From the NCBI GenBank assembly GCA_030446765.1, contig JAUJMR010000002.1:234743-298742 (forward strand): a DNA stretch of 64,000 nucleotides, written 5' to 3'. This DNA is from Chloroflexia bacterium (GTDB lineage Bacteria; Chloroflexota; Chloroflexia; Thermobaculales; Thermobaculaceae). The notes under the pieces are model-generated. The model saw only the letters and a program-made list of their open reading frames with translations. It ran no database searches and was not told where the DNA came from. Below, in pieces: positions 1 through 64,000 of the stretch (position 1 is its first letter; the number at the start of each line of letters is the position of its first letter). Both the position numbers and the translations under genes were made by a program.

Positions 1-147
1 GTATGCAGTTGTCGGTGAATTTGAGGATACAGGCTGATCTTCTGCTCGTCAACCCGCCATCCGTGACTCCGTGACTTTGGTCGCACACGCCTTTATAATC
101 CGGTGGAGGCGACCGCCCGCTAACCACGGGCCATCACGGAGGTGGAC
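1..147 (+). promoter_or_regulatory. Upstream region of the NDH-2 gene with a TATAAT box
   Basis: No gene is visible in these bases. A perfect TATAAT lies at 94-99, but I see no convincing -35 element 16-18 bases before it. A Shine-Dalgarno GGAGG at 138-142 sits 5 bases before the ATG at 148 and decides that start over the GTG at 142, which overlaps the SD. Confidence 0.45.
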
Positions 148-1545
148 ATGCTCAAACAGGTAACCCTCGGAGCATTGGCGCTCGGCGGAGCTGCGGCGCT
201 GATACGGCGCCTATCGTATCAAGCCGGGCTCGGCGGACAGCGCCGCCACGCCAGCCAGAGCGAAGCAGAGTATCGAGAAGCCAAGACGCGCATCCTGATC
301 CTCGGCGGGGGATTTGGCGGCATGTCGACGGCGCTCACACTCGACAAGCTCTTCAAGAGACAACGCGACACAAGTGTGCTGGTAGTGGACCGAGACAACA
401 GCACGCTATTCACCCCGCTCCTGTGGCCGGTTGCCAACGGCACCGCCAGCCCGAACTCCGTAGTCGTACCGATCCGCGCATTTCAACGAAACCGCAACTT
501 CCATGTATTGCATGCACAGATCGAGCGAATCGACATCGAGAACCAGATCGTGTACGTTGCTGGGGCACGTGCGCGGCCCTATGACGTACTGGTCATCTCA
601 CTCGGCAGCGTCACGAGAGTACCCGACCTGCCGGGACTCCGCGAGCGCGCGCTGCTCTTCGCCTCCCCTGCGGATGCGCTGACGCTGCGCAACCGGCTGA
701 TCGACGCCATCGAGCGTGCGCACCGGGCGACCGACCCGGACGAGCGCCGCGCTGCGCTGACCTTCGTGGTCGGTGGCGGCGGCGACACCGGCGTAGAGGT
801 CGCGGCGACGGTCTGGGACTACCTCGAGTCCGGCCTGCTCGCGGAGTATCCATGGCTGGCCGGCGAGCGGCCGCGGGTAGTCGTCGTAGGGCGTTCCGAA
901 CGTCTCGTGCCAACCAGTCCGAAACGGGTGTCACGGGCGGTCCAGCGGTCGCTCGAAACAAAGGGAATTGAGGTGCAGGTCGGCTCCGCGATTCTTTCGG
1001 TCAGCGATACTGCAGTCTATACCTCGCAAGGAGAGATACCCGCCCACACGATCTTCTGGGCTGCGGGCACAACCGCCCCCAGGATCGTGCAGGACTTGCC
1101 GGTCGAGAAGGCGCGAAACGGAGCTGTGCTGGTCGATGACTACCTGCGCATGCGCGAGTACCCGAACGTATACGTGATCGGCGACTCCGGCTGGGGATAC
1201 GACGCACGGACGGGTGATCCGTTACCGCCGACCGCGCAGGCCGCCGAGCAACAGGGAAATTATATCGCGAAGCTAATCGCAGCAAGCCTTGACGGGCGGC
1301 CCTCAAAGCCGTATTCACCACGAAGCTTGGGGCATCTGGTGCTGCTTGGACGCCACGCGGGTGTTGCCCACGTCGGACCGCTGACCTTCACCGGACTACC
1401 GGCGTGGCTGCTCTGGCACGCGTACTACCTGTCGCACATCCCGAGCTGGCGCAACCGCATCCACCTCCTCACTGGCTGGCTCCTCGCCGCCCTCACCGGA
1501 CGTGAGACATCCCAACTTCGCCTGAATGCGGGTCTGCGGGAGTAG
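148..1545 (+). CDS. NAD(P)/FAD-dependent oxidoreductase, type II NADH dehydrogenase-like
   Basis: A 465-residue pyridine-nucleotide-disulphide oxidoreductase of the NDH-2 type, which transfers electrons from NADH to membrane quinone without pumping protons. It opens with a hydrophobic N-terminal segment. The FAD-binding glycine motif LGGGFGG lies near residue 50, a second Rossmann motif VGGGGDTGVE (NADH side) near 210, and the FAD motif YVIGDSG near 345. The C-terminus is rich in Trp, Leu and His (LPAWLLWHAYYLSHIP), as expected for the amphipathic membrane-docking helices of NDH-2. The track starts at GTG 142, but the ATG at 148 has a properly spaced SD. The gene stands alone. Substrate specificity (NADH, or a sulphide:quinone relative) cannot be settled from sequence; I see no active-site cysteine pair typical of SQR, so NDH-2 is preferred. 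Confidence 0.82.
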   Translation: MLKQVTLGALALGGAAALIRRLSYQAGLGGQRRHASQSEAEYREAKTRILILGGGFGGMSTALTLDKLFKRQRDTSVLVVDRDNSTLFTPLLWPVANGTASPNSVVVPIRAFQRNRNFHVLHAQIERIDIENQIVYVAGARARPYDVLVISLGSVTRVPDLPGLRERALLFASPADALTLRNRLIDAIERAHRATDPDERRAALTFVVGGGGDTGVEVAATVWDYLESGLLAEYPWLAGERPRVVVVGRSERLVPTSPKRVSRAVQRSLETKGIEVQVGSAILSVSDTAVYTSQGEIPAHTIFWAAGTTAPRIVQDLPVEKARNGAVLVDDYLRMREYPNVYVIGDSGWGYDARTGDPLPPTAQAAEQQGNYIAKLIAASLDGRPSKPYSPRSLGHLVLLGRHAGVAHVGPLTFTGLPAWLLWHAYYLSHIPSWRNRIHLLTGWLLAALTGRETSQLRLNAGLRE

Positions 1546-1614
1546 CTATCCGAAGGAGCACGGCGCGACGCGTTGTGGCATTCAAACCCACCGTCCGGCA
1601 GATGCATCGTTCAG

Positions 1615-1644
1615 TTGACAGTTGTGCCGGCGTCTACCTATAAT
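1615..1644 (+). promoter_or_regulatory. Sigma-70-type promoter of secDF
   Basis: TTGACA at 1615-1620 and TATAAT at 1639-1644 are both perfect consensus hexamers with an 18-base spacer. The predicted transcript starts near 1651, about 80 bases before secD, so its leader includes the hairpin at 1677-1703. Confidence 0.85.
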
Positions 1645-1676
1645 TTGGCGTTAGAACGTTCAAATCGCTCAGACGA

Positions 1677-1703
1677 AACGGCGGAGGTTTTTCCTCCGCC
1701 GTT
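1677..1703 (+). other. Strong hairpin in the secD leader
   Basis: AACGGCGGAGG pairs perfectly over 11 bp with CCTCCGCCGTT around a TTTTT loop. It lies between the secDF promoter and the secD start codon. No T-run follows it, so it is not a standard terminator. It could stabilise the mRNA 5' end or act as a regulatory structure; the GGAGG inside the stem is a sequestered SD-like sequence but is too far from the start to be the secD ribosome site. Confidence 0.7.
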
Positions 1704-1733
1704 GCTGCGATTGCAAGCTGATCAGGAGCCCGC

Positions 1734-3239
1734 ATGCGCCGTTCCACTGGCATTGTTCTTCTCCTCATCGCCCTCCTTACCATGTTCTCCGCGTACGTTG
1801 CCTGGCCGGGCAGCAGAACGGTTCTCGGCAGGGAAGCGCAGGTCGTGCGCGGGCTGGACCTCCAGGGCGGTTTGCAGGTGCTCCTCAGGGCCCGGCCCGG
1901 CGCACTCGACAAGTTGCCCGAGGGCAAGAGTCCCGCTGAGGCGATGAATGACGCCCGGCAGATCATCGAGCAGCGCGTCAACAGCCTTGGCGTGTCGGAG
2001 CCGGTCGTTCAGCGCCAGGGCGCGGACCGCATCGTCGTCGAGTTGCCGGGAGTGAAGGACCCGGAACAGGCCATCAAGACCTTCCAGGGCACCGGCCTTC
2101 TGGAGTTTGTCGACGCCGGTGATACCCCCCTGCAGCCCGACACCGTCGTCACAACCAGCCTGGGCGCCACGGGACAGCAAGGTGCGGCTTCGCCCGGCCA
2201 GACCCCTGGCGCCCAAGCCACGCCAGCGAGCACGGCGCAGGCAGGAGCAGCGGAAACTGCGCCAACGCCCGCAGCGACCGCAGCCGCCCCGGCGCCGCAG
2301 GGCCCGACGTATCAGACGATCATGACGGGCGCGGACATCAGCAGCGCGAGCATTGGCTTCACTGAAACTCGCGAGCCACTCGTCCAGTTCAAGCTCACGG
2401 GCGAGGGCTCCAAGAAGTTCGGCACGTTCACAACCAACAACGTGCAGAAGTATCTGGCGATCGTACTCGACAAGCGGGTCGTCAGTTCACCACAGATCCA
2501 GCAGGCTATTACCGGTGGTGAGGGACAGATCACGGGGGTAAGTCGCGCCGAGGCAGAAACGCTCGCGATTCAGCTCCGCTATGGCTCTCTGCCCGTGCCA
2601 CTAACTATTGAAAGCTCCAGCACCGTGGGCGCGACCCTCGGGCAGGATTCCGTGGATCGAAGCATCACCGCAGGCACGATCGGGGTGATCGCGGTAGGGA
2701 TCTTCATGATCCTGTACTACCGGCTTCCGGGTGTGGTTTCAGTCGTCGCACTCGCTATCTACTCCGTGATCGTGTTCGCGCTCTTCAAGCTTATTCCGAT
2801 AACCCTGACGCTCGCCGGTATCGCAGGCTTCGTGCTCTCCATTGGTATGGCGGTCGACGCGAATGTGCTCATCTTCGCACGGATGAAAGAGGAGCTCCGG
2901 CGTGGACGCAGCCTGCTCCAGGCAGTTGAGGCTGGCTTTCGGAACGCGTGGCCGTCAATCCGCGACTCCAACGTGTCAACGCTTATCACCTGTGCGATCC
3001 TCGTCTGGTTTGGCTCGACATTTGGCGCCAGCATCATCCGCGGTTTCGCCTTTACGCTCGCCATCGGCGTGATCGTCAGCATGTTCACGGCGATTGTCGT
3101 CACCCGGTCGCTGCTGCGCATCGTAGTCAGCATCCCGGCCGTTCGGCATATCTGGCTGTGGGGCGTGGAGCGTGATGAGGCAGGCGGAACGACTGCCCAG
3201 CGACCGGGCGCGGCTCTGAGTAGCACCAGAGCACAATAG
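1734..3239 (+). CDS. secD: Protein translocase subunit SecD
   Basis: SecD partners SecF at the SecYEG channel and uses the proton motive force to help release and pull secreted proteins. The 501-residue protein has one N-terminal membrane helix, then VRGLDLQGGLQVLLRA, the conserved SecD motif near residue 40. A periplasmic P1 domain follows, then the five-helix RND-type C-terminal block from about residue 300 (GIAGFVLSIGMAVDANVLIF). An Ala/Pro/Thr/Gln-rich insertion at about 145-190 interrupts P1 and looks like an unstructured linker; its low complexity is unusual but typical of variable SecD loops. Start ATG 1734 follows an AGGAG-type site. secF begins 5 bases after the stop, so the two are co-transcribed from the promoter at 1615. 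Confidence 0.95.
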   Translation: MRRSTGIVLLLIALLTMFSAYVAWPGSRTVLGREAQVVRGLDLQGGLQVLLRARPGALDKLPEGKSPAEAMNDARQIIEQRVNSLGVSEPVVQRQGADRIVVELPGVKDPEQAIKTFQGTGLLEFVDAGDTPLQPDTVVTTSLGATGQQGAASPGQTPGAQATPASTAQAGAAETAPTPAATAAAPAPQGPTYQTIMTGADISSASIGFTETREPLVQFKLTGEGSKKFGTFTTNNVQKYLAIVLDKRVVSSPQIQQAITGGEGQITGVSRAEAETLAIQLRYGSLPVPLTIESSSTVGATLGQDSVDRSITAGTIGVIAVGIFMILYYRLPGVVSVVALAIYSVIVFALFKLIPITLTLAGIAGFVLSIGMAVDANVLIFARMKEELRRGRSLLQAVEAGFRNAWPSIRDSNVSTLITCAILVWFGSTFGASIIRGFAFTLAIGVIVSMFTAIVVTRSLLRIVVSIPAVRHIWLWGVERDEAGGTTAQRPGAALSSTRAQ

Positions 3240-3244
3240 GACGG

Positions 3245-4285
3245 GTGCCGGGCACGACCTTCAGAAGTAAAGCTAGTCCGCAGCCTCAACTCCCGCGGAC
3301 CGATACCAGAACAGGAGCTTATTGGTTGATAGACATCGTCAAGTATCGCTACTGGTTCTTCCTCTTCTCGCTGATACTTATCATCCCGGGGGCCATCTAC
3401 CTGGCGCTATATGGTCTGCACCGAGGAATTGACTTCACCGGAGGCACGCTCTACCAGGTCTCATTTGTGAGGCCGGTGAGCGTTGAGGCCGTGCGCAGTA
3501 CGCTGCGGACAAACGGTTACGAGAACGCCGCCGTGCAGAGCGCGAACCTGGGTGACACGGGAGGAATCGCAGCAGGCGCCACGCGCGGAATCTCGATGCG
3601 TCTCCCGGAAATTCGAGAGGACTCGCCGCAGAAACGCGAGCTAGCGAACCTCCTAACCCAGCGGTTTGGTCCCTTTGAGCAGAAAACGTTCGAGACCGTC
3701 GGACCTGCTGTCGGCCAGGAGATTCAGAACCGGTCCATCCTGGCAGTTGGGATCACCTCGCTTGGCATCCTCGCGTACATCGCGTTCGCATTCCGCAAGG
3801 TGCGCCATCCTTTCCGGTATGGCGTTTGTGCGATCGTCGCGATGCTCCACGATGCGCTCCTGGTGGTCGGGGTGTACGCGATCCTCGGCCGCCACTTTGG
3901 CGTCGAGGTGGATGCTCTCTTCATCACGGCACTGCTCACCGTCATCGGCTTCTCGGTGCACGACACCATCGTCGTGTTCGATCGCATCCGCGAGAACCAG
4001 CTCCGGCGCCCCGGCGAGAGTTTCAGCAGCGTCGTCAACTACAGCCTGGTGCAGACGCTCGTGCGCTCGATCAACACGAGCCTGACGGTGCTCATTACGC
4101 TCATAGCTTTGTACTTGTTTGGCGGCGTCACAATTCGTGACAACTTCGTGCTTGCGCTCCTGATCGGGATCGCCAGCGGCACTTTCAGTTCCATCTTCAA
4201 CGCGAGCCTTATGTTGGTTGTGTGGGAGAACGGAGAGTTCGGGCGATTGTTTGCCCGGCGACGGGTACAGCCAGCAACGAGCTAA
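3245..4285 (+). CDS. secF: Protein translocase subunit SecF
   Basis: The partner of SecD in the SecDF complex of the inner membrane. It shows GIDFTGGTLYQV (conserved SecF P-head motif), a periplasmic segment and five C-terminal helices with SVHDTIVVFDRIREN, a SecF hallmark near the proton path. The start is uncertain. The track uses GTG 3245, only 5 bases after secD and possibly coupled, giving 346 residues. An in-frame TTG at 3326 has a well-spaced AGGAG (3313-3317) and would start just before the first membrane helix, giving 319 residues. I keep the longer form but think the TTG is at least as likely. Confidence 0.94.
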   Translation: MPGTTFRSKASPQPQLPRTDTRTGAYWLIDIVKYRYWFFLFSLILIIPGAIYLALYGLHRGIDFTGGTLYQVSFVRPVSVEAVRSTLRTNGYENAAVQSANLGDTGGIAAGATRGISMRLPEIREDSPQKRELANLLTQRFGPFEQKTFETVGPAVGQEIQNRSILAVGITSLGILAYIAFAFRKVRHPFRYGVCAIVAMLHDALLVVGVYAILGRHFGVEVDALFITALLTVIGFSVHDTIVVFDRIRENQLRRPGESFSSVVNYSLVQTLVRSINTSLTVLITLIALYLFGGVTIRDNFVLALLIGIASGTFSSIFNASLMLVVWENGEFGRLFARRRVQPATS

Positions 4286-4463
4286 TCTGGCCTCGTCGCG
4301 GAAAGTCCACGGGCGCGCGTTTCGGTATGGAGTTCGCCGAGCGCGCGCCCTAGGTGTGTCCGGGACCGGCATAGCGGTGGGCGGCTCCTATGGTAGAATG
4401 GGCTCCGCCTGTATATTTGCGTGCCTAACCGCGCGCTCGATCCGTTGCAGATAGAGGAGAGGC

Positions 4464-6583
4464 ATGGACAACGAAACCCTGTACGCGGTCATTATTTTCG
4501 GAAGCGGCATCATCGGCATCTTGTTCGCGCTCGGGATGGCTCGCTACGTCCTCAGCAAGGACACCGGCACCCCGGAGATGAAGGACATCGCCGATACGAT
4601 CTATGAAGGTGCGGTGGCCTACCTCAACCGTCAGTACATCACCATCGGCGCCATCGCCCTCGTTACCGCAATCGTGATCGGCGCGCTCATCAGCGCCGTT
4701 GGCCTCGGCGAAGATGTGGAGATCAGCGCGTTCGGCGCGGGCTGGCGTACCTCTCTTGCTTTCCTCGCAGGCGCGCTGGCGTCCGGTATCTCCGGCTACA
4801 TTGGAATGATCGTGGCGGTCCGGTCAAACATCCGCACCGCGGCAGCCGCGCGCCGCAGCCTTGGCGAGGCGCTCCTGGTGGCCCTCCGTGGCGGTGCGGT
4901 GTCCGGCTTCCTGATCGTCGCCCTCTCGATCATGGGGGTGGCGGGGATATTCTATCTTTACAATGGTGCGAACGACCCGGCGACGGCCTCGCGACTAATC
5001 GTCGGCTTCGGCTTCGGTGCGTCGTTCGTTGCGCTCTTCGCGCAGCTCGGCGGCGGCATCTACACGAAAGCAGCCGATGTTGGCGCGGACCTCGTTGGTA
5101 AGGTAGAGGCCGGCATCCCGAGGATGACCCGCGCAACGCGGCGGTAATTGCGGACCTCGTGGGCGATAACGTGGGCGACTGCGCGGGGCGTGGCGCCGAC
5201 CTCTTCGAGTCCACCGCGGCGGAGAACATCGGCGCGATGATCCTCGGCGCGGCGATTTTCACCGCGCTTCCTGCCGCGACCGGTGATCCTTCATACATCC
5301 TCTTCTCGCTGGTGATCGGCGCGATTGGTCTACTCGCCTCGATCGTCGGCATCCTGAGCGTTCGGCCGGGGGACAACCCGAACCCGCTCGCTGAAATGAA
5401 CCGCGGCTTTGCCGTGACCGCAATGTTGAGCGTCGTCGGCCTCGCCATCGGCGTTGCCTGGATGCTCGACGGGGAGTGGTGGCTGTTCCTGGCGGGGCTC
5501 GTTGGTATCGTCACCGCCATTATCTTCCTGATCATCACGCAGTACTACACGGCGACGAACTACCGGCCAGTCCGCAACATCGCGGAGTCCTCGCGTACCG
5601 GTCCCGCGACGAACATCATTACGGGTCTCTCGATTGGCTTGGAGAACACCGCAGCTCCGGCCATCGTGATCTCGCTCGCACTTGGGGCTGCGTACTACGC
5701 GGGTCAACAGGCGGCCCTCACCGGAGACGCATTTATCAATGGCGTCTATGGCACGGCGGTGGCAACGATGGGCATGCTGATGAGCGCAGGGTATGTGTTG
5801 GCGATGGACGTCTTCGGCCCCATTACCGACAACGCGGGCGGCGTCGTGGAGATGAGCAATCAATCCGAGGAAGTCCGGGCGCGTACCGACGTGTTGGATT
5901 CCGTGGGCAACACGACGAAGGCGCTCACAAAGGGATACGCCATCGGCTCTGCGGCACTCGCGGCGTTCTTGCTCTTCTCCGCATACCTTGCTGAAGCGAA
6001 CTTGCAGAGCGTGGACCTCTCGAAGATACATGTCTTCGTGGGTGGCTTCTTGGGGGCAATGCTGGTCTTCCTGTTCTCCTCGCTCGCCATCCGGGCGGTG
6101 GGCCGGGCAGCGGGCGATATGATCGAGGAGGTGCGGCGACAGTTCCGCTCTGATCCCGGCATCATGGCCGGTACGGTTCGCCCTGACTACGCGCGCGCGG
6201 TGGACATTAGCACCCGTGCGGCACTGCGCGAGATGATCCTCCCCGGCGCGCTCGCGGTCACCATGCCGGTTGTCGTAGGACTCGTGCTGCGTGCGGAGGC
6301 GGTCGCCGCCTTCCTGATCGTTGGCACGATGACGGGCATCCTGCTCGCACTGGTGATGAACAACGGCGGTGGCGCGTGGGACAACGCGAAGAAACTCATC
6401 GAGTCGGGCGAGATGTTGGACGGGGATGGGAAGGTGCTCGGCAAGGGCTCATACCCGCACGCAGCGGCCGTCGTGGGCGATACAGTCGGTGACCCCTTCA
6501 AGGACACCGCTGGCCCGTCGTTGCACGTGCTCATCAAGCTCCTCGCGACCGTCACGCTCGTGCTGGCTCCATTGTTCACCTAG
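4464..6583 (+). CDS. hppA: H+-translocating membrane pyrophosphatase, one-base frameshift
   Basis: Couples pyrophosphate hydrolysis to proton pumping across the membrane. Two track ORFs (4464-5147 and 5159-6583) are one gene of about 706 residues. Frame 1 ends after DVGADLVGKVEAGIP (the PPi-binding D-x7-K-x-E loop) and frame 2 resumes with DNVGDCAGRGADLFES. Adding one G at 5120/5121 restores the expected EDDPRN reading, so a GG run has lost one base. The motif GNTTKALTKGYAIG carries the K-x-x-T signature of K+-independent H+-PPases (established for this family) rather than A-x-x-G/A of K+-dependent ones. The SD GGAGAGG precedes ATG 4464, and a TAGAAT box lies at 4394-4399. The frameshift falls in the catalytic region, so it is either a sequencing error or a true null. 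Confidence 0.93.
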
Positions 6584-6866
6584 TTCGAGTGCCGGTTGCC
6601 TGGCAACCGCCTCGACCTTTCCTCGTAATTGCGAGGTCCGTGGCCAGACATAACCGATCAAGCGTGGCGGTCCAGAGCACGTCTTGGGCGTGCCGATGGA
6701 CTGCCGCAGCCCGTCCTTGTTCGCCTCAGCACACGAGCCTGCGGGAACCCCGCGAGCGCTGCACACGTTCAGCATCATGAGGCGGTTGGAATACACGCGG
6801 ACGTCGCGGCGGTGCGAGATCTCGCCCACGCCCGAAATGGGACAAATCGGAAGAGGTGGCACAGGC

Positions 6867-8180
6867 ATGCATATCGCGATAATTGGCGGCGGGTTCGCCG
6901 GGCTCAGTGCGGCGCACGAGTTGCTCAAGGCCGGACACGAGGTTGCTGTCTACGAGCGATCGCCGTTTCTCGGAGGACAGGTGGTGACGTTCCCGATCGG
7001 TGGCACTCGCATCGAGTTCGCGTATCACCACCTGTTCACGAGTGACACGATCATCCAGGAACTCATGGCCGAGCTCGGCATCCTCGACAAGCTCGAGTGG
7101 TACCCGTCCAAGGTCGGGTGGTTCCGAAGCGGCAAGGTGTACCCGTTCGTCACACCGATGGACCTCCTGCGCTTCAGCCCCCTGCGCCCCTGGAACCGCG
7201 TGCGACTTGGCCTGGCGGTGCTTTTCCTCCAGAAGTACAACAACTGGCGGCGGCTGGAAAAGACCACGGCGACCAAGTGGATGCGCCGGTGGGCCGGGAA
7301 GAACGCGTACGAGCAGGTATGGCGTCCGTTGATGCGCGGTAAGTTCGGTACGCGGCACGAGGATGTCTCGATGGCGTGGCTCTGGGGTAAGATCCACCTC
7401 CGCACGACCTCCCGCAAGAACATCAACAAGGAGGTACTCGGCTATCCGCACGGCAGCTTCTCGATCATCATCGACGCGCTGGAGCAGAGCATTCGAGAGA
7501 AGGGCGGGACGATCCACCTGGGCGCGTCCGTCGACGAGATCCTCACGGAAACGACTGATGGCGGTCGCACGCTACGTGCAACCGGCCTGCGCACGGACAA
7601 GGGAGACCTTCGATTCGACCGGATCATCGCGACGATCCCATCGAACCGCTTCCTGGCAATCGCCCCGCCAATGGGCGAGGCGTACGAGCGCAAACTGAAG
7701 GCGGGTCAGTATCAGGGAGCCATCTGCATGCTCCTGACACTCAAGCACCAGCTCTCCGATACGTACTGGATGAACATCGGCGATGAGGGCGTGCCGTTCG
7801 TCGCCCTGATCGAGCAGACGAACTTCGTGCCTCGCGAGTGGTACGGCGGGAAGCACCTGCTGTACGTCAGCAACTATCTCTCGACGAGTGACCCATACTG
7901 GGCAAAGACGCAGGAGGAGCTGCTGGAGGCGTACGAGCCATATCTGCAGCGGATCAACCCGGCGTTCAGCAGGGAGTGGATCGAGGACTGCAAGCTCTTC
8001 AAGGAGCCTTCCGCGCAGCCAATCGTCACGCCCAACTACTCGCCCCTCGTCCCTGAACTCCAGACGCCCGTCGAGCACCTGATCCTCGCGAACACCACCC
8101 AGATCTACCCCGAAGATCGTGGTACCAACTACAGCGTTCGCCTGGGCAGGCAGGCGGCGGAGTTGGCTGCTAGCTGTTAG
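6867..8180 (+). CDS. FAD-dependent oxidoreductase (amine-oxidase/phytoene-desaturase-like)
   Basis: A 437-residue flavoprotein beginning directly with the Rossmann FAD motif IAIIGGGFAGLSAAHEL, followed by an acidic residue at the end of strand 2 (VAVYER) and GG(Q) as in the NAD(P)-binding-8/amino-oxidase family. The middle is basic and Trp-rich (WRRLEKTTATKWMRRW), and the C-terminus has the FAD ribityl-type motif LILANTTQIYPEDRGTNY. Homologous families include protoporphyrinogen oxidases, phytoene desaturases and UDP-galactopyranose mutase-like enzymes; which reaction is catalysed cannot be told. The track start at 6684 is rejected because the ATG at 6867 has an upstream AGAGG and starts exactly at the dinucleotide fold. 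No operon partner; the gene lies alone between hppA and the peptide transporter. Confidence 0.8.
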   Translation: MHIAIIGGGFAGLSAAHELLKAGHEVAVYERSPFLGGQVVTFPIGGTRIEFAYHHLFTSDTIIQELMAELGILDKLEWYPSKVGWFRSGKVYPFVTPMDLLRFSPLRPWNRVRLGLAVLFLQKYNNWRRLEKTTATKWMRRWAGKNAYEQVWRPLMRGKFGTRHEDVSMAWLWGKIHLRTTSRKNINKEVLGYPHGSFSIIIDALEQSIREKGGTIHLGASVDEILTETTDGGRTLRATGLRTDKGDLRFDRIIATIPSNRFLAIAPPMGEAYERKLKAGQYQGAICMLLTLKHQLSDTYWMNIGDEGVPFVALIEQTNFVPREWYGGKHLLYVSNYLSTSDPYWAKTQEELLEAYEPYLQRINPAFSREWIEDCKLFKEPSAQPIVTPNYSPLVPELQTPVEHLILANTTQIYPEDRGTNYSVRLGRQAAELAASC

Positions 8181-8508
8181 CTGAGGAACCTGCGACACAG
8201 CTGGGTTCGGGCCAAAGTGCATCACTGACCAGTGGGACGCACCATACCGTCCCGCGAACAGCGCCTGCACCCTGAGATGGCGAGCAAAGACCTTGTGTCC
8301 GAACTGCTTGACAGTCCTAAGCCTACCGCTATAATGCACCTATCGTATCGGACGGCGAACGCCCCCTCCCCGCACTCAGCGTTGGAGAGGGCTGCTCAAG
8401 GGATGCCGCAATACTCTGCTCGTTGGGGGGTGGTACATTCACACTGCCGGTGTTCCGCGTAACACAAGACAGCACCAATTGTCCGAATCTGCATAGGAGG
8501 AACTCTAG
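8181..8508 (+). promoter_or_regulatory. Promoter and long leader of the peptide transporter gene
   Basis: No gene is seen. TTGACA at 8308-8313 and TATAAT at 8330-8335 (16-base spacer) form a near-perfect promoter. Transcription would begin near 8342, giving a leader of about 165 bases. This leader contains C-rich and G-rich stretches that could pair, but I do not recognise a riboswitch. AGGAGG at 8495-8500 is placed 8 bases before GTG 8509. Confidence 0.8.
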
Positions 8509-10517
8509 GTGAAGGAAGCCCAGATAGTGAATAAGCGCCTCTCGCTGATGGTGCTGCTGCTCATGGTTGCGAGCCTCGTGCTCGTGGCGGCGGCGGCGGC
8601 GGCGACGCCGCCGCCAACACCCCGGCCACGGGTGAGAACGAGCCGATTGCGGGTGAAACAAGAGTCGGAGTACCTGTCGGTGAGGTCACCGCGGTCTCGC
8701 CGCAGGCGACAACCAGCGAGGCGGGTATAGCGACTGTAGCGGCTACGGTCACAGGCGTGGTATCAGAGGGTATCACTGAGGCGCCGAGCCCTGAGCAGCC
8801 CGGTACGGCAGAAGTCACCCCAGGCGCAGGCGTCGGGGCAACAGAAACCCCTGCAGGCCCGGGCGCGGGCGCGGGCGCTGGCGGGGGTACCGCCGGTCAG
8901 CTCGCACCACTGCTCGCAGGCGGTGGCGCGGACAACCCTGAGGCAGACCCGAACGCAACTCTGGCTCTCGCCCTCGAGTCCGACCCGGTGACGCTTGACC
9001 CGCAGGTGGAGTCGTTCTCCAACGAGATCGCCCTTAGCTCGCAGGTGTTCGCCCCGCTGCTGACGCTGACCCCGAAGAACGAGGTCGCGCAGAACGGCGC
9101 GGAGAGCTACACGGTCTCCGAGGACGGCAAGACGTACACCTTCAAGATCCGCGAGCACAACTACTCCGACGGTGAGCCGGTCACGGCTGAGAGTTACGCT
9201 GTCGCCATTCGGCGCGCGTGTGACCCGAACGTCGCCGGTAACTACTCGAGCATCCTGTTCGATGTTGTCGGTTGCCAGGAGTGGCGCACTGCCCTTGACG
9301 TCGAGGAAGGTGCCGCGAAGCCCGCAGATGCAGAGGTCAAGAAGCTGGGCGCCGCCGTTGAGCAGAGCATCCAGGCACTGGACGAGCGGACCCTCCAGAT
9401 CAAGCTCAAGAGCGCTGCCGGCTACTTCCCGTTCGTGATGACCACGTGGGTGACGTATCCGACCCGCGCCGACCTCGTCGGTAACGACCTGAAGAACTGG
9501 TGGAAGGACCCGAAGAAGTACATCGGCAACGGCGCCTTCAAGCTCGTGTCGTACACCCCGAAGCAGCGGATGCAGTTCCAGCGCAACGATAACTACTTCC
9601 GCGGCAAGCCTGGCATCGCTACCATCAACTACCGGTTCGTTGGCTCGCCCCAGCAGGCGTACCTGGCGTACCAGCAGGGGCAGTTCGATGCGCTGGGCAT
9701 CTCGGCCGATCAGCTTCCCCAGGTGAACAAGAACGCGGAGATCAAGGCGCAGCTCAAGCGCGAGATACGCCCGTCCACGTTCTACATCGGCTTCAACAAC
9801 GGTGAGCCTCCGTTCAACAACGTGAAGGTCCGCCAGGCGTTCGCCGCGGCGATCGACCGCGAGCGGTACGTCAAGCAGATCAACAACGGTGTCGGTAAGC
9901 CTGCCTTTACCCTGCTGTACGAGGGTATCGCTGGGTACCAGACCAAGGTGCAGCAGAAGTTTGACCCGGCGCGGGCCAAACAGCTGCTTGCTGAGGCCGG
10001 CTACCCGAACGGGCAGAAGTTCCCGCCGCAGGAGTTGCCATTCGACAACACCGACGAGGCATCACAGAAGCGTGCCGTGTTCCTCGCTCAGCAGTTCAGT
10101 CAGGTGCTCGGGGTTCAGGTACGTGCCACCCCGCGCGATCCGGTCGTGTTGCAGGAGCAGTTCGAGAAGCGCGATCCGAAGCTGAAGTTCTACTTCCTCG
10201 GATGGCTCGAGGACTACCCGCACCCGCAGAACTGGCTGTCGCTGATCTTCGCGAACAACTCCCCGCTCGCACCCGCTGGGTGGAACAACAAGGAGTTCAA
10301 CGAGTTGACTCGCAAGGCGGACGCCCTGCCGCTCGAGGAGGCACGGCCGATCTACGAGCAGGCTTCGGAGCTCCTGACCGAGCAAGCCCCCGTCGCGTAT
10401 GTAACGCACGGTGAGTCCCTCGTACTGATCAAGCCAAACGTCAAGGGCTACGTCGGCTACGTTGGCCAGCCGTTCGGCTTCAACTACCAGCCTGAGAAGG
10501 TCTACAAGACGAAGTAG
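8509..10517 (+). CDS. Peptide ABC transporter substrate-binding lipoprotein, frameshifted at the lipobox
   Basis: SBP_bac_5-type (DppA/OppA) extracellular receptor delivering peptides to the permeases that follow. The track splits it into 8509-8730 (signal peptide) and 8757-10517. The signal MVLLLMVASLVLVAA runs into a GCG repeat near 8590; adding one T after GTG GCG GCG gives V-A-A-C-G-G-G-D, a lipobox cysteine, and enters the downstream frame, which is open from there. The full protein would be about 669 residues. A Thr/Ala/Gly-rich linker of about 100 residues follows, then the binding domain from TLALALESDPVTLDPQ with family motifs such as GNGAFKLVSYTP and VRQAFAAAIDRE. GTG 8509 has a strong SD; an in-frame GTG at 8527 would leave a more standard signal peptide. 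Confidence 0.92.
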
Positions 10518-10546
10518 GCTGACTCTCGCAGTTGGGGGGCGGCCCG

Positions 10547-10571
10547 GAGGTTGGGGCAGCCGGCCAACCTC
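10547..10571 (+). other. Intergenic hairpin after the substrate-binding gene
   Basis: GAGGTTGG (10547-10554) pairs with CCAACCTC (10564-10571) around a 9-base loop. No T-run follows, so it is more likely an mRNA-processing or stability element, or a weak terminator that lets the receptor gene be expressed above its permeases. A TATACT box at 10616-10621 may restart transcription for the permeases. Confidence 0.5.
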
Positions 10572-10666
10572 TCTTCAAGACCGTAACTTGAACCAGAATG
10601 TCTATCAAGCTGTTGTATACTCGCGGTCGTAATCTGATCTCTAAGTAGACGGTAGGTAAAACGAAG

Positions 10667-11596
10667 ATGGCACGATTCGCTCTAAACCGTATTCTCTGGA
10701 CACTCCCCGTCTTCTGGCTTGTAATCACAGTGACGTTTGTCTTGATACAGGTCACGCCGGGTTCCCCCTGGGACGCATTCAACGCGGCAAATGGCGGTCG
10801 GCTCAGTCCTGACTTGCGCCCAACATGGGAACGGGAGCACGGCCTCGACAAGCCAGTGGCGCAGCAGTATGTTAATTACATTGTTAACTCCGCCCGGTTC
10901 CAATTTGGTGAGTCCTACACCCAGCAAGGTCAGACGGTCAGCCAGAGAATAATGGAGGGCTTTCCGTATTCCGCCAGGATCGGCATTTACGCACTCGTAC
11001 TTGCGGCGGTCATTGGCGTTCCTCTTGGCGTAATCGCGGCGTTGAAACAAAACACCATGGTTGATTATGTCAGCCTCTTCTTCGCTACGGTCGGGGCTAC
11101 GGTGCCCAGTTTCGTGATCGGCTTCTTCATGCTTGCCTTCTTCGGGGTCCGACTAAACTGGGTGCCGATTCTGTGGACCGACTGGCGCAACTACATCCTG
11201 CCCGTAGTGGTGCTCGGTATCGGCACATCGGCCTTTATCGCGCGGCTAACGCGGGCCAGCATCCTGGAGATCACGCGCCAGGATTACGTCCGAACAGCAC
11301 GTGCGAAGGGTCTGCCGGAGCGCACCGTGACGATCCGCCACATCCTGCGCAACGGCCTTATCCCCGTCGTGACCATTATGGGACCAGCACTGGCCGCGCT
11401 CATCACGGGAACGATCATCATCGAGAACGTGTTCGGTGTGCCCGGGATGGGGTATCTGTACATTCAGAGTATCGGTGCGCGCGACTACCCGGTGATCATG
11501 GGCACAACGCTCTTTTACACGTTCTTCATCGTCCTCGGCAACATGCTGGTTGATCTGACCTATGGGGTGCTTGATCCCCGTATCAAGGCGAGCTAA
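10667..11596 (+). CDS. Peptide ABC transporter permease (DppB type)
   Basis: A 309-residue inner-membrane permease of the BPD_transp_1 family. It starts with the characteristic first helix FALNRILWTLPVFWLVITVTF and shows the DppB-type periplasmic loop, then about five further helices. The EAA loop that contacts the ATPase reads RTARAKGLPERTVTIRHILRNGLIPV. The C-terminus EN-VFGVPGMGYL...DYPVIMGTTL is typical of DppB. It pairs with the DppC-type permease just downstream. No ATPase genes (DppD/DppF) follow, so the ATPases must be encoded elsewhere. The SD is weak (ACGAAG). Confidence 0.92.
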   Translation: MARFALNRILWTLPVFWLVITVTFVLIQVTPGSPWDAFNAANGGRLSPDLRPTWEREHGLDKPVAQQYVNYIVNSARFQFGESYTQQGQTVSQRIMEGFPYSARIGIYALVLAAVIGVPLGVIAALKQNTMVDYVSLFFATVGATVPSFVIGFFMLAFFGVRLNWVPILWTDWRNYILPVVVLGIGTSAFIARLTRASILEITRQDYVRTARAKGLPERTVTIRHILRNGLIPVVTIMGPALAALITGTIIIENVFGVPGMGYLYIQSIGARDYPVIMGTTLFYTFFIVLGNMLVDLTYGVLDPRIKAS

Positions 11597-11624
11597 GAGC
11601 GAACGGCCACAGGGAGGCTCGGAG

Positions 11625-12572
11625 ATGACGGTCGCAAAGACGGAGCAGTTGGGCGCATTGCGGGCAGAAGCCGCGCAATCCAAGCCGCGCGGCCTGTGGT
11701 CAGATGCATGGCGACGGCTGAAAAAAAACAAGGCAGCGCTCGCCGGGGTGGCCTATATCGCGGTGCTCGCCCTCATCGCAATTTTCGCCAAGTTTCTTGC
11801 TCCTCATGACCCGAATTTCATTCCGGCCGACGCGCTCGCCAACACGCCGCCCGTATGGCAAGAGGGGGCTGACCGGCGCTTTCTCCTGGGCACCGATAGC
11901 CTCTCGCGTGACATCTTGAGCAGGCTGATCTACGGCGCACAAATTAGCCTCGTTGTGGGCTTCATCCCGGTGGCACTAGAGCTTCTCCTGGGTGCGACGG
12001 TCGGTATTATGGCCGGCTGGCTGGGTGGGCGCTGGGATAACGTCCTAATGCGTATGGTGGATGTGGTGTATGCGTTCCCGTCGCTCCTGTTCTTCATCGT
12101 GGTATCCTCGGCCTTGGGGAGCACACCCTTCGGGCGTATGCTCTCTGGCCTGGTACTGTTGTTCGTGGCGTTCGCGGTCACCGGCTGGGTCACAATGGCA
12201 CGCCTCGTCCGCGGGCAGGTTCTCACGCTTAAGAACAAGGAGTTTATTGAGGCTGCCCGTTCTGTCGGCGTCCCGACCCAACGTATCATTTGGCGGCATG
12301 TCATACCGAACAGCCTTGCACCGATCATCGTCTCGGTCACCTTTGGCATACCCGGGTACATCCTGGCCGAAGCCGCCCTGAGCTATCTCGGCCTCGGGAT
12401 TCACCCACCGGCCGCGAGCTGGGGTAATATGGTCCGGGAGTTCAGCACCCTCATCAGCCTGAACGCCGTGTTCGTCCTGATGCCCGCGGCACTGATCGCG
12501 CTCACGATGCTTGCGTTCACGTTCCTGGGTGACGGCCTGCGCGATGCGCTCGATCCCCAAATGACCAAGTAA
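11625..12572 (+). CDS. Peptide ABC transporter permease (DppC type)
   Basis: A 315-residue permease with the N-terminal OppC-type segment (WSDAWRRLKKNKAALAGVAYI), the conserved HDP-x-F region after helix 1, and LLGTDSLSRDILSRLIYGAQISL, a DppC hallmark. The EAA loop is EAARSVGVPTQRIIWRHVIPNS. The track starts at 11562 inside dppB; ATG 11625 with AGGGAGG 7 bases upstream is the better start and leaves a 28-base gap after dppB. The C-terminus LGDGLRDALDPQ is typical. A clear terminator follows, ending the transporter operon. Confidence 0.93.
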   Translation: MTVAKTEQLGALRAEAAQSKPRGLWSDAWRRLKKNKAALAGVAYIAVLALIAIFAKFLAPHDPNFIPADALANTPPVWQEGADRRFLLGTDSLSRDILSRLIYGAQISLVVGFIPVALELLLGATVGIMAGWLGGRWDNVLMRMVDVVYAFPSLLFFIVVSSALGSTPFGRMLSGLVLLFVAFAVTGWVTMARLVRGQVLTLKNKEFIEAARSVGVPTQRIIWRHVIPNSLAPIIVSVTFGIPGYILAEAALSYLGLGIHPPAASWGNMVREFSTLISLNAVFVLMPAALIALTMLAFTFLGDGLRDALDPQMTK

Positions 12573-12612
12573 CAGCCGCCCCCGCTCCAGCGGGAACCGG
12601 CCATCCTGATCC

Positions 12613-12646
12613 GGGACGAGGCATGTAGTCCATGCCTCGTCCCTTT
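12613..12646 (+). terminator. Intrinsic terminator of the peptide transporter operon
   Basis: GGGACGAGGCATG (12613-12625) pairs perfectly over 13 bp with CATGCCTCGTCCC (12631-12643) around the loop TAGTC and is followed by TTTGCGTTG. The T-run is short but the stem is very strong. Confidence 0.8.
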
Positions 12647-12754
12647 GCGTTGCCCGCCATCTTTATCAGTTGTTTACGCCGATCCCCTTGTGAGCCGACA
12701 CGCCCTTCCGGATAGTAGCCTGAGACGATTGGCTCTAGACGCCAGGGAGGCCCC

Positions 12755-15700
12755 ATGACGACATATACCAGGCGCCCCGATCCCAGCCCGCTACCCACCA
12801 GTGCCGGGGAGGACGCGCAGCTCGTAGCGACTTACCTGCAGGCGCTACTGAAACAGACGCCGGCGACGGAGCTGCCACATATCTCGCTGCGGCTCGCACG
12901 GACGGACGCCGGCAATGTGCCCGGGATCGCCGTCGAGGATGCGGTAAATGCCGTGGGCAAGGTGGTCGTCCTTGGGAAAGCTGGCTCCGGAAAGACCACG
13001 ATGCTCTCGAGCGTGGTGTCCAGCGTTGCAGTACGGTCACTCGAGGCCCACTTCGGCCGACCCGACGGCGACCGATCCCTCTCCCTCGAAGACCAGCGTA
13101 TCCCGCTCTTCGTCGCGCTGGCCGATACGGAGGGACTGCACCTGCCCGAGCTTCTCCAGCGCTCGTTTACCAATGCAGGCGTGCGTGTGTCGGCGGCGTG
13201 CACCGAGCGCCTAGTCGAAGATTATCCCTTGCTCATCGCCTACGACGGTCTCGACGAAGTGCGCGCCGAGCGCCGACTTGAGGCTGCTGCGGAGATCGCC
13301 AGCACGGTGACCCGCGCAGGCTCACCGCATCGGTTCCTCGTAAGCTGCCGGGAAGATGAGTTTTCCCTCTACAGCGTCTGGTTCGATGAGTGCGAGACTC
13401 GTCACATCGAGCCCGTCACCCAGGAGCAGGCGCGCGAGTACCTGACCGCCACCGTGCAGCGCGCTGACTCCCAGTGGCGACTACGCGACGAGCGCGTTTG
13501 GGGCTTCGTTTCGACCGTCCGGGCGCTCGACTGCCTGCGCCAGGAACTCACTGACAACAAAGGCCCGGCTGGTTCGGCGGGCAAACTCCTGCTTGGCGTC
13601 GGCCGCAAGCTCCTTCTGCAGGCCGAGGCAAAGCGCCGAGCTCGCGGTGGAGACGCCGTACAGAGCCGCACCATGGTCCGCCTTCTCGCCGCGCTCGCGT
13701 TTTCGATGCGCGCTGAGGGCGTGGCGAAGATCTCTCGCGAACAGGCGTGTTCAGTGATCGCCGCTGCCTTGGGCGACGAGCTCACACCCGAGCCGCACCT
13801 GGAGTTGCTGCTCGACTCAGGGCTCATTGAAAGCACAGACGCGCGCCGCTGCCTGCAGTTCCTCGACACGGCAATAGAGGAAACCTTCAGCGCGTACGCG
13901 CTGCTCCTGCATGTCGAGTCCGGTGGCTCACTGAATGAGTACGTCGCCGCGGAGGCAGATCGAGAGCGCTGGAGCGCTCCACTGACCCTACTGTACGGTC
14001 TCCACCCCGACCGGGGTGCAATGCTCCGGGCCGTGATGGGCGATGGGCGAAATCCCGCGCTCGTCCGACTCGCCGTCCGCTGCCTCGTGGCGAACGAACC
14101 GGTGGACGAGTGGGGGCAAATTACTGCGCAGTCCGATCTGGACACGTCCGCGCATCTCTATCTGGGCACGGCGTTCGCGGAGCTCGGTCACCACGACCAG
14201 GCAATATTGGAGTTGGGGCGTGCGATTCAGGGCGGGCTAGACAGCGCAGAGGTGCACGCCCGGCTCGGTAGCCTGAATCAGACACGGGGCGATCACGCTG
14301 CCGCACGGTTAGAGTTCGAGCAGGCGCTCGAGCGAGAACCCGCGAATACGGCATACAAACGACACCTCGGTATGTGCCTCGCGCTTGACGGGCAGTACGA
14401 GCTGGCGATTGCTTGCTTGCGGGAGGTTATCGCCGATCTCAAGGGCGACTGTGCCCTCACCCAGCACGAGCTGGGTGGCATCTACAAACAGCAGGGACGC
14501 ACGACGGACGCGACGGCGGAGTTGCAGGAAGCCGCGGACCTGGTCCCAGGCAGTGCGCTTTACCGCACCAGCCTTGGTGCAGTCCTCGCGGCATCTGGCG
14601 ATCTCAATGCCGCAGCCACGCAACTCCACGCGGCCCTGGAGCATGACCCCGAGTTCGCGGCAGCACACAACGAGCTCGGTGCCGTGCTCGAGCAGCAGGG
14701 GCGCTTGGAAGAAGCACTCGTCCAGTACAGTCGGGCGGCAGACCTGCACCCCGGCGAACCGGTCTATCATCGCAACGCCGGTACGGTGCTGCGCATGCTC
14801 GGCCGGACGGCTGGTGCCGAGCGCGAGCTAACAACCGCGATCGAGCTGGATGCATCGTACGCCGACGCGTACAACGAACTCGGCATACTGATGCTCGAAA
14901 CCGGGCGTCCAGCCGCCGCGCTGGAAAACTTCCAGCGGGCGGTGGAACTCGTACCGGCGCAGGCCCAGTACCACCTGCGCACGGGCATCGCGTACCGCGC
15001 GCTCAAGCAGCCGGCGGAAGCGATCCGCGCGCTGGAGACTGCGGCATCGATCGAACCTACGGCGGACACGCACGGTGTACTCGCCGATGCGTACTCGGCG
15101 GACGGTCATCTGCTGGAGGCGGTACAACAGTACCGGTGGGCGGTCGAGCTCAGCGGCGGGCTGCCTTCGTACCTCGTGAACGCGGCTCAGGTACAACGCC
15201 GAGCCGGATTGCTCGCGGAGGCGGAAGCCTCGCTGCAACGCGCACTGGCCGCGGACTCGAGCCTGGCCGGGGCACACTTCGAACTGGGTGTATTGCTTGA
15301 GGACCAAGGGCGCATCCAGGATGCGTTCGCATCGTACGCCCGCGCATCGGAGCTCGCGCCGGATGTCACGGAGTATCTGGTGGCGCTGAGTCGCAGCGCA
15401 CGCATGGCCGGTGATACGGAACGCGCCAGGGCCGTGATCGACCGCGCTGTCGAACTTGCACCATCTTCGGGTGCCGTCTGGGATGAGATGGGCACTCTCG
15501 CACTTGAGCGCGGGGACACTTCGCTCGCTCTGCAGCACTCCCGCACAGCCGTGGCCCGAGAGCCGGAGAACGCTCGATACCGTACTCACCTCGCCCGTGC
15601 TCTCCGGCAAGGTGGAGCGATCAGCCAGGCGCTTGATTCGGCAACCGAGGCGGCGCGGCTTGATCCGCAGCTACCGGCCGCGCAGCACGAGTACGCACTC

Positions 15701-18700
15701 GCGCTCGCGGCGACCGGCGACCTTGATGCCGCCCTCGGCCGGTTGCGCACCGCCACACGCCTGGAGCCACAGGACCCCACATACGCGCTCGACCTGGGTC
15801 GCCACGCCCGGCTGCGAGGCAGGCTCAACGAGGCGCTCAACGCCCTGCACCGCGCGGTTGAGCTCGATCCACACTCCGGTCCCGCCCACATGGAACTCGG
15901 TCTGGCACTCGGCGACACCGGACGCTGGAACGAGGCGCTCGGACATCTGCGTTCAGCGCTACTCACGGATGACGGCGACGCGCAATATCGCCACCACTAC
16001 GGCGTGGCGTGCCTTCGGACCGGCAACGTTGAGGCAGCCGTGACAAACCTGCTCACGGCGGTCGAGCAGCAGCCCGCCAACGCCGGGGCACAGGCCGACC
16101 TCGCGGAGGCACTTGCAGCCGCGCAGCGACCCGGTGATGCGTTGACGGCACTGCGCGCCGCCTCCGCCTCGGAGCCCGAGAACCCTGCCTACCTGGTACG
16201 GCTTGCTACGCTGCTCAGAGAACAAGGCGAGTACCGAGCGGCTCAGGAGACGCTGGATCGGGCGCTGGAACTCAACCCCAATTCCGCAGCAGCGCGGAGC
16301 GAACTCGGCCTCGTGCTATCGGCCCAGGGACTCGACGAGCGGGGCCTGGCCCAGCAGATACGCGCCGTGAAAGTCGAGCCGGATAACGGTCTCTATCACT
16401 TCCGCCTCGGTGCGGCGTACCTGCGCCAACGCGCGCACGCCCAGGCGGTAGAGGAGCTCGAGCTTGCCCTCCGCATCGAGCCTGGCCATGCGGAATGGCA
16501 GCACGAGCTAGGCCGGGCACTGAGCGGCCTGGCCCGTCGTGAGGATGCCTTGCAGCCTATCTCAAAGCCGCGACCCTCGAGCCGAATGTCGGCCCGTACC
16601 ACCGCGATGCCGGCGTGACGTACAAGCTGCTCGGCCGCTATGATGAGGCATCGGAGCATCTGGAGGAGGCCGTACGGCTGCAGCCAAGCATCGCCTCCTG
16701 GCACAACGACCTCGGAATCTGCTACGAGCGCCGGGGCTGGCACGACGAGGCACTCCAGGAGTTCGAGGCCGCGATCGCGCTCGACGCCTCGCAACCGGTG
16801 TACATCTGCAACGCCGGCAACGTGCTGCGCCAGCAGGAACGGTATGAGAAGGCAATCGCGAGGCTCGAAGAGGCAAACGCTCTCAATCCCGAGTACGCGG
16901 AACCGTATCACCAGATGGCCATGACGCTCCAGGCGCTCGGCCGGCTGGACGAGGCCCTCGAGTACTACGAGCACGCCATTGCCCTCGCACCTGACACCGG
17001 CAAGTACCATTACAACCTCGGCCTGCTTCAGCAGCGCCGTGGGCGAATGGAGGAAGCGCTTGCGGCGGTGGAGACTGCGGTCCGGCTGCAGAACGAGGCG
17101 ATGTGGCACCATACGCTGGGAGTCATGCGGCGAGAGCACGGTCCGGCGATGGAGGCAGTACCGAGCCTGCGCCAGGCCCACAACCTTGAGCCGACGAACG
17201 CGACCTACATTCGAGACCTTGCACGGGCGCTGCGCGAGAGCGGCGACCTAGAAGGCGCGATGGCGTGCGCCCGCGAGGCTTTGAAGCTTGTCCCCGACGA
17301 CCCGCGCGCGATCGCGGAGCTGGCCTCAATACAGGAAGCGATGGGCGAGCTCACCGCCGCGCTCGCCTTGTACAAGCAAGCGTCGATGATCCAGCCATCG
17401 GAACCATCGTACCACCGCCAGGTCGGTACTGTCTCCCGACTACTTGATCGGCCAACGGACGCCGCCGCGTCCCTGGACCGCGCGCTAAAGCTTGCGCCCA
17501 ACGATCCACGCACCCTGTATGAGATGGGCCTGTTGCATGAGGCGCAGGGTCGATACGAGGAAGCATATAAGCTCCTCAAGCAGGCGGTGACCCAGTGCCC
17601 GCGCGAGGCGGCCTACCGATACGTGCTCGGCGTCACGATGCGCAAACTGCGAAGCCGCGAGAACCAGCTACGGCAGGCGCGGCTCCTCGCACAGTCGTCG
17701 CAGGTGTCGTATTCCGCTGCGGCTGCGGAGCTTGAGGAGGCGATCAGGATTGAACCGGGACACGCCGCGTGGCATAACGAGCTTGGTGAGACGTACGAAC
17801 TGGATGGGAGCCATGAGGAGGCGCTCAGACAGTTCAGGCAAGCAGCCGGGCTCGAATCTGACGTGCCTGTCTACCAATACAACCTGGGCCGCGCCCACAA
17901 GCGGCTGAGGGAGTACGACGACGCGGTACGGGCGCTGCAAACGGCGGTACGGCTCGACGGCGAGTATGCAGCCGCCTTCTCGGACCTCGGCACCACCTTC
18001 ACCACGCTCGGCCGAAACGCGGAAGCGCTCCTGAACCACGAGCGCGCCCTGCAGATCGACCCCAATAACCCGGAGTATCGCCGGCAGGCCGGCTCCGCAT
18101 ATCGCCAGACCCGGCGCTATCGCGACGCGCTCCAGGCACTCGCCCGCGCTGCCGAACTGGACCCGCAGAACCCGGAGACGTACAACGAGCTTGGACTCGT
18201 GTACCGCGCACAGGGCAAGCATCGCGAGGCACTCGCGGAGTTCGAGCACGCGCTGAAGCTCTCGCCGGAGCACGCGGGCTACAACCGAAACGCTGCCATC
18301 GCGTACCAGGACCTCAAGCAACCCCGCCAGGCGATCGAGAAGCTGCGCCGTGCGGTACTGCTCGAGCCAGCACGCGCGGGGTGGCATCACGAGCTCGGTG
18401 CACTGCTTGAGTCGCAGGGCGATCTGCCCCACGCGCTTGCAGAGTATCACGAGGCGGCGAACATAAATCCAGAAGGGGCCACCTACTACTACCGTGCCGC
18501 TGAGGTGTATGGGAAGTTGGGCCAGATCGAACAAGGAGTGGATGCGTTGCGGCGGGCGCTGTGGCTGGAGCCGCGCAACTACGAGTGGCGCTTCCGGCTC
18601 GGGCAACTCCACACGGAGGCCGGACAACCCGCGCTCGCGGCCGAGGAGTTCGCACGAGCGCTTGAGCTCGAGCCCGATGCCGCGGAGGCGCACCTGCAAC

Positions 18701-19476
18701 TCGGCCTCTCACTCGCCGCGCTGTCGCAGCCGGAACAGGCAGCAGAACGTCTCGCGGAGGCTGCCAAGCTCGAACCGGGCAACGTTGAGGTGCACAGCGC
18801 ACTGAGCGAGGTGCTGGAGACGTTGGGCCGTCCCGAAGAGGCGCTGAGTCACATCGTCCAGGCGCTCCTGTTGGACACCTCACTCGTCGGCTTGTACCGC
18901 AGCGCGGGTCGGCTTTATATGCAGCTCGGACGGTCCGAGGAGGCAGCGGCCGCCCTTGAACGCGCGGTCGAGCTGGAGCCCGGGGACGCTGCGACGCACT
19001 CAGACCTTGGTCTCGTGTACGAGGCACAGGAGAAGCTGAAGCTCGCGCTCGGGGAGCAGCGGGAAGCGGTGCGCATCGAGCCGACCACGGCGCTGTACGA
19101 GATGCGTGCCGGATCGTTGTGCCGGCAACTGCGCTGGTTCGACGAGGCGCGAGCAGCCCTCACTCGTGCGCTGGAGATGAGCCCGGAGGATCCACGAACA
19201 TACAATGAGATGGGACAGCTGTTCGAGGCGGTTGGGCGCCCCGAAGAAGCACGCGAGCAATACGAGGTCGCTGTGCGGCTCGCCCCGAATGAGGCCGAGT
19301 ATCACCGCAACCTGGGCGTCGTTTACAAGCGCCTCAAGCGCTACGATCTGGCCGCAAACGAGCTGCGCTACGCGGTCAAGCTCAAGCCTGGCTACGCCGA
19401 GGCGTACAAGGAACTCACGACGGTCAGCACACTCTCGTTCATCACGCGTGGCTTTACCAGGGAGCGAGCATCATAA
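12755..19476 (+). CDS. Giant NACHT-type STAND ATPase with about 51 TPRs, one-base frameshift
   Basis: Track ORFs 12755-16618 and 16615-19476 are one gene of about 2240 residues. The N-terminal 65 residues match nothing I know. A P-loop VVVLGKAGSGKTTML follows at about residues 70-84, and LLIAYDGLDEV at about 158-168 is a NACHT-style Walker B (hydrophobics, D-G-L-D-E). A helical segment of about 290 residues follows, then TPRs from about residue 460 to the end. I count about 24 before and 27 after the frameshift. The repeats alternate between an ELG-type start (HNELG, WHNDLG) and a Tyr-type start (YHRNAG, YRRQAG), giving a 68-residue unit. Inserting one C in GCCTTG near 16548-16550 turns the odd tail of ORF1 into DALAAYLKAATLEPN and joins ORF2 in register. 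STAND proteins usually sense a ligand through such repeats and oligomerise; no effector domain is visible here. A terminator lies upstream and SD GGGAGG precedes ATG 12755. Confidence 0.85.
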
Positions 19477-19517
19477 CGAGCCGTGATCCCGGTAGCGTCA
19501 ACAGGCGCTGTAACCTT

Positions 19518-19539
19518 GGGGCGTTCAATGGAACGCCCC
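19518..19539 (+). terminator. Hairpin after the NACHT-TPR gene
   Basis: GGGGCGTTC pairs perfectly with GAACGCCCC around an AATG loop, 42 bases after the TPR gene. No T-run follows, so termination strength is uncertain. Confidence 0.5.
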
Positions 19540-19617
19540 GGGCTCCCGTCCGTGACAATGTGAGTAATACAATCGGTTGTAGTCCTTGGTGAAAAGACCT
19601 GTGGAGGTAGTACCCGA

Positions 19618-20214
19618 ATGATCTTCTCGGACACGATGATTATCGAGGCCATACAGACTGGCCTCGTCCAGTTCGATCCCCCCTTGGATATCCCGGTTCA
19701 AGTCCAGCCTGCCTCCATCGACCTGCGGCTTGGCGACACCTACCGAGTGTACAACTACGCGCAGCACCACCTGATCGACCCATCCGCAGACGTGGACCTC
19801 GATGAGATCAGCGAGCTGGTGCACCAGGACGGCAAGCCGTTCATCCTGCACCCCGGCGCCTTCGTGCTGGGCTCGACGCTGGAGTACGTCCGCATCCCGA
19901 ATAGCCTGGTGGGACGTCTGGAGGGCCGGAGCAGTATCGGACGGCTCGGCGTTATCGTCCACTCAACCGCCGGCTTCATCGACTGTGGTTTCCAGGGAAA
20001 CATCACGCTGGAGATCAGCAACATCGGGAAGATCCCGGTGGCACTCCGAACCGGGATGCGCGTCTGCCAACTCACCCTGATGGAAACGGGTCCCGTCGCC
20101 CGGCCATACGGCCCGCTGCGCGGGAGCAAGTACCAGGGCCAGCGAGAGCCGACGCCGAGCCGCCTCCGCAAGGATGCCGAGTTCGCGCCATCGGTGGAGA
20201 CGCTACTACGGTAG
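19618..20214 (+). CDS. dcd: dCTP deaminase
   Basis: Deaminates dCTP to dUTP (and possibly onward to dUMP in bifunctional forms), feeding dTMP synthesis. The 198-residue protein has the trimeric dUTPase/Dcd fold. QPASIDLRLGD near residue 30 and EGRSSIGRLGVIVHSTAGFID near 100-120 hold the active-site Ser-Arg and Glu positions of the family, and the C-terminus carries the nucleotide-binding YQGQREPTPSR. It is of typical length. GGAGG at 19603-19607 lies 10 bases before ATG 19618. It stands alone between the TPR giant and a secreted protein. Confidence 0.93.
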   Translation: MIFSDTMIIEAIQTGLVQFDPPLDIPVQVQPASIDLRLGDTYRVYNYAQHHLIDPSADVDLDEISELVHQDGKPFILHPGAFVLGSTLEYVRIPNSLVGRLEGRSSIGRLGVIVHSTAGFIDCGFQGNITLEISNIGKIPVALRTGMRVCQLTLMETGPVARPYGPLRGSKYQGQREPTPSRLRKDAEFAPSVETLLR

Positions 20215-20569
20215 GTGCGGCGACAACGGTCCCCCACGAGGTAGAGCGACAACTGCGCGGTAATTCGAGGCGATTGGCGGCGAAAAGCACGATGCCGAAC
20301 TTGTGCAACCGCCCATTGGTCTTGTAGCATGAGGTGGTCGACCTGAGCGGTTGGCCACTTTGGTATTTCCGCACGCCAGTCCCGGCACCTGAAACCGCCG
20401 ACCTCGGTCAACTCCTGTCCTGGAGCCACGACTGCGGGTCGAGCCTATCGTAAATGGTATCTGGGCTTGGCGTCTCAGCCGAATCATGAGCGCCCCACGT
20501 AAACAACTGGCGCCGCCATGCAAAACGCACCACTGCGCCGGGCGCAGTAATGGGACCTAGGGAGTTATA
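20215..20569 (+). other. Intergenic region without a recognised gene
   Basis: About 355 bases between dcd and the secreted-protein gene. The track ORFs here are short, on the opposite strand and resemble nothing known. I see no clear promoter; TAGGGAG at 20558-20564 is the ribosome site of the next gene. Confidence 0.5.
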
Positions 20570-23401
20570 TTGCTACGTAAGGCCAGCATCGCTCGAACAC
20601 CTCTGACTATCGCCATGGTTGCCCTGCTGTTGATAGCGGCCGCACTAGCTGCGCTTGCCGCGTTTCAGGCAAACAGTGACGGACCGAAGATCGCCAAGCC
20701 CCCTGCCAATACCCCGGTTGCGGGAGAGACACCCACAGTACAGCCGTCGCTACCGGTTGCCTCAAGCGATGGGCTTAAATTAGCACTCAACGAGGACGGG
20801 AGTATCGCGGAAATCAGCGATGGCGAGCGCACGCTACCGAAACTCGATACTCCAGGGGGCTTCTCAATGCGCCTCGTGGGCGAGGAGCCAAACCTGGCGC
20901 CGAATCCGAGCTTGGAGATTGATGTCGACGGTGACGGTACGCCGGACGGCTGGCGCTTTACGAAGGGCGCGGCCCGGCCACAACTCGTCAACTCAAAGGC
21001 GCACTCGGGCAAGCGCTCCATCACCGTATCGAACAAAAGGGTCGCTACGTCGGGGACGTTCAGCACCGAGATAGCGGTGAAGCCATATCGCAATTACATT
21101 GCTTCGGCCTGGTTTCGTAGCGAGAATGTATTACCGACCAGCGCGTGGTTTGGCAACCCACCGGTTAGAATACCGGACGGTTCTCCGGCGCAGATCAAGG
21201 TCGAAGAGTTGACGCGCGGTGGCGAGGTGATCAGTACCTACTACGCCTTTGGCTATACAAACACGGCTGGTTGGAACCGTCAGGCTGTCGGCTTTAAGAC
21301 CCTTGGCAAGACACGAAAGCTACGCGTCACCGGGTTGCTGTATAAAGGCTCAGGAAGGGTATGGTTCGACGACCTGTACGTCGGTCAGCTGATCTCCGAC
21401 ACCGTGCGGCCTCTCACGAGCGAGACCACCGCCGGCGCCGACGGGAAGCTGCACCAGCACGCCGACCTTCCTGAGGAGCATCTCACGTTCGACGCAACCT
21501 ACACCCCCACCAAAGACTACATCCGCGTCGATGCAGAGGTGACGGACACGGCGAAACAAGACGCCCTGGCCACTGACAAGGCGTTCCAGATCACCTACGC
21601 CCTCCCCGTGAACGCGGTAGGATGGATGTGGGACGATCACCCTCGAAAGTCACGCGAAATCACACCGAAGGTTCCCTTCAAACTCAACTCCGTCCAGGTC
21701 CCGGATCCCTCCAGATACCCGTTCGCGACTATCCACGACGACAAGTCAGCCCTGACGATCGCAATGCCGCTCAACACGCCCCGGTTCGCCACGACAAAGT
21801 ACGACAGCCGTCGGGGACTTACCATGACCTTCGACCTCGGGGTCTCCAAGGCCGCGAAGAAGCTGAAGGGAAAGGCAACCTTCACGTTCCTGTTGTACAA
21901 ATCGGATCCGGCATGGGGTATACGGGCGGCCACGAAGAAGTACTACGATATCCATCCACAGTCATTCGTCCGCCGGACCGATCCAAGACGGGAAGGCTTC
22001 TGGTTCGTCCGGCCACCTCTTGAGGCACTGGACAATCCGAAAACACCGAAGGACGAGTCGACGGCTTACGGGCTTGGCTTGAATATGGTGAGCCTGGGTA
22101 CGGATAGCACCATCGTGCACAAGGTTTGGGGCGGCGACTACCTGAAGTGGGACAACCGGCGGAACATCTACACGTCGACCTACAATCACCATTCGGGGTT
22201 CTTCGCCCCGCGATGCGCGCCTGGTCAGCGTGGGTGTGAGAAGCTGACCTACGAGCAGTCACTCCAGAAGCTCCGCGCGGATGCCGCGAAGTCAACGGCG
22301 AACGGAAAGAACGACCGGCTGCGGGATGAGTCGCAGGCGACGTTGATCTCCGCATCGCGCGATATAAACGGGCGGCTGCGGTACACGAACTACCAGAACA
22401 AGTTCGGAGCATTCAATAAGTACTACCAAAACCCCGACCCCGACTTGTCCGACGGCATGGACTGGTCGGCGGCGGCCCAGAAGCACCAGATGGAGTATGC
22501 GATACAACTGGCCCGTGAAGCCGGTGCGAAGCTGGAGGCGATTCACTTCGACTCGACTTCCGGTCATCGCCGTTGGGGCGAGGATTACAGCCGGGAGCAC
22601 TGGGCCACGGCGGACGTACCGTTGACCTTCAGCTATGAGTCGGGCGAAGTAACCGAGAAGCTGATATTCGCGATGTATGAGCATCTGGAGAAAATGGCCG
22701 ACTTCCTGCACGACCGCGACATGCTCCTCACCGCCAACTTCAACGGCAACGAGGTCAACGCCCTCAACTACCTGGGCGCGGACCTGATCGACTACTACGG
22801 GGTGGAACAAGGTCTCGAGCAGCGAGTCGGAGCTGTATGGGGTGTGACCGCCGATAGCTTCGCCCTGAATAAACGCGTCATGGCATACCAGAAGCCCATC
22901 AGCACCCTCGACACCGAGATCGGCAATGGTAAGTTCAGCCTGGCGCAGATGGAGGCGAAGATACAGCGCAGCCTCTTCTACGGCATCTTCCCTGGTGCTC
23001 GCGGGCAAATTACGAAGACCAAAGGTTGGTGGTCGGATCAGGGGCTCAGAAAGGTCTACGCCCGATACAGCCCGTTGCTCGAGGAACTGGCGGTCGCCGG
23101 CTGGGAGCCGGTCACGAACGCCCGTTCGTCCAATCCGGACGTATGGCTAGAGCGGTTCGGGTACGCATCGCAGAACACGTTGCACCTGACCATTCGCAAC
23201 GACACCGAGTCGAACCACGGCTACACGCTCACGGTCGATCTCGACAAGGATGGACTGAAATCTGTGCGAAACCTGACGGCCCGGGAAATGATCATGGACG
23301 AGTCCGTGGATGTTGAGTTGAACTCGGACGGCACCCAAGCCACGCTTTCCGGGACGATACCCGCAGGTTCTACCCGTATGGTCCGCTTCGACACACGTTA
23401 G
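20570..23401 (+). CDS. Large secreted or membrane-anchored protein, possible glycoside hydrolase
   Basis: A 943-residue protein with an N-terminal signal or anchor (TIAMVALLLIAAALAALAAF), then a Pro/Thr linker. NLAPNPSLEIDVDGDGTPDGW at about residues 110-130 is the opening of a carbohydrate-binding beta-sandwich (CBM4/9-like), ending near GRVWFDDLYVG at about 270. The middle and C-terminal part has aromatic and acidic stretches that look like a TIM-barrel hydrolase: IHFDSTSGHRRWGEDY, LLTANFNGNEVNAL, ADLIDYYGVEQG. I cannot assign a family or catalytic pair. The last 90 residues look like a C-terminal beta domain. The start is TTG 20570 with GGGAG 5 bases upstream. It probably acts on an extracellular polysaccharide, but this is inference from architecture. 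Confidence 0.6.
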   Translation: MLRKASIARTPLTIAMVALLLIAAALAALAAFQANSDGPKIAKPPANTPVAGETPTVQPSLPVASSDGLKLALNEDGSIAEISDGERTLPKLDTPGGFSMRLVGEEPNLAPNPSLEIDVDGDGTPDGWRFTKGAARPQLVNSKAHSGKRSITVSNKRVATSGTFSTEIAVKPYRNYIASAWFRSENVLPTSAWFGNPPVRIPDGSPAQIKVEELTRGGEVISTYYAFGYTNTAGWNRQAVGFKTLGKTRKLRVTGLLYKGSGRVWFDDLYVGQLISDTVRPLTSETTAGADGKLHQHADLPEEHLTFDATYTPTKDYIRVDAEVTDTAKQDALATDKAFQITYALPVNAVGWMWDDHPRKSREITPKVPFKLNSVQVPDPSRYPFATIHDDKSALTIAMPLNTPRFATTKYDSRRGLTMTFDLGVSKAAKKLKGKATFTFLLYKSDPAWGIRAATKKYYDIHPQSFVRRTDPRREGFWFVRPPLEALDNPKTPKDESTAYGLGLNMVSLGTDSTIVHKVWGGDYLKWDNRRNIYTSTYNHHSGFFAPRCAPGQRGCEKLTYEQSLQKLRADAAKSTANGKNDRLRDESQATLISASRDINGRLRYTNYQNKFGAFNKYYQNPDPDLSDGMDWSAAAQKHQMEYAIQLAREAGAKLEAIHFDSTSGHRRWGEDYSREHWATADVPLTFSYESGEVTEKLIFAMYEHLEKMADFLHDRDMLLTANFNGNEVNALNYLGADLIDYYGVEQGLEQRVGAVWGVTADSFALNKRVMAYQKPISTLDTEIGNGKFSLAQMEAKIQRSLFYGIFPGARGQITKTKGWWSDQGLRKVYARYSPLLEELAVAGWEPVTNARSSNPDVWLERFGYASQNTLHLTIRNDTESNHGYTLTVDLDKDGLKSVRNLTAREMIMDESVDVELNSDGTQATLSGTIPAGSTRMVRFDTR

Positions 23402-23499
23402 CACGCTTTCACGGTCGGCGTAAGGTCCTCCGAGAAAGGGTCGGAGCCGGGACTATGAGTCCGATGTGAACGCTGGACCGCGGCTAACTCGCCCGCTGC

Positions 23500-23505
23500 T
23501 ACAAT
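23500..23505 (+). promoter_or_regulatory. -10 element for a leaderless transcript of the HD gene
   Basis: TACAAT ends 6 bases before ATG 23512, and no SD is present. Transcription starting 6-8 bases after the -10 would begin at the A of the ATG. Confidence 0.6.
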
Positions 23506-23511
23506 CGATCA

Positions 23512-24861
23512 ATGGAACTTCTGCAGGCGCCGCGGGCGCACACACGCTTCGGCCCCGATACCGGCGTCATTCGCGACAGCCTATATAACCGCGTACCGGT
23601 CAATGAGCAGGTTCTGGCGGTGATGGCGACGCCGGAGTACCTACGCCTCCAGCGGGTGAAGCAACTCGGCTGGGTCATCACCGTTTGGCCGGGCGCGACG
23701 CACACCCGCTACGAGCACAGCCTGGGGGTATACCATCTCGCCCGCCGCGCGCTGGAAGCGCTGCTCGCACTCGGCGCGATGCCTACGGCAACGGACGCCG
23801 AGATGCGCGTTTTTCTTGCCGCCGCGCTGCTGCACGACGTCGGGCACTATCCGTATTCACACGGCATTGAGGAACTCGGGCCTCCGGTTTTGCCGCATGA
23901 GCAAGCTGGAATCCAACTCATCGAAGGGGCGAATCTCTCATCGACGCTCGAACAATGGGGAGTGAACCCTACCGAGGTCGCGCAGTTGGTTCGACCAGCA
24001 TTGGGAAAGGATGCGCCCAGCGGCAACGCCCGCGTGTACCGCGCGCTCCTGTCCGGTGCACTGGACGTGGACAAGCTCGACTATCTGCCGCGTGACGCGC
24101 GCGCGTGCAACGTGCCGTATGGCGGGGTTGATGTTGAGCGCCTGCTGGATTCGCTTCGCGTCATTGATTGCCCGGACGGTCCCACGCTCGCGCTGACCGA
24201 AAAGGGCATCAGCCCGCTCCACTCGCTTGTGCGCGCTCGGCAGGAGATGTTTGACAACGTGTACTGGCACCATACCAACCGCGCCTGCATGGCGATGCTG
24301 CTGCGCGCTGTTCAGGACGCGCTCGATGCCGGAGCGCTCCGGGCGCATGAGCTGACCGGCCAGGACGACGCCTCGCTGCTCACGCTCCTCTCCTCGCGGG
24401 CGATGCCACCGACGACACGCGCGCTCATCGGCTCCCTCTCCGTGCGACGGGTCCATAAGCGCGCGCTTGAGCTCGCGACCCGATCCGGGCCGGTCTTCGA
24501 GAAGGTCGACGCCCTATTCTACGACCCCAGAGCACGGAAGCGGCTGGAGCTGCGGCTCTGCGCCGCCGTCGCGGATGCGACGGGCCTGCACGTTGCGGCG
24601 CACGAGTTGCTCCTAGATATCCCGAAGCCGGAAAAGTGGGAGGTCGACGTGCTCGTGCGCTACGAACGGCCACCTGTCGGCATGGAGCGCGTTATGTCGT
24701 GGCAAGACGCTACCGGTATGACCGGGTCGGACCTCGCGACGTATGAATCACACCAGCGACGCATCCGGCTCGTCACATCCGCTCGCCTGCGCGACCACGT
24801 GTGGGAGTTGCGCGACTCCACAATCATTCCCGCCCTCCTCGCCGCCGACGCACCTTGTTGA
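23512..24861 (+). CDS. HD superfamily phosphohydrolase (SAMHD1/dGTPase-like)
   Basis: A 449-residue metal-dependent phosphohydrolase. It shows the HD-domain ligands in order: H in TRYEHSLGVYHLARR (about residue 67), HD in AALLHDVGHYPYSH (about 108), and D in ALDVDKLDYLPRDA (about 187). The YEHSLGV and LDYLPRD motifs are characteristic of the dNTP triphosphohydrolase/SAMHD1-like branch; a substrate cannot be confirmed. The C-terminal half is helical and then unfamiliar, with a basic stretch near 320-330 (SVRRVHKRALELATRSG). No SD is found and a TACAAT box lies 6 bases before the ATG, so translation is probably leaderless. Its near neighbour dcd also acts on deoxynucleotides, though a large unrelated gene separates them. 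Confidence 0.85.
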   Translation: MELLQAPRAHTRFGPDTGVIRDSLYNRVPVNEQVLAVMATPEYLRLQRVKQLGWVITVWPGATHTRYEHSLGVYHLARRALEALLALGAMPTATDAEMRVFLAAALLHDVGHYPYSHGIEELGPPVLPHEQAGIQLIEGANLSSTLEQWGVNPTEVAQLVRPALGKDAPSGNARVYRALLSGALDVDKLDYLPRDARACNVPYGGVDVERLLDSLRVIDCPDGPTLALTEKGISPLHSLVRARQEMFDNVYWHHTNRACMAMLLRAVQDALDAGALRAHELTGQDDASLLTLLSSRAMPPTTRALIGSLSVRRVHKRALELATRSGPVFEKVDALFYDPRARKRLELRLCAAVADATGLHVAAHELLLDIPKPEKWEVDVLVRYERPPVGMERVMSWQDATGMTGSDLATYESHQRRIRLVTSARLRDHVWELRDSTIIPALLAADAPC

Positions 24862-25216
24862 TCGCGAAGTCGGAACTAGCACTGACGCCCTTTCAGCGAT
24901 GAGCACCAACAGCGACCCGCAACGCCGCTCTCAGGGCCCAACCACCGGATCATCCGGCCTCAGCCAACCCGTAATACGCAATCGGTCTGAACAACGAAGC
25001 ATGTCATCCCGAACGCAGTGAGGGATCCGTAGCCCACACCGAGGATTCCTCGCAGGCTCGGAATGACAAATACGCCACTGATCAGACGGATTGCGTATGA
25101 GGCGTTTCGGCATGAGCGCACGATGCGCCTGCGTACAACTCCACACAAGCCGGTTCAGCGAAGAAGCGATAGCTGCGTTACCATGGAAGTGGATGGGTTA
25201 TTCGAGGGGGTTCCTG
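24862..25216 (+). other. Intergenic region carrying a MITE-like repeat
   Basis: About 355 bases between the HD gene and the DoxX-like gene. The central part is the palindromic repeat annotated separately at 24974-25098. The short ORFs of the track are not supported. GAGGGGG at 25204-25210 is the ribosome site of the next gene. Confidence 0.6.
24974..25098. repeat. MITE-like palindromic repeat, copy 1
   Basis: A 125-base element whose ends ATACGCAATCGGTCTGA (24974-24990) and TCAGACGGATTGCGTAT (25082-25098) are inverted repeats with one mismatch. Inside it, ATGTCATCCCGAACG...GAGGGATCC is roughly palindromic with GGATTCCTCG...CTCGGAATGACA. A second copy in the opposite orientation lies at 53722-53818. 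No coding capacity, so mobilisation would need a transposase in trans. Confidence 0.75.
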
Positions 25217-26338
25217 ATGCGGGCGAAGAGTAAAATTCGGTTAATCGGCTGGGCACTCTCCGTGCTGCTCCTGTCGCTGACGGTAAGTTATCCGGCACGC
25301 GCCCATGAGAAGTGGTTCACGGATTCAAGCAGGTTTCCTGTGCAGTGGGACGACGTGCTGAGCCTTAAGACCCTGCTCGTTCTGCTTGCGGTCGGCGTGG
25401 GGCTGGCCGCCACATACGCACTCGATGCCCTACTGCGCAAGCTCCGGACGCGGCCGCAACGGCATCCACTCCCGCACCTGCCCCAGGATCTGCAGCCCAA
25501 CGGCTCCGCGCTGGAACGTATCTTCAGCTGGATACCCTTGATCGTTGCGCTCCACGCTGCGGTGCCGCTGCTCGTGAGCGGTCTGCAACTGCAGCTTTTC
25601 GCCGCGAACCTGAATCTGCCGCGCAACATCTTCGGCGGTCTGATGGCCCTCGCGCAGATTACGGTCGCGCTCTCGTTCGTATACGGCGCGTTGACGCGCA
25701 TCTTCGGGCTCGTGCTGGTGGCACTGGTGCCGCTCGGCTTCTTCTTCTTCTCCCCCGCGTACGTGCTCGAGCATCTGGACCTCGCCGGGGTGGGCATTTT
25801 CATGTACATCCTGGGACGCGGACCGTACTCCGTCGACGCGCTCATCGGCACGCTGTCCCGGCCGGCGCAGTCTCTTATGCCGTATGCCGTGCCAGCGTTG
25901 CGCGTGCTCACCGGCGCCGCGATCGTTGTGCTTGGCTTCACCGAGAAGATCTGGAATGAGCAACTGGCGCAGTCTTTCTTAGCGTATCAGGACTTCAACT
26001 TCGCCCGACCGTTCGGCTTCACCGACGAGTTGTTCATCCTCGTCGCGGGCGTGATCGAGGTCCTCGTCGGCGCGGTGCTGATTAGCGGGAAGCTGACGCG
26101 GCTCGTGATCGCGGGTGCGTGGATCCCATTCAACCTCACGCTCCCATTCCTCGGATGGGTGGAGCTTGTGGGGCACTTCTCGATCTACGGTACGATGGTG
26201 GTGCTCCTGGTCTGGGGGCCAAAGGCGGACCTCACGCCGTACGTGCGTGCACTTTCGCGTAGCCGAGCGGACGTTCGAGCCGGCGAGCCGATGGCCGCGT
26301 CGGTGCCAAGCGTGGCGTCGGTTCGCCCTCGCGCCTGA
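25217..26338 (+). CDS. DoxX-like integral membrane protein
   Basis: A 373-residue multi-pass membrane protein. It begins with a signal-like helix ending PARA, followed by HEKWFTDSSRFPVQWDD, a motif I associate with DoxX-type membrane proteins. About eight hydrophobic segments follow (for example TLLVLLAVGVGLAATYAL, GLVLVALVPLGFFFFSP, VLTGAAIVVLGFTEKIWNEQLA, DELFILVAGVIEVLVGAVLISG). The last segments with GFTEKI and the EVLVG pattern fit the DoxX/DoxD four-helix module. The function is unknown; DoxD relatives take part in thiosulphate:quinone oxidoreduction. The start ATG 25217 has GAGGGGG upstream; the track start at 25091 lies inside the repeat and is rejected. Confidence 0.65.
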   Translation: MRAKSKIRLIGWALSVLLLSLTVSYPARAHEKWFTDSSRFPVQWDDVLSLKTLLVLLAVGVGLAATYALDALLRKLRTRPQRHPLPHLPQDLQPNGSALERIFSWIPLIVALHAAVPLLVSGLQLQLFAANLNLPRNIFGGLMALAQITVALSFVYGALTRIFGLVLVALVPLGFFFFSPAYVLEHLDLAGVGIFMYILGRGPYSVDALIGTLSRPAQSLMPYAVPALRVLTGAAIVVLGFTEKIWNEQLAQSFLAYQDFNFARPFGFTDELFILVAGVIEVLVGAVLISGKLTRLVIAGAWIPFNLTLPFLGWVELVGHFSIYGTMVVLLVWGPKADLTPYVRALSRSRADVRAGEPMAASVPSVASVRPRA

Positions 26339-26549
26339 CGGTACCAGTCGGGGCAGTACCGCATTCAGCCTGATAGCGGACCACGTGAGGCAGTTACTGA
26401 GTCTCAGGTGATGAACGCACGAACCGTTGTCTCTACTGACTGATTTTGACATCCTCGCGACCGTACAGGGCGTCTGACCCAGAAGAGAGGATGTTGACGG
26501 GTGGCACGGCTACTGCAGACACCTATCCTGGTCAAAAAAGGAGGGAGCC

Positions 26550-26840
26550 TTGCCCGTATGTGATATTACCGTCGTACCCGGCGGCGTCGAAGATAGCTAC
26601 GCTGCAGTGGACGCTGTGATCGAGACGATCGCGCAGTCCGGCCTCGCGTACGAGGTTGGCGCAATGAGCACCAGCGTCGAGGGAGACCTGGATGCGCTCT
26701 TCGACCTCGCTCGCAGGGCGCACCTCCGAGCGTTCGATGTTGGCGCTGGGAGCGTCCTGACGACGCTCCGGATTCACGATAGCCGGGAGCGCGAGCCGAC
26801 CATACAGGACAAGACTCGCGGGCGGCGGGGCGGCGGATGA
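26550..26840 (+). CDS. MTH1187-family thiamine-binding protein
   Basis: A 96-residue protein of the DUF77/YkoF-like fold, known from structural work on relatives to bind thiamine or its precursor. CDITVVPGG at the start, then an amphipathic helix (YAAVDAVIETIAQSGLAYEV) and GAMSTSVEGDLDALF match the family. The C-terminal tail (DKTRGRRGGG) is basic and not conserved. The start is TTG 26550 behind a very strong AAGGAGGG with a short 4-base spacer; no in-frame ATG is available nearby. Its stop overlaps the next gene's ATG (ATGA), so it is translationally coupled to the methyltransferase. Confidence 0.8.
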   Translation: MPVCDITVVPGGVEDSYAAVDAVIETIAQSGLAYEVGAMSTSVEGDLDALFDLARRAHLRAFDVGAGSVLTTLRIHDSREREPTIQDKTRGRRGGG

Positions 26841-27505
26841 AGGACCTCGCGACCACGGCGCCGGATGATCAGGATGCCTGGTACCACGACCCGCTCGGCC
26901 GATGGGTAGAACAGACAGAGCAGGCGTTGTTACTCGACGTTCTTGCCCTGCACGAGGGCCAGACGGTCGTGGATATCAACGCAGGCACCGGCAGACTCGC
27001 TCGCACGCTGGCAGCCTCTACCGGCGCGAACCTGCTCGCCGTGGAGCCATGCAGGTCGGTGCGCGACATTGGGGAGGCGCGCACCCGCGGCCTACCAGTC
27101 CGGTGGCTCAGCGGTGGACCGGAGTCTCTGCCGGTAGACGATGCCACCGCCGACGTGGTGTTGCTCATAACCGTGCTGGAGTTCGTCCCGGACCGATACC
27201 GCGTGTTTGAGGAGGCTCGCAGGGTACTGCGACCCGGAGGGAAGCTTGTCGTCGGCGCATTGAACGTGCTCTCGCCCTGGGCCGCACTGTATCACCACCT
27301 CGGTCAGCAGGGCATCGGGCCGTGGGCGAGCGCGCATCTGTGGACGCCGGACCAACTCGCACAACTCCTGGGAATCTCAGACGCTGAGGTGCGTGGCGGT
27401 GTATACCTATCGCCCGCGGCGCAGCCGCCGTTTCGCGAGGCGGACGCTGCGGGCATGCGGGCCGGTAACCGCCCGGCCTTTCTGGTCGCCTCCTGTACGA
27501 AGTGA
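26837..27505 (+). CDS. Class I SAM-dependent methyltransferase (Methyltransf_11 type)
   Basis: A 222-residue methyltransferase. Motif I is VVDINAGTGRLARTLA near residue 35, slightly degenerate at the usual D-x-G-x-G-x-G (Asn-Ala replaces Gly). Motif II acid is in LLAVEPCRS, motif IV is DDATADVVLLITVLEFVPD and the post-motif RVLRPGGKLVVGALN is well conserved. The acceptor substrate is unknown. It overlaps the thiamine-binding gene by 4 bases and forms a two-gene unit with it. Confidence 0.85.
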   Translation: MKDLATTAPDDQDAWYHDPLGRWVEQTEQALLLDVLALHEGQTVVDINAGTGRLARTLAASTGANLLAVEPCRSVRDIGEARTRGLPVRWLSGGPESLPVDDATADVVLLITVLEFVPDRYRVFEEARRVLRPGGKLVVGALNVLSPWAALYHHLGQQGIGPWASAHLWTPDQLAQLLGISDAEVRGGVYLSPAAQPPFREADAAGMRAGNRPAFLVASCTK

Positions 27506-27575
27506 TCCGCCGAACCTCCGATGTGCCACCGACTGCTGTGATACAATCCGCGCAATCGAAAGGGTATGTTTTGGT

Positions 27576-28568
27576 ATGAAAGTTGTCATTCCCCTCGCGG
27601 GACTAGGAAAGCGCCTGCGACCGCAGACGCACACCCGTCCCAAGCCCCTGGTAAACCTTGCCGGCAAGCCATTACTTGGCCACATCCTTGAGCGTATTGC
27701 CCCTTTGCCCATCGAGGAGATCATCTTTATCACCGGGTATCTCGGGCACCAGATCGAGGAATATGTCAGCGCTAATTACGACCTGCCCGCGCGCTACGTT
27801 GAGCAGGAGGAGCAACTCGGCCAGGCACACGCTATCGGCCTCGCGAGCGACTCTTTGCATGGCCCCACCTTCATCGTGTTCGCGGATACCATCTTCGAGA
27901 CCGACATCCGAAAACTCACCCAGGTCGAGTCCGACGGTCTCATATACACTCACGAGGTGGATGATCCGAGCCGCTTTGGTGTGGCCGTGATGGATGGGAA
28001 GCACATCAGCCGCCTGGTGGAGAAACCCAAGACGCCCGTTGGGAACCTCGCCATCGTCGGGCTCTACTACTTCTCCGAAGGGGAGAAGCTCATCACCGCG
28101 ATCGATGACCTGCTGGAGAGCGGCAAGCAAACAGAGGGCGAGTACTATATCGCCGACGCCATTCAACTCATGATCGAGCACGGTGCGAAGCTGGAGACCG
28201 AGACAATGCCCGTGTGGCTCGACTGTGGCACATCCGAAGCGCTCCTCGACACAAATCGCTACCTGTTGGGCACGTACCACCAACCCGAGTTCGCGTACCC
28301 CGGATCCACCGTTATCCCCCCGGTCTACATCGCCGACAGTGCCGTGATCGAGAACTCAGTAGTCGGTCCGCACGTCAGCCTCGACCGAGAAGCTCGAGTC
28401 ACCGGGTCCATCGTGCGCGACTCCATCCTGGGGCAGGGGTGCAAGGTAGAAAAGGCGACACTCGAGGGGAGCATTATCGGAAACGATGCTTCAGTGCGAA
28501 GTGCCTACAGCTGCCTCAACGTTGGTGACACCGCGTCGGTCAGTATCGGCACCGCCAACACCGAATAG
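27576..28568 (+). CDS. Sugar-1-phosphate nucleotidyltransferase
   Basis: A 330-residue nucleotidyltransferase that activates a sugar phosphate (dTTP- or UTP/GTP-dependent) for polysaccharide or glycan synthesis. The N-terminal signature VIPLAGLGKRLRPQTHTRPK holds the G-x-G-x-R-(x)-P-T/K substrate loop. GQAHAIGLA and FVVFADT-like FIVFADTIFE provide the metal-binding Asp, and VEKPKTPVGN is the typical V-E-K-P motif. The last 70 residues contain hexapeptide-like turns (SAVIENSVVGPHVSLDREA), suggesting a left-handed beta-helix tail. The track start at 27393 is rejected in favour of ATG 27576, preceded by AAAGGG and a TACAAT box at 27542-27547. Confidence 0.88.
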   Translation: MKVVIPLAGLGKRLRPQTHTRPKPLVNLAGKPLLGHILERIAPLPIEEIIFITGYLGHQIEEYVSANYDLPARYVEQEEQLGQAHAIGLASDSLHGPTFIVFADTIFETDIRKLTQVESDGLIYTHEVDDPSRFGVAVMDGKHISRLVEKPKTPVGNLAIVGLYYFSEGEKLITAIDDLLESGKQTEGEYYIADAIQLMIEHGAKLETETMPVWLDCGTSEALLDTNRYLLGTYHQPEFAYPGSTVIPPVYIADSAVIENSVVGPHVSLDREARVTGSIVRDSILGQGCKVEKATLEGSIIGNDASVRSAYSCLNVGDTASVSIGTANTE

Positions 28569-28886
28569 CAGCCGATGGCTACCCGGCGGCTGCCACGGCT
28601 AAGCACGATGCCTGGACCGAAGCACTCGACGTTGACGTGGCCTGTTCTTCGACAGGATCATCCAGACATATATCGGCCCTGTGCTGGGCACGGCATGTAC
28701 TGGGCTAAATGGCGCAGGCTGTGTCGGGCATCTACGGGGCCCTGATGACGATTGCCACGGCCGCATAAAGCGTTTAGCGTCACCGAACGGCGCTTCTGTC
28801 CCCGGCACGCGAAAATTGCGGCAAGCTCGAAGCACCGGCTTGCCAACGTTCCTCCGAACCCGATCTGTTATGATGGCGCGCGAGTC
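28569..28886 (+). other. Intergenic region before the DUF362 gene
   Basis: About 318 bases. GCAGCCG and CGGCTGC just after the nucleotidyltransferase form a 7-bp hairpin that may terminate it. TATGAT at 28869-28874 lies 12 bases before GTG 28887 and is a candidate -10. I see no gene. Confidence 0.5.
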
Positions 28887-29816
28887 GTGAAGGTGCGTGT
28901 GGTGACGTCGAGAAGCAGACACTTGCGCTCCATATTGGGCAGAAATCAAACCGGCGCACGTATTGAGGAAGTGCCCGCTCGACCGTTCGCGCCAACCACA
29001 CTATGCGACGCGCAACACCGTACACTCGTGGCACGCAAGCGGGTCCGTGGAGACGTCGGCACCGCGGTGATGCAGGCGCTGGAACTGATCGCGGGAGATC
29101 GAAAGATCCTGTCGGCGGAGGACAGCCCGCTCTTGCTTCCCCGATTCGGTAGCGGTCCTGCGCCCTACTCGACCGCCCCTGACTTCCTGGAGGCGGTAAT
29201 CCACATTCTACAAAACCAGGGTTGTGGGCTGATCCGGTTACTGGACGCGCGCACAGAAACCTACCCCGATCCCGTGGATGTGCGGGAGATCTGCTACCGG
29301 ACCGGATGCATGGTGGTAGATGTACGCCAGGAACCCTGGGTGCGTGTGCAGATCGGCCGAGGGCTTGGGCAGGTCACGATTCCCCGCGTGGCATATGAGT
29401 CGGATCGGCTTGTGTTTCTGCCTTCGGCGCTCGCAAATCCCGAGACACGCTTCACGATGGGGCTCGCGCTGGCGCAGGAGTTGCTCCACCCGGATGAGCG
29501 TGCCGTACTCCGGCACGTCAGACGAGAGGAGCGTCTGGTGGAACTCAACCTCGCCGTACATCCGTGGCTGGTGCTGATGGACGCACGGAAAGCGCTTGTG
29601 AGCGATGAGGGTGGTGGGAATGTGCGCGAGCCGGGTTATGTGCTCGCGAGCGGTGACCCAATTGCCCTCGACGTCACCGCGGTGAAACTCCTGAAAGGGT
29701 ATCCCGCGAAGAACCAGCTCGATCTCACCGCCTGGGGTTTTCCTCAAGTGTCCGCCGCGATCGCTCTCGGTCTTGGAGCGGGTCGCGAAGACGACATGCG
29801 GCTTGCCGATGGCTAG
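28887..29816 (+). CDS. DUF362 domain-containing protein
   Basis: A 309-residue protein with the DUF362 pattern. The N-terminal half has alternating strands and helices (DFLEAVIHILQNQGCGLIRLLD). The diagnostic C-terminal part is LVLMDARKALVSDEGGG followed by GYVLASGDPIALDVTAVKLLKGYP, matching the family's 'G-x-ilaS-x-DPvAlDav' motif. DUF362 proteins often carry a ferredoxin domain; no cysteine cluster is visible here, so this is the plain form. Function unknown. The start is probably GTG 28887, close behind a TATGAT box and without a clear SD; the track start at 28752 lacks support. Confidence 0.65.
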   Translation: MKVRVVTSRSRHLRSILGRNQTGARIEEVPARPFAPTTLCDAQHRTLVARKRVRGDVGTAVMQALELIAGDRKILSAEDSPLLLPRFGSGPAPYSTAPDFLEAVIHILQNQGCGLIRLLDARTETYPDPVDVREICYRTGCMVVDVRQEPWVRVQIGRGLGQVTIPRVAYESDRLVFLPSALANPETRFTMGLALAQELLHPDERAVLRHVRREERLVELNLAVHPWLVLMDARKALVSDEGGGNVREPGYVLASGDPIALDVTAVKLLKGYPAKNQLDLTAWGFPQVSAAIALGLGAGREDDMRLADG

Positions 29817-29903
29817 CACAGCGACAGTCGAGCGGCGGGCACCACCGGGTATAAGGCCCGGCACCTGCGGAAAAAGCCGCGAACGTATCGGGCGAGAGAG
29901 TGA

Positions 29904-31574
29904 GTGGGAGAGGTCGTGACCACCGCACCGACACCGGGAAGAATCGTCGACAGGCTGCGCGCGAATCTGCGCGCCGCGGGAATTCCGTTCACTGACGCCG
30001 ACATCGAGGGCATCGTCGAGACGGGCTTCCTGCAGGGCGTTATGGAGTTCGAAAGCCTTGCGAGCGATATCTATCTTGCTGGCGCGCCAGACTACCTCGA
30101 CGCGTGGGGAGATGGCGTCGAGCCCGATCTCCCCGGCGCGAATCTCGTTGCCTTCCCGCACTCATCGGACGGCGCCACAGAACTAGATCGCGCCTCGATC
30201 AGGAAAATCGGCAGATTGCTTGAGCGGCGCGACATCTCGCCGATTGAGCTAACGCGTACCGCGCTGGATCGCATCAGGGAGCGAAATCGCACGCTGAACG
30301 CATTTCAGTGTGTGGTTGAGAAGGAAGCCCTCGCGGCGGCACAGGTAGCGGAACGGGAGATCGCGGAAGGTGATTACCGCGGCGGGCTCCACGGCGTACC
30401 GGTCGCGGTGAAGGACCTGTTCGACCTGGCCGGCACGCCGACGACCGCCGGCTCCGCAGCGTCCGCCTCCGGCGTGGCACGTCACGATTCCGCGGCAGTG
30501 GACCGGTTGCGGCGGTCCGGCGCCATCATTGTCGGAAAAACCACGCTCGCCGAGTTCGCATACTCCCCGGCTCGAATAACGCCCATTATGGACCGACAAG
30601 GAACCCCTGGAACCTCGCGCACGACACCGGTGGTTCCAGTAGCGGCTCCGGTGCGGCCGTGGCGGCGGGCCTTGTCTACGCCGCGCTCGGCTCGGACACC
30701 GGTGGCAGTATCCGCATACCTGCCGCGCAGTGCGGCATCGTGGGCTTGAAGCCGACCTACGGCAGACTCAGCATGCACGGCGTGGCGCCGTCTCGCTTGG
30801 TCACTCGATCATATCGGCCCGATGACTCGCAGCGTACCGGACGCAGCGTTGTTGCTGGAAGTTCTCGCTGGTCATGATCCTCGCGACCCACGCACACGCG
30901 TTGGGACGGCGTACCGAGTGTCGGCCGAGTTGGAGGCGGGCGCTCGCGGTGTTCGCATCGGCGTGGTACGCAACGATGGGGCTGATACGACCCCAGGCAC
31001 CGCTGAAGGACTCGCGGCTTGGCATGGAGGCATCGAGGCGCTGGAGCGTCAGGGGGCAGAAATCACGGAGTTTGACCTGCCGGAGTTGTCCGCGATGCGT
31101 ATCGTCAATAGCGCAATCCTCGCGCTGGAGGCGGCGGCGTACCACGAGAAGCGCTTGTGCGAGCATTTGCACCAGATCGGCGTCTTTGCGCGTCACCGCC
31201 TGCTGTCTGCCTACGCTCATGCTCCCGGCACGTTCATCCGGGCTCAGCAGGTACGGGCGGTGCTGCGGCGACGATTGCAGGACGCCACCGGGGACGGGGA
31301 AATCCTGTGCACGCCCACCATGCCCGCCTCGGCACCGCTGCTTGGCACCCCGTCCAGTACTCGCTACACGGCACCGTTCAACGCGCTCGGCTGGCCGGCG
31401 GTAACGGTGCCCGTTGGCCTCGCACCGGGGAATCTACCGATCGGCCTGCACCTCATCGGGCCGCCCTGGGCGGAGGCACGGTTGCTCCAGATAGCACGCG
31501 TCGTGGAACTCGAAGGACCATGGCGTCACACCAAGCAGATCGATCCGGCGCGTCCGGATACATCCGACGCATGA
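29904..31574 (+). CDS. Amidase (amidase signature family), two frameshifts
   Basis: About 556 residues when read across two single-base errors. Frame 1 gives [21 protein letters not shown] with the catalytic Lys; after 30574 one base is missing, and the next frame gives the Gly-Ser-rich motif [14 protein letters not shown] and [15 protein letters not shown], supplying the cis-Ser and nucleophile Ser. An extra T at 30791 then moves the frame to [21 protein letters not shown] and on to the stop. All three catalytic residues are present, so the ancestral gene was functional. The N-terminal 90 residues precede the signature domain, as in allophanate hydrolase-like or Asp/Glu-tRNA amidotransferase A relatives. 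The substrate is unknown. Start GTG 29904 or 29916. The stop overlaps the next gene (ATGA). Confidence 0.82.
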
Positions 31575-31879
31575 TAGGGGGGAAGCGATTGACGGCGCGC
31601 GAGATACTGATCACCATCATCAGCTTTGTCGCGGTGCTATTGCTCGTGGCGATGACCTTCGTGACCATCCTTGGCGTGCTTGGGGAGGGGCTCATGGGTG
31701 GGCTGATGCGGGAGGCGAACGGCATCATGCTGTTCGTAATGGTGGTATTCCCCATCTTCGCGGTCGTCCTGCTGACCGCGCTGGGGTTGTGGATTATCCG
31801 GCGTGAGGGGGATAGTGCAGCGTACCCGCGGGCTATGGCGCTGACCTCACGTGGCGTCGTCCGTAAACGGACCTCTTAG
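31571..31879 (+). CDS. Small membrane protein with two predicted helices
   Basis: A 102-residue protein overlapping the amidase stop by 4 bases. Two hydrophobic segments are clear: ILITIISFVAVLLLVAMTFVTILGVL and IMLFVMVVFPIFAVVLLTALGLWII, followed by a short charged tail. An in-frame TTG at 31589 behind GGGGGG is an alternative start. No family is recognised. Its coupling to the amidase suggests joint expression. Confidence 0.55.
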   Translation: MIGGKRLTAREILITIISFVAVLLLVAMTFVTILGVLGEGLMGGLMREANGIMLFVMVVFPIFAVVLLTALGLWIIRREGDSAAYPRAMALTSRGVVRKRTS

Positions 31880-32196
31880 CCCTCCGGGGCGGCTTGCGGA
31901 CCCGGATATCCCATACCCTAACTCACGAAAATACCTAGGTCAGCATCGATGCGGCTGCCGGATGATGACCAAGATGCCGAGAGGTGCTCCTGTTTCTGTA
32001 GGGGCTGTTCCCGTACCACCAGTACCGGACGCTCGTCGCGCACACGCCGAAGCTCGCGGGGATCGCCGCTCGGGTCTGCTGATACCGCTCGCCTGGCCGG
32101 GCTGATACCGCTCGCCTGGCGCGGGCACGGCGAGCGGACCGATCGTTCGTGGCCGCCGTGCGCACGGAGATCGCGCGTCATCGAGGAGGAGAGCAG
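31880..32196 (+). other. Intergenic region with a short direct repeat
   Basis: About 317 bases with no recognised gene. GCTGATACCGCTCGCCTGGC occurs twice in tandem (32078-32097 and 32101-32120), separated by 3 bases. GAGGAGGAG before TTG 32197 is the ribosome site of the GNAT gene. Confidence 0.55.
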
Positions 32197-32804
32197 TTGC
32201 CGATCATCGGCAAGGACCCGTGTGCACGGGTGACGGAGCGCCTGCAACTGGAGCCGATCACGGGCGATCATGCCGAGGACTACTTCCGCGTGTTCCAAGA
32301 CGATGCGATCGCCGAGTGGTATGCGGGCAAGCCGACGCGCGCGGAGGCACAGCGCGATGCCGACGAAGCGGAGCGTATCTGGCACAGCGTCGGTGTCCAC
32401 AAGTGGCTGGTGTACGAGCGCGCTTCGGGCACCGTGGTTGGCTGCAGCGGACTGTCGGTCATGCGCCTCGACGCACACGACGGTGCCATCCGGTCGTTCC
32501 TGCCACCGGACCCTGGGCGGACGAGGGGTTCGGCACCGATGGGTCCGCCCCGTTCGCGCGCCGGTGGGCGGAGATCGGCTGGGCGCTATGCGGTGCGTAC
32601 TGGGGCCGTGGCTACGCCGCGGAGATCGGCTGTGCCGGGCTCCGGTTCGCGTTCGAAGAGCTCGACCTGCGGGCGGTGGTCGCGTTCACCGAGCGCCACA
32701 ACCTGCGGTCGCGCGCGGTGATGGAACGCATCGGCATGGGCTACGCCGGCGCGCCATTCGGGCTATACGTCGCCCTGCGGGATACCTGGCTGCGGACAAG
32801 ATAG
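32197..32804 (+). CDS. GNAT-family N-acetyltransferase, one-base frameshift
   Basis: About 202 residues in the Acetyltransf_3 (RimJ-like) branch, which transfers acetyl from acetyl-CoA to an amine. Frame 1 gives TERLQLEPITGDHAEDYFRVF and KWLVYERASGTVVGCSGL. At 32513/32514, in a run of C, one base is missing, and the other frame continues with WADEGFG...EIGWALCGAYWGRGYAAEIG, the acetyl-CoA pyrophosphate-binding region (R-G-x-x-A), and ends RSRAVMERIGMGY, the usual C-terminal strand. Together they make a full domain. TTG 32197 behind GGAGGAG is preferred over the track start. Confidence 0.78.
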
Positions 32805-32814
32805 CGTCGCGGTG

Positions 32815-32907
32815 ATGCGGTACAAGTCGGCGGTCGCCACGCCCATCTTCGGCGCACGCACCGTCGAGCAACTCCGCGAGAACATCGGTCGCCCTCGAGA
32901 AGGTTAG
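32815..32907 (+). pseudogene. C-terminal remnant of an aldo/keto reductase
   Basis: A 30-residue reading frame (MRYKSAVATPIFGARTVEQL...) resembles the last part of aldo/keto reductases, where a P-I-x-G-A-R-T-x-E-Q-L NADPH-binding motif precedes the end. The rest of the gene is absent. It is a fragment, not a gene. Confidence 0.5.
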
Positions 32908-32987
32908 CGCATCACAGCGGGGCTGCTACCGCTACGGAGCATTGGGCTCGGGCAAGCGCGCGCTCCCTCGACGAAAGGCGGGCCTAA

Positions 32988-33119
32988 AGAGCCGGTCAAG
33001 AATTAGCTCTGGGCCGGCGTGATGCCCTACCGAGCCGGTCCGAACTGGCGAGTACACTTGCAATCCCGTACGGCGATCCGGCCCATATTGACCACTTCTT
33101 GGAATACTTGACCGGCTCT
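32988..33119. repeat. 132-bp element with 13-bp perfect terminal inverted repeats
   Basis: AGAGCCGGTCAAG (32988-33000) and CTTGACCGGCTCT (33107-33119) are perfect inverted repeats; similarity extends loosely inward (GAATTA against GTATTC). CTA-containing flanks on both sides may be remains of a target duplication. The interior has no ORF. It looks like a MITE or a deletion derivative of an IS. Confidence 0.6.
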
Positions 33120-33218
33120 CTAGCGGGATCTCGTCGGAGCAGGTGACGTTCCCGTGAAAGCGCGACGTATAGGTACGCGCGCGCGCGCCGGGTGCTGTTT
33201 ACGGTGCAAGCCCGTTGT

Positions 33219-33224
33219 TATACT
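33219..33224 (+). promoter_or_regulatory. -10 element for a leaderless xerC transcript
   Basis: TATACT ends 6 bases before ATG 33231. No SD is present. The predicted start of transcription falls on or next to the A of the ATG. Confidence 0.6.
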
Positions 33225-33230
33225 CGGCGC

Positions 33231-34160
33231 ATGGATCGGTTCATCGAGCGCTTTATCGTCTTCCTGCAAGGTGAGCGCAGGGCATCACCGCACACCATCT
33301 CGGCGTACGCAGGGGACCTCGCCGCTTACGCTCGCTTCCTGGAGGAACGGGGGTGCACGTGGGACGGCGTGGATCGCGCCACCCTGCGCGCATATCTGTC
33401 AACTCTCCAGACTTCTGGGCGCTCGCGCCGCACATGTGCCCGTAAGGTCTCCACGCTGCGTGCGTTCTATAAGGTGATGCACCGGGACAAATACATCGCA
33501 CGTGATCCGATGCTCGGAATCCGTTCGCCGAAGCCGGAGCATCACCTGCCGGCATTTCTCTCAGCGGAGCAGGCTGCGTCCCTCGCCGGTTCCCAGCTGG
33601 GAGACGAACCCCAGGAGCTACGAGACCGGGCCCTCGTGGAGGTACTCTATGCGACGGGTCTGCGCGTGAGCGAGCTTGTTAGCCTGGACGTCGCTCAGAT
33701 CGATCACACATCACGCGAGGCATTGGTACAGGGCAAAGGTGGGAAGACGCGCGTGGTGGTTGTCGGCGAGGCGGCGCTGCTATCGGTTTGTATCTACCAG
33801 GAGCGGGGCCGACCACGCATCGCAAACCGACCAGGAGAGCCAGCGCTTTTTCTCAATCGCTTCGGCGGGCGTCTCTCAGACCGTAGCGCCCGGAGTGTGA
33901 TCGAGGCGTGGCGCAAGCGAGCGGGACTGCCGGGAGGGGTGAGCCCGCACACCCTCCGCCACTCGTTTGCTACGCACTTGCTCGAGGGAGGTGCTGACCT
34001 GCGGGTCGTGCAGGAGCTGCTGGGCCACGCAAGCCTAAACTCCACGCAAATCTACACGCATGTAACACAAAGCGAAAGCCGCAAGGCGTATCAGATGGCA
34101 CACCCGCGGGCACGATCCACGAACGAAGCAGACGAGGCGTTGAAAACCGATGCGGTATAA
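33231..34160 (+). CDS. xerC: Tyrosine recombinase XerC/XerD type
   Basis: A 309-residue site-specific recombinase that resolves chromosome dimers at dif during replication. The N-terminal SAM-like domain (FIVFLQGERRASPHTISAYAGDL) binds DNA. The catalytic domain holds Arg in YATGLRVSELVSLDV, Lys in VQGKGGKTRVV, H-x-x-R in PHTLRHSFATHLLEGG, His in LLGHASLNSTQ and the nucleophile Tyr in IYTHVTQ. Length and residues are canonical. The order xerC-hslV-hslU matches codV-clpQ-clpY of Bacillus, which supports the family call. The start ATG 33231 is chosen over the track's 33192 because a TATACT box ends 6 bases before it and would not be transcribed in a longer form. Confidence 0.92.
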   Translation: MDRFIERFIVFLQGERRASPHTISAYAGDLAAYARFLEERGCTWDGVDRATLRAYLSTLQTSGRSRRTCARKVSTLRAFYKVMHRDKYIARDPMLGIRSPKPEHHLPAFLSAEQAASLAGSQLGDEPQELRDRALVEVLYATGLRVSELVSLDVAQIDHTSREALVQGKGGKTRVVVVGEAALLSVCIYQERGRPRIANRPGEPALFLNRFGGRLSDRSARSVIEAWRKRAGLPGGVSPHTLRHSFATHLLEGGADLRVVQELLGHASLNSTQIYTHVTQSESRKAYQMAHPRARSTNEADEALKTDAV

Positions 34161-34161
34161 T
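34156..34161 (+). promoter_or_regulatory. TATAAT box overlapping the xerC stop codon, upstream of hslV
   Basis: TATAAT at 34156-34161 contains the TAA stop of xerC and ends 5 bases before ATG 34167. hslV has no SD, so it may be read from a leaderless transcript starting here as well as by read-through from xerC. Confidence 0.55.
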
Positions 34162-34166
34162 TTGGT

Positions 34167-34736
34167 ATGTCAACCATAGAGAGTACTCCCCGGCCGCGCT
34201 TGCGCGCCACCACGATCCTCGCCGTGCTGCGTGACGGCAAGCTCGCGCTGGCAGGTGACGGACAGGTCACCTTCGGTGATGCGGTACTGAAGCATCAGGC
34301 CGTGAAGATAAGGACGCTGTATCACGGAGCGGTGCTTGCCGGGTTCGCGGGAGCGGTCGCGGACGCGCTCACGCTGTTCGAGAAGTTCGAGGGACAGCTC
34401 GAACAGTATCACGGTAACCTGCGCCGCGCGGCGGTGGAACTGGCAAAGCAGTGGCGCACGGACAAGTTTCTGCGTCCGTTGGAAGCCCAGCTCCTGGTCG
34501 GAGACACGGAGCAAATCCTGCTGATCGACGGCGGCGGCGACGTGATCGAGCCGGACGAGGGGGTCGCCGCCATTGGCTCCGGTGGCGAGTACGCCCGCGC
34601 GGCCGCTCAGGCGCTGTTGAGCTACACGGACCTTTCGGCGGAGGCAATCGCGGATGCCGGCATGAGAATCGCCGCAAACCTCTGCATATACACGAACGAT
34701 CAGATAACGATGGAGTGCATTACGAGCAGTGAGTGA
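34167..34736 (+). CDS. hslV: ATP-dependent protease subunit HslV
   Basis: The peptidase of the HslUV (ClpQY) protease: two stacked hexamers with N-terminal threonine active sites. The mature protein should start at Thr in ATTILAV; here that Thr is residue 15, so a 14-residue propeptide must be removed, unlike E. coli, where only Met is lost. An in-frame TTG at 34200 would give a nearly mature start but lacks an SD. Further conserved features are [25 protein letters not shown], the catalytic Lys region [10 protein letters not shown], and [15 protein letters not shown]. Length is typical at 189 residues. The gene lies 6 bases after xerC and is followed by hslU. Confidence 0.94.
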
Positions 34737-34901
34737 TGTTGGACGCGCGCGGTTCTGCCCGGTCATCGTCGGTAATCGCTGGATACATCTCACTCAAACA
34801 CATGGTTGGCCGCAGGCTGGATTGGAGGCTGCTCACTGATTACCAGGGATCGACTGGTCGGCAGTGAGGAGTCTCCAATCTTTCCAACCCGGAGGAAGCC
34901 C

Positions 34902-36290
34902 ATGCAGGATCTCACACCGCGGCAGATAGTAGAACAGCTTGACAAGTACATTGTTGGGCAGGGGGACGCCAAGCGCGCGATGGCCATCGCGCTGCGTAAC
35001 CGCTATCGCCGCCAGCAACTGCCCGATGAGCTCCGCGACGAGGTCATCCCAAAGAACCTGTTGCTCATTGGCCCCACCGGCGTCGGCAAGACAGAGATCG
35101 CCCGGCGGGTCAGCAAGCTTGCGGATGCACCGTTCATGAAGGTGGAGGCGACGAAGTTCACGGAGGTGGGCTACGTTGGCCGCGATGTGGAGAGCATCGT
35201 ACGCGACCTGGTCGAGATGAGCGTCAACATGATTCACACCGAGCGCCTCTCCCACGTGCGCGATAAGGCTGAGACCGCGGCGATGGAGCGGCTCGTGACC
35301 TACCTCGTGCAACAGGACCCGAAGGGTCGGGAGCTGGTCGCGACGCTCGAGGGCGAGCAGGTGCAGGCCGCGGCGGCGCAGCGCGTCTCGGTCGAGCGAC
35401 GTCTTCGGCGGCAGCGCAAGAAGGTCGCGCAGATGCTGTCGGAGCGCACCCTCGAAGATCAAACGGTGGAGATCGAGATCGAGGTCGAGGTCGACGGGTA
35501 TGGCTCGATGATGGACCTGATGGCCGAGGCAGGCACCGACGAGATGGGCGGGAACCTGGAGGACCTGCTCAACCAGCAGGGATCGCGCAAGCGCAGCCGC
35601 AAGGTCAGCGTCGCGGATGCCCGGCGCATCCTCATACAGGAGGAGGCGCAGAAGATGATCGATTTCGATTCGGTGATCGACGACGCGGTCTTCCGCACGG
35701 AGCAGAACGGCGTGGTGTTCCTGGACGAGATCGACAAGATCATCTCGAACGGGTATGAGTCGTCGGGCGACGTGTCCGGCGAGGGCGTGCAGCGGGATTT
35801 GTTGCCGATCGTCGAGGGATCGACGGTGATGACGCGGTACGGTCCGGTGAAGACCGACCACATCCTGTTTATCGCGGCGGGTTCGTTCCACGACACGAAG
35901 CCGGGCGACCTGATACCGGAACTCCAAGGGCGGTTCCCGCTACGGGTGGAGCTTGACAGCCTGGGCGTGGACGATCTGCGTTCGATCCTCGCGGAGCCGG
36001 ACAACGCGCTCACGAAACAGTATCAGGCGCTGCTCGCGACGGAGGGCGTCGAACTAGAGTTCACGCCGGACGGTATCGAAGAGATGGCGCAACTCGCGTT
36101 CGAGATGAACGAGAAGCTGGAAGACATCGGGGCGCGGCGGTTGCAGACAATCCTTGAGCAGGTGCTGGAGGAGGTCAGCTTCGATGCGACGGAGCTGGAG
36201 GATCGCAAGGTCGTCGTTGACCGCGCGTATGTCCGCTCGAAGATCGAGGATCTTATCGAAGACGAGGACCTGAGTAAGTTCATCCTGTAG
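34902..36290 (+). CDS. hslU: ATP-dependent protease ATPase subunit HslU
   Basis: The AAA+ unfoldase of HslUV, 462 residues. It starts LTPRQIVEQLDKYIVGQ, as in all HslU, followed by Walker A LLIGPTGVGKTEIARR, the pore loop in TEVGYVGRDVESIVRDL (G-Y-V-G), an intermediate I-domain rich in charged residues (about 110-240), Walker B NGVVFLDEIDKI, and the sensor-2 ending GARRLQTILEQ. The C-terminal SKFIL is the tail that docks in HslV. The track start at 34806 is rejected: ATG 34902 has GGAGG 6 bases upstream. There is a gap of 165 bases after hslV. Confidence 0.96.
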   Translation: MQDLTPRQIVEQLDKYIVGQGDAKRAMAIALRNRYRRQQLPDELRDEVIPKNLLLIGPTGVGKTEIARRVSKLADAPFMKVEATKFTEVGYVGRDVESIVRDLVEMSVNMIHTERLSHVRDKAETAAMERLVTYLVQQDPKGRELVATLEGEQVQAAAAQRVSVERRLRRQRKKVAQMLSERTLEDQTVEIEIEVEVDGYGSMMDLMAEAGTDEMGGNLEDLLNQQGSRKRSRKVSVADARRILIQEEAQKMIDFDSVIDDAVFRTEQNGVVFLDEIDKIISNGYESSGDVSGEGVQRDLLPIVEGSTVMTRYGPVKTDHILFIAAGSFHDTKPGDLIPELQGRFPLRVELDSLGVDDLRSILAEPDNALTKQYQALLATEGVELEFTPDGIEEMAQLAFEMNEKLEDIGARRLQTILEQVLEEVSFDATELEDRKVVVDRAYVRSKIEDLIEDEDLSKFIL

Positions 36291-36312
36291 TTTTCGCTTT
36301 CGCGGATCCTGT

Positions 36313-36347
36313 GGTGGGTGGTTCCTTTTTGGGCCCACCCGCTTTTG
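36313..36347 (+). terminator. Probable terminator after hslU
   Basis: GGGTGG (36316-36321) can pair with CCACCC (36335-36340) and is followed by GCTTTTGG. The T-run is short, so strength is uncertain. Confidence 0.5.
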
Positions 36348-36519
36348 GTTTCTCGGACGGGTGGGTGCTCGGTCCAAACGCGGGGGAGGGTTGCGCCCTG
36401 CACTAGGGGGCGTTGCCGCCTCTCCCCCACCCCTATCATACCCGCAAGCGCTTCGCTCTCCGGCTTCGGGCGCGGGGCTGGAGCCTGGCACGAAGCCTGG
36501 GCGAACATGAAGTTCGCCG

Positions 36520-37273
36520 CTACGGGGTGGTTTTGGCGCGGCGGTGGTGTTGGATGCGGCTGGCGAGGTAGGTGAGGTTGTGGCGCAGCCAGGCGTCGAG
36601 GTTGCGCCGCAGCGGCGTGGCGGCTGGTGCCGACGGCGCGGGCGGCCTCGCCGAGGAGCACGTCGTTGTCGTGGATGAGCGCCAGCGCGCGGATGAGGTG
36701 CTGCGGCGCGCCGGTGTGCCGGGCAAGCGCCAGGATCTCAAGTCCCGTGAGCCGGGATTCCAGGTCGCGGATGGGATCGTGGGGATCGGGGATCTCTCCC
36801 CATCGCGGGTGGTCCCAGGGGCTGTAGGCATCGATCTGCTCCCGAGTGGTCGTAGTCGTGGATGAGGGCGCGCTGTATGCGCCCTGCGCTCCTGTTTGTT
36901 TGGTTTCCGGTAGCGGCGGGTGCGCTCGCCGGGCGGGGTGTGCTCGGCACGCACGTCGGTCGCGGCGGTCTTGAGCAGCGCGCCGAGGTAGGGCATCACG
37001 CCGCGTCCGTCGGGATGGTAGGAGCGGGGCGGCCTGATGAGGACGAGTTCCCACATGGCGCTGGACGACATCCTCGTGGAGGTCGCAGTCCGCGAGGTCG
37101 GGCGCGACGCGGCGGGCGAGGACGAGGAGCCGGTCCCGCAGCAGGCGAGGGAGGGCATCCTGTGCATCCGGGTCGCCGTGGATGAACGCATAGAAGAGAG
37201 GTGGTCCTCGGGTTGGGGTATGTGGGGCAAGCGGCGCTCCTGTGGTCGGTCGGTTTGGCCCTGTGTGATACAC
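36520..37273 (-). pseudogene. Frameshifted sigma-factor-like or helix-turn-helix protein
   Basis: Read across three frames, the minus strand gives a coherent protein: AFIHGDPDAQDALPRLLRDRLLVLARRVAP, then (other frame) WELVLIRPPRSYHPDGRGVMPYLGALLKTA, then LTGLEILALARHTGAPQHLIRALALIHDND, and finally NLDAWLRHNLTYLASRIQ. The first blocks resemble region 2 of small sigma-70-like proteins, and the later part looks like a helical DNA-binding region. At least three shifts break it. The sigma assignment is a resemblance judged by eye; an alternative is an unrelated helix-turn-helix protein. Confidence 0.4.
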
Positions 37274-37617
37274 CTCTATTAAGTACCCGCCACTTTTGGA
37301 TTTGATGCGCGGATATTTGGGTGTTTTGGGGCGTTTTCTAACGGAACTCTAACCTTTGGGGGTTGGATGGGTTGGTCGGGCGGGCGACCCGGTGGGTCGC
37401 CCCTACGGGGTGGCGCGGAATTCGGTACGGCATAGTGATTGAGCGAACGCGAGGTTCGCCCTTACGCGGTGGGTCGGCGGGAGATCCTTATGTGGTGGGC
37501 CGCTCGGCAATCTGCGCGAAGCGCTGGGTGTACCTGCAGCCGCCGTTTCCAGACGTGCTTCCCCGGCTGGCGACGGTAAAGGTGGAGGTCGGTGCCGGTT
37601 GGACCGCTCCCGTACTG
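37274..37617 (+). repeat. Intergenic region with short hairpin repeats
   Basis: About 344 bases with no gene. GGGCGACCCGGTGGGTCGCCCCTACG (quoted in parts: GGCGACC, GGTCGCC) near 37380-37405 and a related GCGAACGCGAGGTTCGCCCTTACG near 37441-37466 are two copies of a short hairpin followed by a C-C-C-T-A-C-G-like tail. They look like a dispersed palindromic repeat family. Confidence 0.5.
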
Positions 37618-37811
37618 TGAGATCAGACGGAGACTGGAGGCGGCAGGCTTCGTGGAGATCAGCCAGAAGGGGGTCATGTCAAGTTCGTTCGGAATGCCGA
37701 GGGGACGGTACGCGTAGCGATCGTGCCAAACCATCGCGAATCCCCGTTGGCACGCTTCGCAGCATTCTGCGTCAGGCGGGCCTCACGGCAGACGAGTTCG
37801 ATGAGTTGTAG
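37618..37811 (+). pseudogene. hicA: HicA-like mRNA interferase toxin, frameshifted
   Basis: Three reading-frame segments make a HicA-type double-stranded-RNA-binding fold: RRRLEAAGFVEISQKG, then HVKFVRNAEG...VAIVPNHRE, then IPVGTLRSILRQAGLTADEF. The catalytic His of HicA (in G-S-H-V-K-F) and the V-P-x-H-R-E-I-P-x-G-T-L-R-x-I-L motif are characteristic. One shift lies before HVKF near 37675 and one after HRE near 37740. No hicB antitoxin is recognised next to it. It is either dead or damaged by sequencing errors. Confidence 0.7.
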
Positions 37812-38165
37812 TCAGCTATCCGCTACCTTGCTGAGGATCCCATAGTCATTGATCGTACAAGACAATTGCCGCCGCGCCGGAAAGTTTGCTAGACTACCGG
37901 TACATCCGAGCGGAGGTTGATGGGTTGATAGACTAACCAGGGCGGTTTTGGGCGACGCGGGTCCGGTTCGGGCTCCCCGGTTGGGGGCGCTGCGGGCAGG
38001 GGTCATGTCGTAGCATTTCTCCCTGGTGCGCCGTGACTCGCATCCTCTCCCATACCGCCTTCTTGCCACGCGCGATTCATCGCCCGTGGTTTTTTGTTGC
38101 CCGGCTTTACGTTCCGGAAGCCAGGCGCGGGCAGTGAGCCGATGGGGGAAAACAGGAGTTCGTCG
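37812..38165 (+). promoter_or_regulatory. Promoter and long leader of the ABC-F gene
   Basis: TTGCCG at 37866-37871 and TAGACT at 37890-37895 (18-base spacer) form a plausible promoter. The transcript would run about 260 bases before the gene. It contains a minimal upstream ORF (GGAGG, then ATG GGT TGA at 37920-37928) and the intrinsic terminator at 38066-38095. GGGCGA near 37950 could pair with TCGCCC of that terminator and act as an antiterminator. Confidence 0.55.
38066..38095 (+). terminator. Intrinsic terminator inside the ABC-F leader (attenuator)
   Basis: CCACG-C-GCGA (38066-38075) pairs with TCGC-C-CGTGG (38080-38089) around a TTCA loop, with one C-C mismatch, and is followed directly by TTTTTT (38090-38095). 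It lies 70 bases before the ABC-F start codon and downstream of the candidate promoter, the arrangement of a transcription attenuator. Confidence 0.75.
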
Positions 38166-39885
38166 GTGTTGAAGGTCAGCGGACTGTCGAAGTCATACGA
38201 GACACAGGAAATCTTACAGGATATGTCGTTCGTCCTGAACAGAGGGAGAAGGCCGACTGGTCGGTCCCAATGGCTGCGGGAAGTCCACGTTGCTGCGCAT
38301 CATCTCGGGATTGGAGCGCCCGGACGCCGGGAGCGTGTGGCTCGATCCGGGCGACACGGTCGGGTACCTGGCGCAGTATCCCGCGGAGGACCTGGCGCTT
38401 TCCGTGCGCGAGTCCCTGCTGCGTGGCGCGGGTACCACCGGTGCGTTGATGCGCACGGTTACGGAGCTCGAGCAGCGGATGCCCTATGCCTCCGGGGAGG
38501 ATTTGGATCGCCTGCTCGGGGAGTACGCGACCGTGCAGGCGGAGTTCGAGCGGCTAGGAGGCTACGAGCTGGAGGATCGCATCGTGGGCGTGGTGCGCGG
38601 CCTGGAGATCGACGCGCGCTTGGATGGGCCGGTCGGCACGCTCTCGGGCGGCAACAAGACGAAGCTCGGACTGGCTCGGCTGCTGCTCTCGGGCGCGACG
38701 GTGCTGCTGCTCGACGAGCCGACGAACTATCTCGACCTGCCCGCGCTGTTGTGGCTGGAACGGTGGGTGCGCGAGAGTCAGGCCGCGTGTGTGATCGTCT
38801 CGCACGACCGCCGATTTCTGGATGAGACGGCGGGTAAGATCCTGGAGATCGACGCGCAGCAGCACACGCTGCGGGCGTGGCCGGGAAACTACAGCGCATA
38901 CGCAGATGCCCGGTCGCGTGAGAAGGAAAAGCAGCTAAGCAGGTGGCTCGATCAGCAAGCGCGGAAGAAGCGTATCGAGGAGGACATCCGGCGCACAAAG
39001 GAGCAGGCGCGGGGCGTGGAATCCAGGACTAACCTGGACACTGCCCGCCGCTACGCGAAAAAGGTGGCGGCAAAGGCGAAGGCGCGCGAGGGGCGGCTGG
39101 AGCGAGACCTCGCACGAAACGAGGTCGAGCAGCCAGTGCGCACGTGGGGGCTGCACCTCACCGGCCTCGGAAAGGGGGACATTGATGACGACCGCACCGT
39201 GCTCCATGTGTCCGGCCTGCACGCGGGCTATCCCGGACACGATGTTCTCCGTGGCGTCGATCTCCGGGTGCACGGCAGGGACCGCCTGGCGCTGCTCGGG
39301 GCAAACGGGAGCGGGAAAAGTACGCTGCTCCGGTGCCTGACGGGAATGGCGGAGGAAGATATACGCACGGCTGGCTTTGACCTGCGGACGTCCGCAAGAG
39401 CAGACGTCCGCATCACATCCGGCGAAGTGCGGCTCGGCAGTGGTGTGCGGCTGGGCATTCTGAGCCAGGAGGCGGCGGAACTGCCTCGGGACCAGACGGT
39501 GTACGACGTGTTCCGCGCGGGCACCCATATGTACGAGGACGAGGCGCGCGCCTACCTGCACAAGTTCCTGTTCGGGGAGGACGATGTACGGAAACGTGTG
39601 GAGTCACTCAGCTATGGCCAGCGGGCGAAGCTCGCGCTCGCATTGCTCGTATTGGGCGAAGCAAACTTTCTCGTGCTTGACGAGCCGACGAGCCACATGG
39701 ACATGGCGGCGATCGAGGCGATGGAGACCGCAATCGCGGATTACACCGGCCCGCTCCTCGTCGTCTCCCACGACCGCTACTTCCTCGATCGGATCGGTAT
39801 TACGCGCACGGAAGTAATGGAGGACGGGCGCCTGCACCGGGTCGAAGGCATCGCGGAATATGAGGTGGGTTTCAGGAGCGCGTAG
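38166..39885 (+). CDS. ABC-F family ATPase (ribosome protection type), frameshifted
   Basis: Two nucleotide-binding domains joined by a linker, no membrane domain: the ABC-F family, whose members act on ribosomes as translation factors or antibiotic-resistance proteins. The first Walker A is split. Frame 1 reads LKVSGLSKSYETQEILQDMSFVLNRG, and the next frame resumes LVGPNGCGKSTLLRIISGLE. The canonical text between them (GEKAG) would need two extra G bases in G runs near 38245-38256. NBD1 has LSGGNKTKLGLARLL and LLLDEPTNYLDL; NBD2 has LALLGANGSGKSTLL, the variant signature LSYGQRAKLALALL and LVLDEPTSHMDM. The linker (about 210-290) is basic with the usual KKRIEEDIRRTKEQ. GTG 38166 with AGGAG 7 bases upstream is preferred. 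Which subfamily it belongs to is not determined. Confidence 0.88.
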
Positions 39886-39970
39886 TTGTCACCACGTTGT
39901 CACAGGGTTTGGAATGGCTTTGCTTCTGAATCGTCGTTCCTCAGAATAGGTGTCTTTGCCCGAACTCGGG

Positions 39971-40005
39971 TCAGGCGCTGCGGCTCGCTGGTCCGCAGCG
40001 CCTGA
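39971..40005 (+). terminator. Long perfect hairpin after the ABC-F gene
   Basis: TCAGGCGCTGCGG pairs perfectly over 13 bp with CCGCAGCGCCTGA around a 9-base loop, 85 bases after the ABC-F stop. There is no T-run, so it may be a weak terminator or a dispersed palindrome. Confidence 0.5.
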
Positions 40006-40871
40006 TGCGTCAACACCCATTCAGAAGCTGTGGGTTCAAACCTCGTCCTCTGGCGCACATGCCTCGCAGCGTGGCTCCCATACCGACAGGGCATAACGGA
40101 GGTTGACGAGGTCACGAACCGCAGCGCTCTCGAAGCGGCGACTGCCGCAGTGGACGGGGACGTACCAGGAACAAGTCGCCTCTATGCAGCCGGAACGCGC
40201 GTCCCGATCGACGTAGATGGAATGAAAGTCGACTGCCTCACCCGTGAGCTCCAGGGCTCGGCCGGCCAGATCACACTGCAACTTCACGATGTCCTGGAGC
40301 TCGGAGCGCCTGCACGCGACGGCCGCGCGTCCGCTGTCAAATACCGCAACACATCGGACCTCCAGATGCTTGCTAATGAAAGTGCTCGACTATCCATCAC
40401 TACCGTGAGCCTCCAAGGCGCACCGGGATGGGCCAGCCAGATCCCCAAACGAACGCCGCAACTTCTCGATGTCCTGGAGGGAGGTGATGATGGAGTTTCG
40501 AGGAGCGCGCGCCTGCACGTTGTCGCCGCCGTTGCGCAGGCTACCGGTTTCGAATCGCCAGGGTTTTGCTCACGTGGCTGCATCGCGAGCGGCACTGAAG
40601 ACGAGCCCAGGATCGAAGGAATCAGCCGGCATCATGCTGTCATATACCTGCAACTGGACATCGGACCTCCACGGTTCGGTCTTTGCGCTGCTACACCGAC
40701 ACGCAAGTCGAGGCGCAGTCAAGTTGATGAGGATCCGTGCGCGATGTCTCGTCATCACTACCCTGTATGAGCCTAATCCAGATGCGCACTGGGATGGACC
40801 GGAATACGTCAAGCTGGCGGTACATCCCTCAATCGGATCGTCGCTGCCTATCCCACCGGCCGCTCTAGACC
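40006..40871 (+). other. Region without a recognised gene
   Basis: About 870 bases. The track ORF 40030-40770 (246 residues) is open but has no recognisable domain and poor coding character. CGATGTCCTGGAG occurs near 40287 (after CA-A-CTTCA) and again near 40467, with partly similar flanks, so an old duplication is possible. I see no promoter or RNA gene here. Confidence 0.45.
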
Positions 40872-41162
40872 TCACACCTCGGAGAAGAGGAACATAACTC
40901 CGGTGGTTGATGAAGGTTCAAGATCCCGGCAGCGACGGCTCTCGAAGCGCCCGACTGGAGAGGACGACTCGCCGCTCCGCGTGGCCCATCTCTGCAACGC
41001 GGTGGTACGGTGGCTCCCCACCATCGAGGGCATTGACCCTGCCGGATTCAAATCGCCTACGTTCGGAAGCTTCGCTGCCAAGGGCAAGTGGTAGTTTGTG
41101 TAGTACGCCTCGAACGCCTCCGGGTCTTCCGGGCGGCCGAACAGGACTGTGAGCTTTAGCAT
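40872..41162 (-). pseudogene. EthD-domain protein, degraded
   Basis: Minus strand. The start LKLTVLFGRPEDPEAFEAYY followed by HLPLAAKLPNV is the typical beginning of EthD-type dimeric alpha/beta-barrel proteins, small proteins linked to ether or aromatic degradation. After this the frame is lost; EPPYHRVAEM-like sequence is found in another frame, and the tail TGVMFLFSEV returns to the family pattern. At least two shifts are needed. Dead or damaged. Confidence 0.65.
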
Positions 41163-41270
41163 TGATTCCTCCCCGTTCTCGCTTGAATACAGTTCTATTC
41201 CTGGCAGTGGCCAGACCGTTGGCGCTTTGACTGAAGCGGTCTCGGTCTCGCCAACCCTAGAAGCTGAAGC

Positions 41271-41671
41271 TCAACCGGCATCGAGCGCGACAACGTATGC
41301 CGCCGTGTCTTCAAAACACCGGCACATCGCGATCATCCCGTCCCTGAGCGTGTAGACGTGTGTGCCCACTCCTGCTCAAACGTGCGGCCGGTGGACTTTA
41401 TGAGCTAAGACGACCACGGTGTCACCTTGTGCGATGAAGTCACGAGGCTCGAACCGCTGAAACTCGATGGTTTCCCCCACCGGGTGAAGAACTCCTCGAC
41501 TGCCTCGCGCCCGTGGCGAGTGCCGGCAAACGGGATCACAGGTGGGCCCTGAAAGGTCCACTCCACATCTTCAGTCAGGAGGTCCAGCAGCGCTGGGATA
41601 TCACCACGGCTGACTGCCGCATAGTTTCGTTGTACTACGTCCGCGTTCTGCTGTTCTGTTTCGAGGCTCAT
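41271..41671 (-). pseudogene. SnoaL-like (NTF2-fold) protein, frameshifted
   Basis: Minus strand. MSLETEQQNADVVQRNYAAV and GDIPALLDLLTEDVEWTFQG open a SnoaL/NTF2-like domain of about 130 residues. The middle changes frame (VGETIEFQRFEPRDFIAQGD), and the C-terminal strand HVYTLRDGMIAMCRCFEDT lies in a third frame up to the stop at 41271. These small alpha+beta barrels include polyketide cyclases, ketosteroid isomerases and many unknowns. Broken at two or more points. Confidence 0.65.
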
Positions 41672-41930
41672 TCGGATGGCTCCTTTCTCGTTACTCCCAT
41701 CTTCAACGGGCTTGCAGCTTAGGCCGGGTTTGGTGGACCTACAGGCACTTACTCTGTCTACCTCCTTCTGCTTCAAGGCGGGTTGGCCACCGCGACTGAT
41801 CGCCAATAGCCTTATGCATCGACGTTACGGGGTTCCGGGGGTGGCGGACATCCCTCCTTTGGGGGATTTCACTGCGGTATAATGCGGGCTCGGTTATGGG
41901 CCGGGAGTCGTATTGCCCATATCAGGGGTC

Positions 41931-42983
41931 ATGAATACTTTGGACCTCGCCAACGACCGGGTGTTCTCTGAGGTCAAGCGCCTCTGCTATACGGGCCTGG
42001 ACGCCGCAACGCTTCGCCAGCGGGTGCTCGAGCGATTGAGGCGCGCCGTGCCGTTTGAGGATACGTCGCGTTCACAATGGACCCTTCGAGCGGTTTAATC
42101 ACCGACGCGATTGTCGAAGTGATGGGTGATGAGCGGGGACTTCGCCTCTTCCTAGAGCACGAAGACGACGTGCTCGAGTTCAACTGGATGGCGCGAAACC
42201 GTCTGTCAGTGGGCCTGCTCTCGGAGGCCACGGGCGGCAAGCTCGACCGTGCCCTGCGCTATCTCTGCTCGGTCCCGCCGGGTTCGGCTACGAATCCCGC
42301 AGTGCACTCACCACGGGCGCAGAACTGTGGGGCGGATTGTGTCTTACCCGAGAGAAGGGGGCGCCCGGACTTCACCGCTCGAGATCCTTCGCAGGGTCTC
42401 CCCGCACATTGGTGCGGGTCTCAGGGCAGCAAGCCTCCGGCTGGAACCCAGGATGACCGGGACAACGACGATGCAGAGGAGTACTGGTCCTGGACCACAG
42501 GGGAACAGTAGTGAACGACAGCTACGAGATCTCGGCGATCTCGGCGCTGGTGGGAGGAGGAGGGCCTCCCCGCCTCCTGTCTGGGCAGTGATGGGGCTCT
42601 AAGAAAGGCACTGCAAGGGGGTGCGGATCGAGATGTCAACAGCACCCCGCAGATTCTGCGGGGGGGGGCGTTCGACGCTGGCTTACCCTTCAGGCATCAC
42701 AGTCCGAGCCGAGCTTGACCCGCCCGTTCGAGTCGGTTCTGATCATCGCCCCAGCAGTTGAAACGTACTGAGCCTAACGGCCATCGGTTATGGGCTGAGC
42801 CCGCGCGAGCAAGAGGTGGTCGACCTGGTCGTACGTGGAGCCTCCACCAAGCAGATCTCCCAAGCACTTTACATCGCTGAGTACACGGTGAAGGACCACC
42901 TCTCTAATATATTTGAGAAGGTCGGCGTCCGGGGTCGTCGGGAACTCGTCAAACGACTCTACCTCGATACCATTTTCCCGTAG
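41931..42983 (+). pseudogene. LuxR-family transcriptional regulator, multiply frameshifted
   Basis: Plus strand. Successive frame segments give TLDLANDRVFSEVKRLCYTG, then MDPSSGLITDAIVEVMGDE, FNWMARNRLSVGLLSEATGG, ELWGGL/RGRPDF-like pieces, and finally a LuxR helix-turn-helix: LSPREQEVVDLVVRGASTKQ and YTVKDHLSNIFEKVGVRGRR. The order fits a regulator with a GAF-like sensor N-terminus and a C-terminal LuxR HTH of about 350 residues. A TATAAT box lies at 41878-41883. The last piece is absent from the track because it lacks a start codon. A second, shorter relative lies at 53876. Confidence 0.75.
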
Positions 42984-43128
42984 TTCATCACGACCGTGAT
43001 GCATCGCGCACCCCCATCATTGTGACCGGCAGAACCATTGCTCTGCGCCGCCACCAGCGAAGGCACGCTCGGGTGGCGGGGCGCCTCCTGCACTCGGACT
43101 CGAACAGCGTGGGGAACGCGCTTAGAGC

Positions 43129-43244
43129 CTATCCACGAACCTGCATTTTCTCGATTTTGCGGGAGATGAGTTGTGCGCAGGCGAGGTGGATGAAAGCGAG
43201 AAAGTTCTCTGGCTTCTTCTCCCAGCGAACAAGCAACCGTGCAT
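43129..43244 (-). mobile_element. C-terminal remnant of an IS5-type transposase
   Basis: Minus strand reading gives RLLVRWEKKPENFLAFIHLA followed by CAQLISRKI and a stop at 43129-43131. This is the typical end of IS5/DDE_Tnp_1 transposases. Upstream parts of the gene are missing, so only about 38 codons remain. Confidence 0.65.
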
Positions 43245-43425
43245 AGATACAACAGCCGTTCGGTTTGCACGGGGGCGGGCGTGCCCGCTGGCGGCAGTTC
43301 CCAGGCTTCTCTCTCTATCTGATGCGTTGTGTGGTATCATCTGGCCCAACATTACCGTGGCAGCCGAGATAACTGGTCCGCCGTGATGGCACAGTGCTGG
43401 GTCGTGGTTATGAAGAGGTGGGGCG

Positions 43426-45802
43426 ATGGACGATCTGTTGGCGGCTCGCGTCCAGATGGAGGTCTCGCTGGCCTTCCATATGATCTTCGCTGCTATTGGC
43501 ATCGGCATGCCGTTGCTGATGGTTATCGCGGAAGGTTTATGGCTTCGACGAGGTGATGAAACATACCTTCACCTTGCGAAGAAGTGGTCGAAGGTCACGG
43601 GGTTGCTCTTCGCAATCGGCGCGGTCAGTGGCACCGCACTCTCGTTCGAGTTGGGATTGCTATGGCCCAGGTTCATGGAGTTCGCGGGCGGCATCATTGG
43701 CGCGGCCTTCGCTCTCGAAGGGTACGCATTCTTCATCGAGGCGATCTTTCTCGGTCTCTATCTGTACGGCTGGACACGCCTCAGGCCCGTGGTGCATTGG
43801 CTCTGCGGCATTGTGGTGGCTGTGAGCGGTGCCCTCTCCGGGATACTGGTGGTGTCGGCGAATGCCTGGATGCAGCATCCAACAGGCTTTGACGTGGAGA
43901 ATGGCAAGCCGGTCAACGTCGATGTACTTGCTGCACTGTTCAACCCTGGCTGGGCGGTCTTTGCAACGCACTATCTTGCGTGCTACGTGGCCACCTCGTT
44001 CGCAGTCGCAGCGGTCTATGCGTTCGGGCTGCTGCGGCGTGAACGCGATGAGTACCACAGCAAGGCGCTGAAGTTGGCAATGATTGTGGTTGACCGCGTT
44101 GGCACAGCCTATCTCCGGAGACCTCAATGCCCGGTTTGGTCTGCCCCTGGATTTGGGCCTGTCAGGATGTGAGTCCGGCAGCCTCTGATGATGATACGTC
44201 GGCAACAACAACCTGTTGCGAGCTATCTCTGCCGGCGTCCGATAGCCCAACGAGGTGAGGTCTCTCCTCGTTGTACTGCCTCCTCCACCTCTCGATCACT
44301 ACCTGCGCGTATCGTAGGTTGTAGAACACCTCCTCATTCAAGCACTCATCGCGTAGCTTGCCGTTGAAGCTCTCGCAGTGGCCGTTCTGCCACGGATGCC
44401 CTTCGATGTACGCTGGTGGGCGATGAACTCCCCACCGTTATCGCTCCTCAGATACTTGGGCTCGCCATAGAGCAGTTCAGAGAGCGTCTCGAGCACCGGA
44501 CTCTGATCCGATGACATTGCCTCGTGTATTCATCCGGGACCACCAGCAGCTTCAGCACCCGTTCGTCTCTGTTCGGTCGTACACGAAGTCATACGTCCAC
44601 GTGCCCTCTGTATTCGGCCCTACTTGGCAGCTGCTGCTGGTTCCCTGCCTTGCGCCTCCTCGGTCTCCTCCTGGGCAAGCTCAGTCTGCCTTCCACACTC
44701 TCCACCCTCTTGGGGTTTACGGACTCGCCCCCTCTCCTCAGCATCGCCGTGATCCGTCGGTACCCGTACCGCTTGTGCTTCCGAGACAACTCTACCCGGA
44801 CTCGGAACTGCTCTTGCTCGAACGTCCTTCGCTCTGGACTGGTACGTAGAGCGCCTTATCCCCACGCTGTTGCACGCCGTCCTTTCTGAGGCTCCGTTGT
44901 CGAAGCTCCTCTTGGCAAGGGCCTCTTTGACCTCGTTGTGGGCTTGTTCCGCTACCAGCTTCTTGACCGCGTTGGCTGCGAGACATCCAGTCCCTGGTAC
45001 TCCTTCTTCCAGCGGTAGAGTGTCCACTCGCTGATACCGTACTTACGGCACACCTCCGCCTTGGTCGCGGCCGTGTCTGCTTCCCTCAGTATCTCGACGA
45101 TCTGTTCCTCGCTGTAGCGCTTCTTCACGGTCTCCTCCTACCTGCCGGAGGATACCAGACTCACACCAACTGGCCCAGTTTTTGGGGGCAAGGTCACACC
45201 AACCCACAAAACTCGCCGCTATGGAGGGCCTGTTCGAGACCCAAAGGGGAGCACCTCTGACAATAGGTGGCTGGCCGGATGTCGGGGCCGGTGAGATTCG
45301 CTACGGCATTGAGATACCGAAGGGACTGAGTCTGCTCGCTAAGCACGATATCAACGCCGAGGTTATGGGGCTGAACGACGTGCCTCCGCGTGACAGGCCG
45401 AATGTTTATATCGTGCGTACCGCGTTCCAGATCATGGTCGGCTTCGGAACCGCTCTGATCGGGATCGCCGCGTGGTACTGGGCATCGCGACGGTGGCGGC
45501 GTCTGGACAATCGCTTGCTGTTGCTCGCACTGGTCGCATCTGGCTTTATGGGCTTCATCGCACTGGAGGCCGGATGGTTTGTAACTGAGGTCGGACGGCA
45601 GCCGTGGGTGATCTATGGGGTCATGCGCACCGAGGACGCGGTAACGCCGGTACCCGGAACAGCCAACGTCTTGTACGGGTTCTCACTCCTGTACGTTGTA
45701 CTGGCCGCAACCCTTGTATGGCTCTTGCTGCGACTACGGCACCGCGGACCAGAGCAGGCACACGAACACCACAGTGGGAGCGAGTCTAATGTTTCCCATT
45801 GA
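43426..45802 (+). pseudogene. cydA: Cytochrome bd oxidase subunit I, interrupted by an IS element
   Basis: Subunit I of the quinol oxidase that reduces O2. The N-terminal part (43426 to about 44139) has RVQMEVSLAFHMIFAAIGIG with the haem-ligand His, GTALSFELGLLWP, and WMQHPTGFD. A one-base shift near 44092 precedes QPISGDLNARF. Then the IS3-type element intervenes, and the gene continues at about 45186 with SHQPTKLAAMEGLF, the quinone-loop region, and GWFVTEVGRQPWVIYG (conserved W-x-x-T-E-x-G-R-Q-P-W). No Q-loop insertion is visible, which fits the short type. TTTGG occurs at both insertion edges (44135-44139 and 45181-45185), a possible target duplication. cydB overlaps the 3' end by 14 bases. 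As written, no intact subunit I can be made. Confidence 0.9.
44140..45180 (-). mobile_element. Degraded IS3-family element inside cydA
   Basis: Minus strand. OrfA begins near 45130 with KKRYSEEQIVEILREADTAA and EVCRKYGISEWTLYRWKKEY, a typical IS3 helix-turn-helix. OrfB pieces follow in different frames: a block with HKRYGYRRITAML, then SDNGGEF, NGHCESFNGKLRDECLN and RPHLVGL/GYRTPAEI, containing the second Asp and Glu of the DDE triad. Imperfect inverted ends are visible: TGGGCC...TGTGAGTC at the left (from 44154) and the complement of TGGGCCAGTTGGTGTGAGTC at the right (to 45177). Many frameshifts and a length of about 1.04 kb show it is dead. Confidence 0.8.
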
Positions 45803-46868
45803 GGAGATGTTGGCTGGGGTAGGCGTGCTCGCGGTCATTGCGTACGCGCTGCTAGCAGGCGCCGACTTCGGTGCGGGCGTGTGGGACTTGCTGGCCCGTG
45901 GGCCCCGAAAGGACCTGCAGCGGCAGGCAATCGCCGAGGCCATCGGGCCAATCTGGGAGGCGAACCACGTCTGGATGATCTTCCTCATAGTCATCCTGTT
46001 CTCCGGCTTTCCGCCTGCGTTCGCCGCACTGAGCATCGCTCTTTTCGTGCCGTTTCACCTGATATTGGTTGGGATAATGCTTCGCGGCGCCTCCTTCGTC
46101 TTCCGCGCGCACGGGGCAGCAGCGGCTGGTTTCCGTGCAGCATGGGGACCGGTCTTTGGGAGCGCCAGCGTGTTCACGCCTGTGTTGCTTGGCATGTGTC
46201 TGGGAGCGGTATCCTCTGGGTCAATCCGCGTCAGCAACGGCGTGGTACTGGCGGATTACTGGTCTGCGTGGACGGCGCCGATCTCATGGCTTATCGGCGC
46301 GCTGGCGCTCATCCAGGCGGCGTACCTGGCGGCGGTCTATTTGTGCCTGGAGACGGCTGGAGAATTGCGCGAAGACTTTCGCCGAAGAGCCCTTGTTTCC
46401 AGCCTGGTTGTGATTGTGATAGCCACCGTAGCCTTCCCCGTACTCATTGCGGAGGCGCCGCATCTCTGGCGCTCGCTTCTGCAGCCGCACGTGGTTCCCG
46501 TGATTCTCGTGGGGATGGTTCTTGGCGCGGCATCGCCCTGGGCTCTTTGGCACCGCCGGTTTCGGCTCGCACGTCTCGCCGCGGCCGGAGAGGTCTCTGC
46601 GATTATTGTAGGGTGGGCACTGGCACAGCGCCCCTATATCATCTATCCAGATGTGACCGTCAGCAACTCCGCTGCGTCGCGGGGGATGATACTGTTTACG
46701 CTCTGGACGCTACCGTTCGCTGCTGCACTGCTTGTGCCCTCATTGTGGTTTCTGTTTTCCGTCTTCAAGGGACAGAATCCGGCCGCGGCTGAGCCGCCAG
46801 CGGGGCTTACCGGACGTCCTATGGGAGAGGCAACCTTCACCGTGACCCGAACGGATCGGGGGTCTTGA
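45789..46868 (+). CDS. cydB: Cytochrome bd oxidase subunit II
   Basis: Subunit II of the bd-type quinol oxidase, 359 residues with about eight or nine membrane helices. AYALLAGADFGAGVWDLLA is the diagnostic N-terminal motif, followed by AIGPIWEANHVWMIF and the C-terminal FTLWTLPFAAALLVPS. It is intact, in contrast to cydA. ATG 45789 overlaps the last 14 bases of cydA, so the two were translationally coupled. The track start at 45696 is rejected. Without CydA this subunit is not expected to form an active oxidase. Confidence 0.93.
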   Translation: MFPIEEMLAGVGVLAVIAYALLAGADFGAGVWDLLARGPRKDLQRQAIAEAIGPIWEANHVWMIFLIVILFSGFPPAFAALSIALFVPFHLILVGIMLRGASFVFRAHGAAAAGFRAAWGPVFGSASVFTPVLLGMCLGAVSSGSIRVSNGVVLADYWSAWTAPISWLIGALALIQAAYLAAVYLCLETAGELREDFRRRALVSSLVVIVIATVAFPVLIAEAPHLWRSLLQPHVVPVILVGMVLGAASPWALWHRRFRLARLAAAGEVSAIIVGWALAQRPYIIYPDVTVSNSAASRGMILFTLWTLPFAAALLVPSLWFLFSVFKGQNPAAAEPPAGLTGRPMGEATFTVTRTDRGS

Positions 46869-47008
46869 CGCAGACACGAGGGACTTGTACAATCTTAGCA
46901 CTTTCCCAACTTTCAACGTGCTTTTCGTCCATTAGAAACGAACCCGTAGCAGTGGTCGCAGATCCGGGCAGCGGCGGTCCGGGCATTTTATAGAGTGGGG
47001 GGGCGAGC

Positions 47009-50000
47009 ATGGCGACAACGATCTCGCGTCGGGACTTTCTCAAGCTCGGCGGCTCGGCGACGGCAGGCACTGCGCTGGGCGGGCTCGCGGCACTCGGGGC
47101 CGACCTCGGGCCTGCAACTGTCCATGCACAGCAGGCACGAATCAAAGACCAACGCATGTTCCGCAGCGTGTGCCCATATTGTGCGGTGGGTTGCGGTCTC
47201 ATTGTCCACAGCCAGGAGAAGCCCGGCGGCGAGCGCGGCGGTGGGTTGCGGTCTCATTGTCCACAGCCAGGAGAAGCCCGGCGGCGAGCGCGAGATCATC
47301 AATATTGAGGGTGACCCCGAGAGCCCGATCAACCAGGGGACGCTCTGCCCAAAGGGCGCTGCAACGTTCCAGCTCCACATCAACCCGAACCGGGCGACCA
47401 AGGTCCTCCATCGGAAGCCGGGTGCCACGGATTGGGAGGAGATGGACCTTAACGCCGCGATGGACCGTGTCGCCCAGCTCACCCGTGAGACCCGTGACCG
47501 GACCTTTGTCGAGAAGATCGGCGACAAAGTTGTCAATCACTCCCTCGGGATATTCTCGCTGGGTGGAGCGACAATGGACAACGAATGGAATCACATTCAC
47601 CAAAAGCTGATGCGTGGCCTCGGAGTGGTCGCCATCGAAAACCAGGCCCGTATATGACACAGCTCTAGTGTCCCCGGTCTGGGGGTACGACTAGGGCGCG
47701 GCGCCGCGACCACTTTTCCCGGGAACCTCTCAACATCGGACTGCATCGTCATCCAGGGCTCGAACATGGCCGAGTGCCACCCGGTGGCATTCCGCTGGAT
47801 TATGAAGGCGAAGCTCGCGGGTGCCACGCTGATCCACGTAGACCCCCGCTTCACGCGGACAAGTGCCTTGGCAAACGTGTACGCGCCGGTGCGGGCAGGC
47901 TCGGATATCGCATTCCTGGGAGGACTTATCCGGTACGTGATCAGCAGCAAGCGCTGGAATGAGGATCCGTTCTTCAAGGACTACGTCGTTAACTACACAA
48001 ACGCCGCGACGCTGATCACCGACAAGTTTGAGGACACGGAAGACCTCGATGGGAAGTTCTCTGGGCTGATGGCGTATACGGGCGACAAGTTGAACGGCTT
48101 TCAGGCGGAGTATAAGAACGAGACCTGGCAGTACGAAGGCACTGTGGCCCAGGATCAGGGCCGAACAGCATCCTCAGGTCAAAGCGGTGAGCAGGGTGTG
48201 GAGTCCGGTCAGGAGGGCGCGGCACCTGAAACGCCAAAGGGACCGCCGTACGACGAGCTTGTGAAGTCTCTGCTGAAGCCTCCCGCGAAGACGGATCCGA
48301 CCCTGCAGAACCCGCGCACCGTCTTCCAGTTGGTGAAGAAGCACTTTGATCGCTATACCCCCGAGATGGTCGAGCAGATCACCGGGTGTCCCCAGGCGGC
48401 GTTCGTGCAAGTGGCTGAGCAACTCTTGAAGAACTCCGGGGCTGAGCGCACGAGCGCCTTTTGCTACGCCGTCGGCTGGACCCAGCACACCAAGGGACCG
48501 CAGATGATTGGCTGCTGCGCGCTGTTGCAGTTACTCCTCGGCAACATGGGTCGGCCAGGTGGGGGCATCCTCGCTCTGCGCGGTCATGCCACTATCCAAG
48601 GGTCCACGGATATCCCGACCCTCTACCACAGCATTCACGGCTACATGCCCTCCCCCTCGGCGCTGAAGTCGAAGAAGCACGACACCCTGAATGACTACAT
48701 CGCGAGCGAGACGCTGGCTAAGAGCTACTGGGCAAACTTCCCGAAGTTTATGGTCAGCTACCTTAAATCGATGTACGGGGATGCCGCGACCAAGGAGAAC
48801 GACTTCGGATACGACTGGCATCCGAAGGTTGCGGGCGACCACTCGCACATGCCGATGATGCTCCAGATGGCCGACGGAAAGGTCGAGGGCATGTATGCCC
48901 TCGGACAGAACCCGGCTGTCGGCGGGCAGAACGGAATCTTCCAGCGGCGTGCCCTCGGCAAGCTGAAGTGGCTGGTCGTCAAGGATAATTTCGAGACGGA
49001 GACCGCCGCATTCTGGAAGACTGCGCCGGAGGTAACGAGTGGCGAGGTGAAGCCCGAAGACATCCAGACGGAGGTCTTCTTCTTCCCATCGAACCAGGTG
49101 GCGGAGATGGACGGCTCCTTCACAAACACGCAGCGGCTGGTCCAGTGGCACAACAAAGCAGCCGAGGCACCAGGCGATTGTCGCAGTGACATGTGGTTCA
49201 CGTACCAGTTAGGTGTCCGCCTCAAGGAGATGTACCAGAACAGCACCAACCCGCGTGACGAAGGCTTCAAGAACCTGGTCTGGAACTTCCAGATCGATGA
49301 GGAGACGGAGCGCCTGCATGCGGCCGAGATTGAGAAGCTCGGTGGGGACGACGCGGCGAAACAGGTCAAGGAGCCTGAGGGCGAGCCGGATATTCGCAAG
49401 ATTATGCGGGAGATCAACGGGTATCAGTCCGCTGATCCGACGAAGCACCTCAAAGGCTTCTCGGAGCTTATGGACGACGGCTCGACGACATGCGCCTCTT
49501 GGATCTACTCGGGCATTTACCCCGAGCCGGGGATACTGCTATGCAACAACCGTGACCCGCAGCCGGATCTGGACAACAAGGGGCTACCAAACCTCGGCTG
49601 GGGGTTCGCGTGGCCCGCGAACCGGCGCGTACTCTACAACCGCGCCTCGGCCCGGCCCGATGGCACTCCGTGGAGCGCGCGCAAAGCGTATGTCTACTGG
49701 GACGCCGATGCCGACTTCACCGACACGAAAACCGGCGAAGTCACAAAGGGGAAGTGGGTTGGCCCCGACGTCCCCGACTTCGTGCCTAACAAGGCGCCCG
49801 ACTACCAGCCACCGGAGGGAGCAACGGGACTCGCTGCACATAAGGGTACCGATCCGTTCATCATGAAGGCCGACGGCAAGGGCTGGCTGTTCTGCCCCAC
49901 CGGCCTGGTGGACGGTCCTCTGCCGACTCATTACGAACCGGCCGAGTCGCCCGTTCGCAACGTGCTCTACCCGAACCAGCAAATCAACCCGGTGTACAAG

Positions 50001-50438
50001 GCATGGGGTCGTGAGGACAACAAGCTTGCAGCACCGGGGGATCCTGAGTTCCCCCACGTGCTGACCACCTATCGCCTCACCGAGCACCACTTGTCGGGCG
50101 TCATGACGCGGTGGCTGCCCTGGCTTAGCGAGCTGCAACCGGAGCTGTTTGTCGAGATCAGCCCGGAGCTCGCGGGCGAGAAGCGCATTGGCAACACGGA
50201 CAAGGTCAAGATTCGGACGCCGCGCGCAGAGATTGAGGCAAAGGCGCTCGTTACCCGGCGGATGCGGCCGATGAAGATCGACGGAAAGACGATTCATCAC
50301 GTCGGACTACCATGGCACTGGGGCTACCAGGGGCTAGTGACGGGGGCTGTTGTAAACGACCTGACCGCACTGGTCGGTGACCCGAACGTGTCCATCCACG
50401 AGGGCAAGGCCTTCGTGTGTAGCGTGGAGAAGGCCTGA
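47009..50438 (+). CDS. fdhA: Formate dehydrogenase catalytic subunit, selenoprotein, with a 55-bp tandem duplication
   Basis: Molybdenum/tungsten bis-MGD enzyme oxidising formate to CO2, exported by the Tat route (ISRRDFLKLGG, twin Arg). SVCPYCAVGCG and GTLCPKG hold the N-terminal 4Fe-4S cysteines. A perfect 55-bp tandem duplication (47183-47292) shifts the frame; removing one copy restores it. The TGA at 47655-47657 is in frame with both neighbouring ORFs and reads ENQARI-U-HSSSVPGLG, the selenocysteine site of formate dehydrogenases (E. coli FdnG has the same R-V-U-H). A SECIS hairpin follows. The corrected protein has about 1124 residues with Sec at about 198. The rest contains the molybdopterin domains and a C-terminal molydopterin-binding barrel. 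It is followed by fdhB, overlapping by one base. Confidence 0.94.
47183..47292 (+). repeat. Perfect 55-bp tandem duplication inside fdhA
   Basis: Bases 47183-47237 are repeated exactly at 47238-47292 (GTGGGTTGCGG occurs at 47186 and 47241). 55 is not a multiple of 3, so the duplication breaks the frame just after the iron-sulphur cysteines. It may be a natural slippage event or an assembly artefact at a read join. Confidence 0.95.
47655..47694 (+). promoter_or_regulatory. Selenocysteine UGA and bacterial SECIS element
   Basis: TGA is followed after exactly 18 bases by the loop GGTCT, closed by CCCC (47672-47675) and GGGG (47681-47684). A lower stem CTAG/CTAG (47665-47668 and 47691-47694) is also possible. 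In E. coli fdhF the apical loop GGUCU likewise starts 18 bases after UGA. SelB binds this loop to insert Sec. Confidence 0.9.
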
Positions 50439-51250
50439 TGCCAGCAGCAGTACCCCACGGGTTCTACACCGACACGACGGTTTGTATCGGCTGCAAGGCA
50501 TGCGAGGTGGCCTGCAAGCAGTGGAATCAGTTACCCGCGTCTAAGGGTGGAGCGCCGCAGCTCAGCGGCCAGAGCTACGACAACACCCTCCGCCTCTCCG
50601 GGACGGACTGGCGGCACGTGAAGTTCATCGAGGACTTCAAGACCGAGGACCGATCCGGCGGGCGCTGGATGATGATGAGCGATGTGTGCAAGCACTGTGT
50701 CAAGGCGGGCTGCCTGGAGGTCTGCCCAACCGGCGCGATCATTCGGACCGAGTTCGACACCGTGGTTATCCAGTCCGACGTATGCAACGGCTGCCGTGCC
50801 TGCATCGCCGCCTGTCCGTTCGGCGTGATCGACATCAACCCGGCGAACAGCGTCGCCATGAAGTGCACGCTTTGCTATGACCGGATGAAGCTGGACATGA
50901 CGCCCGCGTGCGCCCAGGCGTGCCCGACGGCATCTATCCAGTACGGGCCGATCGACGAGCTCCGCGACAGGGCCCAGAAACGCGTCGCGACGCTACAGGC
51001 ACAAGGCGAGACACGCGCCCAGCTCTATGGTGCGGACACCTCCATCCTGGGGGGGCTGAACTCGTTTTATCTTCTTGTGGACAAGCCAGAGGTATACGGC
51101 CTGCCCGCAAATCCGGAGTTGCCATCGCGCAACCTGGCGGCGAGTAACGCTTTTTCCGCTATTGGTGCGGCCGTGATGGGCGTTATTGGTCTAGTGTCGT
51201 TCCGGAAGCGCCGGATGGATCGGTTCGCACAGCAAGGCAACAACGAGTAA
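50438..51250 (+). CDS. fdhB: Formate dehydrogenase iron-sulphur subunit
   Basis: A 270-residue electron-transfer subunit passing electrons from FdhA towards the membrane. Four ferredoxin-like cysteine groups are visible: CIGCKACEVAC, CKHCVKAGCLEVC, CNGCRACIAAC and CTLCYDRM...ACAQACP. A single C-terminal helix (FSAIGAAVMGVIGLVSF) anchors it, as in FdnH/HybA-like subunits. The ATG overlaps the fdhA stop (TGATG). Confidence 0.94.
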   Translation: MPAAVPHGFYTDTTVCIGCKACEVACKQWNQLPASKGGAPQLSGQSYDNTLRLSGTDWRHVKFIEDFKTEDRSGGRWMMMSDVCKHCVKAGCLEVCPTGAIIRTEFDTVVIQSDVCNGCRACIAACPFGVIDINPANSVAMKCTLCYDRMKLDMTPACAQACPTASIQYGPIDELRDRAQKRVATLQAQGETRAQLYGADTSILGGLNSFYLLVDKPEVYGLPANPELPSRNLAASNAFSAIGAAVMGVIGLVSFRKRRMDRFAQQGNNE

Positions 51251-51298
51251 TCAGGACATAGCCACCACGTCATGCGTTCATCTTGTTAGGAGTTTTGG

Positions 51299-52246
51299 AT
51301 GATCGATGAACTGTACTCGGCTTCCGCCCACTGGACCTGGTGGATCATTCCGTACTTCTTCTTGGGTGGGATAGCCGGCGGCTGCTACTTCATCTCGGCG
51401 ATGCTCGATCTGGTCGGCGATCGCGATGACCGTCATCTCTCCCGCATCGGGTACCTGGTCGCTTTTCCAGCGATCTCTATCGGGCTGCTCCTCCTCGTGC
51501 TGGACCTCAACCAGCCGCTGCGCTTCTGGCACATGCTCCTGCGGCGTGAGGATTTTATTCCCATGCCGTTCGCCTTCAAGTGGTGGTCGCCGATCTCATA
51601 TGGTTCATGGGTCATCTCGGTATTCAGCGGCTTCGCGTTCGTTTCCTTCCTCGCCGCACTCGTCCGACCTGGCGACACGCCTAGAAGGGGTCCACTGGGA
51701 CTGTTTCAGAAGATTCACTCCGGCTTGGGCGTTTTCAGCAAGCTCTTCGTACTGCTCGGCGCAATTGCCGGGCTATGGACTGCGAGTTACACAGGAGCGC
51801 TGCTCTCGGTGACGAACCGACCGATCTGGGCGAACACCAATCTTCTCTCCGTGCTCTTCCTGGTTTCCGGGCTATCGACGGCGGCTGCGCTGATGTACCT
51901 TCTCGGTCGGCGGCGTCGAAGTGTCTCGGAGGACGCTCTCCACCGCCTGACGCGCTTTGATGACCTGTCGCTCGGCGTGGAGCTCATCGTGATCTTGGGG
52001 ACTCTGGCAACTCTCGCGGCGGTGCTGGGGGGCCTGCCGTCGGACTGGGCACTCACGTGGGGCATGGTGCTGGGTGTGACGCTGCTGGCCGTGATTGTGT
52101 TTGGGATCATTGTGCCGCTCGCCATCGGCTTGCGACAATCGGGGGGCCGTAGTCTTGTGCTCGCATCCACGCTCGTCCTGCTCGGTGGCCTCTTTCTCCG
52201 AGCCGTCGTAGTGTTCTCCGCGGAGACGATGGAGAAATTGGGATGA
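51299..52246 (+). CDS. nrfD: NrfD/PsrC-type membrane subunit of the formate dehydrogenase
   Basis: A 315-residue polytopic membrane protein of the NrfD/PsrC family, which connects iron-sulphur subunits to the quinone pool without haem. HWTWWIIPYFFLGGIAGGCYF is the family's first helix, and FAFKWWSPISYGSWVIS is the conserved region after helix 3. About eight helices are predicted by eye. It replaces the cytochrome b subunit (FdnI) found in E. coli. AGGAG lies 8 bases before ATG 51299. The stop overlaps the next ATG. Confidence 0.9.
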   Translation: MIDELYSASAHWTWWIIPYFFLGGIAGGCYFISAMLDLVGDRDDRHLSRIGYLVAFPAISIGLLLLVLDLNQPLRFWHMLLRREDFIPMPFAFKWWSPISYGSWVISVFSGFAFVSFLAALVRPGDTPRRGPLGLFQKIHSGLGVFSKLFVLLGAIAGLWTASYTGALLSVTNRPIWANTNLLSVLFLVSGLSTAAALMYLLGRRRRSVSEDALHRLTRFDDLSLGVELIVILGTLATLAAVLGGLPSDWALTWGMVLGVTLLAVIVFGIIVPLAIGLRQSGGRSLVLASTLVLLGGLFLRAVVVFSAETMEKLG

Positions 52247-52452
52247 TGAAGCGCCGGCTCAGCCGTGTCCTACTGTTCGGGTTTCTTGCAGCGGCTCTCG
52301 TGGCGTGCGACTCGAGCCCCGAGGCGGCCCGTACCCAGGGCGGCGGCCCGGGGGCTGACCGCGGGAACTGGAACCAGGGAGAAGTTGACCTGCGCCAGAA
52401 GGACGGGTCTTATTATGATACGCCGCTAACGGGTGCGGGGCGTGACGACTAG
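52243..52452 (+). CDS. Small lipoprotein of the formate dehydrogenase operon
   Basis: A 69-residue protein. MMKRRLSRVLLFGFLAAALVAC is a lipoprotein signal with lipobox L-V-A-C. The mature part (about 47 residues) is Gly/Asp/Asn-rich and lacks a known domain. It overlaps nrfD by 4 bases and fdhE by 20, so it is part of the operon. Whether it helps the complex is unknown. Confidence 0.7.
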   Translation: MMKRRLSRVLLFGFLAAALVACDSSPEAARTQGGGPGADRGNWNQGEVDLRQKDGSYYDTPLTGAGRDD

Positions 52453-53317
52453 GGCGCTCAGCACCGTTCAGGAGCGTCTGGTCGCGGTCACGCAGGACCA
52501 TCCCGAGTGGAACTCCTGGACTACGCCGCTTGCGGAGGCTCTGCGGCAGATGGAGAACCCTATTTGGGACTCGATCAGCGTGGAAGTCTCCTCCAAACAC
52601 CCTGACCATGCACCGCTTCTGGACCATGCCACAATCCGTCTAGACGCGAAGGCTGGCCGCGCGTCGGTGCGGCGCATCATGGATGCTGCCGCCGATGCTG
52701 GTGGCGCCGAGGCATCCGAGCTACGCACGGTCGCGCGCGGGACCGGTTGCGATGCACTCGCTCTGCTAGAGGCGACGGTCTGCCAGGACGACGAGCGGTT
52801 GACTGTCCAGGCCGCGTCGCTCGGTGTCGAGCGGAACGTACTGGTCGCGGTCGGCCTGCTCGCTGCAATGCCGCTGCTCGACGCATGCCGGCGGAAAACG
52901 AGCGATCGCGCACCGGCATCGTGGCCGCACGGCTACTGCCTAGTCTGTGGCGCGTGGGCAGCCTTAGCGGAGTTGCGTGGGCTGGAGCGAACGCGTCACC
53001 TGCGCTGCGGCCGTTGCGGCACTGGATGGGACATAGAGTGGGTCCGGTGTGCTTACTGTCGCGCGTCAGATAACTCTACGTTCAGCTCGCTCGTGCCTGA
53101 GGACGGAGGCGAAGCCCGACGCGTGGATGTATGTCGGGGTTGCAGAGGTTATACGAAGCTGCTTACGTCCGCGCGTGCCTGGCCAGCGGGACAGGTACCA
53201 GTCGAGGACCTGGCGAGTGTGGACCTCGATCTTATTGCCGTCGAGCACGGCTTCGAGCGGCCAGAAACGGTCGGTTACGCGGTACGCGCGCAGATCAACA
53301 GCCCTGCGCCCGGCTGA
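52433..53317 (+). CDS. fdhE: Formate dehydrogenase accessory protein FdhE
   Basis: FdhE is needed for assembly of respiratory formate dehydrogenases and binds iron through C-x-x-C pairs (established for the E. coli protein). The 294-residue protein has four such pairs in the C-terminal half: YCLVCGAWA, LRCGRCGTGW, VRCAYCRAS and VCRGCRGYT. The N-terminal half is helical. The start is GTG 52433, or GTG 52442, both overlapping the lipoprotein gene. Its presence at the end of the operon supports the assignment of the upstream genes. Confidence 0.9.
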   Translation: MRGVTTRALSTVQERLVAVTQDHPEWNSWTTPLAEALRQMENPIWDSISVEVSSKHPDHAPLLDHATIRLDAKAGRASVRRIMDAAADAGGAEASELRTVARGTGCDALALLEATVCQDDERLTVQAASLGVERNVLVAVGLLAAMPLLDACRRKTSDRAPASWPHGYCLVCGAWAALAELRGLERTRHLRCGRCGTGWDIEWVRCAYCRASDNSTFSSLVPEDGGEARRVDVCRGCRGYTKLLTSARAWPAGQVPVEDLASVDLDLIAVEHGFERPETVGYAVRAQINSPAPG

Positions 53318-53630
53318 GTTCGCGCGACAACTGCTATCGTCGATAGATGCTTCCGAGGGTCGCCGTCGCAAGCGCAAGCGCGACACAACGGCCGATGCGA
53401 TCGGTCTCGAGATAAAGCGCGACCTGCTAGAGGCGCTTGGAGCGGAGGACCCCGAGCCCGAGCAGATCGAGGAATGGCTGCTCGAGTACTGCCTGAGATC
53501 GGGTCCGGGCGACGGGGGGCAGCGGGCGATGGCTCTCAATGTGCTGGACGAGTGGCACCTGGCAGCAGCATCTCCCGAGTTCAGCGGATGGCTCCAGGAG
53601 GGTGCGCCGTCGGAGGATACGCAGGGCTAA
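53234..53630 (+). CDS. Small conserved-looking protein after fdhE
   Basis: The reading frame contains LRPAEFARQLLSSIDASEGR, a basic stretch RRRKRKR, then IGLEIKRDLLEALGAEDPEP and EEWLLEYCLRSGPGDGGQRA. It reads like a real helical protein with good codon use, but its start is unclear: GTG near 53219 or TTG near 53234, both inside fdhE. The track start at 53049 is certainly too early. No family is known to me; position suggests a role with fdhE. Confidence 0.5.
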
Positions 53631-53721
53631 GTGGTGCATCCGGGAGTGTGCTACCCTTTCGCACGGTGCCTGAGCAGGGCCAAGCGGTGCTGATACTAAC
53701 TCCGGCTATATGGTAGTTCAT

Positions 53722-53818
53722 GTGTCATTCCGAGCGTGCGAGGAATCCGTGGCCCAAGTGGACGGATCCCTCACTCCGTTCGGGATGACATGCGATAGCC
53801 TTCAACCGGATTGCGTAT
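53722..53818. repeat. MITE-like palindromic repeat, copy 2
   Basis: TGTCATTCCGAGCG...GAGGAATCC and GGATCCCTCAC...CGGGATGACA, followed by CGGATTGCGTAT at 53807-53818, match copy 1 (24974-25098) in reverse orientation. The terminal repeat at the other end is missing, so this copy is truncated. Confidence 0.7.
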
Positions 53819-53875
53819 GAGTCGTGATCAGACCTGGGTATTCGCCGGCTCGCGGGGGTGCGTTGTCTTTACTAG

Positions 53876-54481
53876 ATGCACCACTTTAGAACTCCAGCCC
53901 GTGCCGCTCCACGATGGGGGATCGAGTCCACCACGCCCGGGGTGGAGCGCTGGCTGTCGGATCTGCCTGACGGCAATTGGGATTCTGGCAGGCTACCCTC
54001 CTCGGTGCTGTCCGTCGCCGGCCGGGCACTGCGAATGGCTGAACATCCCGACGGTGCCGGCGAGGTCGCGGTCGCGCGAGCACTCTCGCGCTCCGGCACC
54101 TGGATCGTTCTCCATGGGGTCACACTCGATTCCGGCGGTTACCGCCGTGCCGCCGTCATCGTCGAGCCCGCACACCCCGCCCGGATCGCCCCGCTGCTTA
54201 TGGCCGCTTACAGCCTGACTCAGCGCGAGCAGGACGTCACGCGACTGGTGCTGCAGGGCAACTCCACGACGGAGATCGCCGAGCGCCTCGTCGTCTCAGC
54301 AGACACCGTCCAGCAACACCTCAAGAGCGTGTTCGAGAAGACGGGCGTGCACAGTCGGCGCGACCTCGTCGGCAAGGTCTTCTTCAACCATTACGAACCC
54401 CGCGTGCGTGATAACGAGCGCCGAGCGATTGCCGGGCGACCACTTCACAGTGGCCCTCTGGATCGGCGCACACCGGCCTGA
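53876..54481 (+). CDS. LuxR-family regulator, N-terminally truncated
   Basis: A 201-residue protein. The LuxR helix-turn-helix is complete: YSLTQREQDVTRLVLQGNST followed by TEIAERLVVSADTVQQHLKSVFEKTGVHSRRDLVGK. The segment before it (VERWLSDLPDGNWDSGRLPS) resembles the linker part of the same regulator family as the remnant at 41931; the GAF-like N-terminal sensor is missing. It may be a 5'-truncated pseudogene, or a short regulator still expressed. The truncation lies next to the repeat at 53722-53818. Confidence 0.7.
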   Translation: MHHFRTPARAAPRWGIESTTPGVERWLSDLPDGNWDSGRLPSSVLSVAGRALRMAEHPDGAGEVAVARALSRSGTWIVLHGVTLDSGGYRRAAVIVEPAHPARIAPLLMAAYSLTQREQDVTRLVLQGNSTTEIAERLVVSADTVQQHLKSVFEKTGVHSRRDLVGKVFFNHYEPRVRDNERRAIAGRPLHSGPLDRRTPA

Positions 54482-54673
54482 TACAGTGCCTGATGACCCG
54501 GCAGGGGTGCCGTTCGATGGACGGTTTGCAAGGCCCACATAGAGCATAGGGGAGATGCGGCCGGCCTTGGGCTCATCGTCATCGGTTGACGCTCACCGCG
54601 TTGGCCCTGGCGTGCGTCTCGGAGACTCGGTAAGGCGTAGCGCCGCTGTTGTGCCAACCATATTCGTTTGGCG

Positions 54674-54994
54674 CTACTTGAGCTCGATGACGTAGTTGCG
54701 GTGGGGCGTCTCGCCGATGTTCGTCAGGCGGTTGTCCACCTTGCCGTCCGGTCCGGCGTTCACCCACGTTACCTGGTCGTCCTCAAACTGAATGTCCTGA
54801 TAGTCCTCCGGATTGTCGGGGTCGGCGAAACGGATCAAGCCACCGGACACGACGATGAAGAAGTACGGGAGTCGATGTACGTGCTTCTCCAGTTGCTCGC
54901 CCGGCCCAAGCGCCAGATCCCAAACGCGCACGCGATCGTTCTCGTACATGATGCTGGTGCCGACGTTCTCGGTGGGTTCCGTGGCCACGGGCAA
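54674..54994 (-). CDS. Cupin-domain protein
   Basis: A 106-residue single-domain cupin. The first cupin motif G-x5-H-x-H appears in LGPGEQLEKHVHRLPYFFIVV, with later Gly and Asn in VSGGLIRF. The start is GTG 54994 with GAAGGG-type SD upstream. It lies just after the aminotransferase on the same strand, 25 bases away, so the two are probably co-transcribed. Metal and substrate are unknown. Confidence 0.75.
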   Translation of the reverse strand: MPVATEPTENVGTSIMYENDRVRVWDLALGPGEQLEKHVHRLPYFFIVVSGGLIRFADPDNPEDYQDIQFEDDQVTWVNAGPDGKVDNRLTNIGETPHRNYVIELK

Positions 54995-55018
54995 ACCCCT
55001 TCCCTTCAGTATTTTCAG

Positions 55019-56206
55019 CTATGCTGTTCGGCTGCGCACGAACCGCCCGATACGCTCCAGCGCCGCCTCGATGTTCTCCATGGAGTTCGCGTAGCACAGC
55101 CGGACGTACCCCGCGCCCGACGGACCGAATGCATCGCCGGGCACTGTCACCACCTTCTCCTCGACCAGTAGTGCCTCAACGAACTCCTCCGACGAAAGGC
55201 CGGTTGGTCGGATGTCCGGGAAGGCGTAGAACGCACCGCGCGGCTCGAACGTAGGCAGCCCGATCCCATTCAGGCCATCCACGATAATCCTGCGACGCCG
55301 GTCATATTCCGCGAGCATCGCCTGAACATACGGCTCCCCGCCGTGCAGGGCCTCCAGGGCAGCGGCCTGGCCAGCGGTCGGCGCACACATAATCACATAT
55401 TGGTGCACCTTCATCATCGCCTCGAGTAACTCGGCTGGGGCGCAAGCGTAGCCGACTCGCCAGCCGGTCATCGCGTAGTCCTTCGAGAAGCCTCCCAGCA
55501 GGACCGTCCGCTCCCACATGCCGGGCAGTGAGGCGAAGCTCGTGTGTTCCACGCCGTACGTGAGGCGGTCGTAGATCTCGTCCGCGATCACGAGCAGGTC
55601 GTGCCGCTGCGCGACCACCGCTATGCGCTTCAACTCTTCCCGTGGCAACACAGCGCCTGTCGGGTTGTTTGGATAGCCGAGCAGCAGCGCCTTCGTGCGC
55701 GGGGTGATGTGCCGCTCGATCTCTGCAGCGGTCGGCGCGAACTGCGTCTCCACACTTGTGGGCACGAGCACGGGCACGGCGTCGGCGAGGACCACCGCCG
55801 GGACATACGCCACGTACGACGGATCCGGCACGATCATCTCATCGCCCGGGCCGAGCACCGCACGGCACGTTATGTCCAACGCTTCGGAGACCCCTACGGT
55901 GATGAGTATCTCGGAATGCGGATCGTATCTGACGTTATACAAGCGCTCCAGGTGCTCTGCGAGGCTCTCGCGCAGCTCAAAGAGGCCGTAATTCGAGGTG
56001 TACGCGGTGCGGCCCGCGCGGACGCTCGCGATCGCGGCCTCGCGCAGCGGCTCCGGTGTGGTGAAGTCGGGCTCACCCACGCCGAGGGAGATCACCCCCT
56101 CCATCCCGGAGATCATGTCGAAAAAACGCCGGATCCCGGACGCAGGTATCCTCGATACCCGGTCGTTCAAGAACCGTGAGACGCCAAGTTCGCGCGTAGC
56201 GGCCAT
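55019..56206 (-). CDS. Class I/II pyridoxal-phosphate aminotransferase
   Basis: A 395-residue PLP enzyme of aminotransferase class I (aspartate/aromatic type). GVGEPDFTTPEPL starts the small domain, SNYGLFELRESLAEHL is typical, and LLLGYPNNPTGAVLPREEL provides the conserved N-P-x-G. DEIYDRLTYG holds the PLP-ring Asp and Tyr, GGFSKDYAMTGWRVGY carries the Schiff-base Lys, and GYVRLCYANSMENI the substrate Arg. The track start at 56332 is too long; ATG 56206 is preferred with an AGGA upstream. Substrate not determined. A cupin follows on the same strand. Confidence 0.93.
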   Translation of the reverse strand: MAATRELGVSRFLNDRVSRIPASGIRRFFDMISGMEGVISLGVGEPDFTTPEPLREAAIASVRAGRTAYTSNYGLFELRESLAEHLERLYNVRYDPHSEILITVGVSEALDITCRAVLGPGDEMIVPDPSYVAYVPAVVLADAVPVLVPTSVETQFAPTAAEIERHITPRTKALLLGYPNNPTGAVLPREELKRIAVVAQRHDLLVIADEIYDRLTYGVEHTSFASLPGMWERTVLLGGFSKDYAMTGWRVGYACAPAELLEAMMKVHQYVIMCAPTAGQAAALEALHGGEPYVQAMLAEYDRRRRIIVDGLNGIGLPTFEPRGAFYAFPDIRPTGLSSEEFVEALLVEEKVVTVPGDAFGPSGAGYVRLCYANSMENIEAALERIGRFVRSRTA

Positions 56207-56349
56207 GTGGATATCGTCCTTTGCTGGATGCCGCTCACTATATCGCCACCCCGACGCGCGTGTCAAACCATTCCATGGCACAACGGTTGCCCATACCAGG
56301 TACGCACGAGAAGGTCGTGCGATGGAACACAACTACATAGGAGGACACA

Positions 56350-56859
56350 GTGGCACAAGGCAAGGAATTCGTGGTGCAGGAACTGAGCGACGCGCTCGCC
56401 GTCGAGAAGGCCATCGTCGAGAACGAGCGGACGCTCGCGAAAGCAGTCAAGGACGCGCAGCTCAAAGAGGCACTTGAGCAGATGGCCACCGAGGACGAGG
56501 GCCACGTGGCAAACTTCGAGCGCGTGCTGGAGAGCCTGGGCGCTAAGCCGATGAAGGTCGAGCCAGATGATCGCAAAATGGTCAACGCGCTCAAGAAGGT
56601 GGCGCAGGATGGCGAGGAGGAGATCGAGCGGCTAAGTGCCCACAGCCTGCTCAAGCACAAGGCAGTCGAGACGGGCGAGGTTTTTCATGCCCTCGCGGCA
56701 CAACTTGGCAAGCCCAAGAGCATGCAGCCGCTGGATGTTAACCTTCGCGAGGACAAGCAGCACGCGAAGCAGCTGAGCACGTTGTCGCTGCAGTTGGCAC
56801 AGGAGCAGGCCACGGGTGGTTCGGGCCTGCAGGAGCTTCAGGAAGCCGTCGGGGCGTAG
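56350..56859 (+). CDS. Ferritin-like helical protein
   Basis: A 169-residue, all-helical protein rich in Glu, His and Lys. ATEDEGHVANFERVLESLGAKP has the E-x-x-H spacing of a ferritin-like di-iron helix, EFVVQELSDALAVEKAI gives another Glu-rich helix, and NLREDKQHAKQLSTLSLQLA a fourth. This suggests a four-helix bundle of the DUF892/rubrerythrin-like group, perhaps for oxidative-stress protection. Metal binding is inferred only. The SD GGAGG lies upstream of the start. A strong hairpin follows. Confidence 0.7.
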   Translation: MAQGKEFVVQELSDALAVEKAIVENERTLAKAVKDAQLKEALEQMATEDEGHVANFERVLESLGAKPMKVEPDDRKMVNALKKVAQDGEEEIERLSAHSLLKHKAVETGEVFHALAAQLGKPKSMQPLDVNLREDKQHAKQLSTLSLQLAQEQATGGSGLQELQEAVGA

Positions 56860-56885
56860 GAAGCGCAGCAGACCCACAGGACTCG

Positions 56886-56918
56886 GTGCGGGGGGAGGCA
56901 CGGTACGTCCCCCCGCAC
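56886..56918. terminator. Bidirectional hairpin between convergent genes
   Basis: GTGCGGGGGGA (56886-56896) pairs perfectly with TCCCCCCGCAC (56908-56918) around GGCACGGTACG. It lies between the ferritin-like gene and the Os1348-like gene, which converge on it. Confidence 0.7.
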
Positions 56919-56946
56919 ATCTTAACGTGGAGATAGCGCCTGCGTT

Positions 56947-57180
56947 TTAGCCGCCACCACCACGTGAGATGCGGAAGAGCCCCTCGAAGCGCCGCGCAGT
57001 TTCCGGGCTTACCCCCATCTCGACGAGCGTCTCCTCACTCGCGGCGATCAGGGCACCCTGTTCGTCTGGTTCGAGATCATATCCGTCCAGTGCGTCGTAG
57101 GTCTGCTCCGTGAGCAGCGCCCGATATGCTTCGTCACTGATAGCGCGCTCGACAACGGTGTTGACTGCGTCACGGCTCAT
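56947..57180 (-). CDS. Os1348-like small protein of the NHLP clan
   Basis: A 77-residue protein that resembles the Os1348/Nif11-like leader families (nitrile-hydratase-leader-peptide clan), found both as RiPP precursor leaders and as orphans. AVNTVVERAISDEAYRALLT is followed by ALDGYDLEPDEQGAL and ETLVEMG, the pattern of a leader helix bundle; the tail RISRGGGG ends in a Gly run. No modification enzyme or transporter is seen nearby. The SD GGGGGAGGG sits well upstream of the ATG. The family call is from memory of its pattern. Confidence 0.65.
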   Translation of the reverse strand: MSRDAVNTVVERAISDEAYRALLTEQTYDALDGYDLEPDEQGALIAASEETLVEMGVSPETARRFEGLFRISRGGGG

Positions 57181-57241
57181 ACTAACCCTCCCCCTTGGGT
57201 GGGTGCAAGAGCGATGCCAGTCGTATCCGCCCCTTGCGCGA

Positions 57242-57270
57242 TTGACGCGGACCCAGCATGAGTCTATAAT
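57242..57270 (+). promoter_or_regulatory. Promoter of the SWIM-domain gene
   Basis: TTGACG at 57242-57247 and TATAAT at 57265-57270 with a 17-base spacer: a near-perfect sigma-70-type promoter. The leader would be about 155 bases and contains the structure at 57331-57411. Confidence 0.85.
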
Positions 57271-57330
57271 CAGCGCTACCGGAGCAGCAGGCTGGTGTGC
57301 CCTTGATGACAGTTATCGCCGCGCCCCATA

Positions 57331-57411
57331 CGATACCCGCAACCTGGACGTCCGGCAGGCGTGTGCCTGTGCCGGGCGTTTCGCTTTGCCGGCCTGCTTG
57401 CGTGGGTATCG
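57331..57411 (+). ncRNA. Structured 5' leader, candidate cis-regulatory RNA
   Basis: CGATACCC (57331-57338) pairs with GGGTATCG (57404-57411), extended by GCAA (57339-57342) with TTGC (57398-57401) and a 2-base bulge. Inside is a hairpin: CCGGCA with TGCCGG and GGC with GCC around GTGT (57352-57375). The structure lies wholly between the promoter and the SD of the SWIM gene. I do not recognise the class. Confidence 0.5.
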
Positions 57412-57432
57412 CGGGCGGAAGGAGAGTCCCAC

Positions 57433-57729
57433 GTGAACTCAGGACTGATAGGCAAGATCGAGAAGGCTCACCGATACGCACAGGAACCCGAACGCATCCG
57501 CATAACCGCTATCACTGCGACCTTTAACGGCGATAACAGTTCATATAATCTTTCTCTGGAGGGCGATACCTGGGTGTGTAATTGTCACACGCATGAGACG
57601 TTTGGTGATTGCCAGCATGTGATGGCGATGCAGCAACTGCTCCGCCCGATGCTGAGCGAGGATGCGCAGAGCAGCGGGCAGCCCGGTCTGGCCAGCGCGA
57701 TGGACGGCGCGAGCGCCACGCCCCGCTAG
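57433..57729 (+). CDS. Small SWIM-type zinc-finger protein
   Basis: A 98-residue protein. The motif CNCHTHETFGDCQHVMAMQ fits the SWIM pattern C-x-C-x(n)-C-x-H, a zinc finger found in DNA- or protein-binding proteins. The N-terminal half (YAQEPERIRITAITATFNGD and YNLSLEGDTW) forms strands as in other bacterial SWIM proteins. GTG 57433 behind AAGGAGAG is preferred over the track start. It is probably co-transcribed with the SH3-domain gene 20 bases downstream. Confidence 0.7.
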   Translation: MNSGLIGKIEKAHRYAQEPERIRITAITATFNGDNSSYNLSLEGDTWVCNCHTHETFGDCQHVMAMQQLLRPMLSEDAQSSGQPGLASAMDGASATPR

Positions 57730-57749
57730 CGAGCCGGACGGCAGACGCG

Positions 57750-58343
57750 GTGTATCAGTCGGACGGTGGCGAGAATCCCGGCCTCTTCACGGTGGTCGGG
57801 ATTCTTTTCGCGTTGCTCCTTGGCGCAGGAGTCTTCATTTTGCTGTACAGCGCGCTCGCACCTCAAGACTCAGCCTCCGGGGGAGTACTGCCCCCGCTGG
57901 TACTCGTGACTCAAACTCCGAGCGACCAGCCCGGGGAAACAACGCCAGCCGCCCCAGCAACCGTGGCCGGCACCCCGGCCGCCACACCGGTTGTCACGCC
58001 GGTTGTCACGATTGCATCCGCGTCTCCAACAGCGGAGGCGACCGGCACCGAACAGGCGGCGGTCACCCCCTCACCGGCGGTCGCCCGCGCGACCGGCACG
58101 CCGACCACGCGGCCCACTCCGCCCCCAGTCATTACATTTCGCGTCGCATCGAACGGGCTCGGGCTGAACGTGCGGCGCATGCCCTCGCTCACGAGCGGCA
58201 TCCTGGAGCGCCTGCCTGACGGCTCGACGGTGCGGGGTCTAGGACAGACCCGACGGGCCGGAGGGGTGCAGTGGCGAAGAGTCCGTACCAGCACCGACAC
58301 AACGGGATGGGCGAGCGCGGACGTACTGCAACCGGCGCCGTAG
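57750..58343 (+). CDS. Membrane-anchored protein with bacterial SH3 domain
   Basis: A 197-residue protein: an N-terminal helix LFTVVGILFALLLGAGVFILL anchors it; a Pro/Thr/Ala-rich linker of about 90 residues follows, then an SH3_3-like domain at the C-terminus (GLGLNVRRMPSLTSGILERL, DGSTVRGLG, GWASADVLQP). Such domains bind cell-wall peptides or act in envelope sensing. The start is GTG 57750, the first in-frame start after the SWIM stop. Confidence 0.75.
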   Translation: MYQSDGGENPGLFTVVGILFALLLGAGVFILLYSALAPQDSASGGVLPPLVLVTQTPSDQPGETTPAAPATVAGTPAATPVVTPVVTIASASPTAEATGTEQAAVTPSPAVARATGTPTTRPTPPPVITFRVASNGLGLNVRRMPSLTSGILERLPDGSTVRGLGQTRRAGGVQWRRVRTSTDTTGWASADVLQPAP

Positions 58344-58795
58344 CGCTCCTCGGCTCACCCGACTCGGCGCTGTGGCAACCATCGGGTAAGAAGGCGTCTC
58401 TTCCATCACGCTGGTTATCTGCGCGGCACAGACTTTGGCACGAGTCGGTGGGAGGGCACGCCGCAGCACACCTTCACCTATGATCCCTTCTCCTCCTCGA
58501 CTATCCTCAGACTTGCCGGCCCGCTTTCGACCCCCTGTCCGTCATGCGATGGGCCTAACGAAACCGAGCTAGAGCACTTCTGCTGCTCCAGCTTCCCCAA
58601 CTACCACAATCAGTAAATGTTCCTACGCGTCTTCGACGAGATCGCTGAAGCGCGCATCGAGGCGTTCCAAACGTCGATGCGGACTCGAAGTGGGCAAACG
58701 GAGCCTGCGATTTCACCGCTCCATGGATCTGCACCGTCGCAGCTGACTCTTGAGCCCCTAACGCCACCACCCCGTGTCAATGTTCACGATAATTA
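58344..58795 (+). other. Region without a recognised gene
   Basis: About 450 bases between the SH3 gene and the ISL3 element. Pieces such as TFTYDPFSSSTILRLAGPLS are readable but belong to no family I know and are interrupted. It may hold a decayed gene. Confidence 0.4.
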
Positions 58796-60650
58796 GGTTC
58801 TTCCGACATTCCGTAGCCGCTTGTAGTCCTGGTGGGCGGGTCACTGAGGCGGTTGCTCGGGCCTCGTCGCAAGCATACCCGACAGTAGTAACTCCTCGAG
58901 TCGATGGTAGGCGACATCGGCAGCACCTTGAACACGGGCGTCGTCGGCTCGGGGAGAGCGATGCGCAAGACTCTCCTCCTCAAGCAACTCATGAACCCTG
59001 CACGGCCATACATCTGCCTTTTCAGGCTTGAGTTGATCGGCCCTCCACGATGACCACTCGGTGCCCCCACCTCCGACAGATCCCGGCGGAGCCCAGAAGC
59101 AAATCCCACCAGCTCCGCTATCCGACTGCTTCCTCGCAGCCAGACATCCAGCCCCTCCCCGTCTCGCTGCCTCACTATCCGACCAAACTCGTGTGACCAC
59201 GCGCTCTAGCATCCTGCCTTCAGGACAGAGCTCGCAGAAGCGTTCGAGGTACACCTGCTCCTTGGGACGAAGCTCGTCACTGTCTTCAGAAACAGCCAGG
59301 ACGCTCGCCTTGGGGTGTAGCTCGGGACTCGAGGGAGGAGCTTGCTTCCTCCCCAAAGACCTACACGACCTCCCGCGCCTGCTGCCCTCGGGTCGCCACG
59401 TATGGACGTAGCGGCGTACGGTCACGGCTGAGCCCTCAAAGCCATCGCGCTGGAGTTCGGTGGAGTTGCGCGGCACCTGGACAACCCTCGTTCCATCGTC
59501 GCCTCAGGTAAGCCTCGTAACCTCCAGCATGTTCGGTAAATGCTTCGTCGCTCCGCCCGCATACTCCGGGAAGCTTCCCGCCGCCAGAAAGCTCCTCACC
59601 GTCGCTCTGCTCCTCCTTCGCCATCGCCTCCGGCTCAGTCCTCAAGCGCGACGACTCGGTCATAGCGCCCCTTCCTGCGCTCGCGCGTCTGCCGCTTCCT
59701 CTCCTCCGCTTTGGTCGGCTGCCTCGCAGAGTCGACGTAGGGACGGGAGTGGAGCGGGCAGCGCCCGAGGCTTGGACGACTCCGACGCTTCGGCTGCAAG
59801 AGCACCCGCGGTGGCTTCCAGCTGTTTGTGCCGCCTCATCAGGAAGTGTTCGACCGCATCGCCCAGATTGCGAAGCAGGTGCCATCTGTCAGCCACCTGC
59901 AACTGCGTCTGTGCGCCCCGCCTCCCTCCCTCGGCGTAGATCTCGCTCCTGTCTCGGGCTATCACCTCCACGCCCGGATGTTCAAAAGCCAGTGCGAGAA
60001 CGATTCCGAGGACCTGTCGGGCAAGAGGTCCACCGGGAGATGATGCTCGAGATCCACCAGCATCGTGCCGAAACGCACTCGCTTATAGCTCCAGTCATCT
60101 ACGCCAAGCGCTGAAGGTGTTGGTCGCTCGGGGAAGTGAGCTGCGCGCAGGATATGAAGCAGCGTATCCGCGCTTACCCTGATCCAACAAGCTGCCGCTC
60201 TGGCGCCCGCTTCCTCCCAGCTCATAGGCGATACCCAGCAACATATCGGTGAGTCTCCCGGTGCGCCTGGCACTTACTGTCGTTCCGACCAGGCGTTCGG
60301 AGAAGACCTTCCTGGGGCAGTCGGGGTTACGGCAACGGAAGTGATGAGCGCGCACCACCAGCCTCACACGCCTCCCCGACCAGGGCAGGTCAGTGTCCGC
60401 TCGCAATACCTGTGGATCCTCGAGGACGGCTGACCGCACACGGAACACTTACCGTCGCGAACGATGCAACGCGCCTCAATCGTGACGCCGCGCCCATCGA
60501 TAGCGACGTGCTCGAGCGCAAGTCCCTCTGGCAAGAGTTGCCAGAGTTCCCAGCCCATCCGCGCTCCCTCCGCCGGGTACTTCCCAGGCCACCCGACGGA
60601 GGAATCTAACCACAACATCTTGTACCCGCCACCCAAAGCTCGGAAGAGCC
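58796..60650 (-). mobile_element. Degraded ISL3-family insertion sequence
   Basis: The ends are inverted repeats: GGTTCTTCCGA (58796-58806) and the complement of GGCTCTTCCGA (to 60650). The minus strand carries an ISL3 transposase in many frames: from about 60558, GWELWQLLPEGLALEHVAI, then the zinc-binding CSVCGQPSSR, FRCRNPDCPRKVFSERLVG, the DDE core LGVDDWSYKRVRFGTMLVDL, VIARDRSEIYAEGGRRGA and QVADRWHLLRNLGDAVEHFL. It is dead. It sits just before the heat-shock operon but leaves the promoter and CIRCE intact. Confidence 0.85.
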
Positions 60651-60788
60651 AAATTACCACGAACAACGACACCCCGCGGTCCGCCTGCCTCCGCACACCT
60701 TTCCCGTAGCCGTCCTGCACCCCCTGCTGGATCGCCATTCGAGGAGCTGGTGCAGGCCGCGCTGCCGGACGCGATGCGTGCAACGAAC

Positions 60789-60817
60789 TTGACAGGCGGC
60801 CGCTCAATTGCTATTCT
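60789..60817 (+). promoter_or_regulatory. Promoter of the hrcA-grpE-dnaK operon
   Basis: TTGACA at 60789-60794 and TATTCT at 60812-60817 are separated by 17 bases. The predicted start of transcription, near 60824, lies just before the CIRCE operator, so bound HrcA would block it. Confidence 0.85.
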
Positions 60818-60826
60818 ATACCCACA

Positions 60827-60853
60827 TTAGCACTCTATGGATGAGAGTGCTAA
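60827..60853 (+). promoter_or_regulatory. CIRCE operator, perfect match
   Basis: TTAGCACTC (60827-60835) and GAGTGCTAA (60845-60853) separated by 9 bases: the perfect consensus binding site of the HrcA repressor. The track ATG at 60837 lies in its spacer and cannot be the hrcA start. Confidence 0.97.
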
Positions 60854-60902
60854 CTACAGTGCGGCGGCTCAGAGAGTACTCCGTAGCCTCACCGGGAATG
60901 GT

Positions 60903-61973
60903 ATGGAAAAGCAGCTAAGTGATCGATCAAAGCAGGTCCTGAAACTCGTTATCGAAGAGTACATCGCCACCGCGCGCCCGGTTGGCTCAGAAGTGTTACG
61001 CGAGAAATACAAGCTCGCCGTTTCCTCCGCCACGTTGCGCGCTGAGATGGCGGAACTCGAGCGCCAGGGGTACCTGGCGCACCGGCACACCAGTGGCGGC
61101 AGAGTACCGTCCGAGAGCGGCTACCGCCTCTTTGTTGAGAACTTGATGAACCGGATGGGCCTGAGCAGCTCGGACATGCGGCGGGTCGAGCACCAGTTTC
61201 ATCAGGTCGAGGGTAACCCGGACCTGACCCGGTGGGCGGAGTTGGCCGCCTCGGTGCTCGCGCAGCTCGCGCGCAACGCCGTACTGGTCACCGTCCCTCG
61301 ATCGGAAGCGACGGCATTGAAGCAGGTACAACTCATCCACCTCAACGACCGATCGGCGCTCACCATCGCTGTGATGGACGATGGAAGTGTGCGGCAGTCC
61401 GTTTGCCTGCTGCCGTATGTCACCTCGCAGGAAGAGCTCAACAGCGTCTCCGCCGCCCTGAACGCCGCGTTCGCGGGCTGTGTGCCGATTGAGATGCCGT
61501 TACGAACGCAGGGGCTTAGCGGGATCGCTGCGGAGGTCGCTCCCCAGGTGCTCGGCGTCGTGCGTCAGAATGGGTCGCGTGGCACGGTTAGCCATAGCGG
61601 TCTCATCAACATGCTCGCGCAGCCGGAGTTCCGCCAGAGCGACGCGGCTCGTCCGCTGGTGGAGATCCTGGAAGGTGGGGCGCTCGTGAACGAGTTGACC
61701 GATCGCGTGGTGAACCGATCCGGTGTGCACGTCATCATCGGTTCAGAGAACCCACTTCAGGAGATGGCGTCGTGCAGCATCGTGACCGCGTCGTACACCG
61801 CTCAGGGCGGCGGCTACGGCCTCCTGACGGTCGTGGGGCCGACCAGGATGCAGTACGAGCGCACGATCTCGTCGGTATATTACGTATCTCGGTTGCTGAG
61901 CAGCATGCTGCATAGCGACCACGAGAGCATCAGACACGCTGAGTCGAGGAGGTTCGATGACACAGCAGATTGA
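60903..61973 (+). CDS. hrcA: Heat-inducible transcription repressor HrcA
   Basis: HrcA represses heat-shock genes by binding CIRCE and is folded by GroEL, linking repression to protein-folding load. The 356-residue protein begins LSDRSKQVLKLVIEEYIATA and GSEVL, a winged helix DNA-binding domain (SSATLRAEMAELERQGYLAH, then HTSGGRVPSESGYRLFV), followed by the GAF-like HrcA domain and the C-terminal GGYGLLTVVGPTRMQYERTIS motif. ATG 60903 is chosen because it begins the conserved part; the SD is weak. The 3' end overlaps grpE by 17 bases. Confidence 0.95.
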   Translation: MEKQLSDRSKQVLKLVIEEYIATARPVGSEVLREKYKLAVSSATLRAEMAELERQGYLAHRHTSGGRVPSESGYRLFVENLMNRMGLSSSDMRRVEHQFHQVEGNPDLTRWAELAASVLAQLARNAVLVTVPRSEATALKQVQLIHLNDRSALTIAVMDDGSVRQSVCLLPYVTSQEELNSVSAALNAAFAGCVPIEMPLRTQGLSGIAAEVAPQVLGVVRQNGSRGTVSHSGLINMLAQPEFRQSDAARPLVEILEGGALVNELTDRVVNRSGVHVIIGSENPLQEMASCSIVTASYTAQGGGYGLLTVVGPTRMQYERTISSVYYVSRLLSSMLHSDHESIRHAESRRFDDTAD

Positions 61974-62529
61974 AAATGATCAGCCGACGGAAGCTGCGGA
62001 GCTCGAAGCACCAGTCAACGAGGAAGAGGCCGTTGCTGAAACCGAGGCGACAGAGCCTGCTAGTCCAGAGGTCACCCTGGAGGAGCAACTGGCCCGAGAG
62101 CAAGAGCGCTCTAGCGGGTATCTGGAGGAGTTGCAGCGGGAGCGGGCATCGTTCATCAATTACCGGAGGCGCACCGAGCAGGAGCGTGAGAACTGGGCAC
62201 GTGAGGCTAACGCCGCGCTGATCTTCAACGTGCTGCCCGTGCTCGACGACTTCGAGCGTGCCCGTGGTGCGATTCCCGAAGACCAGCAGGATGCAGCGTG
62301 GGTGGACGGCCTCATGCTCGTCGGCCGCAAGCTGGATTCCACACTGGAACTGGCGGGACTACGTCAGATAGAGGCAATGGGCAAGCCGTTCGATCCCACG
62401 CTGCACGAGGCCGTGTCCGTGCAGCCCGCCGAGGGCGAGGAGCCGGGCATGGTTGTCGAGGAATACCGCAAGGGGTACATGCTCGGAGACCGCGTTCTGC
62501 GCCCAAGCATGGTTCGGGTAACGCGTTAG
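61957..62529 (+). CDS. grpE: Nucleotide exchange factor GrpE
   Basis: The DnaK co-chaperone that releases ADP. The 190-residue protein has an acidic, low-complexity N-terminus, a long coiled coil (EEQLAREQERSSGYLEELQR and FINYRRRTEQERENWAREAN), then AALIFNVLPVLDDFERA, and the beta-domain ending KGYMLGDRVLRPSMVRV, all family hallmarks. It overlaps hrcA by 17 bases and is followed by dnaK after 31 bases. Confidence 0.96.
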   Translation: MTQQIENDQPTEAAELEAPVNEEEAVAETEATEPASPEVTLEEQLAREQERSSGYLEELQRERASFINYRRRTEQERENWAREANAALIFNVLPVLDDFERARGAIPEDQQDAAWVDGLMLVGRKLDSTLELAGLRQIEAMGKPFDPTLHEAVSVQPAEGEEPGMVVEEYRKGYMLGDRVLRPSMVRVTR

Positions 62530-62560
62530 TGATGTATAGAAAAGAGGAGTCTGTATAACT

Positions 62561-64000
62561 ATGGCAAGAACGATAGGTATTGACCTCGGGACCACCAACT
62601 CCGTCATGGCGGTGATGGAGGGCGGTGAGCCCACCGTGATCCCAAACGCGGAGGGTGGGCGGACGACGCCTTCCGTGGTCGCGGTGAATCCCAAGACCGG
62701 TGAGCGGCTGGTGGGCCAGATAGCCCGCCGACAGGCGATCACCAACCCGGAGAACACGATCTACTCGATCAAGCGATTCATGGGCCGCCGGTTCGACGAC
62801 CCGGAGGTGCAGCGCGCGATCAAGACCCTCCCGTACAAGGTGAGCCAGGGGGCGCACGGGGCGGTGCAGGTCCACATGGGCGACCGCACGTACACGCCGC
62901 AGGAAGTCTCCGCCATGATCCTGCGCAAGCTCAAGCAGGACGCGGAGGCGTACCTAAACGACACGGTGGACAGCGCGATCATCACCGTACCGGCGTACTT
63001 CGACGACAGCCAGCGGCAGGCGACGAAAGATGCCGGGCAGATCGCGGGCCTCGACGTGAAGCGCATTATCAATGAGCCGACCGCCGCCTCGATGGCATAC
63101 GGCCTCGACCGCAAGGAGGAGGAGGACGTCGCGGTTTACGACCTCGGCGGCGGCACGTACGACATCTCCATCCTCGCGCTCGGTGAGGGCGTGTTCGACG
63201 TCCAGGCGATTCAGGGCGACACCTACCTGGGCGGGGACGACTTCGATGACCGGATCATTAACTGGCTCGTGGATGAGTTCCGCAAGGACCAGGGCATCGA
63301 CCTACGCACCGACCCGATCGCGATGCAGCGCCTCAAGGAGGACGCGGAGCGCGTGAAGAAGGAGCTCTCGACCACACAGCAGTCGGAGATCAACCTGCCG
63401 TACATTACGGTTAGCGCGAGCGGCCCCAAGAACCTGCTCGTCACGCTGACGCGCTCGAAGCTGGAGCAGCTGGTTGGCGACCTCGTGGACCGCACCGTCC
63501 CGCCGATGCGGCAGGCCCTCAAAGATGCGGGCAAGTCCGAGTCACAGATCGACGAGGTGCTCCTCGTTGGTGGCCAGACCCGGATGCCGCTCGTCCAGGA
63601 GAAGGTGAAGAGCGTGTTCGGCAAGGAGCCGAACCGGAGCATCAACCCCGACGAGGTGGTCGCGGTTGGGGCAGCGATCCAGGCGGGCGTGCTCGGCGGC
63701 GAAGTCAAGGACGTGCTGCTGCTCGACGTGACCCCGCTGACGCTTGCGATCGAGACCCTCGGCGGCGTGGCGACACCGCTCATCCCGCGCAACACCACGA
63801 TCCCGACCCGCAAGGCACAGACGTTCACCACTGCCGCGGACGGACAGACGCAGGTGGAGATCCACGTCACGCAGGGCGAGCGCCCGATGGCGGCCGAGAA
63901 CAAGACACTCGCGCGCTTCATCCTCGACCAGCTTCCGCCGGCCCCGCGCAACGTGCCGCAGATCGAAGTGGCGTTCGACATCGACGCGAACGGCATCCTG
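62561..64000 (+). CDS. dnaK: Chaperone DnaK (Hsp70), cut off by the window end
   Basis: The first 480 residues of Dna[21 protein letters not shown] is the phosphate-1 motif, [19 protein letters not shown] the phosphate-2 motif, [13 protein letters not shown] the adenosine motif, and the substrate-binding domain begins [18 protein letters not shown]. The gene has no stop in the window, so it is not in the track. GAGGAG lies upstream of ATG 62561. Under CIRCE control with hrcA and grpE. Confidence 0.97.

Follow-up and report, generated by a model that had tools for sequence, protein, structure and literature searches.

The window considered here, a 64,000-nucleotide stretch of DNA from a Chloroflexia bacterium, holds at 12755–19476 on its forward strand the coding sequence of a giant protein in which an apparent NACHT-type ATPase is followed by some 51 TPRs, and the question that it raises is what a protein of this build does for its cell. 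Parts such as STAND proteins and clan-CD cysteine proteases are commonly assigned to immunity or cell death, and an earlier reading of the bare DNA (hereafter the original prediction) related the giant to STAND/NACHT proteins of bacterial immunity (Avs/bNACHT-like) and signaling. The parts of the giant gene and the dcd gene beside it lie on the forward strand.

A Frame Break within a Conserved Gene

As sequenced, the region comprises two open reading frames: 12755–16618 (1287 aa), which encodes the N-terminal helix and linker, the NACHT ATPase, the STAND helical region, and about half of the TPR array, its last ~20 residues being out of frame; and 16615–19476 (953 aa, with a GTG start), which encodes the remainder of the array and the C-terminal tail. 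The original prediction had taken the region as one uninterrupted gene and overlooked the frame break at 16548–16549, which rules out a single-ORF reading. At this point the window is one base short relative to the sister genome G001 (same genus, 95% identical): the DNA alignment of the two has a one-base gap beside 16548 and is otherwise gapless, and G001 carries an unbroken frame of 2252 residues at the same gene. Between window and G001, dN/dS over the whole gene is 0.13; the TPRs ahead of the break give 0.14 and the part behind it 0.10, the last value indicating that purifying selection still acts on the downstream half. The window's hppA also looks split by an apparent frame slip (4464–5147 and 5159–6583), and in a relative (L030) the same gene is a single frame of 704 aa.

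The frame break would by itself suggest that the gene is decaying or split in the window's lineage, into two separate proteins or a pseudogene, but we regard this as very improbable, given the open frame in the sister genome, the low dN/dS past the break, and the apparent splitting of further genes in the same assembly. Taken together, these points make an assembly indel the simplest reading and the probable one, with a very recent mutation as a further conceivable cause, and we therefore treat the product as what is probably one protein of about 2,240 residues. An amidase in the window is likewise divided over two open reading frames (29904–30749 and 30822–31574), probably through another assembly indel.

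Domain Architecture

The N-terminal ~66 residues (12755–12952) contain one conserved helix with the motif YLxAL, and neither family profiles nor the AF2 model revealed an effector domain in this segment ahead of NACHT, so the short N-terminus without a normal effector that had been proposed is borne out. The NACHT domain itself occupies residues 70–231 (12962–13447), with the P-loop GKAGSGKT at residues 74–81 (12974–12997) and the D-G-L-D-E motif at residues 164–168, within the Walker B region (window positions 13229–13258). When residues 1–460 were scanned, the Pfam NACHT model PF05729 scored 28.1 bits against a cut-off of 26.7, and over the whole first ORF it scored 25.3 bits, slightly under that cut-off; all 12 aligned orthologs matched the model at E ≤ 0.01, the best with an E value of 1.6e-12. 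The AF2 model of residues 1–460 (pLDDT 85) resembles NOD2 (E 5e-10) and NLRC4 (E 1e-9) in Foldseek over ~490 columns, as well as NLRP proteins, with TM-scores that are modest at about 0.3–0.56 depending on the query. By profile score and predicted fold, the window's ATPase is thus a genuine NACHT/STAND domain, as the original prediction had deduced from its P-loop and Walker B. Both alignments keep Lys80 of the P-loop and Asp164 without exception, and Arg199 with few exceptions if any. At the second acidic position of Walker B, several lineages carry another residue (DGLEQ, DALND, DSLDLL), which suggests that nucleotide binding counts more than hydrolysis in those lineages. Between NACHT and the TPRs lies a helical region (13448–14119) that appears STAND-like from its position and the AF2 model. 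Hydropathy shows no hydrophobic stretch of transmembrane-like value in the window's protein.

The TPR array (14141–19392) spans the frame break, and TPR models of Pfam match both ORF halves with E values down to 1e-71 and 1e-117. Repeat spacing gives ~51–52 TPRs across residues 463–2213, in agreement with the number first counted. Autocorrelation of the region peaks at a lag of 68 residues (26.5% identity), above the lag of 34 (21.6%) and a background of 8.5%, and even multiples of 34 mostly outscore odd multiples in both halves; the two-TPR super-repeat of 68 residues noticed at the outset is thereby upheld. Members of the window's family and G009 show the period clearly, and Roseiflexaceae-type and other orthologs show it weakly or not at all, so that the super-repeat, judged by this signal, is real but lineage-dependent. 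The array is followed by a C-terminal tail (AYKELTTVSTLSFITRGF..., 19393–19473) that is conserved in the family and recognizable in G009.

Inheritance and Length Conservation

The giant is present as a single copy in all seven genomes of the window's family, and no paralog with a close NACHT head was found in the same genome. Full-length orthologs, which occur in five families of the class and at six Anaerolineae-type loci, mostly measure 2,150–2,340 residues, two of them reaching ~2,410 residues as stop-to-stop frames, and this length stays nearly fixed while identity drops to 18–30%. In the tree of NACHT domains, families f1, f3, f10, and f11 are each monophyletic, which fits vertical descent. 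A viral origin was rejected: a single scan of viral contigs with six peptide patterns returned no relative.

The repeats themselves also keep their register over part of this range: an in-register alignment of the window's array beats every rotation against G005, G009, G047, and G045, with a margin over the one-repeat rotation that is narrow, as expected; for G043 it is about level with the rotated alignment, and for G008 it brings no gain. Many Anaerolineae giants are shorter (1,700–1,900 residues) and have TPRs, while their N-terminus lacks both NACHT and P-loop, which marks NACHT as an optional head. Against these NACHT-less giants the in-register alignment of the window's array is no better than a rotated one, and the orthology of their arrays rests on gene position; they may be related to the window's protein by position and repeat type alone. 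The original prediction had named relatives with the ATPase and the TPRs on separate genes as a finding that would count against it; no such arrangement was seen, although many Anaerolineae relatives are without the ATPase altogether.

Gene Partners in Relatives

In relatives, the giant is the middle gene of a trio that consists of a two-TM protein of ~110 aa, the giant, and a cysteine protease with TPRs and a C25 (gingipain-fold) domain; family membership, array register, and the NACHT tree make the window's giant orthologous to this middle gene. A conserved neighborhood of this kind agrees with the suggestion that the giant acts with a partner in trans, inasmuch as partner genes do adjoin it in relatives. 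The two-TM protein (~105–130 residues with a charged loop, its assignment supported by hydropathy) was found in 24 genomes of the class, all outside the window's family, and its gene lies directly upstream of the giant in the fetched loci. The TPR plus C25-like protein (~800–1,200 residues) is encoded directly or closely downstream of the giant in nearly all complete loci, and in G009 its gene sits on a different contig. Searching public genomes with a profile of the protease gave 80 loci, with the same gene order across Anaerolineae and Chloroflexia; the named loci with relatives include two of Roseiflexus sp. (L146 and L147). Among 121 evenly drawn genomes, C25 was found in five at E ≤ 1e-30, and the module is not phylum-wide. 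We found no description of this two-TM–giant–C25 module in the literature searched.

Pfam recognizes C25 in 41 of 62 protease members, with a best E value of 4e-18, and the catalytic residues are conserved almost throughout (the His is present in 78 of 78 aligned sequences and the Cys in 76 of 77). Against the PDB, the full-length protease profile yields TPRs alone among the matches listed and the profile of the protease domain a weak gingipain match; the C25 identity is settled by fold search, in which the AF2 model of the domain (pLDDT 90) finds the gingipains RgpB and Kgp as its best PDB matches (E 1e-13) and also returns, less well, CHAT/Craspase and separase. The protease sequences that were read have no evident signal peptide, and the protein is probably cytoplasmic. 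The hits in WOR-3, Acidobacteria, Altarchaeum, and Nostoc that the protease profile brought up are C25 domains standing by themselves; such proteins of ~310–385 aa (L211, L212, L214, L216, L218, L219, and L223) were seen in these groups and in further bacterial records.

Division Genes and Other Neighbors

Genes for ftsZ, mraZ, rsmH, or ftsI-like proteins lie within the fetched stretch, and always on the module's strand, at 30 of 73 Chloroflexota protease loci, a count in which the loci are not phylogenetically independent and two of the 30 (L157 and L159) rest on weak ftsI-like matches. FtsZ, MraZ, RsmH, and FtsI were each identified by Pfam on one representative, and murF from sequence and position only. 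Several arrangements recur: in Roseiflexaceae the order is mraZ, rsmH, x, two-TM, giant, C25, a short gene that is ftsL-like by position, ftsI, and murF; elsewhere the trio is followed by mraZ and ftsZ, or by a gene of no assigned family and ftsZ, or is preceded by ftsZ and x. Because a dcw locus takes up a few tens of kilobases in a genome of 3–6 Mb, chance adjacency can be put, by reasoning, at a few percent. At more than half of the module loci, the fetched stretch contains no dcw gene. At ~15 Anaerolineaceae loci (e.g., L164:542-3767), a PAS histidine kinase and a sigma-54 regulator stand directly upstream of the trio instead, and some have alaS downstream. Two families without Pfam matches were seen in these neighborhoods: one of ~440 aa, which in Anaerolineae frequently separates the C25 gene from ftsZ (L174:308-1621, L208:11408-12754, L190:11499-12743; one member scanned), and one of multi-TM proteins upstream of the two-TM gene in Roseiflexaceae (L033:12857-14311, L128:3063-4607).

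The window's own locus is not within a dcw cluster. In its family the giant lies between oligopeptide-transport genes (an oxidoreductase gene in G005) and dcd, with secDF, hppA, opp transport genes, and dcd among the neighbors; the dcd gene, which encodes a dCTP deaminase-like protein (19618–20214 in the window), adjoins the giant in the four family relatives whose contig covers that side, and two family members have alaS at a distance of a few kilobases from the giant. Both the two-TM gene and the C25 protease gene are absent from the family, including G005, whose genome is 99% complete in two contigs, and a replacement protease in the family was rejected, the search for one having given just a weak C25-like match in G000 (E 1.2e-4) and a C14 peptidase in G006 only. 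With dcw genes and both partners missing, a division role can be extended to this family by homology only, and the giant must act there either by itself or together with different partners. Next to dcd, the window also encodes a 943-aa protein (20570–23401) with a weak CBM_4_9 match, which is kept beside dcd in G001.

Possible Function of the Giant Protein

The reading that we favor, while judging its chance to be a little short of even, is that the giant is the scaffold of a division- or envelope-linked proteolytic module of Chloroflexota: a gene that is single copy, descends vertically, hardly varies in length, and in relatives is linked to dcw genes points to a housekeeping scaffold rather than to a variable immune sensor. 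The analysis itself establishes the NACHT and C25 folds, from profiles and structure prediction, together with the catalytic residues, the order and joint presence of the genes, their linkage to dcw genes in relatives, and the constraint on length and sequence; the mechanism that we infer comprises tethering, complex formation, control of the protease, and a role in division. The giant would be a cytoplasmic STAND protein with a nucleotide-binding NACHT head on a superhelix of ~51 TPRs of nearly fixed length; the two-TM protein would tether this solenoid to the membrane, the superhelix would bind peptides of its clients as well as the protease, the latter through its TPR part, and nucleotide binding by NACHT, where present, would switch the state of the assembly. 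The assembly might then retain the protease, or let it go, where the cell divides or its wall grows, so that the cleavage of selected clients keeps pace with septation. The fullest version of this scheme, which we consider rather unlikely, is a division-site machine of Chloroflexota not described before, in which a giant fixed-length TPR superhelix with an optional, nucleotide-switched STAND head hands its clients over, at the septal membrane, to a protease of gingipain fold; it would give a member of the caspase/separase clan of proteases a part in bacterial cell division. If the link to division is real, Chloroflexota division would have a new lineage-specific component, apoptosis-type parts would be found in a housekeeping role, and the nearly fixed size of the TPR array would have a testable reason. 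One conceivable reason, a speculative one, is that the array acts as a ruler whose length some dimension of the cell dictates.

Two other readings have to be weighed against this one. The giant could be a more general cytoplasmic or membrane-linked assembly scaffold, chaperone-like and serving, for instance, envelope proteins or secretion, with the protease in quality control and the division genes adjacent merely because envelope genes cluster. TPR superhelices are established as generic peptide-binding scaffolds, and such a role would suit the secDF, hppA, opp, and dcd neighbors in the window's family, where the protease is not needed; what speaks against it is that ftsZ and mraZ recur beside the module in several arrangements and, without exception, on its strand, and on balance we hold it to be unlikely. 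The other reading stays closer to the original prediction: an immune or regulated-death system in which the NACHT-TPR protein senses phage or stress, oligomerizes like an inflammasome or apoptosome, and activates C25, which kills or stalls the cell. What keeps such a role in consideration is the partner, a cysteine protease of clan CD with CHAT/Craspase proteins among its fold-search matches, together with the closeness of the NACHT fold to NLR proteins and the combinations of STAND with caspase-type peptidases in multicellular prokaryotes including Chloroflexi (PMC7159879, PMC8195603). Yet the giant is single copy, vertically inherited, and nearly constant in length, many relatives have it in a dcw neighborhood, many trios are without NACHT altogether, the window's family has no C25 partner, and several lineages have not kept the second acid of Walker B. 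PADLOC models of known defense ATPases gave weak P-loop or TPR matches, none of them convincing, and in NCBIfam EruA reached 26 bits, far below its cut-off of 1000, so that membership in a known defense family was rejected; nor was a defense-island context or patchy distribution seen, the neighbors being opp and dcd genes and the copy number one throughout the family. The immune framing was accordingly given up as the leading explanation, and we now see it as quite unlikely.

Relation to Known Systems

With the NACHT-clade STAND NTPases (NOD2, NLRC4, NLRP, and bacterial NACHT proteins), the giant has in common the NACHT domain, the P-loop, D-G-L-D-E, the helical region, and C-terminal superstructure-forming repeats. 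It differs from them in that the place of a short or variable sensor is taken by ~51 TPRs, a number that hardly changes, in lacking an N-terminal effector, and in that NACHT is dispensable at the level of the module and the second Walker B acid is lost in some lineages. The relatives' partner protease has the fold and the conserved His/Cys pair of peptidase family C25 (gingipains RgpB and Kgp), whereas it carries an N-terminal TPR part, has no evident signal peptide, and is absent from the window's family.

Kaur et al. (PMC7159879) described STAND/caspase multigene conflict systems, including a membrane-associated EACC1-caspase pair, and these resemble the module in theme: in multicellular lineages, a small membrane protein and a peptidase of the caspase superfamily occur alongside STAND/TPR proteins that form superstructures. 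The module differs from them in gene order, dcw linkage, and vertical conservation, and no MoxR/vWA or effector diversification was seen in it; set against the published description in PMC7159879, its families look different. The related conflict systems of PMC8195603, likewise compared from the published text, share the theme as well. TPR-CHAT (Craspase) and separase also combine an alpha-solenoid with a clan-CD protease fold and offer an analogy for a possible mode of action, a likeness at the level of fold only; the module has no CRISPR or cohesin component, and its solenoid lies mainly on a separate, far larger protein. A 1746-residue open frame with a Peptidase_C14 domain was also observed at L231, in the Roseiflexus-type genome G047.
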